Shown here piece by piece: positions 1-64,000 of a stretch of DNA of 64,000 nt. Numbering within the stretch: position 1 is the stretch's first letter; each line of letters starts with the position of its first letter. The notes under the pieces were generated by a model. That model was not told the origin of the DNA. It did not search any database and saw only the letters and a program-made list of their open reading frames with translations. This stretch comes from Plumapathes pennacea (taxonomy: Eukaryota; Cnidaria; Anthozoa; Antipatharia; Myriopathidae), in the NCBI GenBank assembly GCA_964036295.1, contig OZ038464.1:26548508-26612507 (forward strand). Direction: 5' to 3'. Both the position numbers and the translations under genes were made by a program.

Positions 1-1963
1 TGCCCAGCCTGAGGGTCCTACTGTATGTTTTAACATGTGGGATAATTGGCCCAACTTGTAAGTACACTTGTCCCCGAACGAAGTGAGGGAAATAATCACG
101 ACGCTAATGCAGCAAAATCGCATCATTTGAAGACTCCAAGCGTGTCGCCATCTCGAAATTTAATGTTCGTGTGTGTGTGTGTGTGTGGGGTACGACTCGT
201 CCCCAGGGCCATCCGCGTCGAGCGACCACTGCGAGGTTACATCGGCAGCTTAACTGTAAACCGCCATTTTCTTAGTGACATGCGGTAGCTGTAAGAGTAC
301 GAACGGAAGTGATTTTGTACAATAAGATGCAGATACAAGGCCAAGCAGTTCGACGGACGGCTGTAATTTGCCCGGATATTTTGCCGGTGTATGGGAGGCA
401 AGCTTACTAGCCGTGAAACGGATTCTTAAAGGCACAACTGGTCGACCTGAACACAATCCCAGACGCCAGTATTGTGTTAAACGCAGACACTTCTTCAGAA
501 AGAAATAGCAAAATACAGCTGGTGGAAATCGAACAATCATCGTGGCAAATTTCACCTTTTACAATAACAGGAATGTAGTTTTCAGAATCCAAGTTTGACA
601 AGATGACGACACAATACAATGGAAAGTGGAATTTTCGTACTGTATGAGGACTGCTCTATACAGTGTACTTTGAAATCATTGAAGACGTAAACAATAGTGT
701 TTTGGGTTTTGTTTCCTTTGCTGGAAAAGAGCTAAAGCTATGGCTTTCAGGAACCGGTGAGTTTTGAAAATTTACATCAATTAACGTACAACGCTTTTGT
801 TAAATGACGGTCGTGTTATCATTATGGTATTTCAACAATTGCCGTATATTTTGTCGTTTGATGCCCCGGGAACTGTGATGAAGGCCAAGTAGGATTATAC
901 TGTGATCTTTTCGCTAGTTTTCAAAGCTATTTCAGAGTGCCTTCGTGCAAGATTGTGTCATCCGATTCCTGACATATTTGCATAATTTCACTGACAGTCT
1001 GACACATGCTGTGAAGTTTTGTCGCCGCGTTTGTTGGCACACTGTATTCAAGGATAAAATGTAACCGGGTTAGAATGCTTTTGCTTTTTGAAGGCTATTA
1101 AAGTAGAAAATATCCGGCCACTGCTTTCCAAATTAAACAATTACAGTCTATTGTATATTATTGTCTACTAGCGGAACCCCGTAAGATACTCGCTCAACAC
1201 AGTCAGACCTTGTATTATTTAGTGACCGGGTTTGCTCGCTCAATACAATCGGACCTTGTATTATTTAGTGACTTGATTTCTTTTTTCTGTCAAAGATTTT
1301 AAAATCGTCAAACGCAGTTTGAAAAGTTGTTGTGTTCAAAATTGAATCCCTGCCAAAATTCACACGGTCCCGAGACTTCGAAAGCGTGTAAACAAGCGAC
1401 TCGCTTTGACGGCTCTAAATTTTGTCATACTCGAAGAAGCGTATTAAACTTATAAAGTAAAAAATAAAAAATAAATAAAAACATAAAAAAACATACACGT
1501 ATGTGGTTAGGATAAAGCATTGGCTGGAGAAATCGTCGCTTTTCTTGAAATTCATAAAAATTTCGGTGTCCAAGATCGACTTTGCTTGGCTTTCAAGCGT
1601 CGGGAGTATTCAGTAGTTGCGTGTAAATGTTGTCTCAGCGAATTTCGAAGTTCAGCTTAGTGTCTACGAAAATTGCAGACCGTGCACGTTGTCTGAACTA
1701 AACCAGACTGCCGTACGACAAAGATTTTTTTTGCGGCCGACTGGTAACGTCGCTACACAGCCGTGGTTTGCAAAAAAAATTTTAAATAATCTCCGAACCA
1801 AAAATAAACAAGAATCCCACTTTCCGAAAACCCACTACTGAGCGAGGGGATATCTGCGATTATCGTATTTCTAGTAAATTTTTTTTTTTGATATCGGACC
1901 TGGATACACTGTTGGATGTGTTTAAAGACTCTAGTGTTACATGGTTTTTTGATGTTTTTTCAG
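1..1963. other. Non-coding stretch upstream of first visible GTPBP4 exon
   Basis: No convincing coding exon was found here on either strand. It contains a CA/GT microsatellite near 169-187, a tandem duplication of about 45 bp at roughly 1185-1275 (two copies of the phrase TTGTATTATTTAGTGAC), and AT-rich DNA around 1460-1500. A short ATG exon candidate ending in a good donor (ATG at 740, GTGAGT at 757) would encode only five residues and cannot be tied to a gene. The stretch is most simply an intron of GTPBP4, whose 5' exons must lie before the window. Confidence 0.5.
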
Positions 1964-3538
1964 GCCATCACAGCCTTGGCGCATCTCAGGTCAGCCATTC
2001 TCTACATCATGGACATTTCAGAGCAATGTGGGCGCACAATTGAGGAGCAGATCAACCTGTTTAGCAGCATCAAGCCACTGTTTGCTAACAAGCCTCTTCT
2101 GGTGGTGCTTAACAAAGTGGACATCATAAAACCAGAAGAGCTATCAGAGGAGAAAAAGGAGCTGCTGAAAGTGTTTGAGGAAGAAGGTAAAGACTACATA
2201 GTTCATGCAAAATTAGGGCTTTTGGAATGGGTAAATCACATGACATAAGAACTGATTATTGAACGTCAACAACTGCACCAATCACAAAAGGCGTAACACT
2301 TTCAACCAACCAGAAGCCAAAGTAATTTCAGCACCAATCACAAGGGCTGTAAGAAAAACTGTCAGCCAATTAGATAGCGTTCCCGTCATTTGCAGGCCAG
2401 ATCAGTGCAAGAGTAGGACTGGGAAAACAGGCTACCACTCAGTAGCTAAAGTAAATTGTATCTGGTTTTACTGTAAAGAAGAGAGGCCAATCATGACCAG
2501 CAGTGCGACAAAACGCCATTTTCAGTTGCTGATTGAATGATCACAATCGGCATTTTCTTTTTTTTCTGATTAGCCGAGAATTTTGCAAGTTGTTTGGACC
2601 GATCCAAAAGTGTAGCAAAACGCAAAATCAAAGCAATCACACAATTTCTGTCAACTAAAAACCACTCTATAAGAAAGTTATGTGAACATGTGCAGTACAG
2701 TGAAGGGATTCTTCACCTCTCTGTTGCCAGGGGTAACCATTCTCCCAATGAGCACCCTCAGCGAGGAGGGAGTGATGTCTGTGAAAACAGAAGCGTGCGA
2801 CCAACTCTTGGCGCAGCGCGTGGAGGTGAAGATGAAATCCAAGAAGGTCAATGACGTCGTGAACAGGTTGCACGTGGCGACTCCGACGCAGCGAGACAAC
2901 AAGGTCAGGCCACCCTGCATTCCCCCCGCAGTACTGGAGCGACGGAAGGCAGCCATGGAAGTGGAGGACGGAGCCAAGAGGAAGCTAGCTAAGGACCTGG
3001 AGCAGGAGCAGCGAGAGGATTATTACATGGACCTGCGACAACACTGGAATGTCGAGAACGAGGAGGAGAAGGGGGATGTCATCCCTGAGATCTTCCTTGG
3101 CAAGAACATTGCGGATTACATCGATCCTGAAATCATGAAGGTGAGGTCGCGACAGATACGTGTGGTAACACAGGAAAAGACAGACAAACACACAGGTATA
3201 CAAAATTAATGAATAACTAGATGGAGACAGAGAAAGAAAGTCAAGCAGAGCAAAAGAAAAAGACATATTTGAAATATTTGATTTGATTCACCTGTACTTC
3301 AAAAGCGGTGGTTCCGATAAGTATATACTTCTTTACGGTCAAAGTCACATGAACACGCAATCTATGACAGATAGAAAAACAGTAAATACTAACAATTATG
3401 TAACACAAAAGTAAGAGTCAATCCACTTAAATCAAATACAGAAAAATAGTTTATGTTGGATACCAGTGCCAATATTTGAATAGCCCATTTTTATTACATG
3501 TCCTTGGCGAAGTGACTTGAACTAATCACTTGTTTGTT

Positions 3539-3569
<31 letters not shown>

Positions 3570-6500
3570 CTGTTTTGTTTTTGTTTTTTTGTTTTTTGTT
3601 TTTGTTTTGTTTGTTTGTTTGTTTGTTTGTTTGTTTGTTTTTTTTGCAGAAACTGGAAGATCTTGAACGAGAGGAGGACCTCAGAGAGAAAGCGGGAGTT
3701 TACGAGTCGGACTCGGTCCGTAATAACACAAACCCTGCCCCATCCCTCACACTCAGAACCCAACTTCACTGACAGTTATGTTACACACCTGCATAGAGGC
3801 CAGCACGGCCATGTGTCTAAAACACGACAAACAACGACAACAACAACAAGAACAAAATCAAATGTCGTAGTTTGTTGTGGACACTTTAAAAAGCAGAAGC
3901 CTTTCTTCCTCCAAGCACATATGGGAAGTTTCATGGGTTCGCTTTTTGACGCCAGAATTACTTTCTGAAATCCAACTATTTTCTGCATCAACTGATGGAA
4001 ATACACATCTTGAATAGGAATTTGAAGGAAAAACACCACGGATGAGAGCATTCTAACGGATTTTGACGTCGCTGGGTAAAAAAGCCATCTCATACGGGAC
4101 ACAGTGTAGTTTACTGTAATGCGAAAGTTTCCTTGTACGAACATTAAAGATGTTTTATCGCGTATAACAACAAGGCGACAAGTTAATAAACCTCAACGTG
4201 GTTTTTCTTTCGCCTCAGGAGGAGGAACTGGACTCTGAAGAAGAGGAGACAAGGCGGAAAGCGGAAGAGTAAGTGAACAAATGAATGTTTTGGGGTTTTC
4301 TTTTTTGATCCTTTGTGCGTAAATATGCGAGGCTGGGGTTTATGGCTTCGGCGCCAAACGTTTGTATGTATTTTTGACAGTTGTGTTTTTTCCTTGTTTG
4401 TTTGATGAAACAGAATTCGCGAGAAAAAGAAGCTTGTCGTAAGAGAACACCGCGAGATGAAACCAGGAAGCAACCACGCCAAGCTGCCTCGCAATGCCTT
4501 GCTGAAAGTACGTATCAGTGTCAACGTTATCGTGATCGTGATCGTGATCGTTATCGTTATCGTTATCGTTACAGTTTCTGTGATTAAAATCATTGCCACA
4601 GCTACTGCTACCACGTCTACTGCCGTTGTCGTTGTCACTGTTATAGTTTGATAGTAGTTGAATTTCTTTTCTTGTTGCTGCACTTCCAGTCACTCTATAC
4701 TGCTACTGCTGCTAGCTGGTATTACTGTTGTTTTGGTGTTTGATTTTCTGCAGTAGGTGTAATTGTCCTCGTCTTGTTGGCTGTTGTAACCTTTCTTTGA
4801 CACACAAAAGCAGTCAAAATCGATAAAAGTTTATCCCATTTTATCTGAACGTGCAGGACAAGTTAGAGCATAACTTCACCTTCTTCGATGTAGATGATGA
4901 TATTTCCAGTCGATAAAGCCATCCGTTGTGTGTTTTTTTTAGTCCAAGGCGGCACGCAGCAGGAAGGCGACGCTGAGTGAAGAAGGCGTCGAACAGATGG
5001 AGGGCATTGAAGTGAGTGCTGTTGTCATTGTTCTGTGCGGTTAGCGCTCGAGTTTGCGTTCCGTCAACTGAAAGCGTTTTTCGGATGACCTTCGAAAGTA
5101 TGCGTGTGATTGCTTTGCTACGCTTTCGATTTGGTTCAGTCAAGTTTGTCAGCATTCTCATTCAATCAGGGACAAAGAAAAGCCCGTTTGCGATCTTCTC
5201 ACGCAGGCAAGCAAGGAGCTGGCCTTTTCTCGCACTGTTGATTGGTTTCTTCTTCAAAGTAAAACCAAACTTTGGCTTCTGATTGGTTGAAGGTGTTTTT
5301 TACAGCCTCTGGCAGTGTACTTCTTCGATTTTGGTTTTCACGAAAGTCATCGGAAAACCGTGCTGTAGTGATTAGGCATGTTGTCAAAATAGTTCCCCAC
5401 CTAAATATATAATTTGTACCCTTTACGACTCAGTATAGGGATGTCCCCAATTTCCAACTGACTGTACATCTTTTGTTTCTTAGGAAGATGAAGGAGCCTC
5501 GAGGTCGCGTTCCAAAACTCCTGTGAGCCGGAAGAGACGGAGAGAGGCCAGCGGTAACACACGCAGTCTGTCGCGACCACCGCGTGACCAGTCCGGGATT
5601 GCGCACCCAGAGGTGAGGAAAGAATTAAGGCAGGATTGAGATGCTAAGATACGAGGCAGGTAGGCAGAGAGAAAGCGAGACATACCTACACAGCCCCGGG
5701 ACAAAAAATGTTAGGACAACATCAATGTGCCCCCGGCCCCTTCCCCTCACTCAGTGTCACACTTGCAACAAGACATAGAGGCAGATGTAGGCATGCGTAT
5801 AGAGACATACATAAACATAGGTATACAGTCAACTCCCTTGTCATGGAGAACCGTCCAAGACGGACACCTGGCAGGAGCGGTCTCTGCCGTTTCTTCAGTC
5901 ATTTACTCTAACTGAACTCTCTTTGAGACGGACAGCACTCTAAAACGGACTGTTGGAACTGGTCCCGAGGGTGTCCGTCTTAGTGGCAGTTGACTGTAGA
6001 AGTAATATTAATCGATATTGTGCAGCTGAAAACTTTGTCGAGAACGTGAGAAATTAGACGAGGCAGGCTGCTCTGAATAATCCTGAAAAGCTAACTTTGC
6101 TCAATGTCCAAACCAGTTTTGAAGAACTTACAATTGTGTAATTTCTCAGAAAAAGAAGAAAGCCAAGAAGCTGGTCAAGACGTCCCAGAGAGGAATGAAC
6201 CGAATGGGTAAAGCCGGTAAGTACAACGTTGTTTTTTTTTGAGTAATTATCTTGCTAACTTTAGAGCAAAGATCAACAATACGAAAAAAATATAATTTCA
6301 CATCGGTGTCCTAGTTGTATTGTTGTACTAGGGGAGCGGGTTGTATTACATAGTTTCTATTTTCTCCGTTTTGTGGTCTGGCAAAGTCTTTTATATGGAA
6401 ATTCGTGACATTTGATTTCATGCAAATCAAACTTATTTTAGTTGAAAATCTTGCTCCAGGCCTCATTTTTAAACATAAGCAGAAGGCAACTGGGAATTGG

Positions 6501-6904
6501 TCTATTAAACGAGTCACATTAGGTGGAGCCGTACATAAAGAAACACGTGCTTCAATTATTTTAAAGTGTCAATTTGTTTGCAGTGTCTTTGATTTATCAC
6601 TGTTATGTGAGGTTTTTCCAAACTGAGTATTGGGCCCTCAAAGGGAGAGGGTCCCCCACCCCCCCTCCCTCCCCCTCCCCCACCCCCCCCCCTTCCCTTT
6701 GAGAGTTGGATACTCAGGTTAGTCTTGTTCGCCACGTAAATTATCTCCCCGTTAAAAACTGTGTTCCTTTCCACAAAAATACGGGGCTTTCGGTGTTACA
6801 AACTTTTTTTTCTTGTTATAGGGGAATCTGACCGCGTTATCAGGACCAAAATGCCCAAACATTTATTTGCTGGGAAGCGGAAGATGAAAGCAGACAGGAG
6901 ATAA
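1964..6904 (+). CDS. GTPBP4: Nucleolar GTP-binding protein 1 (NOG1/GTPBP4), 3' part
   Basis: NOG1 is a nucleolar GTPase that joins pre-60S particles and is needed for large-subunit ribosome assembly. Visible exons: 1964-2186, 2731-3140, 3650-3715, 4219-4268, 4414-4507, 4943-5011, 5484-5612, 6150-6216, 6822-6904 (stop 6902-6904). All junctions keep frame. The first exon opens with AITALAHLR, just after the G3 region, and carries the G4 motif NKVD. The second holds [12 protein letters not shown], typical of the family. Later exons encode the charged tail and end [17 protein letters not shown], as in animal NOG1. The P-loop and G3 exons are absent from the 1,963 bp upstream, so the gene is 5'-truncated by the window edge or by assembly. 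The donor at 3716 is weak (GTCCGT) but is the only one that keeps frame. Identity is firm from the motif series. Confidence 0.93.
3530..3649 (+). repeat. (GTT)n / (GTTT)n microsatellite abutting a splice acceptor
   Basis: A GTT run is followed by a GTTT run in GTPBP4 intron. It reaches almost to the acceptor TTTTTTGCAG at 3640-3649 and so forms its polypyrimidine tract. Open frames through it (poly-Val, poly-Leu, poly-Asn) are low-complexity artefacts. Confidence 0.9.
4510..4572 (+). repeat. Hexanucleotide microsatellite (CGTGAT/CGTTAT)
   Basis: Short tandem array of CGTGATCGTGAT passing into CGTTATCGTTAT, immediately after the GTPBP4 donor at 4508. Intronic. Confidence 0.85.
5824..5998. mobile_element. 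MITE-like element with TACAGTCAACT ends
   Basis: The 175-bp segment starts TACAGTCAACT and ends with the exact reverse complement AGTTGACTGTA (11-bp terminal inverted repeats). The interior has internally repeated GACGG phrases (CCAAGACGGACACC, TGAGACGGACAGC, AAAACGGACTG). It lies in a GTPBP4 intron and has no coding capacity. The short size and TIRs suggest a non-autonomous DNA transposon. Confidence 0.7.
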
Positions 6905-6921
6905 TGTATCTGTCTAGAGTT

Positions 6922-6927
6922 AATAAA
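6922..6927 (+). terminator. Polyadenylation signal AATAAA for GTPBP4
   Basis: AATAAA 18 bp after the stop codon of GTPBP4; a normal position for a short 3' UTR. Confidence 0.7.
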
Positions 6928-7530
6928 GAAAAACAGTCGAGCGGGGCAAGAATGATGGTTACTTGACTTTGCATTCTCCCATCCGTGTCCAAGTAAAGAC
7001 TATTTTCTTCGACCACAGTGCTTTGCGCAAACCACAAGAGGGAGAAATGTCATTTCAAAAAGCAAATTTTTTGAAAATTTCCCGGGGGAGCATGCACCCC
7101 GACCCCCCTAGACAGGTAACGCCTCCGACGCTCGAGTGATCCGTGCCGTTAAATATATTTCCAGCCCTTTCTTCTTTCCTTCTAATCTGCTGGGGAACTT
7201 GTATGGTCCACACTTGTTCGTTTTTATTTGAAAACGTTTTGGAAAGTTTCCACTTTGGGAACCGCTTTTGAATTCCTCCGGTTTTAGTGTAGACGGAAAT
7301 CAAAAACGCATAAAAAATATGCGTTACAAACGAAAACCGATTGGTGAGGACATAGCCTGAGAAACTGAATCGCTGAGGATGCGGGGTCGTGCGAACCTAG
7401 ATTCCGCCCACCTGTCAGAGCACAACACAGCACAACACAAGTCTTCTCAAATTAATACAATCTCAAGTTTATTGGCTTTGTACAGTACCCAGGAATCGCT
7501 AGAAAATATATTGTGTGTAAAAAATATCCT

Positions 7531-7738
7531 TATTATATACATACTGAGACATACTCACGAAAAAGCCATATCGTAAAATTTCGTACGCAAATGAGTTCTA
7601 GCCAATGAGAGGCCGCGAACGACGCTTTTCACACGTGAAAAAAATCGTTCGTCCAATCACAAGCTGCGAACGACGATTTTTCACTACTTTTAAAGGGTTT
7701 CCCGGTTCCATCATAAATGTCTCAGTATGTATATAATA
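7531..7738. mobile_element. 208-bp MITE with perfect 22-bp terminal inverted repeats
   Basis: Begins TATTATATACATACTGAGAC plus AT and ends with the exact reverse complement (7717-7738). The interior contains a duplicated phrase of the type CCAATCA/GA..GCGAACGACG with AAAAATCGT. No coding capacity. The perfect TIRs suggest a recently mobile non-autonomous DNA transposon. Confidence 0.8.
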
Positions 7739-7750
7739 AACAGAAAACAT

Positions 7751-7887
7751 CATGGAAAGTGCTTTGTACAGTTTTTATTCACTCGTTGTTTCGTATCATA
7801 AAACTCACTCGCTCGCAAAGCCTCGCTCGTTCGTTTTATGATACTTCACAACTCGTGAATAAAAACCGTACGCGCGCACTTTCCATG
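7751..7887. mobile_element. Foldback (palindromic) element
   Basis: CATGGAAAGTGC at the left is the reverse complement of GCACTTTCCATG at the right. Most of the 137 bp folds on itself (AGTTTTTATTCACTCGT...TATCATAAAA against TTTTATGATA...ACTCGTGAATAAAAAC), leaving a loop of CTCGCT-type repeats. It starts 12 bp after the 7531-7738 element. Confidence 0.75.
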
Positions 7888-8954
7888 AAGTAATCTCTAC
7901 GCTACGACGCACCAAACTTGCAGTTCAGCATGCAACTTAGACACCGGCAAAGCGATATTAAAAAAAGTAACTTTCGAAACTGGGCAGATGGCCTGCTATT
8001 CCATGTCAATTAACAAGGAGTACAGACGCCAATAACTTACATAAAGCTCTTGGTAACACTCATAGCAAGCCATGTTGCTTGGCAAACAAGCCGTGTTCTA
8101 TGAACTCCGGATTTGGCTATAATTCTTCTTAAACGTAAGACTACAGTTGGGCAAAAGGTTTTGGATTTGGATTCGTGACGAATCGTAATATTTTGTTCCC
8201 GAATTTGTTTTGCCGTTTAAACACAACATGCATACGGATCACAAATCCGGAATCTAAAGTGGAATCATTGGTATAGGTAATACTCATAACTATGCCATGT
8301 TGCTTGGTAAACAAGGGATATTTTCTCGATTAACTCTAGATTCAAATCTTTCCAGAACTTGAACATTCACTGAAAATGTCATTCTTAAATTTCAACTGCA
8401 CCTTTGATAAACGCTGCTCGAACTCTTTCGCACGTGTTCTCTACCATTCTCAAAGGCGCCTATAAGACCACGTCAAACAAAGAATTTCAACTGAACATTT
8501 CAGGAACGCGCACAATTCTTATAAGGAAATCGGCTTGCACTAGATTTAGCGCCTTCAGCGTAACACAAACAAGAAGCCTTCAGAGTACGCAAGTAGCAAA
8601 CATCACACTGCTCTTGCCATAATGCAACGGTTCTTCAAATGCGATAATGCAGTGGCCTCAACCTCCGCCGCTACAGAGCAGCGAATTGGAGCAACAAGTT
8701 CTTCCAGGCGAACAAGTCAATAACGTTTGACACGACGTTATTTTCCTCGGCCGCTCCTCCGGTAAGTATACGTCGTTCGCAGGGTACGACCACCTTAATC
8801 CCACAACCCCTTCGCTCTGAACCCAAATGAATAATTTCTTCGACGCGACAGTGTTCGGCTCCAAGCATCAATACTGGACACTTTATCCGACCATCACCTT
8901 GCGTTACGTGTTCATTCCGTATCTTTACGTGTCCGACGGTCACTGCTATTAGCT

Positions 8955-11900
8955 TCAGGGAGAGGTCGTTTTGCTCCTTGACTCGGCCCTGCGTCGTGAG
9001 AAGAGCAGTCCGACCTGTTCGAAGAGCGCTTTCCTGACAGAGGCCGTGAACTTGTTGACCAAACAGAAGGCGGTGGCCACTTCGAACCACAAGTTGTACA
9101 AAATGACGACACGGAAGCTCCCTAGCCAGTCCAGTCGGCCAAACTCACCCATCAGGTCGAATTTAGTTATGCCTGCACAGGAAACGTACTTTGGGTTAGC
9201 TGCGAGCACACGACAAGGCAGCTTTTAGATGAATGACAAAAACAATTGACGCGGTAATACAGAGGACATACTTTGCAATTACAGCGTCAATCCAAAGGGC
9301 TGTATAAGAAAACACTTTCAACTAACTGAAGCCAAAGTCATTTGCGACTGACTGACGCGCGAAAACTGGAGGCCATTAACAAATTTAACTGACGTTTTGC
9401 GCGTTAGCCCTTCGTCAGAGCAAGTCCAGTTTTCACACATCGAGGCCCATAGTCGAATCATCGCACGCCCTTCTGCACGCCAACGCAGTCGAAAACTATA
9501 AACCGATCAGCATGACGGCGAAAAACGCCATCGCCTCTCGCTTATCGCAATCGGGTTTTACTTTTGTTCCGTATTGGCCAGGATGCTGTAAAACTTGATT
9601 GGGCCAATCAGAAAGCATAAGAAACGCAAAATTGCCGTGGTCTTGTTCCTTATCGCGCCGAGTCGCACAGTTCCGGTCACTGGTCTTACCAAGTGTTCGA
9701 GACAGCACAGGCAAAGCCGAGCTAAGAATCAGCAGAACCACGCAGTTGCCGATAACCTGTAGTTGGGGACAACAAAAGATTACCAACACGACGAGGAATT
9801 CTACGGGCCGATTTTTTAAACAAAGTCTAACTTAGACCTGGTTTATCGCTAAATTGAAGTTTAAACGGACGCCGTAAAACAGGGTTAGTAAAACGTTAAA
9901 TTGCATTTTTAGAACATGGATCGGAGTCGGTTTATAAAGACGACGTTTGGCCGTTGTCCGTTAAGCATGGCTGTTGTTTAAATCTTGTTTAGACCAGGAC
10001 TTTCTTAACCGCGGTCTAAACCTTGTTTAAAATATCGGCCCTACATGTTTAAGTTAGTGATTAATTCCATGTTCTCTTCAGTTTCTCAGCAGAGATATAT
10101 CGCACAGTATGGAGAACTTTGTGTTTGATGAAAGTTGTTTGAACTATCAATTCTCACTACATCCTCCATACAATTCCTTCTTGAATGGTTGAGAGAATAT
10201 GTATCAAGAGCTCAGAAGCGAAAGGGAATGTCGTTTTTCCCAGACGTTTTACAGTGAAAGAAATCGATTATGACAGATCTGTAACGGTTTGGACATTTTC
10301 ACGATTCGAACAAACAATAACTACGAGTGTGGTCAAATGAGAGATTTTCACTCAGGTCACATGACACAGTGACGTCACTTGCCTTGGTCATGGTGCTGTC
10401 CCGGATGGAAGGCAACAATCGTGATAAGCATGGCACGCTGTACAGACCGACCACGGACGCTAGCATCAGGTAACTGTTAACATTAAGGTTGTTGTGACAT
10501 ACATGTGATTTATATACCTATTCTTAAATATCGGAGACTTTAAGTGGGCTTAAAGCGCGCTTAAAGTATTAATTAAGCGTTAATGTTCAGATGATCTGAT
10601 CACTTCGGCTGTGCTTTGCATGAAATCTCTGAGTCCCCGTTTGTGTGGAGAAAATTTGTCCTCGGGACCCGTGACACCCTCCTCCATAAGTCACCTTGGG
10701 CGCGCTAATTATTTATACACTTTTCATAAATCGAAGCGAGCTGTTCGCTGAGAAAGTAAAACTTATCTCGGGGAAAATGGTGACCCTGTGGTCGGAACAC
10801 CACGTAAACGAATCACTTCGATTTAAAGAGTTGGCACGCCCAGGGTTATGATGTGAACACATAAAAGGGGAATACAAGAAAACAGTTGGTAAGGATACAA
10901 GATGAGTATGACCTCCAGCAGTGCACCAAACGTGCCCATCATGGAAGAGGACACTTTACCAAGTACCAGCACCTGCAACACAACACCGGTCTTGTTAGCG
11001 TCATTTCAGGCCGCTCGCTCGAGATTACCACATCATTCTGCATGCATACTGTAATTGCATTTATATTACCAGCTTACGACACACGTGACAGAAAAAGGCT
11101 GCGTGATTGCTATGCCCTGACACTGATGCCCGCTCACACTAATACGTTTTCATTTGATAACGCATCCGTTTTTGACAGTCTCTACTCTGAGAACCGTGTT
11201 GGAAAACCTCCGTTTTCAAGTTATCGTTTTAGCGTGGACGGAAGGCAAAAGCACGTAAGAATTGTGTGAACGTGGCTTGAGGGATTATCCGACGCACGAG
11301 GGATAAATAACAAATATGCCTTGTATTTTTGCGACACTTCTGGAGTTGCTTTATTCGAGGTTCTGAACGCTGCAATTACGTCGCATTCCATTGCATTATA
11401 GCAACTCGCATGTGATAGTGCAACGGTCGTTACAAGTTATGACGTCGTGCTGCGTTGCGTTTCTTGGCCGGCTGGTTTTTGTGTGCGCGTTCGAAAAGAT
11501 GCGCCAAAAAGAGCGCCTGGTGAAACATGTCAAATGAACCAAAAGACATTGCTCTTTAAACGTCACTCACCGTGGGTCGACTGGGTAATGCTCCTTCCAC
11601 AAATAACACGCTAAGAACGTTCAAAGCAACCCTGGCCATGCAGCTCGTCTGAAAACAAACAAATTCAATTATGTTCATTAGCCGATGGATGGAGTATTTC
11701 ACAAGGATCAATTGCATGTGCCTGTAAAGAGAGCGAACACTTGAGACCCGAACATCTTGGATTCGACGTTTCGCGGCGACAGAGATCAAGTGGCATGGCG
11801 TTGTATTCTATACCAAAAATGCTACACAGTATTCTGTCATGTTATTAGGTCTAGCGCTCGTCAGAAGGTATCGTTAGTCTTCCAACATGAAGCTATGTAA

Positions 11901-14900
11901 ATATTGAGCTAAAAGCAAAGTATGTTGCTGCAAGGAGAGAGAAAATGTCGCACAAATGACTATCAGAATAGTGTCGAGAGAAGAAAATTAACGGTCATTC
12001 CAATTTAATGCTTCAAAAAGAATAAGCAAGAACGGTACACATAAAAGACGCTACGACCAAACGCTATTCAGGAACGATGTCAGTTTAGATGGAGGAATTG
12101 AAACTGACACAAAGAGTTGAAAAAAGTACCCACCGTAAGAGCCAACAGTAGCAGCAAAGCAAGGGGATAGACGCAGTTCCTCTGTAATGACGACGCTTTG
12201 TTTTGACGTTCTGCAGAGCAAGGATAAACTTTTTTTTAAGAATTTGTCTCCATACGACTTTTTTTTTCTTGGACCGTCTTGTTCGATAGCCCGTTGAACC
12301 CTCAATTAAAAATTAACGAAAAGAGGGGTCAACAGAAAAGAAAGTATGGCGATTTTTTCATATCGCCAGTCTCAGGTGGAGCAAACCAGCCATTTTAAAT
12401 ATTTCATACACATACTTTATTATTAATTATTATAATTATTTTATATAATTATTTTTCCCATTTTCGTACGCACATTCATAAATGGCCTGACTTACCCAGT
12501 TCCATTCGTTCAGCTTCCAGGTTCTTTAGCCTTTCCCATCCTGGATTGTGATCGACGCCATTGTGTTGCGAGTAGCCGTTCTTAAATCCTGACAAATAGA
12601 GGAGCAGAAACGTAAACAACTGTAAAAATTAATGCTGTAGTTTGAACTAAAATATATTGTTATTGGTATGTTTGGCATGCTCGTTAGCGTTTACTCTTAT
12701 TCGTCGGCTTTTCTCATCCTTGTCTTCGTTTTCTTTTCTGTGGTTGTTTCTGTGTTTTGTGTCAGTAGCTGTAGTGTTTATCAATGTTACTGTTTTTTGT
12801 TCTTTTTCTTTTGGTTGTTAATTAATTTCTGTGTTTTGTGTCAGTAGCTGTAGTGTTTATCAATGTTACTATTTTTTGTTCTTTTTCTTTTGGTTGTTAG
12901 TTAATTTGTGTTTTGTGCCGGTAGCTGTAGTGTTTATCAATGTTACTGTTTTTTGTTCTTTTTCTTTTGGTTGTTAGTTAATTTGTGTTTTGTGTCAGTA
13001 GTTGTAGTGTTTATCAATGTTACTGTTTTTTGTTCTTTTTCTTTTGGCTGTTAGTTAATTTCTGTGTTTTGTGCCGGTAGCTGTAGTGTTTATCAATGTT
13101 ACTGTTTTTTGTTCTTTTTCTTTTGGTTGTTAGTTAATTTCCGTGTTTTGTGTCAGTAGTTGTAGCATTTATCAATGTTACTATTGTTCTAATTCTTGTC
13201 ATATGGTGTGTTTATGTTTTTTTTGTAGTTGTAGCATTCATCAGTGTTGCTGTTCGTTTTGTGGTAAACGTCTTTTATTGTTTCACATGAAGTGTTGTTG
13301 TTTCGTTGTTGTTCGTGCCTGTAATATTTTCTTTGTTAATAATCGGTTCTGTCCGTTGTGTATTTGATACGGTTGCTTTTAGGGGTCCTCGTTGTTCCCT
13401 TACCGTTTAACTTCCTCTTTAGACTGGACTCCTCTAACTTGAACGCATAGATCTCGTCATCCAGGTCCCGAAACAACTACAAGTATGACAACAGTAATGT
13501 CAACAAAATGACAACAATAACAGCAATATAAACGATAAAAGGTTCAGTGAAAAGATCTAAAATCCTCTCTCCTTTAATGTACTTTGTAAAATGTATATAC
13601 TTACTATGATAGTTTGAATAATTCAACAATAATTTACTATAAAGTTAAAGATGATTATAAATACCTGAGGTTTAACGATGTATTGTCCCAGCACTGTGAA
13701 CATGCGAGCAAAGCCAACTGGAGTACAGACTGCAACAATATGAGGAATAATAGAACAGAAGTAAACAACTGAACAAAAACTGGTCTGACATACCAATTTA
13801 CAAATACAAAATATAAAAACATGTTTTTTTGCCATAATACTCACTCAGAAGCATCAGACTACCCAACAGAGAAATGCAGGAGTAAATGAAAGGAAGACCA
13901 GGAAACCATGCACCTACAAAAGGAGCACACACATACAGATCAAGATCAGTATCTTGTGGACAAATACTATATACTATATCGTCTTGCAGTTAACTGAACG
14001 AGAGGTAGACTGTGGGCAAAATTTCTTCTGTACAGGCAGACCAAAATCCGATGTTAAATGACTACAGGTATTTAATAACAAACAGTTCTAATATCATTGT
14101 TGTGACATGAATCTAAACTTCAACCTTTTTGTATGGACATAATTTATTTGGAATATATTATTATACTTCAATTATTTATCTTGTATGCACCTTCATCTGA
14201 ACCTCCTGCAAGTCCTTTATCCAATAGAGCTGAACCAACCCAGACAATACTGCTCACGAGCACAGCAAGAAGACAAAGCACAACAGACGTCTCATAAACA
14301 CGTGCCATAATACCCTGAAGGAAAGCATTGAGCCCCTATCAGTACATAATCCAGCTTTTGATAAATGTTAAACCTTTCACTCCCAAACTCAAAATGCAGA
14401 TTCTTCCAACGTTTTAAGAAGAAAATATATCAGTGATGTAGTGAGGATTTATAGTTTAATCAGCTACCATCTGAGTAAGCTATCAAAAGTCAAGTTTTCT
14501 TTACTGTAATATATATTTCTTGTGAGGAACTAAAGGAGAAAATTAAAGTTATCACTCTTGGGAGTGAAAGGGTTAATGCTCACAGCTCTGATCCAGCCAT
14601 GCAGTCAATCTTTGCAAACAGACTAAATGTGCACAGACTTGATTATATACCTTTCTCGATCCTGCAAAGCCTTCCGACTCCGTGAAAAAGTATGCAAATG
14701 GCATTGCAACAAACAGTGATATGTATGAACCAAGAAATATTTGGTTCCACATTCCTGTAGAAGAATGTAAAAAAAAAAAATAAAAAATGCTTAGCCTGGT
14801 TACAAGGTGATAATTAACTAACCATGCCTAACTTTTGATGGGAAGTAAAATAGACCTGGGCAATAAATCGGTTTTTACCTGATGCAAAATATCAACATTG

Positions 14901-16284
14901 ACAAAAAAGACAAAAACAACAACAACAAAAAGAAATGGTTGCCTACACAAAAATGTTGTATTTTTCAGGCTTGCATTATCTGAGTTCAATTAATTTATTA
15001 CTAGATATAACTTAAATTATGCAGGTTGATTGTCTGCTGTAGCAACATACCATGGATAAGGGAACCATTCAACCATTTGATGTAGTAGCTGTTTGGGTAC
15101 CTGACCAGGATTTCATTGCTGAGTATGGACATTGGTAGGAGAAGAACGGCACCCAGGGACACAGTCAGCGTAAATGTGCACAGCCATAGTCTGACAAAAT
15201 AATAAGACCTCTGTTCATAATAGTTTTCTGTTAGAATTGGTCAACTAGATAAATACCGTAAAGAATAACACAAAAATTTTTTGGGGGGGCTGATTAATAC
15301 TGAAGCTCAGGATTAATCTATCTACTTTTTGAAACCTTGCATATTGATCCTTACACTCTAACACATAAGCTGTACTTACGAAATTTTGTACACAAATGCA
15401 TCTTCATCATCTGTGAAAACAACAGTAAACCCACAATAGTTAATTAATTAGGGTGCATAAATATGATATAATAATTGTGGCAGTGGCATAATGGCACATG
15501 CGTACAATAATCATAATTTGCACCATTGACAAATAATACACTCAAACCTGTATCAATCTCATCCCTGCGTCTCCGAAACTTCCCAATGATTGCATAAGAA
15601 ATCCCATAAAGGATAATAAGCAACAACCATGATATCTGTGAAAACAAACAAAGACACTGCCTCAAATTATGTACAAAGAGCTGTTTGCAATCTTGCCTCC
15701 AACCACAGTAATTTGCATAATTACTCTGAGATTTAACGCCTTTGTTGTTTATATGTACACAGGAAATTTAAATTCCAATAATGATGAGGATATTTTATTA
15801 CTTTTAAACAGCTTATTCGTGTTACTTTTCAAATTAACTCATGGTAATGTTATCACGTGTAAAAATAAAGTATTGAAATGTACAAAACCTTTCATTTTTA
15901 TGGATTCATGCATTAACCTAATCGAATTATAACTACCATCTGTGGGTCGATCAGAACGGATGTATTTTTTTTAACGACTTCCACACTGCCAGCATTATTG
16001 AAATATTACTTCGTTGCAATATTGCAACAGCAAACCCTCCGGCACAAGGCAAGAGTCCTAGAAACGTTCAAATGTTTCAAATTAACTTGTTCCTATATAC
16101 ACTAATAAATATTGTACGAGTTTTGCAATTGTTGGCCTAACTGTCAGTTATTATGAACGCTTATTCCTCGCCCAGATAAAGGTATGATCGCGAAATTAAT
16201 GGGAAACTTTTAACTTACCACATATTCCCGAACAGCGTCGTTGAATAGCTGTTCCGCAATATCGCCATCGCTGTGTTCATCCAT
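8955..16284 (-). CDS. LMBR1: LMBR1/LIMR-family multipass membrane protein
   Basis: LMBR1/LMBR1L are plasma-membrane proteins with about nine membrane segments; LMBR1L is a lipocalin-1 receptor and modulates Wnt signalling. Exons in transcription order: 16219-16284, 15548-15635, 15380-15410, 15051-15190, 14651-14754, 14191-14314, 13845-13913, 13665-13729, 13404-13476, 12496-12588, 12134-12210, 11571-11648, 10899-10972, 10383-10473, 9690-9756, 8955-9172. These sum to 1,392 nt (463 aa plus stop) with every phase matching, close to the usual 490 aa. Diagnostic stretches are CTPVGFARMFTVLGQ, ILSSALPVLSRTLG, FDLMGEFGRLDWLG and NSYYIKWLNGSLIHG. Intron 14 uses a GC donor (AAG|GCAAGT). The start MDEHSDGDIAEQ lies in a good first exon facing BRD8. 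The sequence alone does not separate LMBR1 from LMBR1L; a single pre-duplication orthologue is likely. Confidence 0.93.
10060..10215. repeat. Partial copy of the TTAACCCTTTCACTCCC repeat family
   Basis: Contains the family phrases CTTCAGTTTCTCAGCAGAGA, AACTATCAATTCTCACTAC and TTCTTGAATGGTTGAGAGAA. Both canonical ends are eroded. It lies in an LMBR1 intron. Confidence 0.6.
12749..13190. repeat. Tandem repeat, about 79-bp unit, six copies
   Basis: Units contain TGTGTTTTGTGTCAGTAG, TGTAGTGTTTATCAATGTTA and TTGTTCTTTTTCTTTTGG. The first two units start at 12749 and 12828 (period 79), and later units differ by small indels and single bases. It sits in the LMBR1 intron between exons 13404-13476 and 12496-12588; on the transcribed strand it is A-rich. 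Confidence 0.9.
14368..14576. mobile_element. MITE of the TTAACCCTTTCACTCCC family
   Basis: Left end TTAAACCTTTCACTCCCAA, right end GGGAGTGAAAGGGTTAA, which are inverted repeats of each other. The interior has GCAGATTCTTCCAACGTTTT and TATAGTTTAATCAGCTA, shared with the other copies in this window. Lies in an LMBR1 intron. Confidence 0.8.
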
Positions 16285-16904
16285 GATTTAACCGCTCGAC
16301 AGTAACACGGGCCTTGGTTTGAAGAACACCCTCATTTTCGCAGCACATGAACTCATGTGAAGTAGTTTCTCGCCAAAACGGCAAAAAAAGCAACCCCAGG
16401 AAAGGCGATCAGAAGTACATTTGTGAAGCAAGGTTACTTCAGTTACGGTATATCTCACAAACTATCACGCGTGAAAACGTAGAGTCCAGAAACACAAGTA
16501 CTCCTTTCACCGATCTGCAGGATTTCACATACTATGAATAGCAAATGGGTTTCTGTAGATTGACCTCTGTAACTTGGCACCTCTTCCCTTGCAGGCGGTC
16601 TCTCACATGAAGCTCAAAGACCAAAGTCAAAAGATGGTTTTCCGTTTTGCAATCGCGGTTTGTTTAGCTAGTGCCAGTCTCCCAGCATGTGGTGGGCAAA
16701 TGAGCATGCGCAATGCGTGGAAGTTAGTTCGTGGCAGGATCACGAGTCAAGAAAAGCTGGCGTTGCGAAGGCTCCCATTGCGTGCTCACGTGCTCACACA
16801 CACCAGAAAACCGAAAATATTTCACGAATGCGGCTTGAAGAACATCTCAGGTGAAGTCTCGTTTACTTTTGGCAGCCGAGTCTTAAATAATTTTTTCATC
16901 TATC
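16285..16904. promoter_or_regulatory. Head-to-head intergenic region LMBR1 / BRD8
   Basis: The 620 bp separates the LMBR1 start (minus strand) from the BRD8 start (plus strand) and must hold both promoters and 5' UTRs. No clear TATA box was seen. An open frame at 16574-16939 overlaps the BRD8 start in another frame and resembles no known protein. Confidence 0.55.
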
Positions 16905-19535
16905 ATGGCGGCTTCAAACCCTGCCGGACAAAAGCATAAACAACAATCTGCCGGTGCTTCCCAAGACGATTGGACGACAAGAGAGCGGTTGATTTTGGCG
17001 TCATCTGTTGTTCGCAGTGGCGACCAAAATTGGGTGTCCGTTAGTCGAGCTATAAAACCCGTTGCAGAGCATGGACCATCTGCTAGGCCCAGGCCTCCAG
17101 ATTTCTTCTCTCAGAAGAATTGTGCCGTGCATTACTCTAACATGCTGGAAAAAGTGTCAACCCCAAAGCGTAAAAGAAGTGAAGGTGGAGGAGCTGAGAC
17201 TCCAGGAGATCAAATTGTTCGAACACTCACATTTGAACGCATGGAAGAACTGAAGAAATCTATCAAGAGCGATCATCTCACATTCAGAAGGATGAAGGCT
17301 AGAATTGAGGACATCAAAAATGGCAAGCTGGACCATCAACTTCAGGCCATGTGTAATGAAATTGAAGTGAGGAGAAAGAGGAAGGAAGAGATGCAAAGCA
17401 AAGCAAGCTCATCACAGATAGAGTCTGACACTACTTTGCCAGCAACACCCACCACACCTACACCTGTTACACCTCTGCCAGGGGCCAGTCGACAGGGAAT
17501 GCAGCCCTTGCCATCACCGCAGAAAGGGAAACAACAGAGGATCCCAAAACCAACAGAGAAGTTTCAAAAATACCAGCAACAGCAACGTCAGAGGCATGGT
17601 CATGCCTCACAACAAGCCCAGTACCCAGGACAGCCAAGTGAGGCTGTGACAAGTTCAGGCATGCAGCCTGATAGTCTGATGCAGAGTAAGATGCCAGTTA
17701 CAGAACAGGCAACAGCTTTGGGTGAAACGCAGGTGTTGAGACGAGAAAGCACCGAGTCTGAAGGTAGAAGTGAGATGAGTACTGGAAGCCACAACCATTC
17801 AGTGACACCAACAGGTGCATCTCCATCACCATGGAAACATGAACCGATACCTCACAGCCCAGCCATACCACCAGCTCAGCAGATGCCTGTGGGGAATTCC
17901 CAGGTTTCTGGTGAATCTGCACTGCTTTCTTTGCTCTCTCAGCCTCCTAAAGATTTGAAGCAAACTGTGATAGAGTTGAGTGAGCAGGAGCAAGTAGGAA
18001 GGAAGGACTCGGGACAACAACCCTCCAGTTCTGCAGCAAACTCTCAGCCAGGCACCCTTACAAAGGATTCTCAAAACTCTGACGGGAAGCCTTTTTTAGG
18101 GGTAGGTTCCTCTGTGGAGCCCAAGAAGCTGGACTCCATCAGAGATAGACATGCTTCAAATCAAGTGTCAGTAGCATTAGCAGCACCATCTGTGAATGCT
18201 CCAACGCTGTCGAAACTTCTGACATCCAGCTCAGGAACATTGGGGTTGAATGCTTCACCGTCACACAACACAGCACTGAAGTCCACTTCAGTTACCAAGG
18301 CTTCTATTGTGTCAGAGACTATTGGTTCTGTGGACAGCAACTCACTGTTGGGAAGGAGAGGAGGAGGGATTACTGTTGGTGGGCATGGAGAAGGAGGTGG
18401 GGCTCAAGTGGGGACACTTTCTTTTAGTCCCAAGTCAGCTATCAAGGCTGCCCTGCCCTCCCCCATGGCCATCACCCCACCTCCTAACACTCCACCAGCA
18501 GAGAAGAAGGAGATGATCACAGAGAACCTGGTAGAAAATGAAGAGAAAACTGTGACAGGACAACAGAATGCCATCACAGAGACAGCTGGTGTGAAGTGTG
18601 AGGAGCCAGTGAGGCCAGCTAGCACCTCCAAAGAAGTTGGGGAGGAGCTGAAGGTGGAGATAGAGGAAGCTGTTGAGTCAACTCCTAAAATGGTCACCCG
18701 GACTCGAGCGTCAAAGCCTGGCAGACCAGGGCGGCCACCAAAGACAGTAAGGAAACCAACTCGAGGTCGAACAAAGTCGTCAAACTCAACAGACAATGAA
18801 GTGGAAGAAAGTCAAGCTGAAGTAGAAGTGATGGATGTTGAATCTGAGAAAGCAAGCGAAAAAGGTGAAGACGAGGATGAGTCACTTTCAGTGTCGGAGG
18901 AGAAGAAGGCAGAGAGTACTGTTGATGAAGAGGAAGGTGAGGAGGCAGATCAGGAAGATGATGGAGAGGAAGAGGGAAGTTTGAATGATGGGGACAGAAG
19001 TCAGTCTGATGAAGCCATGGGTTCCTTAAAGGAACTCATTGACAAGCAAGATCTTACTGGCTCAGAGTCTGTCCCAGCCAGCCCTTCTTCTCAGGTGTCA
19101 TTTGGCAGTGGTGATGATCCTGAGGCAATCCAAGCCCAGAAAACTTGGAGGAAATCCATCATGTTGGTCTGGAGAGCTGCTGCAAATCACAAGTATGCCA
19201 ATGTGTTCCTTCACCCGGTCACAGATGATGAGGCACCAGGATACCACACAGTGGTTTTCAGACCAATGGACCTCACCACAATTAAGAAGAGCATAGAAAA
19301 TGGGGCAATCCGTACCACAAGTGAATTCCAAAGGGACATGATGCTAATGTTTCAGAACGCCCTAATGTACAACAACTCTGACCATGATGTATACCGCATG
19401 GCAGCAGAAATGCGTGATGATGTGATGGAGCAAATTCAGTCCTACATTGCCACACAGCTGATGGTGCGCTCCTCTGACAGAGAGTCCAAGATGCTGCGAG
19501 GACACAGAACGGATGTGTTTCACTTCTTTTTGTGA
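16905..19535 (+). CDS. BRD8: Bromodomain-containing protein 8, single exon
   Basis: BRD8 is a subunit of the TIP60/NuA4 histone acetyltransferase complex. The 876-aa frame is uninterrupted. Residues about 20-85 form the N-terminal SANT/Myb-like region (DDWTTRERLILASSVV, NWVSVSRAIKP, FFSQKNCAVHY). Residues about 110-165 are a charged helical segment (MEELKKSIKSDHLTFRRMK). A long Ser/Thr/Pro/Gln-rich linker follows, with an AT-hook-like PGRPGRPPK near 605 and an acidic stretch near 640-700. The bromodomain spans about 745-852, with MYNNSDHDVY carrying the expected acetyl-lysine-binding Asn. It has one bromodomain, as in short BRD8 isoforms. The ATG at 16905 sits in ATCATGGCG context, begins MAASNPAG and is the first in this frame. 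Neighbouring genes are intron-rich, so the lack of introns is notable. Confidence 0.93.
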   Translation: MAASNPAGQKHKQQSAGASQDDWTTRERLILASSVVRSGDQNWVSVSRAIKPVAEHGPSARPRPPDFFSQKNCAVHYSNMLEKVSTPKRKRSEGGGAETPGDQIVRTLTFERMEELKKSIKSDHLTFRRMKARIEDIKNGKLDHQLQAMCNEIEVRRKRKEEMQSKASSSQIESDTTLPATPTTPTPVTPLPGASRQGMQPLPSPQKGKQQRIPKPTEKFQKYQQQQRQRHGHASQQAQYPGQPSEAVTSSGMQPDSLMQSKMPVTEQATALGETQVLRRESTESEGRSEMSTGSHNHSVTPTGASPSPWKHEPIPHSPAIPPAQQMPVGNSQVSGESALLSLLSQPPKDLKQTVIELSEQEQVGRKDSGQQPSSSAANSQPGTLTKDSQNSDGKPFLGVGSSVEPKKLDSIRDRHASNQVSVALAAPSVNAPTLSKLLTSSSGTLGLNASPSHNTALKSTSVTKASIVSETIGSVDSNSLLGRRGGGITVGGHGEGGGAQVGTLSFSPKSAIKAALPSPMAITPPPNTPPAEKKEMITENLVENEEKTVTGQQNAITETAGVKCEEPVRPASTSKEVGEELKVEIEEAVESTPKMVTRTRASKPGRPGRPPKTVRKPTRGRTKSSNSTDNEVEESQAEVEVMDVESEKASEKGEDEDESLSVSEEKKAESTVDEEEGEEADQEDDGEEEGSLNDGDRSQSDEAMGSLKELIDKQDLTGSESVPASPSSQVSFGSGDDPEAIQAQKTWRKSIMLVWRAAANHKYANVFLHPVTDDEAPGYHTVVFRPMDLTTIKKSIENGAIRTTSEFQRDMMLMFQNALMYNNSDHDVYRMAAEMRDDVMEQIQSYIATQLMVRSSDRESKMLRGHRTDVFHFFL

Positions 19536-19652
19536 GAGGAAGGCCTGGACTGACAAAAAAGCTGGAAAGATGGACAATCCATGTTGCCTTCACCATGGAG
19601 TTTTTTCCCTTGTACAGTGAAACTGCACACAAGTGTGTTGGACTTTTAGTAA

Positions 19653-19868
19653 TTAACCCTTTCATTCCCAAGCTCGACATACAGATTCTTCCAAACTTTT
19701 GAGAAGAAAATGCATGAGTGTATTCAGTAGTAAGAATTTGATAGTTTAATCAACTTCTGTGTGAGCAAGAAGGGATCAAAAGCTAAGTTCTCCATACTGT
19801 ATGATATATCTCTGGTGAGAAACTTGAAGAGAAAATATTACATTGTCTTGATCCCTATAGGTAGTTAA
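19653..19868. mobile_element. MITE of the TTAACCCTTTCACTCCC family
   Basis: Left end TTAACCCTTTCATTCCCAAG, interior CAGATTCTTCCAAACTTTTG and TGATAGTTTAATCAACTTC, as in the other copies. The right end is degenerate. It lies in or just after the BRD8 3' UTR. Confidence 0.7.
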
Positions 19869-20505
19869 AGGCTAAAAAATGTCTCAAACACCAAAGGGAA
19901 TATTCTAGTCAGTCTCGTTCACACATGTTTAAATTGGAATTTGAAATTTTCAGATCTGTGTCTTGAATTCAGTCATGGCACCAGTGGCACCTCCTTACCC
20001 AAATTTCTGTCAAGTTTCCTGTTGCATTTAGCATTCGTCCCACAAACTGGAGAGTGGCTGAAATTCAGGCTAGTCGCAGAGAAACTTTGTAACATTTTAG
20101 TCATGCTCAAATATTCATCTGTGCAATGTTTTGTGGAGAATGGTATGCCAATGCTGTTGAGACATATTTCAAAATAAATGAAAAGTTCTGGTTCATTTTG
20201 TACAGAAAAATAATATTTTGGTTTACAAGCTTGAGTGATTACTGATGTACTTGGAATGGCCATGCAGTTTTAGTGAAGGTACAGTATTCAACTAAGTAAA
20301 TGAGGCTCACATTATTTTGGGTTCAAGTGCTTATGGAAATTATTTGTTGCTTTTGAGAATTTCTCACCATTTTAGAAGGCCTGCAGTGAGATCCAGTTTT
20401 GAGCCACAACCATTGTCACTGGGGTTTCTTGTCTGAATGACAAATTGAGCTGTAAAAAATCAACCTTGAGTATCACATGTATGATGGTATTAATGCTGGT
20501 GTATC

Positions 20506-20662
20506 AACTAAAAGTTGATTGAGGTCCTGGAACACCGTAAGAGTAAAGTAGCTGACGTTTTGAGCGTTAGCCCTTTGTCAGAGTGAGGGGCTAACGCTCA
20601 AAACATCAGCTATTGTTACTCTTAGGGCGTTCCAGTACATGTACCTCGATCAACTTTCAGTT
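20506..20662. mobile_element. Foldback element with GACGTTTTGAGCGTTAGCCC core
   Basis: The left arm runs AACTAAAAGTTGATTGAGG ... GACGTTTTGAGCGTTAGCCC. The right arm runs GGGCTAACGCTCAAAACATC ... CTCGATCAACTTTCAGTT as its near reverse complement. The loop is TTTGTCAGAGTGA. The same core phrase (TTTTGCGCGTTAGCCCTTCG) occurs alone near 9393, so it is dispersed. Confidence 0.75.
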
Positions 20663-21539
20663 GAAACAGTGTTTCCATCACCATGCCAACACAGTTGAGA
20701 TGGTATCACACTATAATGGTATTAGTCAGTGTTTTGTCTAGTACAGTTTTTGTACTCCTTCCTCAGAAAATCTTCTTTGGGTGCACAAAGGTGGTCACTT
20801 ATATTACCAGATGCCAAAAACAGCTGCACCTAAAGGTGATCATGGTTGCTTATGAGAGGTGGTCTCTCAGCGAGGTCCCACTGAAGAAATGATTTGTCAA
20901 AAATAAGCTGTATGCCACTGGTTGAACTTCTGGCATAACCAGATGCACTTTAAATTGGACAATGCAAACCCCAGATGATTCAATCCATATTATACTAGAA
21001 ATACGATAATCGCAGATACCCCCTCGCTCTGCCATTAATGGGACTTTTACTTTGGTACTCCCAACAAGAGTAGCCTTTGTTTTACCGAAATGTTGACTCA
21101 ATCTTTTCTTTGAAGTCAAGTGCTACACACAAAGGAAGGAGAAAAATAATGGTGTGTGTTATACTTTTGCGTTGAAAAATTCAACCCATATTATATAATA
21201 ATGTTTATTTTCGCTCAAAGGATAAGTATGTACGATATATAAAAATAAACTGCAGAAATATGGCTTACAAAGTTTAAAACTTAAACTTTTAACCGATTAG
21301 TTGGACCCAGAATGCAAAGCCTGGCAAACGATATACAATGCACTGTAAATAAACTAGCCGAAAATATACAAGTTATTGAAAAATATACTGTGACAAAAAA
21401 CTATGCAATAAACCATAGCCTAGTAAGTTAAAAACGTCACGCTATTGAAATATACCAGTGGAGGCGTTCGCGCACAGCGTTATACAAATGGCTGTCTCTC
21501 CTTACATTACTCATAAAAGTTCTATTCTGCTTGTGCAGT

Positions 21540-21965
21540 TCACGACTTCCTGGGCCGTCCTCGTCCTTTCTTCTCCGTTGAAGCAGTCGTCTGGGATTTT
21601 GCAGGCTCTTTTTTGGTGGATCCTTTTGGCCTTCCTCTTCCTTTCTTTTCGCCTGGAATGCTTTCCTTCACCGGTGAGATGGGTTCTTTAGGTCTCTCAG
21701 GACTACTTGTGCCCGCACTGTCTTCAACATCCTTCGACTTCGGGGGTCTTCCACGAGGTCTTTTCGGCCCAGTGTTCTCGGGCTTTTTTGGCTTAAAGGA
21801 ACCTTTCGGTCGACCTCGGGGTCGCTTTGGCTTGTTCGGATCCACCTCGGGCTTTTCAACAAATGGCCTTTTTCTTGGGCGTCCACGCTTGCGTGGACCA
21901 ACGACCGCCTTCTCCTCTTCTTCTGGTGCCGCGTTCTCAACGGAATTCGGTTCCTCGTCACTCAT
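21540..21965 (-). CDS. HMGA-like protein with five AT-hooks, single exon
   Basis: The 141-aa protein is very basic and low in complexity. Five AT-hook cores (GRP flanked by basic residues) are visible: RKRGRPRKR, KRPRGRPKG, KRPRGRPPK, KKGRGRPKG and the C-terminal KKGRGRPRKS. AT-hooks bind the minor groove of AT-rich DNA, and HMGA proteins use them to remodel chromatin. The N-terminus MSDEEPNSVENAAPEEEEK is acidic, whereas vertebrate HMGA is acidic at the C-terminus and has three hooks. The start at 21965 is preferred over an in-frame ATG at 21980 because it begins MSDEE. There are no introns. It is divergent to PDSS1 with 314 bp between start codons. The name HMGA-like is by architecture, not proven orthology. 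Confidence 0.8.
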   Translation of the reverse strand: MSDEEPNSVENAAPEEEEKAVVGPRKRGRPRKRPFVEKPEVDPNKPKRPRGRPKGSFKPKKPENTGPKRPRGRPPKSKDVEDSAGTSSPERPKEPISPVKESIPGEKKGRGRPKGSTKKEPAKSQTTASTEKKGRGRPRKS

Positions 21966-22279
21966 TTTGATAGACAGCAAATCCCTTGAGCGACAATTTG
22001 CTGCAAAATCAAATCGCTAATCGAAGAATCACCCGTTTCTTGCAGGTAAGGGCAGATGTTGGACCCTCTGCAAAACACGCACTTGTGTATAATTGTGCAA
22101 ACGACGCCAACTGTACTCGATCACGGAACACGCGGTCTGTTGTCTGATAAACAAATAGGGATGCCTTCCCAGCATCCTTTGCACTCCGTAGTAACGGCTT
22201 CGCGTCTCGAAGAGCGCCCCTGGGCACGAGCTTGAGTCACGCTTCAACAGCTGTCAGCGGTTATTACCCTGGTTCTAAG
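21966..22279. promoter_or_regulatory. Head-to-head intergenic region HMGA-like / PDSS1
   Basis: The 314 bp between the two divergent start codons must contain both transcription starts. No TATA box was seen; a shared bidirectional promoter is inferred from spacing. Confidence 0.5.
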
Positions 22280-23489
22280 ATGGCGGGTGGGTTGGTATTT
22301 GCTTACAATAGTTTATGGCAAGCTATAACTCCTGCATATTGTCTGCGGTGGCTAAAAGCTTGCAGAACGAAGGATATGATCCTTCAGAGCCGTTTACTAA
22401 GCAAACATTATCACAGCTGTACTTTAGGGAAATTTTATTCAGTTGAAAATTCGTTTGCACGTCCATGCTCGGCTTGCGTTTCCTGTAAGCAGCGTTACAC
22501 TTCTTATCACGCACGACGCAAATACCCTGTAGTAGTTCAAGTTAACAGAAGCCAGGTGCAGTGTGAGGAATTATTACAGCGCTTTCGCAGGTACGTACTG
22601 TTGAGTTACTACTACAGTAAGTAACGCAACTGTATAATACTTATTTTGTGCGTGTGTTGCGTCATGCACTCGCAAAGCAAAATGTTAGTGTAGTTATGAT
22701 TATGCAATAGTATAAATAACAACAACAATAACAAAGTTTGGATGTACTGTATTCAACATTTTCTAAATATGGGACTTATGGGACTGGTCAATATTTATGC
22801 CAGGGGGTGGGGGGAGGGCTAGCAAAAGTTTTGAACATTAGAAAAGCTCTTGACTCCTCCTTCAGTTAGAGTATAATTGATAATAAAGTGACCCCAGAAA
22901 TAATGACCTGTCCCTAAACCTTTCAGCTGTTACATAATAACCCACTTGTGTATTATCAACCCAAGATTCATACTTGTGTTAATTTTATACAGAATAAATA
23001 TTCTAATACACAGTTTGCTGGTTAGAAGTTGCATTTCTCATATGCACTTGGGTGGATTTATGGTAAAAATTTCATTATGCAGTTTTGGAGCTGTACTTTT
23101 TACAAAAGTGTGTTAGACAAACCAACCACATGACTATTTGAATAGACACCAGGGGGAATGCCTAAACAACTGTTTATTTCTTATACACTGTAGATTCTGT
23201 AGCAGTAACAGAAGCAGTAGCAGTTCAAGATCACATATAGAAAGTAGTCATGCTGATCCATTCACCTTAACTGAGAAAGACCTGGAAACATTATCTAAAA
23301 AAATTAGAAAGGTAGGTTAACTGAAAAGCTAATAAATTGCCCCTGTAAATGAAAGTGCAACAGTGCTGTATATGAGGTTTTGTTAATTATACACACAAAG
23401 AACAGGGGGATCTCCTTGGTCCTAATAGTGAGTAAATTTTGAATGAAAAGTCATTCATACTGTAAAACTCTGGTTACATAGTAACCCCA

Positions 23490-23523
<34 letters not shown>

Positions 23524-26500
23524 TCCACTTCTCTCTCCCTTTCCATTTATGCCAAATACCACAAATAAAGAGCTTGCTGTTTTAATGTACTTCCAAATAT
23601 TTTTTCCATGCAGATATAATGTATAAAGTTTGCTCAGTTATGAGCCCCCTTCCCTACCCTCCAAAAAAAAGCTTAATATGAAGCCGCATGAGCCCAAAGA
23701 TTATAATCAGAGTTTTGTGATATTTGAGTTGGGATGGCTGGGTTTCAAAGCCATTTGGAACTTGTCTACAACATTTCAGTCACATTTCAAGTGTGATTCT
23801 TACCTGATATAATATTGAAAGTTCTAGCCCATCAAGCTTGTGCATGTGTATAACTTATTGGGATAGAGTGCTATATACATTGTGGAACTTTCATTAAGTT
23901 CAAGATTTTAAATATTTTTCTCCTCAGGAATTAAACACATCAGTCGTTTCACTGAGAGAGGTGAGCCACTATTATTTTGATGGACAAGGAAAGAACATCC
24001 GACCAATGATAGTGCTGCTGATGGCTGGTGCATGTAATTATCATACAGGTCAAATAAGGTACTGGTATATTATTTTTTAGCAAGTTCAAAGTCACCTTTA
24101 CTGTGGGTGTGAAAAATTATTCCAAACCAAAGAAATGTCTGGAGCAGTAAAAACATTTTTTGGACACTTTTCTTTTACAGGGAAATTCTTGCATCTCAAC
24201 AGACAGTGGTGATGATCTCAGAGATGATCCACACAGCAAGTTTAATCCATGATGATGTCATTGATGGAGCTGACTCTCGCAGGAACAAAACCTCTGTGAA
24301 CAAGTTATTTGGTGACAATCTTTGTGTTGTGGCCGGTGACTACATTCTGTCTTGTGCTTCTCAAGCTTTGGCAAAACTCGGAAACCCTGATGTTGTTGAG
24401 CTGTTAGCTAAAGTTGTGGACGACCTAGTTAGAGGTATGCTTATCACTGAATATGGTACAAACAATATTATAATTAATAAATTTCCACTGGTTTGCCGTG
24501 GTGTAGACTCTTATTTACCACAATTTACGTCATCACATGGTCAAAATGTTGTGGACTCACGAGGCGCTTCGCCACAACATTTAGAAATATACAGGAAACC
24601 TGTTGTATTTTGCTGCAAAACATGACATGCTGGCGTCAGCTGGCCTCAGCATCGTTGTCTGGACTCTTATTTACCATGGTAAATTGACCAATCAGAGAGC
24701 GAGAAACTAGTGCAAAAATTAATGTATATACAAACAATAGCAATATCATTTATTTCCTCATGTACAATATATTTAACACATAATATAGGACTACATGCTG
24801 TCCAGTTAGGAAATAATTGAATGCAAAAATTCCTCTGACTGCCAATTTTGGCAGTCCTTGTAATTTTTCTTATCCAATTATTTTTAAATTGGATAGCACA
24901 TAGTCCTATTACATAAAAATATATATTTGACAAAAAAAAAAGAGCAATGCAAGCACAAACGCAAGCACAAGAGAAGAAAGGACTGGTTCTGTTTTCATAA
25001 TTATATAAAAAACTTTATTGTGCTTGTGTCACTTGTTACAACCAGTCTGAAGGCCAAGGGTCTATAACTTAGGTTACTATGACAGTATAACTTATTTAAT
25101 ATGTAACCAAACCAAGATGACTTATAAACAGAAGAACGGAGGAACGGTAAATAACGAACTACACCAACTCAAAGCCAAACTCAAAATCATTTAATCGCTC
25201 CCAAAATGCCACTATCATGGAGTGATTCGTGACCAAACCACACGATAACTTATACGTGACTTGACCTGGTCACATTTAAATTGGTCTTTAACTTTTTCTC
25301 TGATCTTGGGACATGTGTAGGTGAAGTTATGCAGCTGGGGTCAAAGGAGGACCCAGATGAGAGATTCAATCATTATTTACAAAAGACCTTCAAGAAAACT
25401 GCAAGTTTGATTGCCTGCTGTTGCAAAGCTGTAAGTGCATACATGTGTTCTTCATGCTAGAAAATGTTTAACAAAGAAAGGACGGATTGGGCAAAGGGGC
25501 GCAAACTCTTGTAAGAGTATAATGCAATGGCCATATACTTGACAGCACGTACTTGTTCTTCAACCCTCCTTCCCATGCCACTTGTTTGGTTGTGGTGTTT
25601 TTTAACCCCACCCTACCCCCTTGCCCCCTCCCCCCCCCCCCCCCCCCCACTGTAACCAGATTTGTCCAACTGAGTATACAGTGTGTCACATTATTAGTCC
25701 AGCAAGTTTGCCAAATAATTAACCACCATTTTAGTGTGAGACAAAATAATGTTATTTGGTTGGATGTCAGGTTGCTGTCTTTGGTCAGTGTAGTCAAGAA
25801 GTGCAGGACATTGCTTATCAGTATGGATTGAACATAGGGATGACTTTCCAGGTACATTTCCTTGTTCTAAACCACTCACTTTCAATGCATTTTGTTATAA
25901 AGTGCAATCAATGGTCAATTTGTATTGAAAGTTTTAACATCAGTTACACTTCTCTCTTAGCTTGTTGATGATGTGCTGGATTTTGTTGCAAGTGAGGAGG
26001 AGATGGGCAAGCCTACAGCCACAGACTTGACCCTTGGACTAGCTACTGCTCCAGTGCTATTTGCCTGTGAAAAGGTACGGACTAAACTGCATTCTGACAT
26101 ACTTTAATAATACTGTGTGACTGGGTAATTTACACTTTATTGTCCTTGCATCACACATTCACTATGCATGCAGCCTCCTATGCAGCTGTGCTTAGTTTTG
26201 CTCCCTCTCTCATTTCCCAAGGACGTCCCAGCTCCAACTACTGTGTTGTTGACTTCATACAGAGCACTTTGGTGAAACTTTTGCTTGATTTTTGAGGGTG
26301 TAGAGTATATGGTATTGTCATCATTGTAAATGGACAGCTGTTATAAAGAAGGATGTTTCAAAGCATAAATGTACGCAAGTACTGTTAAGTTGCAAATTGA
26401 GAAAAAATTACATGCCCTTTTTTTTGTCCCATTTGCAGTTTCCTGATCTCAATTCACTGATCATGCGGCGTTTCAAGGAACCTGGAGATGTTCAGATTGC

Positions 26501-27250
26501 ATGGGAAGCTGTAAAAAAGGTACACATTTCGTTTTAACTCTTTCATTCCATAAGTGATCAATTTCAATTTTCCCCTTCAATCATTTCTCACCAGAAACAC
26601 AATAATATGAGGGGGGAAGGGGAGGGATTACTTTAGTAGACAAAAGAGTAATGTTGGAAATGTTAAATAAGAGCAATTAGGACTATTGCTATATCTACAA
26701 AGAGAGACATAAGATACTGAGAATAAATAATATATTAGTACAGGGAGCAATGAACACAGAATATATTTGCCAGCTACAGTACCCTAAAGGCAAGTTTATA
26801 CTCGCTAACCCCTGGATATGACAGATCAAACAGAGCACGTTGTCATGAACATCTACTAGTCTGATGGCAATATCTGGTAGCCCCAAGCTAGCAGACATGC
26901 GGCTTTCATTGCACCTTTATAGTACCACAATGTTACCAACAGATGCCAAATTGTTTGGTTTTTACTATGTAATGCTGTAGGAAGGTATTAGGGACCAAAG
27001 AAAAGCCTCAAATTCATGTTTCATGGTCCCAGAAATTTTCCATACAGCAGTTATCAGTTTATGAATTTGGTGTTTTATGAACCTTTTTTGTATCTGTTTT
27101 CCACTGTAGAGTGATGGAGTTTCCCAGACATATACCCTGGCTGAGAAGTATGCCAGGGAAGCAGTTAGACAGATTGACAGACTTGCATCTTCACCAGAAA
27201 AGCAAGCTCTGGTTCAGATCACAAAGGCAGTGATTCAAAGGAGGAAGTAA
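22280..27250 (+). CDS. PDSS1: Decaprenyl-diphosphate synthase subunit 1 (PDSS1)
   Basis: PDSS1 is the catalytic trans-prenyltransferase subunit that makes the polyprenyl tail of coenzyme Q in mitochondria, acting with PDSS2. Exons: 22280-22590, 23194-23311, 23928-24058, 24181-24434, 25321-25430, 25771-25851, 25961-26074, 26439-26519, 27110-27250; these sum to 1,341 nt (446 aa) and all phases match. Both Asp-rich motifs are intact: DDVID at about residues 210-214 in SLIHDDVIDGAD, and DDVLD at 338-342 in QLVDDVLDF. FDGQGKNIRP, QKTFKKTASLIA and MGKPTATDLTLGLAT are further family signatures. The first about 140 residues are basic and poorly conserved, consistent with a mitochondrial presequence. 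An in-frame ATG at 22232 exists; 22280 (AAGATGGCG) is preferred. Intron 4 carries a mobile-element fragment. Confidence 0.95.
23488..23521 (+). repeat. Poly-C tract
   Basis: About 33 consecutive C in PDSS1 intron 2. A second C run lies at 25626-25648. Such tracts often vary in length or reflect assembly uncertainty. Confidence 0.9.
24450..24720 (-). mobile_element. Short non-autonomous relative of the recombinase element (copy 1)
   Basis: Lies in PDSS1 intron 4. It has GTCAAAATGTTGTGGACTCA followed by CGAGGCGCTTCGCC. That matches the hairpin core of the 45.1-kb recombinase element, which reads GTCAAAAAGTTGTGGATCCA and then CGAGGCGCTTCGCC. Two inverted ACTCTTATTTACCA phrases and TGACCAATCAGAGAGCGAGA are shared with the copy at 61026-61297. 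No open frame belongs to it. Confidence 0.75.
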
Positions 27251-27333
27251 AAACTGAATTTATTAGTTTTTATGACTCTTATAAATTTGTATAAATATAT
27301 ATTTTTATTTAGTTAATTTGATTTCAGTGTTTC

Positions 27334-27339
27334 AATAAA
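27334..27339 (+). terminator. Polyadenylation signal AATAAA for PDSS1
   Basis: AATAAA 84 bp after the PDSS1 stop, before the tail-to-tail neighbour RADX. Confidence 0.6.
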
Positions 27340-27463
27340 CTGAGTTTTAACTGAGTTTTAAGAGTATGCCAGAACTCCACAGCCAAACGATTCAAAACAT
27401 TTGCCAACAAAGAGATGAACCCAACACATTACAACAGGAAGTCCAACCAACTTTACTCTACAG

Positions 27464-27673
27464 TTAACCCTTTCACTCCCCAGAGTGATCAACTTTGATT
27501 TTCTCCTTCAGTTTCTCATCAGAGATACATCATAAAGTAAGAAGAACTTGGCCTTTGATACATTGCTTAAATGATAGCTGATTAAACTATCAATTCTCAC
27601 TACATAACTCATACATTTTCCTCTTAAAAAGTTGGGAGAATCTGCATTTTGAACTTGAGAGTGAAAGGGTTAA
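27464..27673. mobile_element. MITE of the TTAACCCTTTCACTCCC family
   Basis: Left end TTAACCCTTTCACTCCCCAG, right end TGAGAGTGAAAGGGTTAA. The interior has GATCAACTTTGATTTTCTCC and AAACTATCAATTCTCACTAC. It fills most of the space between the PDSS1 and RADX stop codons and ends 8 bp from the RADX stop. Confidence 0.85.
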
Positions 27674-27680
27674 AACCACC

Positions 27681-30531
27681 TTAGCCTTGCAGTAAACAGT
27701 GTCCTTGCTCATAAGCTCGGCTGACAAGAACATCTACCTCACCCTGGCCATGGCAACATGCATCAAGAACAAACAGAAGCTGTTGGTCCTTCAGGTCTTG
27801 AGCAGCAATGTTTAATAGTTCTTTGACTGAATGACTGCCAGGGAAAATGCCATGTTTAAGTGCATGGATGAATGTACCATCCCTTTCAGAGAAGTGTGCA
27901 CTGGCATTCTTTTTGTCATTTGGGTAACCCTCAGCTGTGCTGGTGTTTGACAGGTTTGCTGTGTCGTCAAGGTTTTCTTCACTGGTATCATTGTCTGGGT
28001 GAACTTTTTCCATGCAGTCAGCTTCCTTGCTCTGCAGTGGCAGGAATAATACAGTGATAGTCACAGGATGATGAGCATCCAGTAGCACAAGCCTCCAGTA
28101 GCTGTTTACTAGACCAAACCCTTCCTGATATGCAACAGGAATTTTGGGAGCTCCTCCATATCTCTGACTGCACACTTTTGGAATTCCTGTCGGAAGACTG
28201 TGATTGCCAAGCTTTGGAGTCTTATCTGCCTGTTCCCACCAGTCCTCATCCAAGATTACATGGGGAAAATATGTGGTGTTGCACTCTGCTTCAGAATTGT
28301 CTTCAGTCACTTCTGACAAAGGGATGTGTTCCACTGCCACAACTATGCCCTTCAGATGTAACCTTATGTGCTCTTGGTACTGCATCTCCTCAAAGATATT
28401 TTGGACTTCAACCAAATCTACTAAACATCCTGGGGAGAGCTCTTTGAAAGAAACAGGTAATGGAGGGAAGGTGTAGAGACCACCGAAACATGATTTTTCC
28501 ATTACTTGCCCTTTGACAGCTGATGACGTTCTCCATTTAATGATGTCCCTCACAACAACATTGCTGCCGAATGGTATGTCCTCAAAATCTCTGGTATGAC
28601 ATAGAACACTAATCTGTGATTGTGCGGTAGTCACAAGATGGGAATACGCTTGGTTGTTTTCTCTGACATTGTTCACATGTCTTCTCGTGTTTGAGTTTTG
28701 AGTCCAAACTTGGAGCATCATTTTAGTGCAAACAAGGACTTTGCCAAGTTTAATGGCTTTCAGGACATCTGGCTGGGAGCAGGCAAAGATCTTCACAATG
28801 ATTGGATATTTGCTAGTTCCTGAAGAGAATAAGATCACCTACCAGTAAGGATTGCTGAGCTAAGACTGATAGCAACATCAAAAGTGAGTATTTTACCACT
28901 GAAGGCTATTATGCAGTAGGTATATCATGCATATACATTTTAATACCCTATCTCAGACCAAAATTTGCGATTTTCGACCCTATTTCAGACCAAATATGAA
29001 AATCTCCTACCCTATTTCAGACCAAAGGCTCAAAATCAACACCCTATTTCAGAGTAAAATGCTGAAAATAATACCCTTTGGGGCAGCACATACCTAGATA
29101 TGACTTATATATGGGAGTACCCTGCTCCCCCTGGGAGTAAATGTTGCCTGTAAACATAAATGATACCAGTTTACTTACCATCTTGGAGATGGACCCAAAT
29201 GTACATCCTATAGCCTTGCATTCCCCGCTTCTTCTCTCGCATATTAGAGCTGAAAAATGTCACCACCCCTGTGATGTCACAGATCAACCCAGATAAACAG
29301 CTGAAAAGGTCTGCTTTTTGTACAAACCTGTAAATTGTAGGTCAAAAAAAATCCAACATTAGGAAATGGCCATTATATAGTAGTACTGATAAAATGAATT
29401 AATGTTCCTTACATTTGCATACTTTGACATTCCAACTTCATAATTTTGCCCTTACTGTATGATTGTGTAAGTTAATTCCAACTGCAATCATCTCCCCCCC
29501 CCCCCCCCCTTTTTTTTTTCCAGGGCTTGGCTTTTTGATTGCAATTGGAATTGACTCATTCATTACTGTACATGCCTGTACGATACATCCGGTATTTTCC
29601 ACAGTGGTGACATATCTGCCTCTTCAAGCTTGTAAATCTTACTGATGGGATTGGCGGGTTTGACAGAGATCTCAATCTGCACTGATCTTTTGTCACTATA
29701 CACAGCACTGCTGCTCCCTTGGTCAATTTTTCTTGACACACAATAGTCGGCAATAACAATGACGTCGCCCACACTAAGGCTCTTGAACAGACGAGCACAA
29801 GTCGAGTCCAAGAGACGCACAGATGCAATCGCGGACCTGTCTTCGATTTCTAAGTAAACCTCGTACGGAAACCTCGCGTTTGTGTCCGAAGGCTTGCCGA
29901 AATGATGCAGCCTTGATTTGCTTACGATCTTAGCGACTACAGCTGGGTACTGATCAGATAGAGTTTTCCAGAACGTTTCTAGGTCGGCCAGCGTTATTAT
30001 CTTATCAATCCTGTTTCTTAGCGTAAGGTCTGGCTTGCAGTCCCATACTGAACCATAATAGTCTTCGTCGTTCCACAGGGGGAGGTAGTAGTCACGGACG
30101 CTTCCCAAAGGCACCTGAGTTCTCTCCGGTTCGTCGGAAGTTTCCTGCAGCTCCGATACATAATATATTGGCAATTTGCCTGCTGAATTCTCAACCACAA
30201 CCAGATCTTTCAAAATGAGAAATGGCTTGGCTCCTACAATGTTCTGACTACAGTATACCGCGCTTTCTGTTATCGAAATGACGACATCCCTTTGAAGAAT
30301 CCTCTTGTAGACGAACTTGTTGAGGCTTTGGTGCAACAGACACTTCACTCTGATCACGCGGCCATCGCTAATCACAACATCGAATGCATCGCGCTCAGAT
30401 GGTTTCTTCGCCTCAGCGGGGAAAGTGATGTCGGGTACGTACCTGTAAATATCTAATACAGTGAAGGGGCGGTGAGCTCCGAAATCTCCTGCAGTGCAAG
30501 ACAACTTGGAAAACTCGCTTGCGTCCGCCAT
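27681..30531 (-). CDS. RADX: RPA-related RADX (CXorf57) single-strand DNA-binding protein
   Basis: RADX is an OB-fold protein that binds single-stranded DNA at replication forks and restrains RAD51. Exons: 29576-30531, 29179-29327, 27681-28819; total 2,244 nt, 747 aa, phases closing. Family stretches: DYYLPLWNDEDYYGSVWD, KIITLADLETFWKTL, SRLHHFGKP (vertebrate RADX has closely similar LALWNNEDPYG and LRYYGKP), then IFACSQPDVLKAI, FGGLYTFPPLP and YQEHIRLHLKGIVVAVEHIP. It is shorter than vertebrate RADX (about 855 aa) with a divergent C-terminus. Intron 1 requires a GC donor (TACAG|GCATGT); the nearby GT four bases on would shift the next exon into an early stop. It is divergent from FTCD, with only 154 bp between start codons. 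Confidence 0.88.
28935..29145. repeat. Degenerate CCCTATTTCAGACCAAA repeat
   Basis: In RADX intron 2. The phrase CCCTATTTCAGACCAAA or a close variant occurs four times, followed by GGGGCAGCACATACCTA and GGGAGTACCCTGCTCCCCC. A diverged partial copy (ATTTCAGACCAAAATG ... GGGGCTGCACATAACTA) lies near 62760-62945. Confidence 0.7.
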
Positions 30532-30685
30532 TTTGTTCGCTCTTTAGTTCCCAGGCTGCCAGCATTAAATTTACTAGCCGCTGACCATACCGTTTGTCGT
30601 TTCAAAACACCAGACAAGGGAAACATTTCCAGATTCATTTCTAACTCATTGTTTTTTTTTTTGCCGTTTTACACTCATCGGCAGC
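30532..30685. promoter_or_regulatory. 154-bp bidirectional promoter RADX / FTCD
   Basis: Only 154 bp lie between the two divergent start codons, so both 5' UTRs are short or one gene starts inside the other's leader. No TATA box seen. Confidence 0.6.
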
Positions 30686-33600
30686 ATGGCTAGAATTGTT
30701 GAGTGTGTTCCAAACTTCTCGGAAGGTCAAAACAAGGAAGTTGTTGACGCGATTGCCCAAGCAATAGCTGCCAGCGAGGGTTGTTCTCTGTTGGACGTGG
30801 ACCCTGGCTTTTCTACCAACAGGACAGTTTACACATTTGTTGGCGCGCCTGAAGACGTCGTGGAAGGAGCCTTAAGCGGGGCCAGAGTCGCTGCGCAGCT
30901 CATAGACATGACTAAGCATAAAGGTACTTGAGTTACACATTAAAATTTTAGCGTGACATTTATAGAATTTTGTGTTTTCAAAAACTATATAGTTTTTTTA
31001 GTTCTATATATTTTTAAACTAAGTTTTAAAATTATAAACATAATTTTTTATTAGGGACGGTCGAAAACTTTGACAACACTGCCAAGCACTTGATGTTCGA
31101 ATACTTTAGTATTATTATGCTTGTGATGAACAGGCCAATATTTCAATATTTCAATATTGAGATACCCCCCAGGAGGGGTACTCCTCAAAATTTTAAGTGG
31201 GAAGCTGGGAGTGGTCTGGAGGTTGTTTTTCTTTGTGTGAAATTGAGGATCAAAGGTGCAAGCAACAAGAATATACTCTTTGGCACCCAGAGTAGGGTTA
31301 GATATCAACATATTATGTTAATAGTTGAGTCCTGATTTTTGACCACATCACTGCAGTTGTGGTTATAGTTCTGTGTCCCCTTTAGGAGAGCATAAGAGAA
31401 TGGGTGCCCTTGATGTCTGCCCATTCATACCAGTCCAAGGAGTGACCATGTATGACTGTGTTGAGTGCGCAAAGATGTTTGGAGAGAGAGCTGCGCAGGA
31501 GCTCGGAATTCCAGGTCAGCTGAGATCATCTTCACCATGAAAACCTCAGTGCATAACTCAGCCCAGTTCCTGAATAGTGATCAGACTGACAAGCCGATTC
31601 TTTTAGTGCAGTTTATTAGGTTCAGTACGGAGAAATGGAAGGTGACTATTGATTTCCTAATACTTATATTCTGGGGCTGAATGTTTATGAAGTTGATCAT
31701 TATCGTGTACCCAGTGTCCACATGCACCTTTATACCTTCTTTCTTTTCCTCTGACCATGTGCAGCCCCTACAACCTGTACTACATAAATAATTAACTTGG
31801 TCAAACATTTATTTTCTGTTTCAGTGTTCATGTGTGGCTTTGCTGCTGAGCAGGAGTATAGAAAGACAGTTCCACAGATCAGAGAGGGTGAATATGAGGG
31901 CTTGGCCGATAAGGTTCGTGGACCAGTATTATGTCTAAGACATAATGTACAAATATTGAAAGATCAACTTACACTGTGCAGCCATTCTCCTACATCAATC
32001 TTGCAACCTTTGTGTACACCAATTTAATGGTCTGTCCCTCTGTAAGTTATGCCAACTGTAACAAATTTTCATGCAGGAGGTTCAGGCCCAACATGGCCAG
32101 CACCTACCCCACCCCTCTTTCCCTCACCCCCGAGTGAAACAACTTTTGCCAAACATTTATTCCAAATGACCTCTTTTCACTTTCACATTCCCTAATGAAC
32201 AAAAGGTTCCAACTAGCTCTTTAAAGTGGGTGATCAACATATTTAGAGAAAAGGCATGTATAAGTTTACTGAAAAGTTGAAGACAAGACACAAAATGCAA
32301 GGAGACTTCCACAGAAAGTGAGAGAGTTAGCAGGTTTAATTTGCTGTCTTGCAGTAGACATAAAGAACACTAAGATTGACTGTGTGAACAATCTTTGAAT
32401 AGGACACACAGTCAACAGTAAAATTGGGTTTGTTTTATATTGCAAGGAGATAATGTTAATTTACTATTGTTTGTCCTTGTCTCTTAGATCAAGAAGCCTG
32501 AATGGAAGCCAGATTATGGCCCAGCAGAGTTTCTACCATCCTGGGGTGCAACAGTAGCTGGGGCCAGGAAGTTCCTTATTGCCTATAACATTAACATTTT
32601 GGGCACTAAAGAGCAAGCACACAGAATTGCCCTGAACCTAAGAGAGCAGGGCAGAGGGCCAGGCCAGGTAAGCCAGAATTACATACCCTGCAAGTTTGGT
32701 CAAGTTCAGTTTTCTCTTTTCATAGCAAGAAGAATTTGCCAGTAAATAAATTCTGGGCCTGCTTTTTTGAAGCAGGATTAGGCTAATCCTGGATTAGGTT
32801 TAAACTTTCTTCTTGTTTTTAAGCCTGAAAATGTGAAGGTTTTGTCCACAACAACTTCCTTGATACTTTTAAAGCTGGAACAAGCTTTTTAATCCATCTT
32901 TGAACAAAACCTTGCAGTATTGGCAGAGAGATTGAGAGAAAGAATTTTGTTAATCCTAGATTAGCTTAATCAGCTTTCAAACAACCGTGGGCACTGATGT
33001 AGCTACTGTATCAACTCTCATAACATCACTCATACATTTTCTTCTTGAATGGTTAGGAGAATTTTTATTTTGAGCTTAGATGAGAAGTTTAAAGTCCCAT
33101 GATTTATACCATAGTTCTCCCAACCTGGACAAAATGTATCAATGAGAGAATCAATATTCTCACACACCACTGGGAGCTTTTGTCAGCCTTTACTCAGTAA
33201 GAACCACACAAACAACTAGAGAAAAACCTGACCTGAGAACAGACCAGTTGCCCCACTAACTCTCCTCAAACACAACCACCTAGACAACTGAAACATATTC
33301 ATCTATATATCTTGTGAAATAAAATGTCTTGTTTAATGTCGTGTAGCACTGACGATTCTGTGTTTTCCTTTCCCATTTGCAGGAAGGGCGACTAAAGCAA
33401 GTCCAAGGGATGGGCTGGTACCTTCAGGAAGCAAACTTGGCACAAGTGTCTGTTAACTTGTTAGATTACAAGGAGACAGGGATGCAAACAATATTTGAAG
33501 AGTGTGTCAAAGACGCCAAGGTATCAATAATCATACCTTGCCATCTAGGATACCGACCACGTACCGACCACATACCGACCATATACCGACCACGTTACCG

Positions 33601-36600
33601 ACCACATACCGACCACGCTACCGACCACATACGGACCACGTTACCGACTACACACCGACCACATACCGACCACGTACCGACCACATACCGACCACGTTAC
33701 CGATCACATACCGACAGTTCACGTTGATTACAATTACCGTCCAAATGCCGCGCTAACTAACTCTTTGAACATTTCATTCATTGTCTGTCACAGGAGATGA
33801 ACTTGGCCGTGTGTGGATCCCAGGTGGTGGGCATGGTACCCTTGGAAGCGATGCTGCTGGCTGCTGATTTCTATATAAAAAAGGAGAACCTCTTCATTGT
33901 TACTGAAGAGCAGAAAATTCGTTTGGTACGTAACTTGGAGCCCTATTTTAAAGCGGGATCAGCTCAAATTTAAAATCTCCGTTGCTTGCAACGGCGAATT
34001 GTAGTTTCGAGAAGCGCTTTCTCGGCGGACCGGCTACGCCTAAGTTGCTTGGAACAGCACGTCATGGAGGGTGACAACCCCGTATGTGGCGTGTCCGGCC
34101 GCTCACGATGTGCTTTCATCGTCAGTAATTTTGGGAGATTTTCACATTTTTATGCAGTCTTTCATACGAGTTTTTAACCCCTTGTTCATGCAGGTTGTTG
34201 AGCGACTTGGCCTGAGTTCTCTGATACCGTTTGACCCCAAGACGAGGATAATAGAGTACGTGTGAAAAATAGAGTGGATCACACCATACAAGGCTGCGTG
34301 AGCCCTTCACTCCCAAGAGCGATCAACTTCAATTTTCTCCTTCAGTTCTCACCAGAGACATATCATCTTGCTCAGATGAAAACTGATTGAACTATCAATT
34401 CTCACTATAACACTCGTACAGTTTCTTCTTTAATGGTTAGGAGAATCTGCATTTTGAATTTGGGAGTGAAAACGTTAATTAACACGGACGTGTTTTTACC
34501 TCCCATGCTCGCTGTTTACACACAAACAGGAACCAGAGCGTTTTGAAATCATCTGCTTTATTTAGGAAGTGTTCTCGAATCGATGCGTTTTTTCTTTTAG
34601 TTTCTTTTTTTCTTTTTAAGTTTTAACATGTTTCGCCCCCCTCCCCCCCAGGTTATTTAGTTGTCTGTTGTCGTCCTTTTTGAATAGGTACATGATCGGT
34701 TCACGTGAAGATGGGCCTTTGGTTTCTATGCCCCTGAAAGAGTTCGTGCTCAGCCTAGGTTCCAGGTCTTCAGCCCCTGGAGGAGGCTCGGCATCTGCTG
34801 CAATTGCAGCTGTGGTAAGTTGCAGCTTGTTTCGGAACGACAGGGCTCGCACGGCTGCTGTTTGTGCCGTTCTGTGTCGTACTGTGCTGTGCTGAAGCGT
34901 CTTTACTGTGTAGCATGTCTTGTCGCGGCGTCCCGTACCGCGTGCTGTGCCGAGAAATGCGATGCGATGTGCTGTGCTTTGCTGTGCTGCAACGTGCCTT
35001 GCGGTGCCGTGATGTGCTGTGCTGTAACGTGCTTTGCGTGCTGTGATGCGATGTGATGTAACGAGCATTGCGTGCCGTTATGTGATGTGTCGTAACGTGC
35101 CTTGCGTGCGTAATATACTGTGCTATAGCAAGCCTTCCGTGCCGTGATGTACTGTGCTGTAGCGTGCATTGCGTGCGGTGCCGTGATGTTTTGTGCTGTA
35201 ACGTGCATTGCGTACCGTGATGTACTGTGCTGTAACGCGCCTTGCGTGCGTACTATGCTTTGCCGTAGCGATCCGTGCACCGATGTAGTGTGTTGCAGGG
35301 TGCGTTACCTCACCGTGCTCTACAATTCGTGTTTAAACTCGTCTTTTCTCTCGCACAGGGAGCATCGCTGGGCACTATGGTTGGCTGGATGACGTACGGT
35401 AATCGCAAGTTTGCGTCTCTGGATTCCAAGATGCGCGAGCTGATTCCGCCGTTACGTCAAGTCATGCTGGATCTCCTCCCCATGGTGGACGCGGACACCA
35501 GCGCCTTCAACGAGTTCATGGTAGAGTAGGGAGTGGCGGGGGGTTTAATGATTTAATGGTGACAGGGTGGCAGACTTGAAACTGGTTGCCTATTGGCCCG
35601 TTGGACGGCGTAACCTCGAGCCTACATCTTGTGTTCTTATGTTGTGAGCACTCACAGGAATAGTGTTCGGTTTACTTTATTACTTGCGCTATTTGATGTA
35701 CACGACCAAGACACCACACGAGAACAATTCCGTGTCTATCTATACGTAAACTGAAGGACAGATAGATGGCAGTAACCTGCGTATCTCTTTGTAACATTCA
35801 GGAAGCAAAGAAATTGCCAAAGAAAACGCCAGAGGAAGAAGAGGCGTAAGTGAATAGTTTAAGACTAAATTATCCCTGCAGCATTTATTGGTGTTTCTTT
35901 ATTAGTACTATTTCTACTTGTTCTAATTCAGACGCGATCAAGCCATGCTTAAAGGGCTCAAGTGTGCGGTCAATGTGCCGATGTCAGTTATCAGGAAAAC
36001 CAATCAGATTTGGGAACCACTGGTGGAGCTCGCTAAAGTAGGAAATATGAACACCATGTCAGACCTGCAGGTGGGTTGCCACGACGCAAGTCATAACGAC
36101 AAAACTTCACTGTGCACGCCCAGTAGTTACACCTTTTTTTTTTTTTAACCCTTTCACTCCCGAGATCAAAATGCAAAATCTTTCAACCATTCTAGATTTT
36201 TTGAGCGACGTAGTAAGAATAAAATAAAAAGAAAGAAAAGAAAAAAGCAAAAAGGCAAACTATCAAGTGGCATGTTCTCCATACTGCATGATATATCTCT
36301 TGTGACAGACCGACGGAGAAAATGGAAGTCTCTTGGGGAATGAAAGGGTTTTAAAACTTGAACTTAACGCTGTTGTGGTACATGCTGTTGTGTGCTATAA
36401 CACAGTGCATTTTGTGTTATTTCACCATTTTGTTGCTTTTTCTGTGACAGGTCGGTGCCCGGAGTCTAGAGACGGGTGTGTGGGGCGCCTACTACAACGT
36501 TAAGATAAACTTAAAGGACATCAAGGATGAGACGTTCAACCTAGAGGTGCGATGCGGGAGTTTGGATGTTTTAGATGTTAATGCATTAATCAATGCCGTC

Positions 36601-37215
36601 TACTAACCTACCCACCCCTCCATGGTCAGGCTCCATGTGCTTGGGCGTCGGGCAGTTGCAGGCATACTCAGTAGAAATAGTGGGAAAGCGTCAGCTTGGG
36701 AGTAGGGAATATGTGTAGTCACACTGACAAAAAGTGGGGAGACGAGGAGAGTTTGATCGATGGAGAACACCCGCGGTTTCCAACAAACGGAAAGTCACTG
36801 CTTTGTACTAATGAAGTGCTGCTATGGACAGAGGGGAGGGGAGGGGAGGGGGCTTTTACTGTAATTAAATTTATTTTCACTCCCAAGCTCTAAATGCAGA
36901 TTCTCCCAGCCTTATAGGAAGGAAATATATGAGTTATGTAGTGTGAACTTATACTTTAATCATTCAGCTATTATCTAAGCAAGCTATCAAGAGTCAAATA
37001 CTTCATACCGTATGGTGTACCTCTTGTAAGAAACTGAACGAGAAAATTGAAGTTGACCGCTATTCGGAGTTGATCACTGAAGGGTTAACTGCTAAATTTG
37101 CTTAATCCTCATTTCTTTTCAGACACTTAAAGAGGCCGAAGCAGCGTTGAAAGTTGCCCAAGAGAAATGCAAAGAGATTTTAACGATCCTGGATGACAGA
37201 GAGAGTCGTACGTAA
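30686..37215 (+). CDS. FTCD: Formimidoyltransferase-cyclodeaminase (FTCD)
   Basis: FTCD is a bifunctional cytosolic enzyme of histidine breakdown: it moves the formimino group from formiminoglutamate to tetrahydrofolate and then deaminates it to methenyl-THF. Exons: 30686-30923, 31386-31514, 31825-31913, 32488-32667, 33383-33520, 33794-33925, 34194-34255, 34688-34814, 35359-35520, 35802-35845, 35932-36070, 36451-36546, 37123-37215; total 1,629 nt, 542 aa (human 541). The transferase half (about 1-325) starts [16 protein letters not shown] and keeps the catalytic His at residue 82 ([14 protein letters not shown]). [17 protein letters not shown] and [10 protein letters not shown] follow. The cyclodeaminase half contains [15 protein letters not shown] and [11 protein letters not shown]. 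Both halves look intact. Introns carry several repeats. Confidence 0.96.
33550..33715 (+). repeat. Short tandem repeat ACCGACCACATACCGACCACGT
   Basis: An 11-12 bp unit (TACCGACCACA/G) is repeated about 14 times just after the FTCD exon-5 donor. Open frames through it (THRPHTDH-like) are artefacts. Confidence 0.9.
34300..34478. mobile_element. MITE of the TTAACCCTTTCACTCCC family
   Basis: Contains CCCTTCACTCCCAAGAGCGA, ACTATCAATTCTCACTATAA and TTGGGAGTGAAAACGTTAA. Lies in FTCD intron 7. Confidence 0.75.
34832..35300 (+). repeat. Degenerate tandem array rich in TGCTGTGCTGTAACGTGCCTTGCGTG
   Basis: Roughly 30-40 bp units with GTGATGTACTGTGCTGTA and CGTGCCTTGCGTG recur across most of FTCD intron 8. 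Cys-rich and His-rich open frames here on both strands come from the repeat. Confidence 0.85.
36145..36355. mobile_element. MITE of the TTAACCCTTTCACTCCC family
   Basis: Left end TTAACCCTTTCACTCCCGAG, right end GGGGAATGAAAGGGTTTTAA. Also holds an A-rich insertion. FTCD intron 11. Confidence 0.75.
36862..37088. mobile_element. MITE of the TTAACCCTTTCACTCCC family
   Basis: TTTTCACTCCCAAGCTCTAA at the left, ACTGAAGGGTTAACT at the right, interior GCAGATTCTCCCAGCC. FTCD intron 12, just upstream of the last exon. Confidence 0.7.
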
Positions 37216-38365
37216 TAGTCGTGATAGTCGTACTGTCGTACGCACAGTTACCGGAAAGCGGATCACGTGCAGTGTGTAGTAGCGAGATAAAGCACAGAGC
37301 GCAGTGGAGTTGCTTGCCATTATGTAAAACCCTATATATTGACCTTACATGAAGGATACCGCAAGACGATTTCATTGCGGGCGCGCGACGCCCCGATGTA
37401 ATCGTTTTGCGGTATCCTTCATGAAAGTCAATATATATGGTTTTAAACATGGAAAACAAGCGAACTCCTCTGCGCCCTGTGGATAAAGCGGTAGTGTTTA
37501 CCTTATGCACGGACATTCTATGTCAGACGTATTACGTCGAATTGTTTATTTTTGATGTGAATTTTAGGTAAGTGGAAATTCGCCTTTCAAACAAAACTAT
37601 GGATACAAAATGAGCAATTCTGATATTTCATATTTTAAAACAAATTCCGTGGGTTATAAACCCTTCGATATTTATACTCGCTGACGGCAGCAAAAAATGT
37701 AGGACTACCGTACTCCGGGACACAAGAATTTTGTTTGGTTCGATAGCGTAGCAAAGCACTTGAAATACATGCAATGTTGGAGAAATTTCTCGTGCTTTGT
37801 GATTTGGACTGGATTTTTGTCAGTTGTTACGTTTATTGTTTGATTGTGTTGAAGGGGCAGTGTCATGAGATGCGCATGCGCCTGCGTTTGTTCGATTCTT
37901 GAAAACATTCGTCTAATGTTTTCAAGTTTGAAATCCAAGATGTCGTCCACAACGGCGGGGAGTGATGTTTGTTTCAAGTAAGCAACGTAGATTCCCCATC
38001 GTCCATAGCACTCCTTCGACTGAAAACGAGGCAACACAAGGAACGCTCGAAACATAAACTATTGTTTTATTCTCGCTTCCAAATATTAAATTTTAATATT
38101 AGTAATAATATTATTTCAAAAATTTTCTTCCCATCTAATATAGATATTGTTCCAATGCTTGTTTTGCAGCTTTAGTATAAATCGCGCAACCTTTTGGTTC
38201 GTTCATCAAACTTGTCGTTGGGTAGGGGTATCGAGAACTGGAAGAGATTTTTAAAAAGTTTAAAAAATCTTCGACATTAAAAAACAGCATAGTATGATCC
38301 CAGGCATGAGCAAAAACGAACAGTGTTTCGCAAGAGTCACTACAATAAAGAAACAGTATTGTTTT
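37216..38365. other. Tail-to-tail intergenic region FTCD / GalNAc-transferase A
   Basis: No gene seen. Contains the foldback element at 37326-37444. Short frames elsewhere look random. Confidence 0.6.
37326..37444. mobile_element. Foldback element with about 50-bp arms
   Basis: The left arm AAAACCCTATATATTGACC ... TGAAGGATACCGCAAGACGA pairs with the right arm TCGTTTTGCGGTATCCTTCA ... GTCAATATATATGGTTTT. A GC-rich loop (GCGGGCGCGCGACGCCCC) lies between them. The whole unit is 119 bp. Confidence 0.8.
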
Positions 38366-38769
38366 CTATTTCACAGACTTGTTGGTTCTTTCTTCCTCGG
38401 GGTAACTCGAAAACCTCCATTTTTGTGTCTCGCTTCCGTCGCAATTTCGCGCCACCAATTTATCGCCATCTGCTTCAAGACACACCTGGTGGATCTCGTG
38501 ATATATCCGTCCATCCTAAATAAACAAGGACCAAGCAATGAGTCTTAAGCAACGTAAAATAGCACTGAGCCAGGAAACCTGTCTGTTTTGGCAGGCTACA
38601 GAGCCGAACTCACGTGCCGTGCCCAACTAAATAGCCCCTCGATCTGCCTTTTCTTCAGGGTCCCCAAAAATCGAAGCCGTAATTGGTAAACCATTTTGTT
38701 GGAGAAGATTAGTCTCGTCTGGCCTACGCACATGCTTTCCACCTGGTCATGTTTTGTGTTAGTATTCGT

Positions 38770-38823
<54 letters not shown>

Positions 38824-41800
38824 TGCATTTTTCGTTTTGGGCGATGAAACCTGGCTCCAATTTTTTTACACATGTCCAGACGCAGACAGAAAGATTACTG
38901 AGAGGACCCTAGGCATTGTTACAGTTGGATTTTTGAACGTTGCGTTATCGGCACGGTAACAGCAACAGTGGCGTAACGCTTGAAACGGGCCCAAAGACAG
39001 GATATTAAACAGGCAATAAAACCACTTGCACACTCAAACGCAGTACCAAATAGTGCTTCCAGCATACGCGAGTGAAGACTGTGAAGTAGATCTCTCTACT
39101 CAGTCTGGTTTTGTTTCTGCATAATTCCATTGTGACCAATGTGGCAGTTTCCCCCAGTATGCCTGCCAAGTTTGATCATCAAGTGGCCTCCCGCCCAAAT
39201 ATCTCAGCCTCAACAACTGCGCATGACTGTCAAAAGTGGCTTATAGAAGTCACGCGACTAACCCGTTTGTGTGTCCACTTCTGGTTCCCGCCCAGACCGT
39301 GACACGTGTAGAGGCGCACTTGCTCAGAACTGCTGGTCAGATCCAAACACATATCGTCGTGCCAGAACTCGTTTTTCTTGGAGTACATGAAAAACTGCAA
39401 AAAATCAAATGTGTTAACTGACGGGGCGTTTAAAACCTGGATCTCTTGATATGCAAAACTTCAGTTTAGAACGTGCCAAGTTTCGTGGTTTCAACTTTCA
39501 ACGACTCACATGGCCACTTGTGTATCCACTCACTAACTCGGGCCCCGTTTCGATTGAAAACGTAACTTATTTTTTGCAGTTCGGCCTTTCGTCCACACGT
39601 AAACGCCGTTTTCATAAACTCGTGCGGACAACCGAAAACGGTTGAACTTGTGAAAACGGTAGTTCACTCGTCCATTCATTAGAGAGCTTAAGCACCAGGA
39701 CGGGAGAGGACGACGGCAACGTCGGTGAAACAATAAAACTCATTGCAGAAGACAAAAGGCACACGTGATTATGTGAAATTGACATAATCTCGGGGTCGCC
39801 GTGCTCTCGCGTGCGACTCCAAATGCTTCTTTTTTAGGCTATAGTCAGGACGTGGACGACATTTTGAGAAATCACGACATCCGTTCTTCTTTGTAATGGA
39901 CGATGAAAGCAATAAAACTTTGGCAAAAACGGAACAAAATAGGCAAAGTTACAAAGACATAAGGAATACGGAGACAATTTTTTTCATGGTTCCTTGCGTT
40001 GCCGTCGCCGTCCTACTTTGCTTAAACTCCCTACTAACTCACACGCGTGGGCGTCAATTTGCTCTCTTTTCGACTCACTCGTTCATTCGTGTGTAGAACG
40101 TCCCTCGAAACTGTACCTGGTTGTTTCCCATGCCGTGGCACATATACATGCCGGGCTCTCCCCCGGGGTCATTATGAGCCAGCGTGTCCAAGCACGAATG
40201 TGTTCCTAAATTGCGTACCTGTAAAATACCAGAAATGAATCTTTCAGGTAGGTAAAGTTACACAGTCGTAGCTCACCAAGAAAGTCCAAATCAGAATAAT
40301 GACGTGATAGCTGACAAAAAGTACGTTCTACGTAGAAAAGATGACGATGACGATGATGACAACGACAAGGATGGCAGCGATAATGGTGGTGGTGACGATG
40401 GCGATCTGAGAAGTTGACGATGGTGGCAATGATGATTATGATGATGGTGATGTTTATGATGATGATGATGATGATGGTGATTATGACAATAATGGTGATG
40501 ACTATGAAGATGATGACGATGCTGATGATAATGACGATGATGGTGATTACTATGATGATGACTAGAGTGCACTTTTTTTTCGCTCGTTTGTTCGTTTATT
40601 TTTGTGTTTTTAGCAGACAGCGGATGGTCTCCTACCTCGCCTCTTCCATAAGGGTACTGGTCGGGGATTTCGAGCTCAGGAATAACATTTTCTAAATACC
40701 ACTTGAACGGCTTGCACTTTAACTTCTTGCGCAGAGCAACCCTCGCTGATATATCTCCGTAATCTTTTCCCTTGAGTTGAGGCCTCATGGCGTAGAATAT
40801 GTCCTTGTACTCGTCCATCCACACTTCTGCCAATCGCATGTTGTTCTTATCAATGGCGCCTTCGCCGATGCGGTATGGCTGGCTTTCACGAAACACATGG
40901 CCGACTTTTGAGCATGGCACGATTTCTAAAGACCCGCCGCACGTCCAGATCTAGAAAGAAAAAAGGTGTGATGCTCGCGTTTATAAGTAGAAGCCTTTAC
41001 TCCCCTAGAGTGATCAGAGGCAAACTTCTCCTTTTGATGCGTGATACTTATCCGTTAATTACGTAGATACGGTCAAGAAAGCCCGCGGTCGCAACTGGTC
41101 ATCTGACGCTACCAATTTTGACATGTACGACTGAATAAACGGAAGGCCCAAAGTGGAAGCAGCGTGAATATTTCGTTCGGAAAACAAGGTGAGCGAAGCT
41201 TTTTGTACTAACAGACATAAACCCAGGGTATAAAGCTGCGCAAAAGTGAATTTTACAAAGCGCAGACCTGCGCGGAACTTCCACCACAGCAAAAGACATG
41301 GAACGTACTAGCTCGCTGAGTTATTCAATATTTATTGGCTGGAAGAGAGCGGCAAATGCCTGGTCATAGCACAAAGCTCGAACACCAATTATTCCCTCCT
41401 GTCCGGCTCAGCAAACTTTCGTATTTGGCGAAACGGCGACTACTAGACTTCACACAATAACAGGCGTTGCTGCCTACAATGATGCATACGCGATTTCTCA
41501 CGTACTATGACGCGCACGTGCCTTATTATAGTCACGTGCAATATTTTGAATCGCACATGAGTGTTATAAAAAAGCAACACCGCTAAATTGAAAGAAAAAG
41601 GAAAGAGAAAAGAGAAAAGCTACGACAGCAACAAGGAACTTTACGTACCCTGAATGACATCTCCACATTTTCGCCTCCCCAGAAAGTCATTTCTTCGTCG
41701 TACGAACCAATCTCATAAAAATAACTTGTGTCGATTGCGAACAACCCTCCCGCCATTGTTGGTGACCTAAAAATAAGAAAAAAGGCAATATCAGGGGCAG

Positions 41801-44510
41801 AGAAAAGTTGACCGGATCCGAGTGTGGGAGCGCCCAAAGGGGTATGCTCCCCTGGCAAAAAAAAAAAAAAAAAAAAAATAGAGAGAAAACTTAATGGACG
41901 AAAGCATACTTGGCATCGTCGGCATTAGATAATTCTCAAGGCAGAAACACGACACTTAGTTTACTCTACCTGATTGGGTCTGCGTCCGAATTTCTCCTAT
42001 TCTGCTCGTAATCCGGCAAAGATCTCCATTTAAAAGTTAATTCCCAGTTAAAAATTCCTCGGTTATTACCACCCTTGCTACTAACATAAGAAAACGTCCT
42101 CAAGTCTATAACTTCAATATCTGGCGTGACCACGATAGTCCTGTTGGATGCGATTCTTGCGAGCAGCGGTTCTAGCCAACCGTAATTAGCTTCGCAGTGA
42201 GAATCCAGGAAAACCAACACCTCGCCAGTCGCTTGTTTGGCGCCACGAAGTCTGGCTCGTATCAGGCCCTCTCGCCTTGGCGCTCGGACCAGTCGAACTT
42301 TTTTCAGCTGTGAGATGTAGTCTTCCAGTTTTGTGTTAAGATGACCTATGCGCAAGAGGGAAAATTGTAATACTGTGATCGTGGAAGCCTATAGTTGTGT
42401 AGACCGGCTTTACAGGGGTAAGGGGCGATGGGGGTGCCGGGGGGAGCACAAGCATTAAAGCAGTAACCATGGCAGCACACGGACGAGGTCGAAAAGGTGA
42501 TACCGAACCAATTTAACAAAAATATAAAAAAAGGATTGGGTCAGTTTATGCCACAATGTTACAATCAAGGCTTGAAAAAGGAAACTTCATGCCTTGATTG
42601 GAACATTGGAACACAAGGCTTGAGCAAGTTGCAGGACCTAATGTCCACTAAGAACCATTTCACTTACCGTAACGTTGGAAGTCGCTACAGTCGTCCACCA
42701 GAATGATTTCTTTCAAAAGATATGGAGGTGATCTTGCTAACACTGTATGCACAGTTCGTAGCAACGTGGACCAAGCTTCGTTGTGAAATATGACAATGAC
42801 ACTGGTTGAAGGCATATTCCTTGGATATTTCAGCGAAAAACACCTAACGCGTACAAAATGAGATCCATAAGGGAAGTGCTAAAATTTCACGAAGACTTAC
42901 TGTACTAATAACAAGCTTTAACATTTATTTTTTAGTTGAGACCACAAAGACAACTGCAAGGCAAACAAAACGTTCAGTGTCATACCTGCGCCGGCCGTGA
43001 TCAGCAGATTCAGCCGCTTGAAAAATTAAACCGCTAACAAATGCTTGAACCCGGCACTTCAGGCAATAAACTTAGTGAAACGGCTGGTGATATTTTGCGA
43101 AATTAAACGGTTAATTAGTTTCCCAATCAGCCGTTCCGTAAATTATCGAAACTACTGTTTCGCCTGATTTATAGCGTTTCACAAATTAACCGTTTCGCAA
43201 AATATCCGCGCCGGTTTCTTAATTTACCGTTTCGCAAAATACAATATTCCAATCTCAGCTTCCCTTTCGACTAGAGGGTTTTCTTCACAACAACTAAAAA
43301 TCAGTACCCCTGAGCCCAGCAAACTTTTATGGCGATCATTCCGAGGCTTGAAAAATGCTTCTTACGATGGACCTGATTTGGAGCCGAGAAAAAGAACCTG
43401 CTCATTCACTTTTAACACTGTTTTCAAACGAAAAGAAGCAAGAACTTGCACTTTTCTCAGTGTTGCTTGCTCCTCGAAAAAATTAGTTTGTTTTCGGAAA
43501 CAGAATAAAATGTTTTGAATAGTATAAATTTCCAAGGCTGTGAAAAGTTGGCCAAAAATATTTTGCATTTTCTCGTCAATGCTTTATGGCCTAAAAGGTC
43601 AGTGGGCTTGGGTTAAGGGCCGAGAAGACGACTGATGTTTTAGGCTGGTCACTACTTTTTATGAGCCGAATCTCTTTGTTACAGAATTTTGTGTGACTCT
43701 ATTTTGTTTCCGTTGAGAGTCAAAAGACCTCACGGATAAACAACTTTTGTTTAAAATTGACTCAAAGTAAGTCAAGCGACCACCCGTGGGGTAACACAAA
43801 AATCAACACAAGAAGTGCATCTCTTCAAGTGCGACCTGTTCCTGTTCTTTGTTTATATCGATCTCTTGATCGCAGAACAGGTCTTATAAAAAATTGATGA
43901 GCGGATGACGCCTGCTTACCTCTGTTAACTGAAGGAGAAAAGGAGACACGATCCACGGCGCCTTACCCATCAAACAGCAAACATCACCAGCTACCGATGA
44001 TTGCAACCTACTGATACTTTCACCCGGCATTGATCGATAAAGAAGGATACTTTACAAATAGGTTTCTTGCGATTGTTATGAAAACAAAATATTTGGTCCA
44101 CAAACTATAATAACTTACTCAGACGGTCGGTTATCGGGAATCGCTCGCTCCAGCGAAATCTTCGAGCTTGCCAGTTCGTTGAATTTGTATTTCTCGTGCC
44201 CTTCATCTTCCATTGCTTTCTCGTTTTCCTTGTTAACCACAGCCTGCCCATTTTCCCCTATTCCTCTGAGTTTTGGAGGAAGCCCTGTAACATACATCGC
44301 CCTGAAATCGGCGACACTCAACATTTCCGAGAGGTCGGTTTGAATATTGGAAGCGGCATTCAACTCGTACGATTCTCGCTCGTTTTCATAGTTAAGTCTA
44401 GCGGTGTAGTTTAAAAGAATAAGCTCTATAGAAAGCCAGAAGATTGAAGTGGCGAAGATGGTGAACAAGATGTATCTCTTCCTGCTTGAACGAATCATCT
44501 TGGAAGACAA
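38366..44510 (-). CDS. Polypeptide N-acetylgalactosaminyltransferase A (GALNT family)
   Basis: GALNTs start mucin-type O-glycosylation by adding GalNAc from UDP-GalNAc to Ser/Thr in the Golgi. Exons: 44119-44510, 42668-42843, 41970-42345, 41649-41766, 40636-40950, 40117-40218, 39263-39394, 38366-38515; total 1,761 nt, 586 aa, all phases matching. It is a type II membrane protein: a short basic tail (MIRSSRKR), then a signal anchor at about residues 13-36. The catalytic domain has [17 protein letters not shown], the DSH metal motif at about 237-239 (VFLDSHCEA), [10 protein letters not shown] and WGGEN at about 344-348. The C-terminal ricin-type lectin domain has three repeats with [19 protein letters not shown] and ETQKWRF. 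All catalytic motifs are intact. The subtype cannot be fixed by eye. A paralogue on the same strand lies at 54721-59878. Confidence 0.93.
38768..38823 (+). repeat. (GTT)n microsatellite
   Basis: About 18 GTT units in the last intron of GalNAc-transferase A. Confidence 0.9.
40336..40570 (+). repeat. Degenerate GAT/ATG trinucleotide array
   Basis: Runs of GATGATGAT/GGTGAT in the intron just downstream of the exon ending at 40636. Read on the minus strand it gives a His-rich frame continuous with that exon. The GTAGGA donor and the lectin exon at 40117-40218 show it is intronic. Confidence 0.85.
43078..43216. repeat. Imperfect inverted repeat with TTTTGCGAAA core
   Basis: ATATTTTGCGAAATTAAACGGTTAA at the left faces AATTAACCGTTTCGCAAAATAT at the right. 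CCGTTTCGCAAAATA then repeats once more near 43226. Lies in the first intron of GalNAc-transferase A; probably a degenerate small element. Confidence 0.6.
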
Positions 44511-45122
44511 ATAGCGACTGAATACACATGAATGTAGTGTTTTGTTTGTGTGACCGCCTCAGAACCCGCAACATCCAATATTTCGCGATGTTCCTCCTCG
44601 AGAAGCCAAACAAATCAGCACAGACCACTTACATCTTCATTCTTGAAAAATAACGTGCAGACGACCGATCAGTGTCGCACTCGCCAGCACTTCTGATTGT
44701 GGCCGCGTCGTGGCGAAATCCAACACGCATCAATGAATATGCTTGCTCTTCGTGACTTCCGCTTGCCTCGACTTGGTCTTCTCACCGGAAACGTGTCGAG
44801 TAGATTGCAGGGGGAGGGAGGGGAGGATTTGTACCACTGATGGCCGAACAATTTTAATGCCAAACCACATATAATTATTCGGTCTGACAATGATTGATAT
44901 AAACCACACAAGTGGAAAGTGCTTTTAAACTATAAAGTTCATTTTAGCAATTTTCACTGGTGAGCTTTTGTGTGAACGTTTTCAACTCGGATAGCAACAA
45001 AGAAATAATCAACCTTGCTTGCCAAAAAAAAAAAAAAAAAAAAAGCCAGTTCGAGGGGCAATCCTGCTGAACACCCGTCCACGCTCAACGAATAGGGAGA
45101 GATTATTCGGCCCCCGAGCTAT
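44511..45122. other. Upstream region of GalNAc-transferase A
   Basis: No gene seen. Should contain the promoter of the minus-strand GalNAc-transferase. A run of A at about 45025-45043 is the only simple repeat. Confidence 0.5.
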
Positions 45123-45324
45123 TTAACAAATTGACGTCAGTTTTTTATGTGTCTGTCCTCTTATTGATCATGAAACGCGTCATAACATTGTCAAAAAGTT
45201 GTGGATCCACGAGGCGCTTCGCCGAGTGGATCCGCAACTTTTTGACAATGTTATGACGCGTTTCATGATCAATAAGAGGACAGACACATAAAAAACTGAC
45301 GTCAATTTGTTTTTTACAATAACA
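45123..45324 (+). repeat. Left terminal inverted repeat, self-palindromic
   Basis: The arms are 45125-45210 and 45226-45311, with a single mismatch (TTGTGG against TTGCGG), and the loop is GAGGCGCTTCGCCGA. The arms include GACGTCAGTTTTTTATGTGT and CTGTCCTCTTATTGATCATG. Just inside the repeat, at 45344-45383, the phrase ATGATCAATAAGAGGACAGA occurs once more beside a TTTCTCGCTTTGTGATTGGC segment. Confidence 0.9.
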
Positions 45325-45461
45325 CGTCAGTTTCTCGCTTTGTGATTGGCTAATTTTCATGATCAATAAGAGGACAGACACATAAAATGATAGCTTGCGT
45401 GAGCAAAAACTACGTGAGCAAAATTTACGCGAGCGAAACATTGCGCGAGCAAGCACTCAAT

Positions 45462-46914
45462 ATGGACGAAGAGCCACGTTTTGAACTCGATTTAGGTCTG
45501 AATGCTTTCGAAAACTACATTCCGGATTGGAGCAAAGAACCGGAGTGTTCTGATGAAGAACTTCTAGCTTGTGCTGAGGTTGCCGAGGCCGAACTAGAGA
45601 AAAGTGGTCGCTTCGCTACGCTCAATAACAATGAGCTACAGAATATTGTGACAAATGCGGACTCCAAAGGGACAAAAAGAAATACAAAATGGTTTGTGAA
45701 GGCATTTGAAGGTAAATATCAGTTTATTTTTCCTGGTGTTTTTACATGACCTATTAACTGAATATAAACACGAACTAAAAGTTTGTACGTACCTCGCTTT
45801 TACAGATTGGTGTAGCGAGAGGGGCATCAAGAAAACCCTTTTCAACATGACGGTCGCTGAGCTGGACGAAAATCTTCGCAGGTTCTATGCAGAAGCGAGA
45901 ACCAAATCAGGCGAGGAATACAGCCGATCCTCGCTCCTGGGTTTCAGAAACTCGGTAGAGCGCCACTTCAATGCCAGTGGGCGATCTTTGAAACTGACGA
46001 AGAATCCGGCTTTTAGCCGAAGCAACAAAATGTTGGAGTCAAAGTTAAAATCCATACGCAGAGCGGGGAAGGAAAACATAAAACACAAGCCAGTAATCGA
46101 GTCTGAAGACCTACTGAAGCTGAAGAACAGCCCCTTCATGGATCACAGTACGCCCGACGGACTCCTTCGGAAGGTTTGGTTCACTGTCACTCTGCACTGG
46201 TGTCGCCGAGGTTGCGAAGGACAGCGTTCACTTCGCAGTTCCAGCTTTCAGTTTAAGAAGGACGCAGACGGGACTGATTATGCAACCATGACACACGAGG
46301 AACTAACAAAAAATCACCAAGGAGGATTTAATGACCGGCCCAGCGACGAAAGGCAGACCCGTCTGTACAGCACTGGAAGGGAAGGCGATGCATTTTCTTG
46401 CTTGAAAATGTACCTGTCTAAACTGAACCCCGCACAGGAAGCATTCTTCCAAAAACCGAAAACCAAGTTCGAATGGTCGGATGCTGTTTGGTTCCAAAAC
46501 AAGCCTCTGGGGGTTAATCGTCTGTCGACGATTATGAAAGAAATCTCCTTGGGAGCTGGTTTGTCAAAAGTCTACACGAACCATTCTGTTCGTGCAACAG
46601 CCATTACCCTGTGGTCAGATGCGAGCGTTCCAGACCGCCACATCATGAGCATCTCTGGCCATGCTAATGAGCAAAGTTTGGCGAGCTATAACAGACGGCC
46701 CTCCAAAACTCAGCTGAAGAATTGCTCAGAAATTATTTCACGTGCTCTCGAGCAAGGTGGTCAAGCTCCGAGCCAAAGCGCAACCTTGTCTTCCAGCTCG
46801 TCAAGATCGGTGGCTGCGTTGGCGACAAATGGCTCCCTGAACGGGATTTTCAATTCTTGTAACATTGGCCAAGCACAGGTTTTTATCTTGCCACAAAACA
46901 CCTCTAATTCTTGA
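45462..46914 (+). CDS. Tyrosine recombinase of the DUF3504 / Crypton type
   Basis: Tyrosine recombinases cut and rejoin DNA through a covalent 3'-phosphotyrosine; Cryptons use one to move as circles. Exons 45462-45711 and 45806-46914 (a 94-bp GT-AG intron) give 452 aa. The N-terminal part is acidic (MDEEPRFELDLGLNAFENY). A helical SAM-like/core-binding region follows (KWFVKAFEDWCSERG, AELDENLRRFYAEART, GFRNSVERHFN). The catalytic domain shows a first Arg in CRRGCEGQRSL, the H-x-x-R box in NHSVRATAITLWSDA, and a second His and terminal Tyr in SGHANEQSLASYNR. All key residues seem present. The mature start could be the earlier in-frame ATG at 45387, but 45462 gives a cleaner N-terminus. There is no second gene in the element. 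The family also gave rise to domesticated animal genes (KIAA1958, QRICH1, ZMYM). Confidence 0.88.
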
Positions 46915-47136
46915 ACAATTGTGCAAATTTTGCCGAACTTTCCTTGACTGAGTTTTGCCTTCTTAATTTATTCATGCTTCAAATGCTCACGTCAAACTGT
47001 CATTTTTTAGCCAATGAAATGTCTTGAAATTTAACGTTAACCAATCAGACAGCGTGAAAGTTATTGACAATGATTTTGTCAGATTGAATAAAGTGCAGTT
47101 TTAGTGCGTGTTTTCCCCGCGTCGTCGCTTGATTTT

Positions 47137-47338
47137 TGTTATTGTAAAAAACAAATTGACGTCAGTTTTTTATGTGTCTGTCCTCTTATTGATCATGAAA
47201 CGCGTCATAACATTGTCAAAAAGTTGCGGATCCACTCGGCGAAGCGCCTCGTGGATCCACAACTTTTTGACAATGTTATGACGCGTTTCATGATCAATAA
47301 GAGGACAGACACATAAAAAACTGACGTCAATTTGTTAA
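47137..47338 (-). repeat. Right terminal inverted repeat, self-palindromic
   Basis: Exact reverse complement of 45123-45324 by eye, including the outer TTAA (47335-47338) and the loop asymmetry (TCGGCGAAGCGCCTC). Confidence 0.9.
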
Positions 47339-47388
47339 TTATCCCATAAATCCGAAGAGCGCTTAAATGTTAAGCCGACTTTTTAAAA

Positions 47389-47485
47389 TACAGTGGAACC
47401 TCCCGTACCAATCGGTCATTTGGTAAGTTGTCGCAAGAGAGGTGGTCGTTCACGAGAGGTAGTCGCTCAGGAAGATTCCACTGTA
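47389..47485. mobile_element. Small MITE-like element with TACAGTGGAA ends
   Basis: Starts TACAGTGGAACCTCCCGTA and ends GGAAGATTCCACTGTA; the outer 10 bp are perfect inverted repeats. The interior has two inverted GTCGTTC/GTCGCTC-type phrases. It starts 51 bp past the recombinase element. Confidence 0.65.
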
Positions 47486-47989
47486 TGCACACAATTGTTA
47501 AATGAGGCTGCCATGCCGCTTCCAGCGTTCAGAAATAAAATGCCAAAGCTATAACTATCATCGCATACAGCGTTTGTAACTCCAGTTCAAGAGAATCTTG
47601 TTTTTAGGACACTGTAAAATTCACATTCATTATGTGTATGATGGGGTCATGATTTGAGTGCATTAGCCGTAGCTCTCTGCGTATCCCTCAGCCAGCATCC
47701 GCCTCCCCTCTACCGGCCAAGCCCACCAAAAGCGAAAAAGCTACAACCGCTTTTTTTTTTTTTTTTTTTTTTTTCTTTTCTTTTCTTTTTTTGCCAAGGG
47801 GAATTGCTTAGCGACCAGGCCAACATGGTCGGGTCAAGTCAACTAATTGACACCTAATCTGATCATGAGGCTCATGACATGTAAACATTCTACACTTTTC
47901 ACACTTTATCACACGATGAATGGCTCTGTTGCTTCATAAGCAAAAGCCGAAATTGTTTGGCAAGGATACGATAATCCCGGCAACTTTTA

Positions 47990-48074
<85 letters not shown>

Positions 48075-48080
48075 AAAAAA
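47990..48080 (+). repeat. Poly-A followed by (TAA)n
   Basis: About 48 A residues, then TAATAATAA and AAATAAATAA. Could be the tail of an old retroposed sequence or a simple repeat; no source gene is recognisable upstream. Confidence 0.85.
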
Positions 48081-48745
48081 CAAAAAAAAATTAAGTTTAA
48101 AGAAAACCTCGTACACTAGACGAGTCGACTTTTGTCAATATTTGTCATAAGAGTTTCAGCTGTGATCAATGCGGGGGATGATAGATAGATCTTTTCAGTT
48201 TGAATAAGTTGTGAAAGTTAAAAATCAACTTGAGCGACAGGTGACCATCGCGCGAAATAAACCAATTCGTCGTTTTTTCAGTTCTTTTACCTCAGAAATG
48301 ATTACTGTATTCCCAGAGCTGTGTTCTTTAGGATGAAATTATGTTGATCCAAGCAGTTCAGGATTTGCATGTGACTTCAGTAATTGTCTTACATGTTTAC
48401 ATAAGAACTGCTCTACCACTGCTTATTACTTCGTCACTTTAGTTCTGACAACCTTAAGTAGTTTCAGTTAACTCCGATTCTCGGCAACAAGGGTGTTTTT
48501 GTTATATCTTATTTTTGGAGACTGCTAAGAGTTGATTCTCCATGAAGCAGGGTACGTATGACATATGACATTTGATTGGGCCTACCCCACCATAAACTAA
48601 GGAAAAATGATACCAACCAATAGAAAGGATCTGTCTTAGCTGTCAATCCCGCATTATGACGCGAAAAAATTACTTACAAACCATCTATTTATACAACCTG
48701 GTGTGTCAACTGAATCAGCAGGCAGAGAATCGCATCGTTCTTAAA

Positions 48746-50416
48746 ATGAATTTGTCCAACAACATTTCATCTGGTAATTCAACCGGGATAAAAAATGCTG
48801 AAGATGAATGGGTGGGTATTCTTGAGGCGGTCTTGCTGGGTGTCATCCTCCTCGCCGCTGTCTTAGGTAATGCGATGGTCTGTACGGTGGTTTATAGACG
48901 AAGAGAACTCCGCCGAACTGTGACGCATGTCTTCATCGTGAGTTTAGCAGTTACGGACATATCCGTTGCGCTGCTTTGTATGCCGTTTTCCATTGTTACC
49001 GCCGCCACCCAGATGTGGACCTACAGCGTCGCTCTGTGCCAGTTGAACGGCCTTCTCAACGTGTTCTTTCTGCTAGCGTCCATCCTCACGCTAACTGCCA
49101 TCAGCGTGTACAAGTATATTCGCGTTGTCAAGCCTGTGCACTGTCTCCTCACACAGAGGAGAGCGCTGATCGGTCTGGCGTGCGTGTGGGTTTTGGCTCT
49201 CTTCACCGCTGTATCTCCGCTCATGGGCTGGAACAGGTACGAACACATCGAAGGGAGGACGCAATGCTCACTCAAAGTACCCCAGAATGCAGCCGAGTTA
49301 ACAAACTGCCTATTTGTCATCATTTGCGGCTTTGTCGTCCCACTCGGCGTAATGTCCTTCTCTTACCACAAGATCTTTCACACCGTTAGGACGCACACCA
49401 GGCGGGTCCGTACGAGTCAGGTGTTTGATAAGCACGAAATGAGCGCGTTTCTCAGCGAGAAGCGCGTAACAATAACACTCTTTATTATTCTGGCCGTTTT
49501 CCTTGGTTGTTGGGCTCCCTTCTCTGTTCTCACCATCTACGCTACTATCACGCGCAAGGAGCTTCCTAAGCATTTCTCCGTGGCTGCTTATTGGTTAGGG
49601 TTCCTAAATTCCGCGCTCAATCCTGTCATTTACGCCCTTCGAACGAAAGAATTCCGAGACGGTTATCGGGAAATACTCGGCACAGTGCTCCCTTGTTGCT
49701 TTAACAAGAGCGTAAGGCGTACGATCAATACGACTTTCAAGTGGAGCCAAGCTGATCAGCGAAGCCGCCGAAGTTCTGCTGCCGTGAACTGCCAGGGGCT
49801 TACAAAAGCGAACAGTGTAAGTGCTGAGGGAACCTTCGCACGAGAGAGAAAGCGCACCGCGACAAACGATTTTACTTTACAAGAGGAAGACATCGCTTTG
49901 GACGAAGGACCTTGTCCTGGCGATGCAAATCGAGATAAAGCAGAGATAAATGATCAAAAAAGAACAAACGAGCGTGCGAACATACCCGCTGAAAGTCAAG
50001 ATTCTTTGGGTCTGAACAAATACGAAGCTACAGCCACTTCTAACGACTCGAACCTGCCTGTCGCACAGAGGGGGATTTCAAACAGATGTTTTGCTGGAGA
50101 CAATGGGGAAGCGATGGAGAGAGGGATCGAGTACTCGAACAAAAAGGACAACGAAACTACATCCCCGGACCAGTTAAACACTCGAGCAAGAAAGCGATCG
50201 CATAGCGACTCAGCAGTCAAGTGTCGAAAGCAGCGAGGAGGACGCGAGAACAGTAGCAGCTTCAGACACACTGGGAGAGCGACTGTTTATTCCACTTGTA
50301 AACCGTGCTCTAAAAACATTAACGAAGACAGCGAAGGAGCTCACAGTTTGACGTATTCCGCTGCGACTATTTCAGGTCCGGATTTCTCAAACTCAGAGGT
50401 TGTTGAGTTCGTTTAA
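48746..50416 (+). CDS. Rhodopsin-class (class A) G-protein-coupled receptor, single exon
   Basis: The 556-aa receptor sits in the plasma membrane; the ligand is unknown. The N-terminus has three N-glycosylation sites (N2, N6, N11). Seven hydrophobic segments follow: TM1 ends LLAAVLGNAMVC with the GN motif, TM2 has SLAVTDISVALL, TM3 begins at the disulfide Cys in YSVALCQL, TM6 has FLGCWAPF, and TM7 has LNSALNPVIYALR (NPxxY). The DRY box is replaced by YKY at about residues 122-124 (TAISVYKYIRV). MGWNRYEHIEGRTQC in loop 2 gives the second Cys. A palmitoylation-like CC follows helix 8, then a 190-residue polar tail. It resembles amine, adenosine and opsin-like orphan receptors of cnidarians. An upstream in-frame ATG at 48656 exists; 48746 is preferred for the short glycosylated N-terminus. 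Confidence 0.9.
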   Translation: MNLSNNISSGNSTGIKNAEDEWVGILEAVLLGVILLAAVLGNAMVCTVVYRRRELRRTVTHVFIVSLAVTDISVALLCMPFSIVTAATQMWTYSVALCQLNGLLNVFFLLASILTLTAISVYKYIRVVKPVHCLLTQRRALIGLACVWVLALFTAVSPLMGWNRYEHIEGRTQCSLKVPQNAAELTNCLFVIICGFVVPLGVMSFSYHKIFHTVRTHTRRVRTSQVFDKHEMSAFLSEKRVTITLFIILAVFLGCWAPFSVLTIYATITRKELPKHFSVAAYWLGFLNSALNPVIYALRTKEFRDGYREILGTVLPCCFNKSVRRTINTTFKWSQADQRSRRSSAAVNCQGLTKANSVSAEGTFARERKRTATNDFTLQEEDIALDEGPCPGDANRDKAEINDQKRTNERANIPAESQDSLGLNKYEATATSNDSNLPVAQRGISNRCFAGDNGEAMERGIEYSNKKDNETTSPDQLNTRARKRSHSDSAVKCRKQRGGRENSSSFRHTGRATVYSTCKPCSKNINEDSEGAHSLTYSAATISGPDFSNSEVVEFV

Positions 50417-53400
50417 ATCTTTCGGCTGCCGGAGCCGGAAGGTTTGACTCCACTTAGATCGACTCACCAATCCTACTTTGAATTTGTCAAATGAAACTTT
50501 GTGACATTGCAGCAGGCAGCGGGTTTTTGTTTGAAGTCAGTTTAACTTGGAAAAGCAAACATAAACACAATCTGACGGAGAAGGACTTATGCATATGACT
50601 GATCCGGCCTTGTAGTAACTTTTGCTTAAACTGCTTCCTTCTGAAAACTGCGATATCGTGTTCACTTTGGGTAAAGTTTTTGCAAGAGAAGTGTAAACAT
50701 TTGGAATTTTGCTAACTCTACCCTATATTCAAATTCGATACTCGTTTTTTCGTAATAACTTCTCTCTGTTTATCCACCAGTCTACTCGACCAATTGCCTC
50801 AACACAAGCCGATTTGTTAGTTAAAAGGGTTCTGTTTGGAAAGGATTACTTTTCTGACCCGTTTTGATCTCGAGCACTAACAGAAAGATCGATGAAAGGA
50901 CTAACGTTGTTTATTTAGGCTAAAACAACGACAAAAGCATAAAAGAAACCCATCTATAAACAATGAGCAATGGAAGCCAACACGTACTTTGTTCCCACTT
51001 TGTAGCAAATATTAAAGGAAACAAGCCTTCATAAGTTTATATATTGCATTTGGACTGAATAAAAGCGTCGTAGTAAACTAAATAAACATGTGATAAACCA
51101 CGTAAGGAAACCGTGAGAAAAGCAATCCTGGAGATAAAAGTTTAGTTCGGATCAAAGCAAAGCAAGACACAATAATAATATAATAAAATATAATAATTAT
51201 AATGCGAAATGAAAATAGGGCAAAATTGGGAAAATCAACTCGAAAATCAAAAATCAAAAAAAAGTGGCCAAGAAATAGACGAAAGAAATTGGGTCCTGCG
51301 CCAGGAACGCTCTTTTCCTATTTACAACCCTATAATCACACTCCGATTAGGTTTTTTTGAAGGAGGGTTTTCAACGGGTTGATGATTGTGTGTTAACCTG
51401 TGGAGGGGGCGTAATTAAAGAAAGAGTGGCCATCTTGAATACCGTGTGGGAGAAATGCGTCACTGTGACGTCAGTAACGAGGATTTCCTTCCGGGAGTGA
51501 ATTACTTTTTTGTCTTGTTGATAAAGTTTAATATAGCGTAATTTAGTTTCCATCTGATTCTTTTTCCGGATCTAAATGAAATATTCGGTGTAATCATTAA
51601 ATTTCCATTTCGTTGATTTTGGAAAAGTGGCTAGTTCTCCGTAACTACCTCTTTGGAATCATTATTAAACAAATTGATATATACTGCAGAACACAAATTA
51701 AATATCTTGTGTAAGCACAATCTTACGTTCGGAAATTGAAACTGCATGGGTGTCATGAATTTAGGATCCCACGTTGTCGAAATGGAAACACTAATTATTT
51801 GATAGATGTACTGCAAATCGTTTTGAATGATTATACTTGTGGAAATTAAAAAAATTCTACAAGTGTCTTCTGTTATACAAATGCTTTCCTAAAGGAAACT
51901 CGCGACGGGAAATAATAATATATGGAATTAGTGTTAGCCCAGAACATATAATATAGTATATCGATATACAGTTGTTCACAGTGAACTCTAGAACGGCTGG
52001 ATTAACCTCAATCAAACTTTTTGTGGTAATTCGTTGTTAATATCCCCGCGGATATTTTATTTACCGAAACTGATGTCCGTCTCAGCCAAAGAGAAGCGAA
52101 AAAGTCCAGTTCAGGAAATCTATATTAGCGTGGGAGCCATCGCCATGATCACTGCTTAAGCTCCTTGGAAGTAAAAAGGAAAACTCACTCGAATCGACTC
52201 GCGACTCGTCGATCTTTTTTATAAATATTTGCCCTGGAAAACGTTTACAAGGGCAGCTGCAACATGCCATCTCATAGTGTAAAGATAAATAGATACGTGA
52301 ACTCTAAGTACGCACTTCAGTGTGTTTAAACAGATCGGTTGTGTCCTTCTATTGGCCACTTCTGCTACGGAGTCGGACGTGGAAGCGGAAGCTGAAGCTG
52401 GAGAGGCTGCAGCCTTGCTATGACTTTTTTTCTTTTTCTTTAAACAAATACGAAGCAGGGTACACGCGGGTAAGTCTTGATTAAAACACCTCAATCATCA
52501 AGGCTGCAGCCTTGCTATAACTTTTTTCTCTTTTAAACAAATACGAAGCAGGGTACACGCGGGTAAGTCTTGATTAAAACTCCACCTCAATCATCAAGGC
52601 TGCAGCCTTGCTATAACTTTTTTCTTTTTTAAACAAATACGAAGCAGGGTACACGCGGGCAAGTCTTGATTAAAAACACCTCAATAAAATGGAACATAAA
52701 AAATAATTTGTTCACTGCTGTATCTTAGTAAGTCAATCAAATTTATATTTTAAAAGCGTAATACATTTCTAGCTGGGTCAGTTGTTCAAATCACGATTCA
52801 CCTTATTCCGGGTTAGGTCTCAAACTATTGTCTCGTCTGAAAATGGGAATCTTTATCGCTTACAATACAACATTTTTGATATGTTTTGAGCCAGAACAAG
52901 CTGCAATCATACAGTGCAGTTTATTGGCCAAGAGGTCGAGAGAAAGAATTTGGTTAATCTTGGATTTTGAACAACCGGTGCGTAGCTCTATTATTTAAGT
53001 CCTAGTTAATCCTAGTTATCGTAGCTCTATTATTTAAATCCTATTTAAAACAAGTCGACCATAGTGAATGACGCTTGTGACAGTTGTTTAACTAATTATT
53101 TGTTTTAAACAATTTCAAAACGAGGCCTAGTCCGATAACTAAAAAGGTATGTGGTAATAAAACAATGATAGTCACAATAACGTTATTATCATCATCATTA
53201 TGCACGTAACATGAGCTGTCCCGTCTCACGAGTTGCTGTGAATTTCGTATTTCTAGTCATACAAAGTCACATAAATCATGTAACTTCAATAATGATAATT
53301 ATACAATTTCATATGATAATAATATAGTCAGTTCTTCGAAACAGGAACAATGCGCTTTCCACTTTACAAAACCTGATATATACACACACGGGGAAATGGA

Positions 53401-54720
53401 TATAACACGAGAGAAGTGTATGGTGGAAATACACAAGCTAAGTGTTTAGAACAAGCTATAGAGCGGCTTTTGGATAATTGTCGAAAGTAATTATACGATT
53501 GCTTTGGTTTTGCGTTTCCTTACGCTTTTGGATTGGTTAAAACAAGTTAAGCAGCATTCTCAGCCAGTCAGAAACAACAACAACAACAACCACAACAACA
53601 AAATCAGATTAGAATGTGATCACGCAAGCAAGGAGGTAGCCCTGGCAAATTCTCGCGTGCACTGTTTATTTGTCTCTTCTGAAAGATCTCTTATCAAAGT
53701 AAAACCAGTCGCAAATACTTTGAATTCTGGTTGGTTGAAAGTGTTTTACTTTTGGAAGCGTTCTGGCTTCTGGTTGGTTGAAAGTGTTTTCTCACAGCCT
53801 TTGTGATTGGCTCTGCAATGCCTTACGGGTTTGGTTTTCGAACATCGACCAAAAACCGCTCTACGAAAGAGAAAAGCGTCTCATCTTTCTTTTATAAAAT
53901 AAATACAAATGAATACAAGACGCGTTTTTTTTCCCGCCCGGTTTTCTGAAATATTTTCTGAAATATTTTCCGCGGACTTTTGACTGAAGGAGTTGAAATA
54001 CGATAATTGCAAAGACAGATATTTTTTCAGTCGTTTCTACGACAGAATTAACTATCGGAACACTTAGTATAGTACAAAAATAAGATGTCGGAAAATAGCT
54101 GCACGCCAGCGTTATACGTAAGTTCATCAAAAATATTTTTAGCCAATCACATCGCGCGCGTTCTAATTAACTATTATCATTTGTTAACTTATATTATTTC
54201 TATCATTTTATCGCATAATTTATAACAACCGATTTGTTATCAGTAGTAGCCCAAACAGTTGAACATGTTCATGCATGTGGCTCCAGGATTAATCTTAGAT
54301 GAGGCATACTCTTGATTTTAGTTTTCTTTGGCAACATTTGTTAATGAGACTAAATCGGTAAGACCGGGTTTGAGCGCGGTCCCGGGTGCATACTTTCCCG
54401 GACAGTTTTGAATTCAAGTCTCCCTGAAGGGCATTTCCTGCATTTTCAGGGTACGTTTGAGGACAGTTAATGGCTCTTTGCATTTTTTTTAATGCGGGTG
54501 ATTAAATTGTGAAATCGGTAAACGGTAACATAGTATCGCAGAAATACGCCATTTCTTTGTTTACCTTCTGTATGTTTTAAAAAGAGGCCTAGTGAAAGAT
54601 ATTTCATTTGAAAATGAATCTAGTTTGCATGAAAAGGAACATGCGAGAACAAATTTCGTATGCACTGGTCGCACACGTCTAAAATTGATGTTACTATGTA
54701 ACACGCTGATCACGTGCTGA
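50417..54720. other. 4.3-kb intergenic region GPCR / GalNAc-transferase B
   Basis: No gene recognised on either strand. Contains the GPCR 3' UTR, AT-rich DNA near 51160-51210, a triplicated 97-bp unit (52405-52686), a partial repeat shared with an FTCD intron (about 52915-52985) and a duplicated phrase TTCTGGTTGGTTGAAAGTGT (about 53728 and 53768). Confidence 0.6.
52405..52686 (+). repeat. Three tandem copies of a 96-97 bp unit
   Basis: Copies start at 52405, 52502 and 52598. Each has GGCTGCAGCCTTGCTAT, AACAAATACGAAGCAGGGTA and CACGCGGGTAAGTCTTGATT. They are nearly identical, so the duplication is recent. No coding role seen. Confidence 0.9.
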
Positions 54721-57700
54721 TCACGTGCTCTTGTACTTGGAAAACACCCACCGCTGACTCTTGCGTCCATCGCACGGATTCATGATGACGTACTGTTCGC
54801 CATCCTCCCCGCGATCGAGACATTGTTGCGTGGACACGTGTTTGATAAAACCCTGTGAGGACAGAACGGGTGCAGTCAGTACAGAATGTGCGCGACAATT
54901 GTGTCGCCGACACGGTGTGTCCATCTAACTGCGCGCAACAATTGTATCGTAATCACCTAATTGCGTGCAATTGTGTCGTAATTACCTAACTGCGTGCAAC
55001 AATTGTATCACGTTCACCTAATTGCGTGCAACAATTGTATCATGTTCACCTAACTACGCGCAACAATTGTATCGTAATCACCTAATTGCGTGCAATTGTG
55101 TCGTAATCACCTAACTGCGTGCAACAATTGTACCATGTTCACCTAATTGCGTGCAACAATTGTGTCGTGTTCACCTAACTGCGCGCAACAATTGTATCGT
55201 AATCACCTAATTGCGCGCAACAATTGTGTCGTAATCACCTAATTGCGCGCAACAATTGTGTCGTAATCACCTAATTGCGGGCAACAATATTGTATCATGT
55301 TCACCTAATTGCGTGCAATAATTGTGTCGTGTTCACCTAACTGCGCGCAACAAATTGTGTCGTAATCACTTAATTGCGCGCAACAATTGTATTCTTCCGC
55401 GCAACAATTTGATCGTGTGACCACCTAACTACGTGCGAACATTGCGCATGTAGCCGGACCTTAAATCTATTCGTAGAGCATTTGGTAATTACAGTACTAA
55501 AAAAGCCTCCTACAAAGAGTCGGCAGAGTACATACGGCTTTCCTGTCGTGTTCCCACTTCTGATTGCCTCCCATGCCGTGGCACTTGAGTATGTCCACGG
55601 AGGCCCCGGGATGGGACTTGGATACGTCCACGCAGTTCTCGTCCTCAAACAGGATCTCTCCTCGAGACGACAACACAAACATTTGATTGCCACCCTGACC
55701 GTGACACATGTAAACGCCGAGACGCGCCGAATGCTCCGGTTTGGCGCCGAGAGAATCTAAACAGTGGCCACTGTTGGGATTGCGAACCTGTCAATAAAAG
55801 AATTCAACGGGAGCCCGTTAGACTGCGCGCTTGAAATTCTCAATGCGCCATGTTTCGGGGCCTCCAAAAACTGCAAATTAACGAATTTGCTAAGTGCCCG
55901 TTTGATACAGCGCTAAATGACGAGCTTTGATTGACATCAGATTTACGTTTTATTGAAGTAACTGATAACTGCCCGCAACAACATAATGGAATCAAATGCT
56001 AGTCCCAGTGAGAGCAACTTTTGGTAGATATTATATGCTTGCCTAAATTGTCTTACGCTCACCTCTCCGCTAGCCGGGGGGTTGATTTCCGGCATCTGAA
56101 CGTCTGGGTACACATTGTCGATATACCACTTGAAGCTGTGGCACTTGAGTCTCTCACGAAGTTTTACTCTCTCGCTAATATCTCCATACTCCATGTTCCT
56201 GGCTTGTGGCTTCTTGTTGTAGTACAGTTCCTTGTATTCGTCCATCCAGACTTCCGCCAACCTGTTGAAGTTCTTTGAGAGCGTCTTCTCTACTCCGTCA
56301 GGGAATTTGTACGGACTCGTGAACTTTCTGAAGACATGACCCACGCGAGAGCAAGGGACAATTTCCAATCGGCCACCGCACATCCAAACCTGAAACACAT
56401 GCAGATAGACTTGAACTCAAGCTTTAGTGAGGTAATAAGTTTAAAAACAATTTCATTCTACTCGTCTAGTAGCACGACAAATCAAGCACACACAGATTAT
56501 GCATCAAAATTTGTCCAAAACCCGGGCTTACATTTAGCGTCTCTGACGAGTTATCCGTCTGATAAAAAATGGCTGCGTGAGTCTGAAATGTCCGATCGAA
56601 AATGTATTTAAAAAATCTCAAAAATAATTTTAAATTGTTAAATACGGATTTCTTTACAAATTCAATTGATCAACAGCGTCAGATCCTTACTAACAATTCT
56701 AGAAACTAGTATATTGTTGAGATTTTTGAACTACATTTTCTATCGGAAATCTCAGACCTGCTCAATATTACTTTTTCCGCTAATATATACCGTACTATAC
56801 GGTTACTAATAACTCATCCAAATGGATAATTTGACTCTATTTATCAAATTTTTACTCCCGCAATAATTTCTCACTCATTCTAAGTCTCTTGGCTACTGTT
56901 TGGAATCATTATATATGTAATACAATGTTATTAAACTCGTCTTGCACCTACCCTAAACGACAGCTCTAAGTTTTCACCGCCCCAAATATCCATTTCTTCA
57001 TCATAGGACCCAATGTGAAAGAAATACTGCCTGTGGATTGAAAACAGGCCTCCCGCCATGGTAGGAGTTCTGAATATAAAGAAAGAACCGAAAAAGATGA
57101 ATGTGAAAGTGACCTTCGCAGTTATGAAGCAACTTAGGCAAAAGATAAGAATATAAAGAAAGCAACCGAGAAAGATCAGATCAGAACAGGGCCTAGACCT
57201 CATTTGAACACAATTTTTATCACAGCTCCTGTAGTCTTTTTCTGACCTGATTGGATCTGATGGATCATTTCTAAGCCTCTGCTCTTCAGGAGGAATTCCC
57301 TTCCATTTAAAAAACAGATCCCAGCTGAAACCCCCTCTCTGATCGGCATTGGTAGAGCCTTGATACGCAAAGTTGTCTGCATTGATGACTTCTATGGCTG
57401 GACAGACCACGTTGGAGCGATCTGCTGCAATCCTTGCCAAGAGCGGTTCTGCCCATCCAGGTGTGGCCTCACAGTGAGAGTCTAAAAAGGTAAGCACGTC
57501 CCCCTTGGCTTTCCGGGCACCCGACAGCCGTGCACGGACCAAGCCCTCTCGCTTGCCATTTCTTATCACTTGGACCTTACTCATCTGGGCCACATGTTCA
57601 TCCAAAGGTTCACCTAATCTGTCTATTGGGAAGGCAAAGTGGATTGTCAAGGTTTTGATTGCAGTATACATGTACATGTACATGTACTATACTTTACTAT

Positions 57701-59878
57701 ACTATTTTTTCCCCTATATACTATAGGGGAAAAAAGTAAATTAAAACAAGTAGAGCACAGTACAATACCCACCATCTTGACTGAAGTCATCCACAACAAT
57801 AACCTCTGTTAGCAGTTCTGGTGGAGTTCTATTTATGACACTGTGGATGGTACGGAGTAGGACCGAAAGACGTTCCTTGTGAAAGCATATAATTACAGAT
57901 GTGGTTGGAAGTTTGTCAGGGTAATTATCATGCTTGACTTTACATCTGGGAAAGAAAGACAGAAGAAGCAAAGTTAACACAGTAGTTAAGCCTTGGTACT
58001 CTAGGTCTTCAACTCCTGGTAGAGACTGGCCCTGAATATAGAAATAACACTATGAGTTGGTTTTACTTTGTTGAGCCTCTGTGGTTTCATAACAAAAAAA
58101 TACAGTTGAACTTCCCTATTTCGAACTTGTACAATTCAAAATCCCCATTATTTCGAAGTCAAGCCAAATCCTAGTGGATACATTTTTCAGTCATTTATTA
58201 TCAGCTATTTCGAAACCCCACTATTTCAAACTTTTTGTCATGTCCCGTGGGACTTCAAAATAGTGGGGTTTGACTGTAATGCTTTGAGCAGTGGCAAGAG
58301 AACTGTATGTATGGTAAAAGAACCGCTATTGTATGTGTTTGAAAGGAGATATTCACTTTGCAGCAATCACTCTCAAGTTTTTAAAGTGCTACTAGACTAA
58401 AGCCTCTAAGCCTTAGTGGCTGACGTTTTAGGCCTGTGACTGTAAGAGATTGATAAGAGATACTTGAAGATTTCTTTCCAGATCAGCTGTGTGTGTGCAC
58501 ACATTGTACTAATTTATACAGGGTTAAAAAATATGCTAGCCCATCAAGTAACTAATTCTTGCCAAATCACACTTGAATGGTTTGGAAATTTGTAGTAACT
58601 AAATGAGGGGATTTATCATAAAACCACTTGCCCAAAAGGAATCTCTAAAATTGTGAACAAAAAATCAATAAATGCACGGCTGTGACAACTTAGCCTTTGA
58701 AAAACTCTGTTTACCCACACCAGCTTGGTACACTTCAATTTAAATGCTGGCAAGCTTTGCCAAATAACGAAAACAAAAGGAGGGTGTGTCACCAAGGTGA
58801 TAACAGAAGAGATGTGGAATGTCAATCAATGAACCAAATTATTGTAAAACATCAGCTTGATAAAACTTAAAAGTGATTCATCATAAAATAAAACATGCTA
58901 CCAGTACAGTGTACGAGAGACAGGCAGTTTCCATAGAAATTCATGACATAAAATAGAGTATAGTTAGTATTAATAATTAATTACAAATTATTTGAAAATC
59001 TTGTTGTTTTCTGTTAGTAAAACGTGAACACTGATGAATTGGCTTATTTTAAACACTACTGTACATTAACTTATGTCTGAATCAAGCGGCTTCATTAGTA
59101 CCAACGGCAAACCAAAACAGCGTGCAAAATTGTCAGAGAAGGATCTGTCTCCCAGGCCAGCCTCCCTCTCTTGGGAAAAACTCAAACTGAAACATGTGCC
59201 GCTTGTAGCGCGCGTGCCAGTTTTAATAAATTATTGGCATTAACCGGCTTTCCTATTCTAATGGCTCACAATTTGGCTTTGTATCATAGAACTATATTTG
59301 TCACGGTACCACTGAACGAATTGGGTAAAAATAAACACGGGCCCTTTGAAATTTAGAGAAATACACACTTACTGTTCGCCACGAACGTCCTCCAGAGTTC
59401 TATCAAGTGAAATCTGGTCGCTGAGTACCCAGTTAAAAGAATGCTCAGAGAATTTCTGCTCAGATAACTCTTTGTCTTCTTTAGAAGTTAGTGAGGCTGC
59501 TCTTCCTCCTTCTCCTAGACCATTTGGGTCCCTCAGTTTCGCTCTACTTGCATCGTACACATTTTTACTCGCTCCACTACGTTTTCGTGGAATCACGGCT
59601 ATGATGGCTTTAGCAGCTCCTGCTAGCAGTCCCGGTTTGTCTGATTTTACCTCCTGGTCCTTCTCCCAGGGATACTTGATGTGTCTGTGTTGAGGTTGTA
59701 AAGGCTGAACGCCTGCACCGGTCATGTAATGATGGTGGTTATCAAAGATTACCGGAGAGTTGAGCATTGTCAAAGATTGCCTTGTCATTTCATCGTTGAA
59801 CATTAAAAGAAGCACCGTAACGGCAAACCAGAACACCGATGTCAGTAAGACGATGTTGAATATTCTCCAAAGGCCCAT
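54721..59878 (-). CDS. Polypeptide N-acetylgalactosaminyltransferase B (GALNT family)
   Basis: Same reaction and Golgi location as the enzyme at 38366-44510. Exons: 59373-59878, 57773-57945, 57247-57613, 56952-57069, 56063-56389, 55536-55787, 54721-54852; total 1,875 nt, 624 aa, phases closing. The signal anchor is at about residues 7-28 ([20 protein letters not shown]), followed by a stem of about 130 residues. The catalytic domain has [18 protein letters not shown], where most members have HNEAWS. It also has [14 protein letters not shown] (DSH at about 271-273), [12 protein letters not shown] and WGGEN at about 378-382. The lectin domain has [33 protein letters not shown] and [11 protein letters not shown]. 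Intron phases match paralogue A, but lectin exons 6 and 7 of A are one exon here. It is divergent from FBXL4 with 353 bp between starts. Confidence 0.93.
54929..55440 (-). repeat. Tandem array, about 31-34 bp unit, roughly 15 copies
   Basis: The units read like GCGTGCAACAATTGTATC followed by GTAATCACCTAATT or ATGTTCACCTAACT. Each carries the palindrome CAATTG and alternates CACCTAATTGCG with CACCTAACTGCG. The array fills most of the last intron of GalNAc-transferase B. Confidence 0.9.
58101..58278. mobile_element. MITE-like element with TACAGTTGAAC ends
   Basis: Starts TACAGTTGAACTTCCC and ends GTGGGGTTTGACTGTA. The outer ends are inverted repeats with two mismatches. The interior has repeated ATTTCGAA phrases (CTATTTCGAACTTG, TTATTTCGAAGTC, CTATTTCGAAACC). 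Intron 1 of GalNAc-transferase B. Confidence 0.65.
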
Positions 59879-60231
59879 AGTAAAGATCCGTAATGAGGGG
59901 TTCTCTTACTGAAAAGATCCGGGGAAAAATTCACACTGTGAAGCGAAATCACCGGCACAGCTGGAATTTTGTAGAACTGTATTGCCACGTACAAATCGAC
60001 GGAAAGCGTCAATTATTCGACCCTGGCACTTGCACTGCGGATCTTGGTGAACCCGTGATAATGCTCAACGAAGAAACCCGAAGAAATAGTTGTGTGCAGG
60101 TGTACGCAATGAGCATGATTCAGACAAGGCAACCTGGCCTTCACCTCGAAAACTCTCCCAGGGGAGGGACTGGTGATTATTTTTGTCGCGTGGAAGAACA
60201 AGATGTCGCCGGTCATTGATCGTGAAATGCA
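59879..60231. promoter_or_regulatory. Head-to-head intergenic region GalNAc-transferase B / FBXL4
   Basis: The 353 bp lies between divergent start codons and is inferred to hold both promoters. A small frame at 60203-60235 sits directly before FBXL4. Confidence 0.5.
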
Positions 60232-60235
60232 ATGA
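60203..60235 (+). other. Upstream ORF overlapping the FBXL4 start
   Basis: ATG at 60203 opens a 10-codon frame (MSPVIDREMQ) that stops at 60233-60235, so its TGA overlaps the proposed FBXL4 ATG (60232-60234) as ATGA. It could act as a regulatory uORF, or mark that the true start or splicing differs from the model. Confidence 0.4.
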
Positions 60236-63200
60236 AAGCAGCCAAGGAAGAGAGACAGTATGTGCAGAAGGTCGTACAGTTCTCCAGCCAGTATGGAGGC
60301 GATCTATCCCGCAGTTATGCAGCCTTAAATCTTGTTGGAAAAGACGAAAATTATCCTGGCTATGGCGACTTCACACAATCTTTTGTTTTGGTAAGTTCTG
60401 GCTGCTGCTTTTATTGAGCCACGTTGGGCGTGCATGAAATTAGTTTCAGTACGCGAATAATTTGTGGAATCGAAAGGTGAGGTTCTTGTCTCGGTCGACT
60501 CAAGCACTATGTTATTATAATTCCTTATTTTTAATACCTGATCTGTGCTAAATATATTACAGCTGTTGCTGTATTAGTCGTAATGGGTTGTAGAAACCTG
60601 TTTATACGATATTTTTTGCGTTTTAGTGGCAAAATCAAATTGAAACTGAAATATTTTGAAACTTTTAAAAATAGGCCATGTGAATATTTTTCTAGTACCC
60701 CAAAAAGTCTGCCAGAAAGTTCCCAACCCAAAAAAGGGCCCAAATCGCTAATTTCAAACCCAGAAGAGGGTTTGCACCTATCCTCCACATTCTGGCAACA
60801 TTGCTTTAAAAAATGAAACAGTTTTAAGTCATTCACAAGAGCACCATTCCATTTGACTTGATTGTCTTATGTTGTGTGCATTTTCTATAGCGAACATATG
60901 GTCCATGGTGGAAGATGGCCCCATCAGCTCCAGAGCCCTTCAAAAGATGCTCCAGCTCATTTATCAGTGAAGATTTTGTTGGTGAGATTACAGTACATTA
61001 CTACTGTATATAGCAACTCTTTTTACCACAACGCACTAGTTTCTCGCTCTCTGATTGGTTGATTAATCGTGGTAAATAAGAGTCCAGACAACAATGTGAT
61101 GCCAGTTGACGCCAGGGTGTCATGCTTTGCAACGAAATACAACGAAACTTTCTTGTATATTTCTAAATATTGTAGTAAAAAACAAATTTCTACTGGTTTG
61201 CTGTGGTGTGGACTCTTATTTACCACGATTTATGTCATCACACAGTCAAAATTTGTTGTGGACTCCTGCCACGGCAAACCAGTGGAAATTTATCAAGTCT
61301 AATATTTACCAGACTACTGCTAGTATTTTATAGAGTGAGGGGATTTTTCATCTCTCACGTCAAAGGTCAAATATCAAACAAAAACAACTACTGCTGCTTG
61401 TATTAAGCATTGCTCCAGTAATTGATTATGAACATTCTCTTTTCTTACTAGAAAAGAAAATAAGCCCTTCACTAAAGTCCAACAGCTAAACTACACTGTG
61501 CATGAGAGTTGAGTTGAGTCAAGCACTGATCAGCTGAGCATTATATAATTTAACTACTCGTAATCCGAGTCAATCTGAGTGTCTGTGTGCTCTCCAAGTG
61601 TAAGGGGAGGGGAGAGGAAAAGAAAAATATTTCCATTTTTTTCTCACAATTTTTCCGCTCCCCCACAATCCCAATCAGATATTTACAATATGACAATCCA
61701 CTGTGAAAAGACCATGCCAGCCTGTAAGTTATGGACCAGTCAATTGACCAATCAGAATATACATGCTATCTGTGCCATAATAAAGCCTTTTGCTTCCCAA
61801 ACATCCAGGCCTTAATAAAATTTCCCAACCCATTCTGAACAAAATGCAGTGTACTGATCGTGCCCCTTGAAGGCAAACAATTGATCAGCTGCCTTTTTTT
61901 TCTTACTGAAAAATGACAGTAGAAGTATATAGAACTGCAAAAATAACCACCATGTAGTGCAAGCGGATCGACAATTGCCCAACATTCCTGTCTTCTTTAC
62001 ACAGAAATAGATTTTGAAAAACCAGTTTATCCAACAAAGATTGAGATTGTGGAGACCTACAACCCAGGAGCAGTGGTGAAGATTTTAGCTCTACAGCTGG
62101 AAGATGTTCAAGGAAGTCTTGTGCCTGTTCAGAATGGGTAGGTATTGTACATTAATATTCAGTCCAGAGAAAGTGTCACTTGGCAGAAGGGTTTTCTGGT
62201 GAAAGTCTTATAAATTAGCAAAACATTTTGTCATGCCTTAAATTGCACCCCCACCGCCCACTTCACCACGATTACGACTAAAACAGTTATACGGTGTACG
62301 ACAATTAGTGTGTAACATGTCGTTATAAGGTATTAAAATTTACATTTTGTGACACATTGTGTGTTGTTGCAATGCAACAGTACAGACAATATGAGCTAAA
62401 ATTGTGACGAATAAATGGATAGTTTTTGAACGATCAACTTCGATTTTTACTTTTCATTTTATAATGTAAAAATCATTCACCGTGTATATAGCTTTATCTC
62501 AATGTACTCCCATACTCACTAACGAAGCGTGTGTTTCTCTCCTTCTCTATTGCTCTGTCTTTTTCTTTCTTTCTTTCTTTTCTTGTCAGTTGGGTGACTC
62601 TGTGGTCTGGCCTTCCTCAAACAAAATGCCCACCAAAGGCACGGCGATTTTCTCCTCCTCTGCGTACAATAAAGTACCCAACCAAGTGAGTTGAATTCCC
62701 TTCTGAAGCCGACTGCGCCAACACAATTAATTCTCTGGCAAAATAATTTATTTACTTAGAGATTTCAGACCAAAATGTACGATTTTCCATACTTTTTTCA
62801 GATCTGTCCTCGAAAATTAGTAGCCATTATTTGTTGTCTCACCGTATATCCCTGTCAAAGTCATTATTTGCAAACCAAAAAGACAAATTCTATTGCATTA
62901 TTTCAAACTTCACAATAAAGTATTTGGGGCTGCACATAACTAAATATATATATGGCTTACGGCTAAACACTGTCAAAACGTGTTGGCTGACATTTCGAGT
63001 GAGAAGCGTCCGACCTGTCGTTAGATCGAGGCTGAAACGCCAGCCGTCAACTCTGTACGGCACGCTCAGCTCGTCTACATTAACCTTTGGTACAAGTAGC
63101 TACTTTTACGTAAAACCGTTTGTACACTCAATATTGTGGCGCTTAATTTTACTAAACCTTATATAAACGTCAGTGGGCGACACTGGTGCCCCTTTTGAAC

Positions 63201-63678
63201 ATTAGACTTTGTTCTCTGCGCTTTCGGGTCTTGCGGCAGTGCGGCAATGAAAGGAAAAACCACAGATGGTCGCTGAGTGGCCGGACTGGGCAGAATTTGG
63301 AAGTTAGTGCAAGAGCTAATGATTTCGTTTGGTAGAACATGTATATCCACTTCAACTTTGTGTGACACATTATATTTTTTATCTCTAAGCCGACGCGCGT
63401 ATAACGACGTTAGTATTTCTTGAATTTCCAGAACGCTTCGACTTGAGTTCAACCAAGAGCACACGGACTATTACACAGAGCTGGATGCTGTTGTTTTATA
63501 TGGCACTCTAGTGTCCAAGAAAGGACACAAGGCAAAGGTGTCCAACAAAAGCACGCGCGGGGATAGTTCTGCAGAACAGTCGGAAGCCCTGACAGTCAAG
63601 CTGCTAAGACAGCTGTCACTTGGCGACAGTGACTGTCCCAATCAAGAAGGAAGCAATGGATATTTTGATATTCTACCT
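60232..63678 (+). CDS. FBXL4: F-box/LRR protein 4 (FBXL4), 5' part
   Basis: FBXL4 is a mitochondrial outer-membrane F-box protein that limits mitophagy by promoting turnover of BNIP3/NIX. Exons: 60232-60390, 60891-60981, 62005-62137, 62590-62685, 63432-63678; together 726 nt, 242 codons, in frame. Family stretches: YVQKVVQFSSQYGGDLSRSY, GDFTQSFVLRTYGPWWKMAP, KPVYPTKIEIVETYNPGAVVKILAL, WVTLWSG and YYTELDAVVLYGT. These form the N-terminal discoidin-like domain of FBXL4. The last exon ends GYFDILP, just before where the F-box would begin. The F-box and leucine-rich repeats lie past the window. The N-terminus is short compared with vertebrates and lacks an obvious hydrophobic leader, so an upstream exon is possible. 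Confidence 0.9.
61026..61297 (+). mobile_element. Short non-autonomous relative of the recombinase element (copy 2)
   Basis: In FBXL4 intron 2. CACTAGTTTCTCGCTCTCTG followed by ATTGGTTGA and GGTAAATAAGAGTCCAGACA match copy 1 at 24450-24720 in inverse orientation. GTGTGGACTCTTATTTACCA, GTCAAAATTTGTTGTGGACT and GCAAACCAGTGGAAATTTAT also match. The TTTCTCGCT..TGATTGG phrase also stands beside the left inverted repeat of the 45.1-kb element. Confidence 0.75.
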
Positions 63679-64000
63679 GTAAGTCACTTCTTGGTTTTCT
63701 CGCTGCTGTTTTAACGTTTGCTGAGTCACTGTTGTCGTTGTTGTCGTTGTTGCTGCTGCTGTTATTGTTGTCTTGGTTGTAGTTGTTGTTGCTGCTGTTA
63801 TTGTTGTCTTGGTTGTAGTTGTTGTTGTCGTTGTCGTTGTCGTTGCTACTGATATTGCTGCTACTATTGTTTCTGTCCCACATTTATCGTGAGGGAGATA
63901 AAACGCAGTACAATTTACTGCCGAACTGTCGGGTTTCATTTGCCGTGAGTGCGCGAAGGTGCCGATAACATCCAAGTCTACCTCCCAGTTTATTGTAGAC
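63679..64000 (+). other. FBXL4 intron 5 start with GTT/GCT microsatellite
   Basis: A donor GTAAGT at 63679 is followed by a GTTGTTGTC/GCTGCTGTTATTGTTG array at 63728-63870. No further exon before the window ends. Confidence 0.8.

Follow-up and report, generated by a model that had tools for sequence, protein, structure and literature searches.

We describe an element of Plumapathes pennacea that is probably, at odds that we put near 0.6, a recently active Crypton-like DNA transposon with asymmetric folded ends, moved by its own tyrosine recombinase (YR) on folded and possibly single-stranded DNA. It lies in the window, as we call the whole stretch of 64,000 nucleotides that was analysed, and its parts are given in Table 1. 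The case rests on a conserved hairpin (P) at the right end, on an exact match between the two ends of the element and an internal junction, and on blunt insertion into a recognisable target.

Table 1. Parts of the transposon and their positions in the window
Feature	Position	Strand	Remarks
Canonical unit L-YR-L(inverted)-P	45312..47338	+	2027 bp, length equal to the C8 copy L010
Additional palindrome P, left side of window copy	45123..45311	-	Outer end TTAA; rare arrangement
Left end L, 12 nt, TTTTACAATAAC	45312..45323	+	
YR gene, exon 1	45462..45711	+	83 codons + 1 nt
YR gene, GT..AG intron	45712-45805		Splice sites read from sequence alone
YR gene, exon 2, catalytic domain DUF3504 / Phage_integrase	45806..46914	+	Stop included
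Inverted L, immediately 5' of P	47138..47149	+	Splint (bridge) together with 5' arm of P
Right-end palindrome P, 189 nt, near-perfect	47150..47338	+	Ends TTAA
Tip of P, TC-GGCG-AAG-CGCC-TC	47236..47250	+	2x2 mismatch + mini-stem; recurrent deletion breakpoint among genome copies
Terminal TTAA of right end	47335..47338	+	Element sequence, no target duplication

The initial annotation had reported exact 202-bp inverted copies with TTAA at both outer edges, and these are indeed present. The inverted arms extend over 205 nt (45120-45324 versus 47137-47341) with 100% complementarity, and the outer TTAA tetranucleotides were located at 45123-45126 and 47335-47338. Each arm contains a palindrome of 187 nt whose halves are 3 nt apart; the inverted repeats within the arms have arm lengths of 97 and 92 nt and a 3-nt spacer. 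Near the element, a 601-aa single-exon frame was observed at 48611-50416, which resembles a rhodopsin-type GPCR. The segments 56931-57686, 59369-59905 and 44115-44558 are presumably pieces of polypeptide N-acetylgalactosaminyltransferase genes arrayed in tandem; no Pfam match was found in 44115-44558.

The genome (290 Mb, 24 contigs) was searched with window positions 45123-45330, and among the best 40 of 1684 candidates, 38 rows were 100% identical over 202 bp, including the window's own right end. Twenty regions around rows of this palindrome search were fetched, of which L039 and L043 contain rearranged or nested copies. In the fetched regions, as in the C8 copy that bears the YR, the element starts with TTTTACAATAAC after variable upstream sequence and ends with CTGACGTCAATTTGTTAA before variable downstream sequence; because of these shared limits between variable flanks, we define the canonical unit as in Table 1 and regard the left palindrome of the window copy as added. 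Exact patterns, which overlook mutated copies, were counted 541 times for the right end (0 for a reversed-pattern control), 228 times for the P/body junction and 8 times for the P-to-left-end junction, the window and L039 being among the eight. With 8 versus 228 exact junctions, the long left arm is a peculiarity of the window copy, and the suggestion that long terminal inverted repeats are the normal state of the element was not borne out. Since similarity to P was what selected the first 40 copies, intact right ends are over-represented among them, and the terminal TTAA may therefore seem more invariant than it would in an unbiased sample; one F2 copy (L023) ends in ATAA rather than TTAA.

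The plan of L, gene, inverted L, P and right-end TTAA was found in all five YR families (F1-F5), each with its own version of the ends. The expected association of a Crypton-type YR with such ends is thereby confirmed, and copies with both the ends and the protein, which the initial annotation proposed to look for, exist in every family; many further copies bear F1 ends without a YR gene. The F5 left end was observed in L025 only. Among broken relatives, L024 is cut upstream of P and L033 retains only part of a left arm. A simple palindrome finder was positive in 9 of 22 YR loci, a count that overlooks F2, whose P is visible by self-alignment, and L025, which folds. In the inner unit of L039, P lies left of the body, in the opposite relative order. 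Several unusual arrangements were also recorded. In L027:796-1071 (gene orientation), F4 left ends stand head to head around an AT repeat and form a 276-nt palindrome with 134 of 138 positions paired. In L065 and L066, half a P in opposite orientation is joined to the MITE body end, and the joint of L066 is a precise TTAA/TTTT junction between right and left end (R/L). Eleven precise R/L junctions of this type were counted genome-wide. Such junctions occur at same-strand neighbours about 620-650 bp apart (C1:23310217 and 23310841; C5:8503895 and 8504547), which are possible tandem dimers.

The recombinase gene is intact in the window copy, both exons being open, as had been recognised initially from its two-exon structure with HxxR and a terminal H...Y. 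Domain searches of exon 2 identified DUF3504 (E 1e-9) and Phage_integrase (E 1.2e-6), both of which are present in all 5 families. Comparison of the five families revealed that RRG.EGQR, NH.VRAT, SGH and an SY/HY column are kept; which R among these motifs is catalytic is our assumption. The R-H-R-Y catalytic residues thus appear to be retained, as in an active YR rather than a domesticated DUF3504 gene. It is the single gene of the 2027-bp unit, which encodes neither an RT nor a DDE transposase. In other collections, PHROGs returned two integrase families (E 1e-6 and 4.8e-6) and a PDB sequence search returned the integrase 3nkh weakly (E 0.065 alone, 0.0018 with profile A2); another PDB match, 5ooo (E 0.43), was rejected as chance. 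NCBIfam gave nothing above family cut-offs, one scan of viral_contigs gave no confirmed relative, and the structure predicted without an alignment had a pLDDT of 36.

A protein search of the genome with the YR yielded at least 114 matches (111 of 232 candidates scored). F1 comprises the window copy, the C8 copy and two broken copies, and YR identity to F1 is 63% for F2, 53% for F3, 52% for F4 and 48% for F5. The C8 copy is 99.8% identical to the window element over 2038 bp. Six between-family comparisons gave pN of 0.28-0.38 against saturated synonymous change (pS 0.77-0.85), and therefore the YR has been kept. Among F2 copies at C4 22.7-25.9 Mb (L014, L015, L017, L018, L020-L022 and L030), the flanks are about 98.9-99.3% identical to L015; these shared-flank copies are recent segmental duplicates carrying the element, not independent insertions. 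We file the element as a putative Crypton-like YR element with undescribed ends, an assignment made by domains, motifs and the lack of a target duplication; the asymmetric 12-nt repeat and P set it apart from the described Crypton groups.

The right-end palindrome is exceptionally stable as single-stranded DNA, with a folding energy of -106.1 kcal/mol for the window copy (z -27 against 200 shuffles, none equally stable). Covariation was assessed in an alignment (A1) of eight P sequences from F1-F5, with pairs counted on the F1 fold. On this fold, 87% of cells are paired, 54 of 89 pairs are changed on both sides (12-25 in slid controls), and the covariation score is 0.528 compared with 0.099-0.142 in slid controls. 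P is thus shown to be maintained as a hairpin through compensatory change. Pairs retained per row amount to 89/89 in F1, 83-86 of 87-88 in F2, 80/89 twice in F3, 61/86 in F4 and 46/85 in F5, figures that favour F1, from which the reference structure was taken; F5 aligns poorly though its own fold is long. Conserved palindromy could stem in part from template switching between the arms. A near-perfect palindrome also folds in either strand and as a duplex cruciform, so pairing alone is no proof of single-strand action. Matches of P to the microRNA families MIR2646, MIR2606 and MIR4245 were below gathering scores and were discarded as reflecting palindromy only.

The tip of P follows one pattern, TC, a stem of 3-5 bp, a 3-nt loop and TC, in F1-F5 and in the L079 family (folds read by eye); in F5, the TCs lie within a 3x3 loop. 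On the opposite strand, the tip mismatch is GA/GA, so the two strands differ there; tandem GA pairs are stable in DNA. The L079 YR family, at about 30% identity, has the same hairpin type. It was one of five distant YR genes whose 3' flanks were fetched (L079-L083): L080, sister of L079, lacks one arm as far as the tip; in L081 a hairpin is present and in its sister L082 part of an arm is gone, the element end being fixable in neither of these two; and L083 (36% YR) has no hairpin within 900 bp. The finder scores were 27.0 for L079 and 25.5 for L081; in 68 other 900-bp pieces of the window, used as a control, palindromes were found in 4/68 at score 16 and 0/68 at 25.

The junction between the body and P provides the link between the two ends of the element. 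In F1-F5, its reverse complement equals the right end minus the last AA, followed flush by the left end. On the L side of this splint, the runs of identity are 13, 11, 12, 11 and 11 nt in F1 to F5. On the R side, identity is 40/40, 39/40, 37/40 and 40/40 in F1 to F4, the F2 mismatch being the third base from the junction, and F5 has an 18-nt run within 20/40. Minimum free energy folding of the whole single strand with its flanks, carried out on one YR element from each family, paired L with inverted L at 12/12, 11/11, 12/12, 11/11 and 10/11 positions in F1 to F5, and L paired with inverted L at 12/12 positions in all three MITEs folded. One strand by itself can therefore juxtapose its 3' and 5' ends beside P, with the final AA as a flap. 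Apart from use of the folded strand, or of a duplex core equivalent to it, we know of no simple reason for so exact a splint fit.

Three paralogous empty sites define the insertion to the base. They were obtained from nested insertions in L043 and L039, where a MITE is inserted within another MITE, and in L042, where a MITE is inserted within the hairpin of a different YR family. Joined flanks matched uninterrupted copies over 140 nt (100%) and 160 nt (99.4%), and those of L042 matched L032 over 110 nt at 92.7%, with both sides of equal length. At all three sites the inserted DNA is TTTTACAATAAC...TTAA without duplication, and therefore TTAA belongs to the element. The initial annotation had considered insertion at TTAA and proposed to look for empty sites with a single TTAA; the empty sites show neither a duplication nor a TTAA, which is the last part of the right end of the element itself.

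Flank pairs were collected for 28 insertions, of which the window copy, with palindromes on both sides, was excluded, leaving 27 (23 with F1 ends, 4 with F2 ends). Insertion is blunt: none of the 27 left flanks ends in TTAA, and no edge repeats of 4 nt or more were found among the paired flanks. The target has A at -8 in 25/27 (one-sided binomial P 7e-12, uncorrected for 20 positions inspected), W at -1 in 26/27, T at +2 in 22/27, T at +3 in 17/27 and T or G at +4 in 24/27. Full triplets are looser, with CAA at -10..-8 in 7/27 and TTG or TTT at +2..+4 in 13/27. Of nineteen further right flanks, which include two of element sequence (L065 and L066) and omit L077 for want of a usable right flank, 16 have T at +2 and 13 have A at +5; of four additional left flanks, 3 have A at -8. 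The resulting consensus, cAAt-N5-W^NTTKA, is loosely similar to the ends, its left half (cAAt) resembling the right end and its right half (TTKA) the left end. Such a resemblance would be expected if one protein recognises both ends and target, and the target site looks recombinase-like.

Many genome copies of P are interrupted at its tip. Exact counts gave 279 right halves from the tip, 172 full centres and 191 left halves, so 107 right halves are without the exact nine left bases and 19 left halves are without the exact right side. Point mutants account for part of these 107. Ten right-half copies were fetched (L069-L078), seven of them chosen for also having an exact right end; nine are deletions that end at the tip or a few bases off, and L073 is a full P with one point change. 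Nine deletions mapped by BLAST, L063 included, have nine different left ends, from 40 to 473 of a 657-bp MITE, although those at 185 and 188 are close together. Extra bases were found at the joints of L070, L076 and L077, and seven shared bases at that of L063. On C1, 14 of 38 exact right halves are without a full centre, and arms lost up to the tip were also seen in other families (L032 of F5, and L080). A separate element ending at the tip was rejected as the source of most half-P copies, given the nine deletions among the ten fetched; this account does not extend in detail to L061, L065 and L066. The deletions fit synthesis from the right end that stalls where the new strand folds back. They are compatible with single-strand insertion and do not prove it.

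A model can be proposed from these features, in which the single-strand step is inferred. During replication or excision, one strand would become single, P would fold, and pairing of L with inverted L would bring the 5' end (TTTT..) up against the 3' end (..TT-AA) on a continuous splint, by which the recombinase core (arm, six T, arm) would be rebuilt. The recombinase would bind this folded core and exchange one strand with a loosely similar target of the above consensus, and the second strand would be made by host DNA synthesis. Synthesis entering via the right end would often halt at the tip of P, giving varied internal deletions that share one breakpoint. In the window copy, an extra P is joined to the left end at a junction of the same type. 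More tentatively, at somewhat less than even odds, the element may stand for a eukaryotic transposon class in which a YR acts on folded single-stranded DNA, both ends of one strand meet on an internal splint beside a hairpin of about 190 nt, and a single exchange is finished by host replication.

Other means of movement were weighed against this model. The initial annotation offered two readings. One was an undescribed YR element with TTAA insertion, of which the YR with undescribed ends stands and the TTAA insertion falls for want of a duplication. The other was a recombinase gene captured in a foldback that is moved by a TTAA-targeting DDE transposon; piggyBac, Kolobok and Sola3 have this TTAA habit, and the window copy does carry TTAA at both outer edges. 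Such a mover is not supported because both the TTAA duplication and the long inverted repeats as normal state fail: in ordinary copies TTAA occurs at the right end alone, as element sequence, the three empty sites are without it, and the gene of the unit has no DDE match. We give this reading hardly any weight. Rolling-circle movement, with Helitron2-type ends and the YR gene as a passenger moved in trans by Rep/Hel, appears improbable. The hairpins of Helitron2 and Helentron elements are short. As described in the accessible parts of PMC3627910 and PMC5148889, these elements share with the window family asymmetric terminal inverted repeats whose 3' copy lies directly upstream of the 3' hairpin, and Helitron_like_N matches are common in this genome (at least 150). 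However, they encode Rep-Hel and not a YR, whereas here the gene of the element matches YR families only, and a YR with its own matching ends persists under constraint in five diverged families. Their insertion preferences, TTTT^T/C for Helitron2 and within TT for Helentrons (PMC5148889, in part), misfit A at -8 and W^NT, and on C1 the 84 exact right ends are all more than 10 kb from any of the 27 Helitron matches listed there, the closest pair being 17 kb apart.

It is also conceivable, though on balance unlikely, that the YR cuts out a double-stranded circle, which it then integrates by way of the R/L junction, with P and the body/P junction serving as an extra att site or regulator. A circle model has been published for Cryptons (PMC3212892, available part), the internal junction equals the R/L core (arm, TTTTTT, arm) that the target resembles, and the precise R/L junctions in the genome fit tandem insertion or a circle. 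This account leaves unexplained the compensatory pairing of P and the flush splint in five families. The junctions, moreover, are blunt and keep TTTT and TTAA, with no variable overlap bases in a sample biased to intact right ends. The folded-strand model is the one that we prefer.

Among known systems, IS200/IS605 elements use internal guide sequences that pair with the ends, and their transposase is of the HUH type, occurs in bacteria and archaea and is unrelated to this recombinase. Their terminal hairpins are important for transposition, a likeness to the window family (PMC3627910, available part). Some Helitron2 and Helentron elements have target duplications of variable length, according to the same part of that paper. 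Several of the Helitron_like_N matches in this genome lie within open frames above 1000 aa. CryptonA resembles the window family in its one YR/DUF3504-type gene, the absence of a target duplication and an excess of non-autonomous over autonomous copies, as the accessible text of a 2011 survey describes (PMC3212892). The same text reports animal Cryptons to be without recognisable terminal repeats and describes the typical YR site as a pair of inverted repeats around a spacer of 6-8 bp; unlike CryptonA, the window family has a 12-nt asymmetric inverted repeat and a right-end hairpin of about 190 nt with a conserved tip. In the available part of PMC5753468, a paper that names human and salmon Cryptons, the terms 'palindrom', 'hairpin' and 'inverted repeat' do not occur. 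A literature search, within a scope that excludes subscription journals and Repbase, found no report of hairpin-ended Cryptons.

A precedent in mode of action is the integron, whose IntI is likewise a tyrosine recombinase and with whose attC sites the anatomy of the window family is compatible. The attC sites recombine as folded single strands, with the first exchange finished by replication (PMC2727003, available part), and, as in the window family, the site is a hairpin with strand-marking mismatches (PMC2727003 and PMC4792948, available parts). The blunt insertion of the window family would likewise fit exchange of one strand, with replication resolving the product, and folded-strand YR action would be the animal counterpart of attC recombination. 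Integrons are bacterial platforms, whereas the hairpin described here, of about 190 nt, sits at one end of a transposon and is accompanied by a splint that serves the opposite end.

Ends that can fold as one strand into a conserved hairpin structure joining both tips suggest an undescribed way of moving. This folded-strand mode could extend to animal Cryptons generally, given that the hairpin type recurs in a YR family of about 30% identity. With base-level definition of the ends, the splint, the target consensus and the empty sites, in a family that has right ends by the hundred and intact recombinase genes, end recognition by animal YR transposons becomes directly testable. Should the folded strand prove to be the substrate, recognition of single-stranded sites by tyrosine recombinases would extend from bacterial integrons to animals. 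It would also suggest that DUF3504 proteins, which are domesticated relatives of these recombinases, might sense DNA shape besides sequence.
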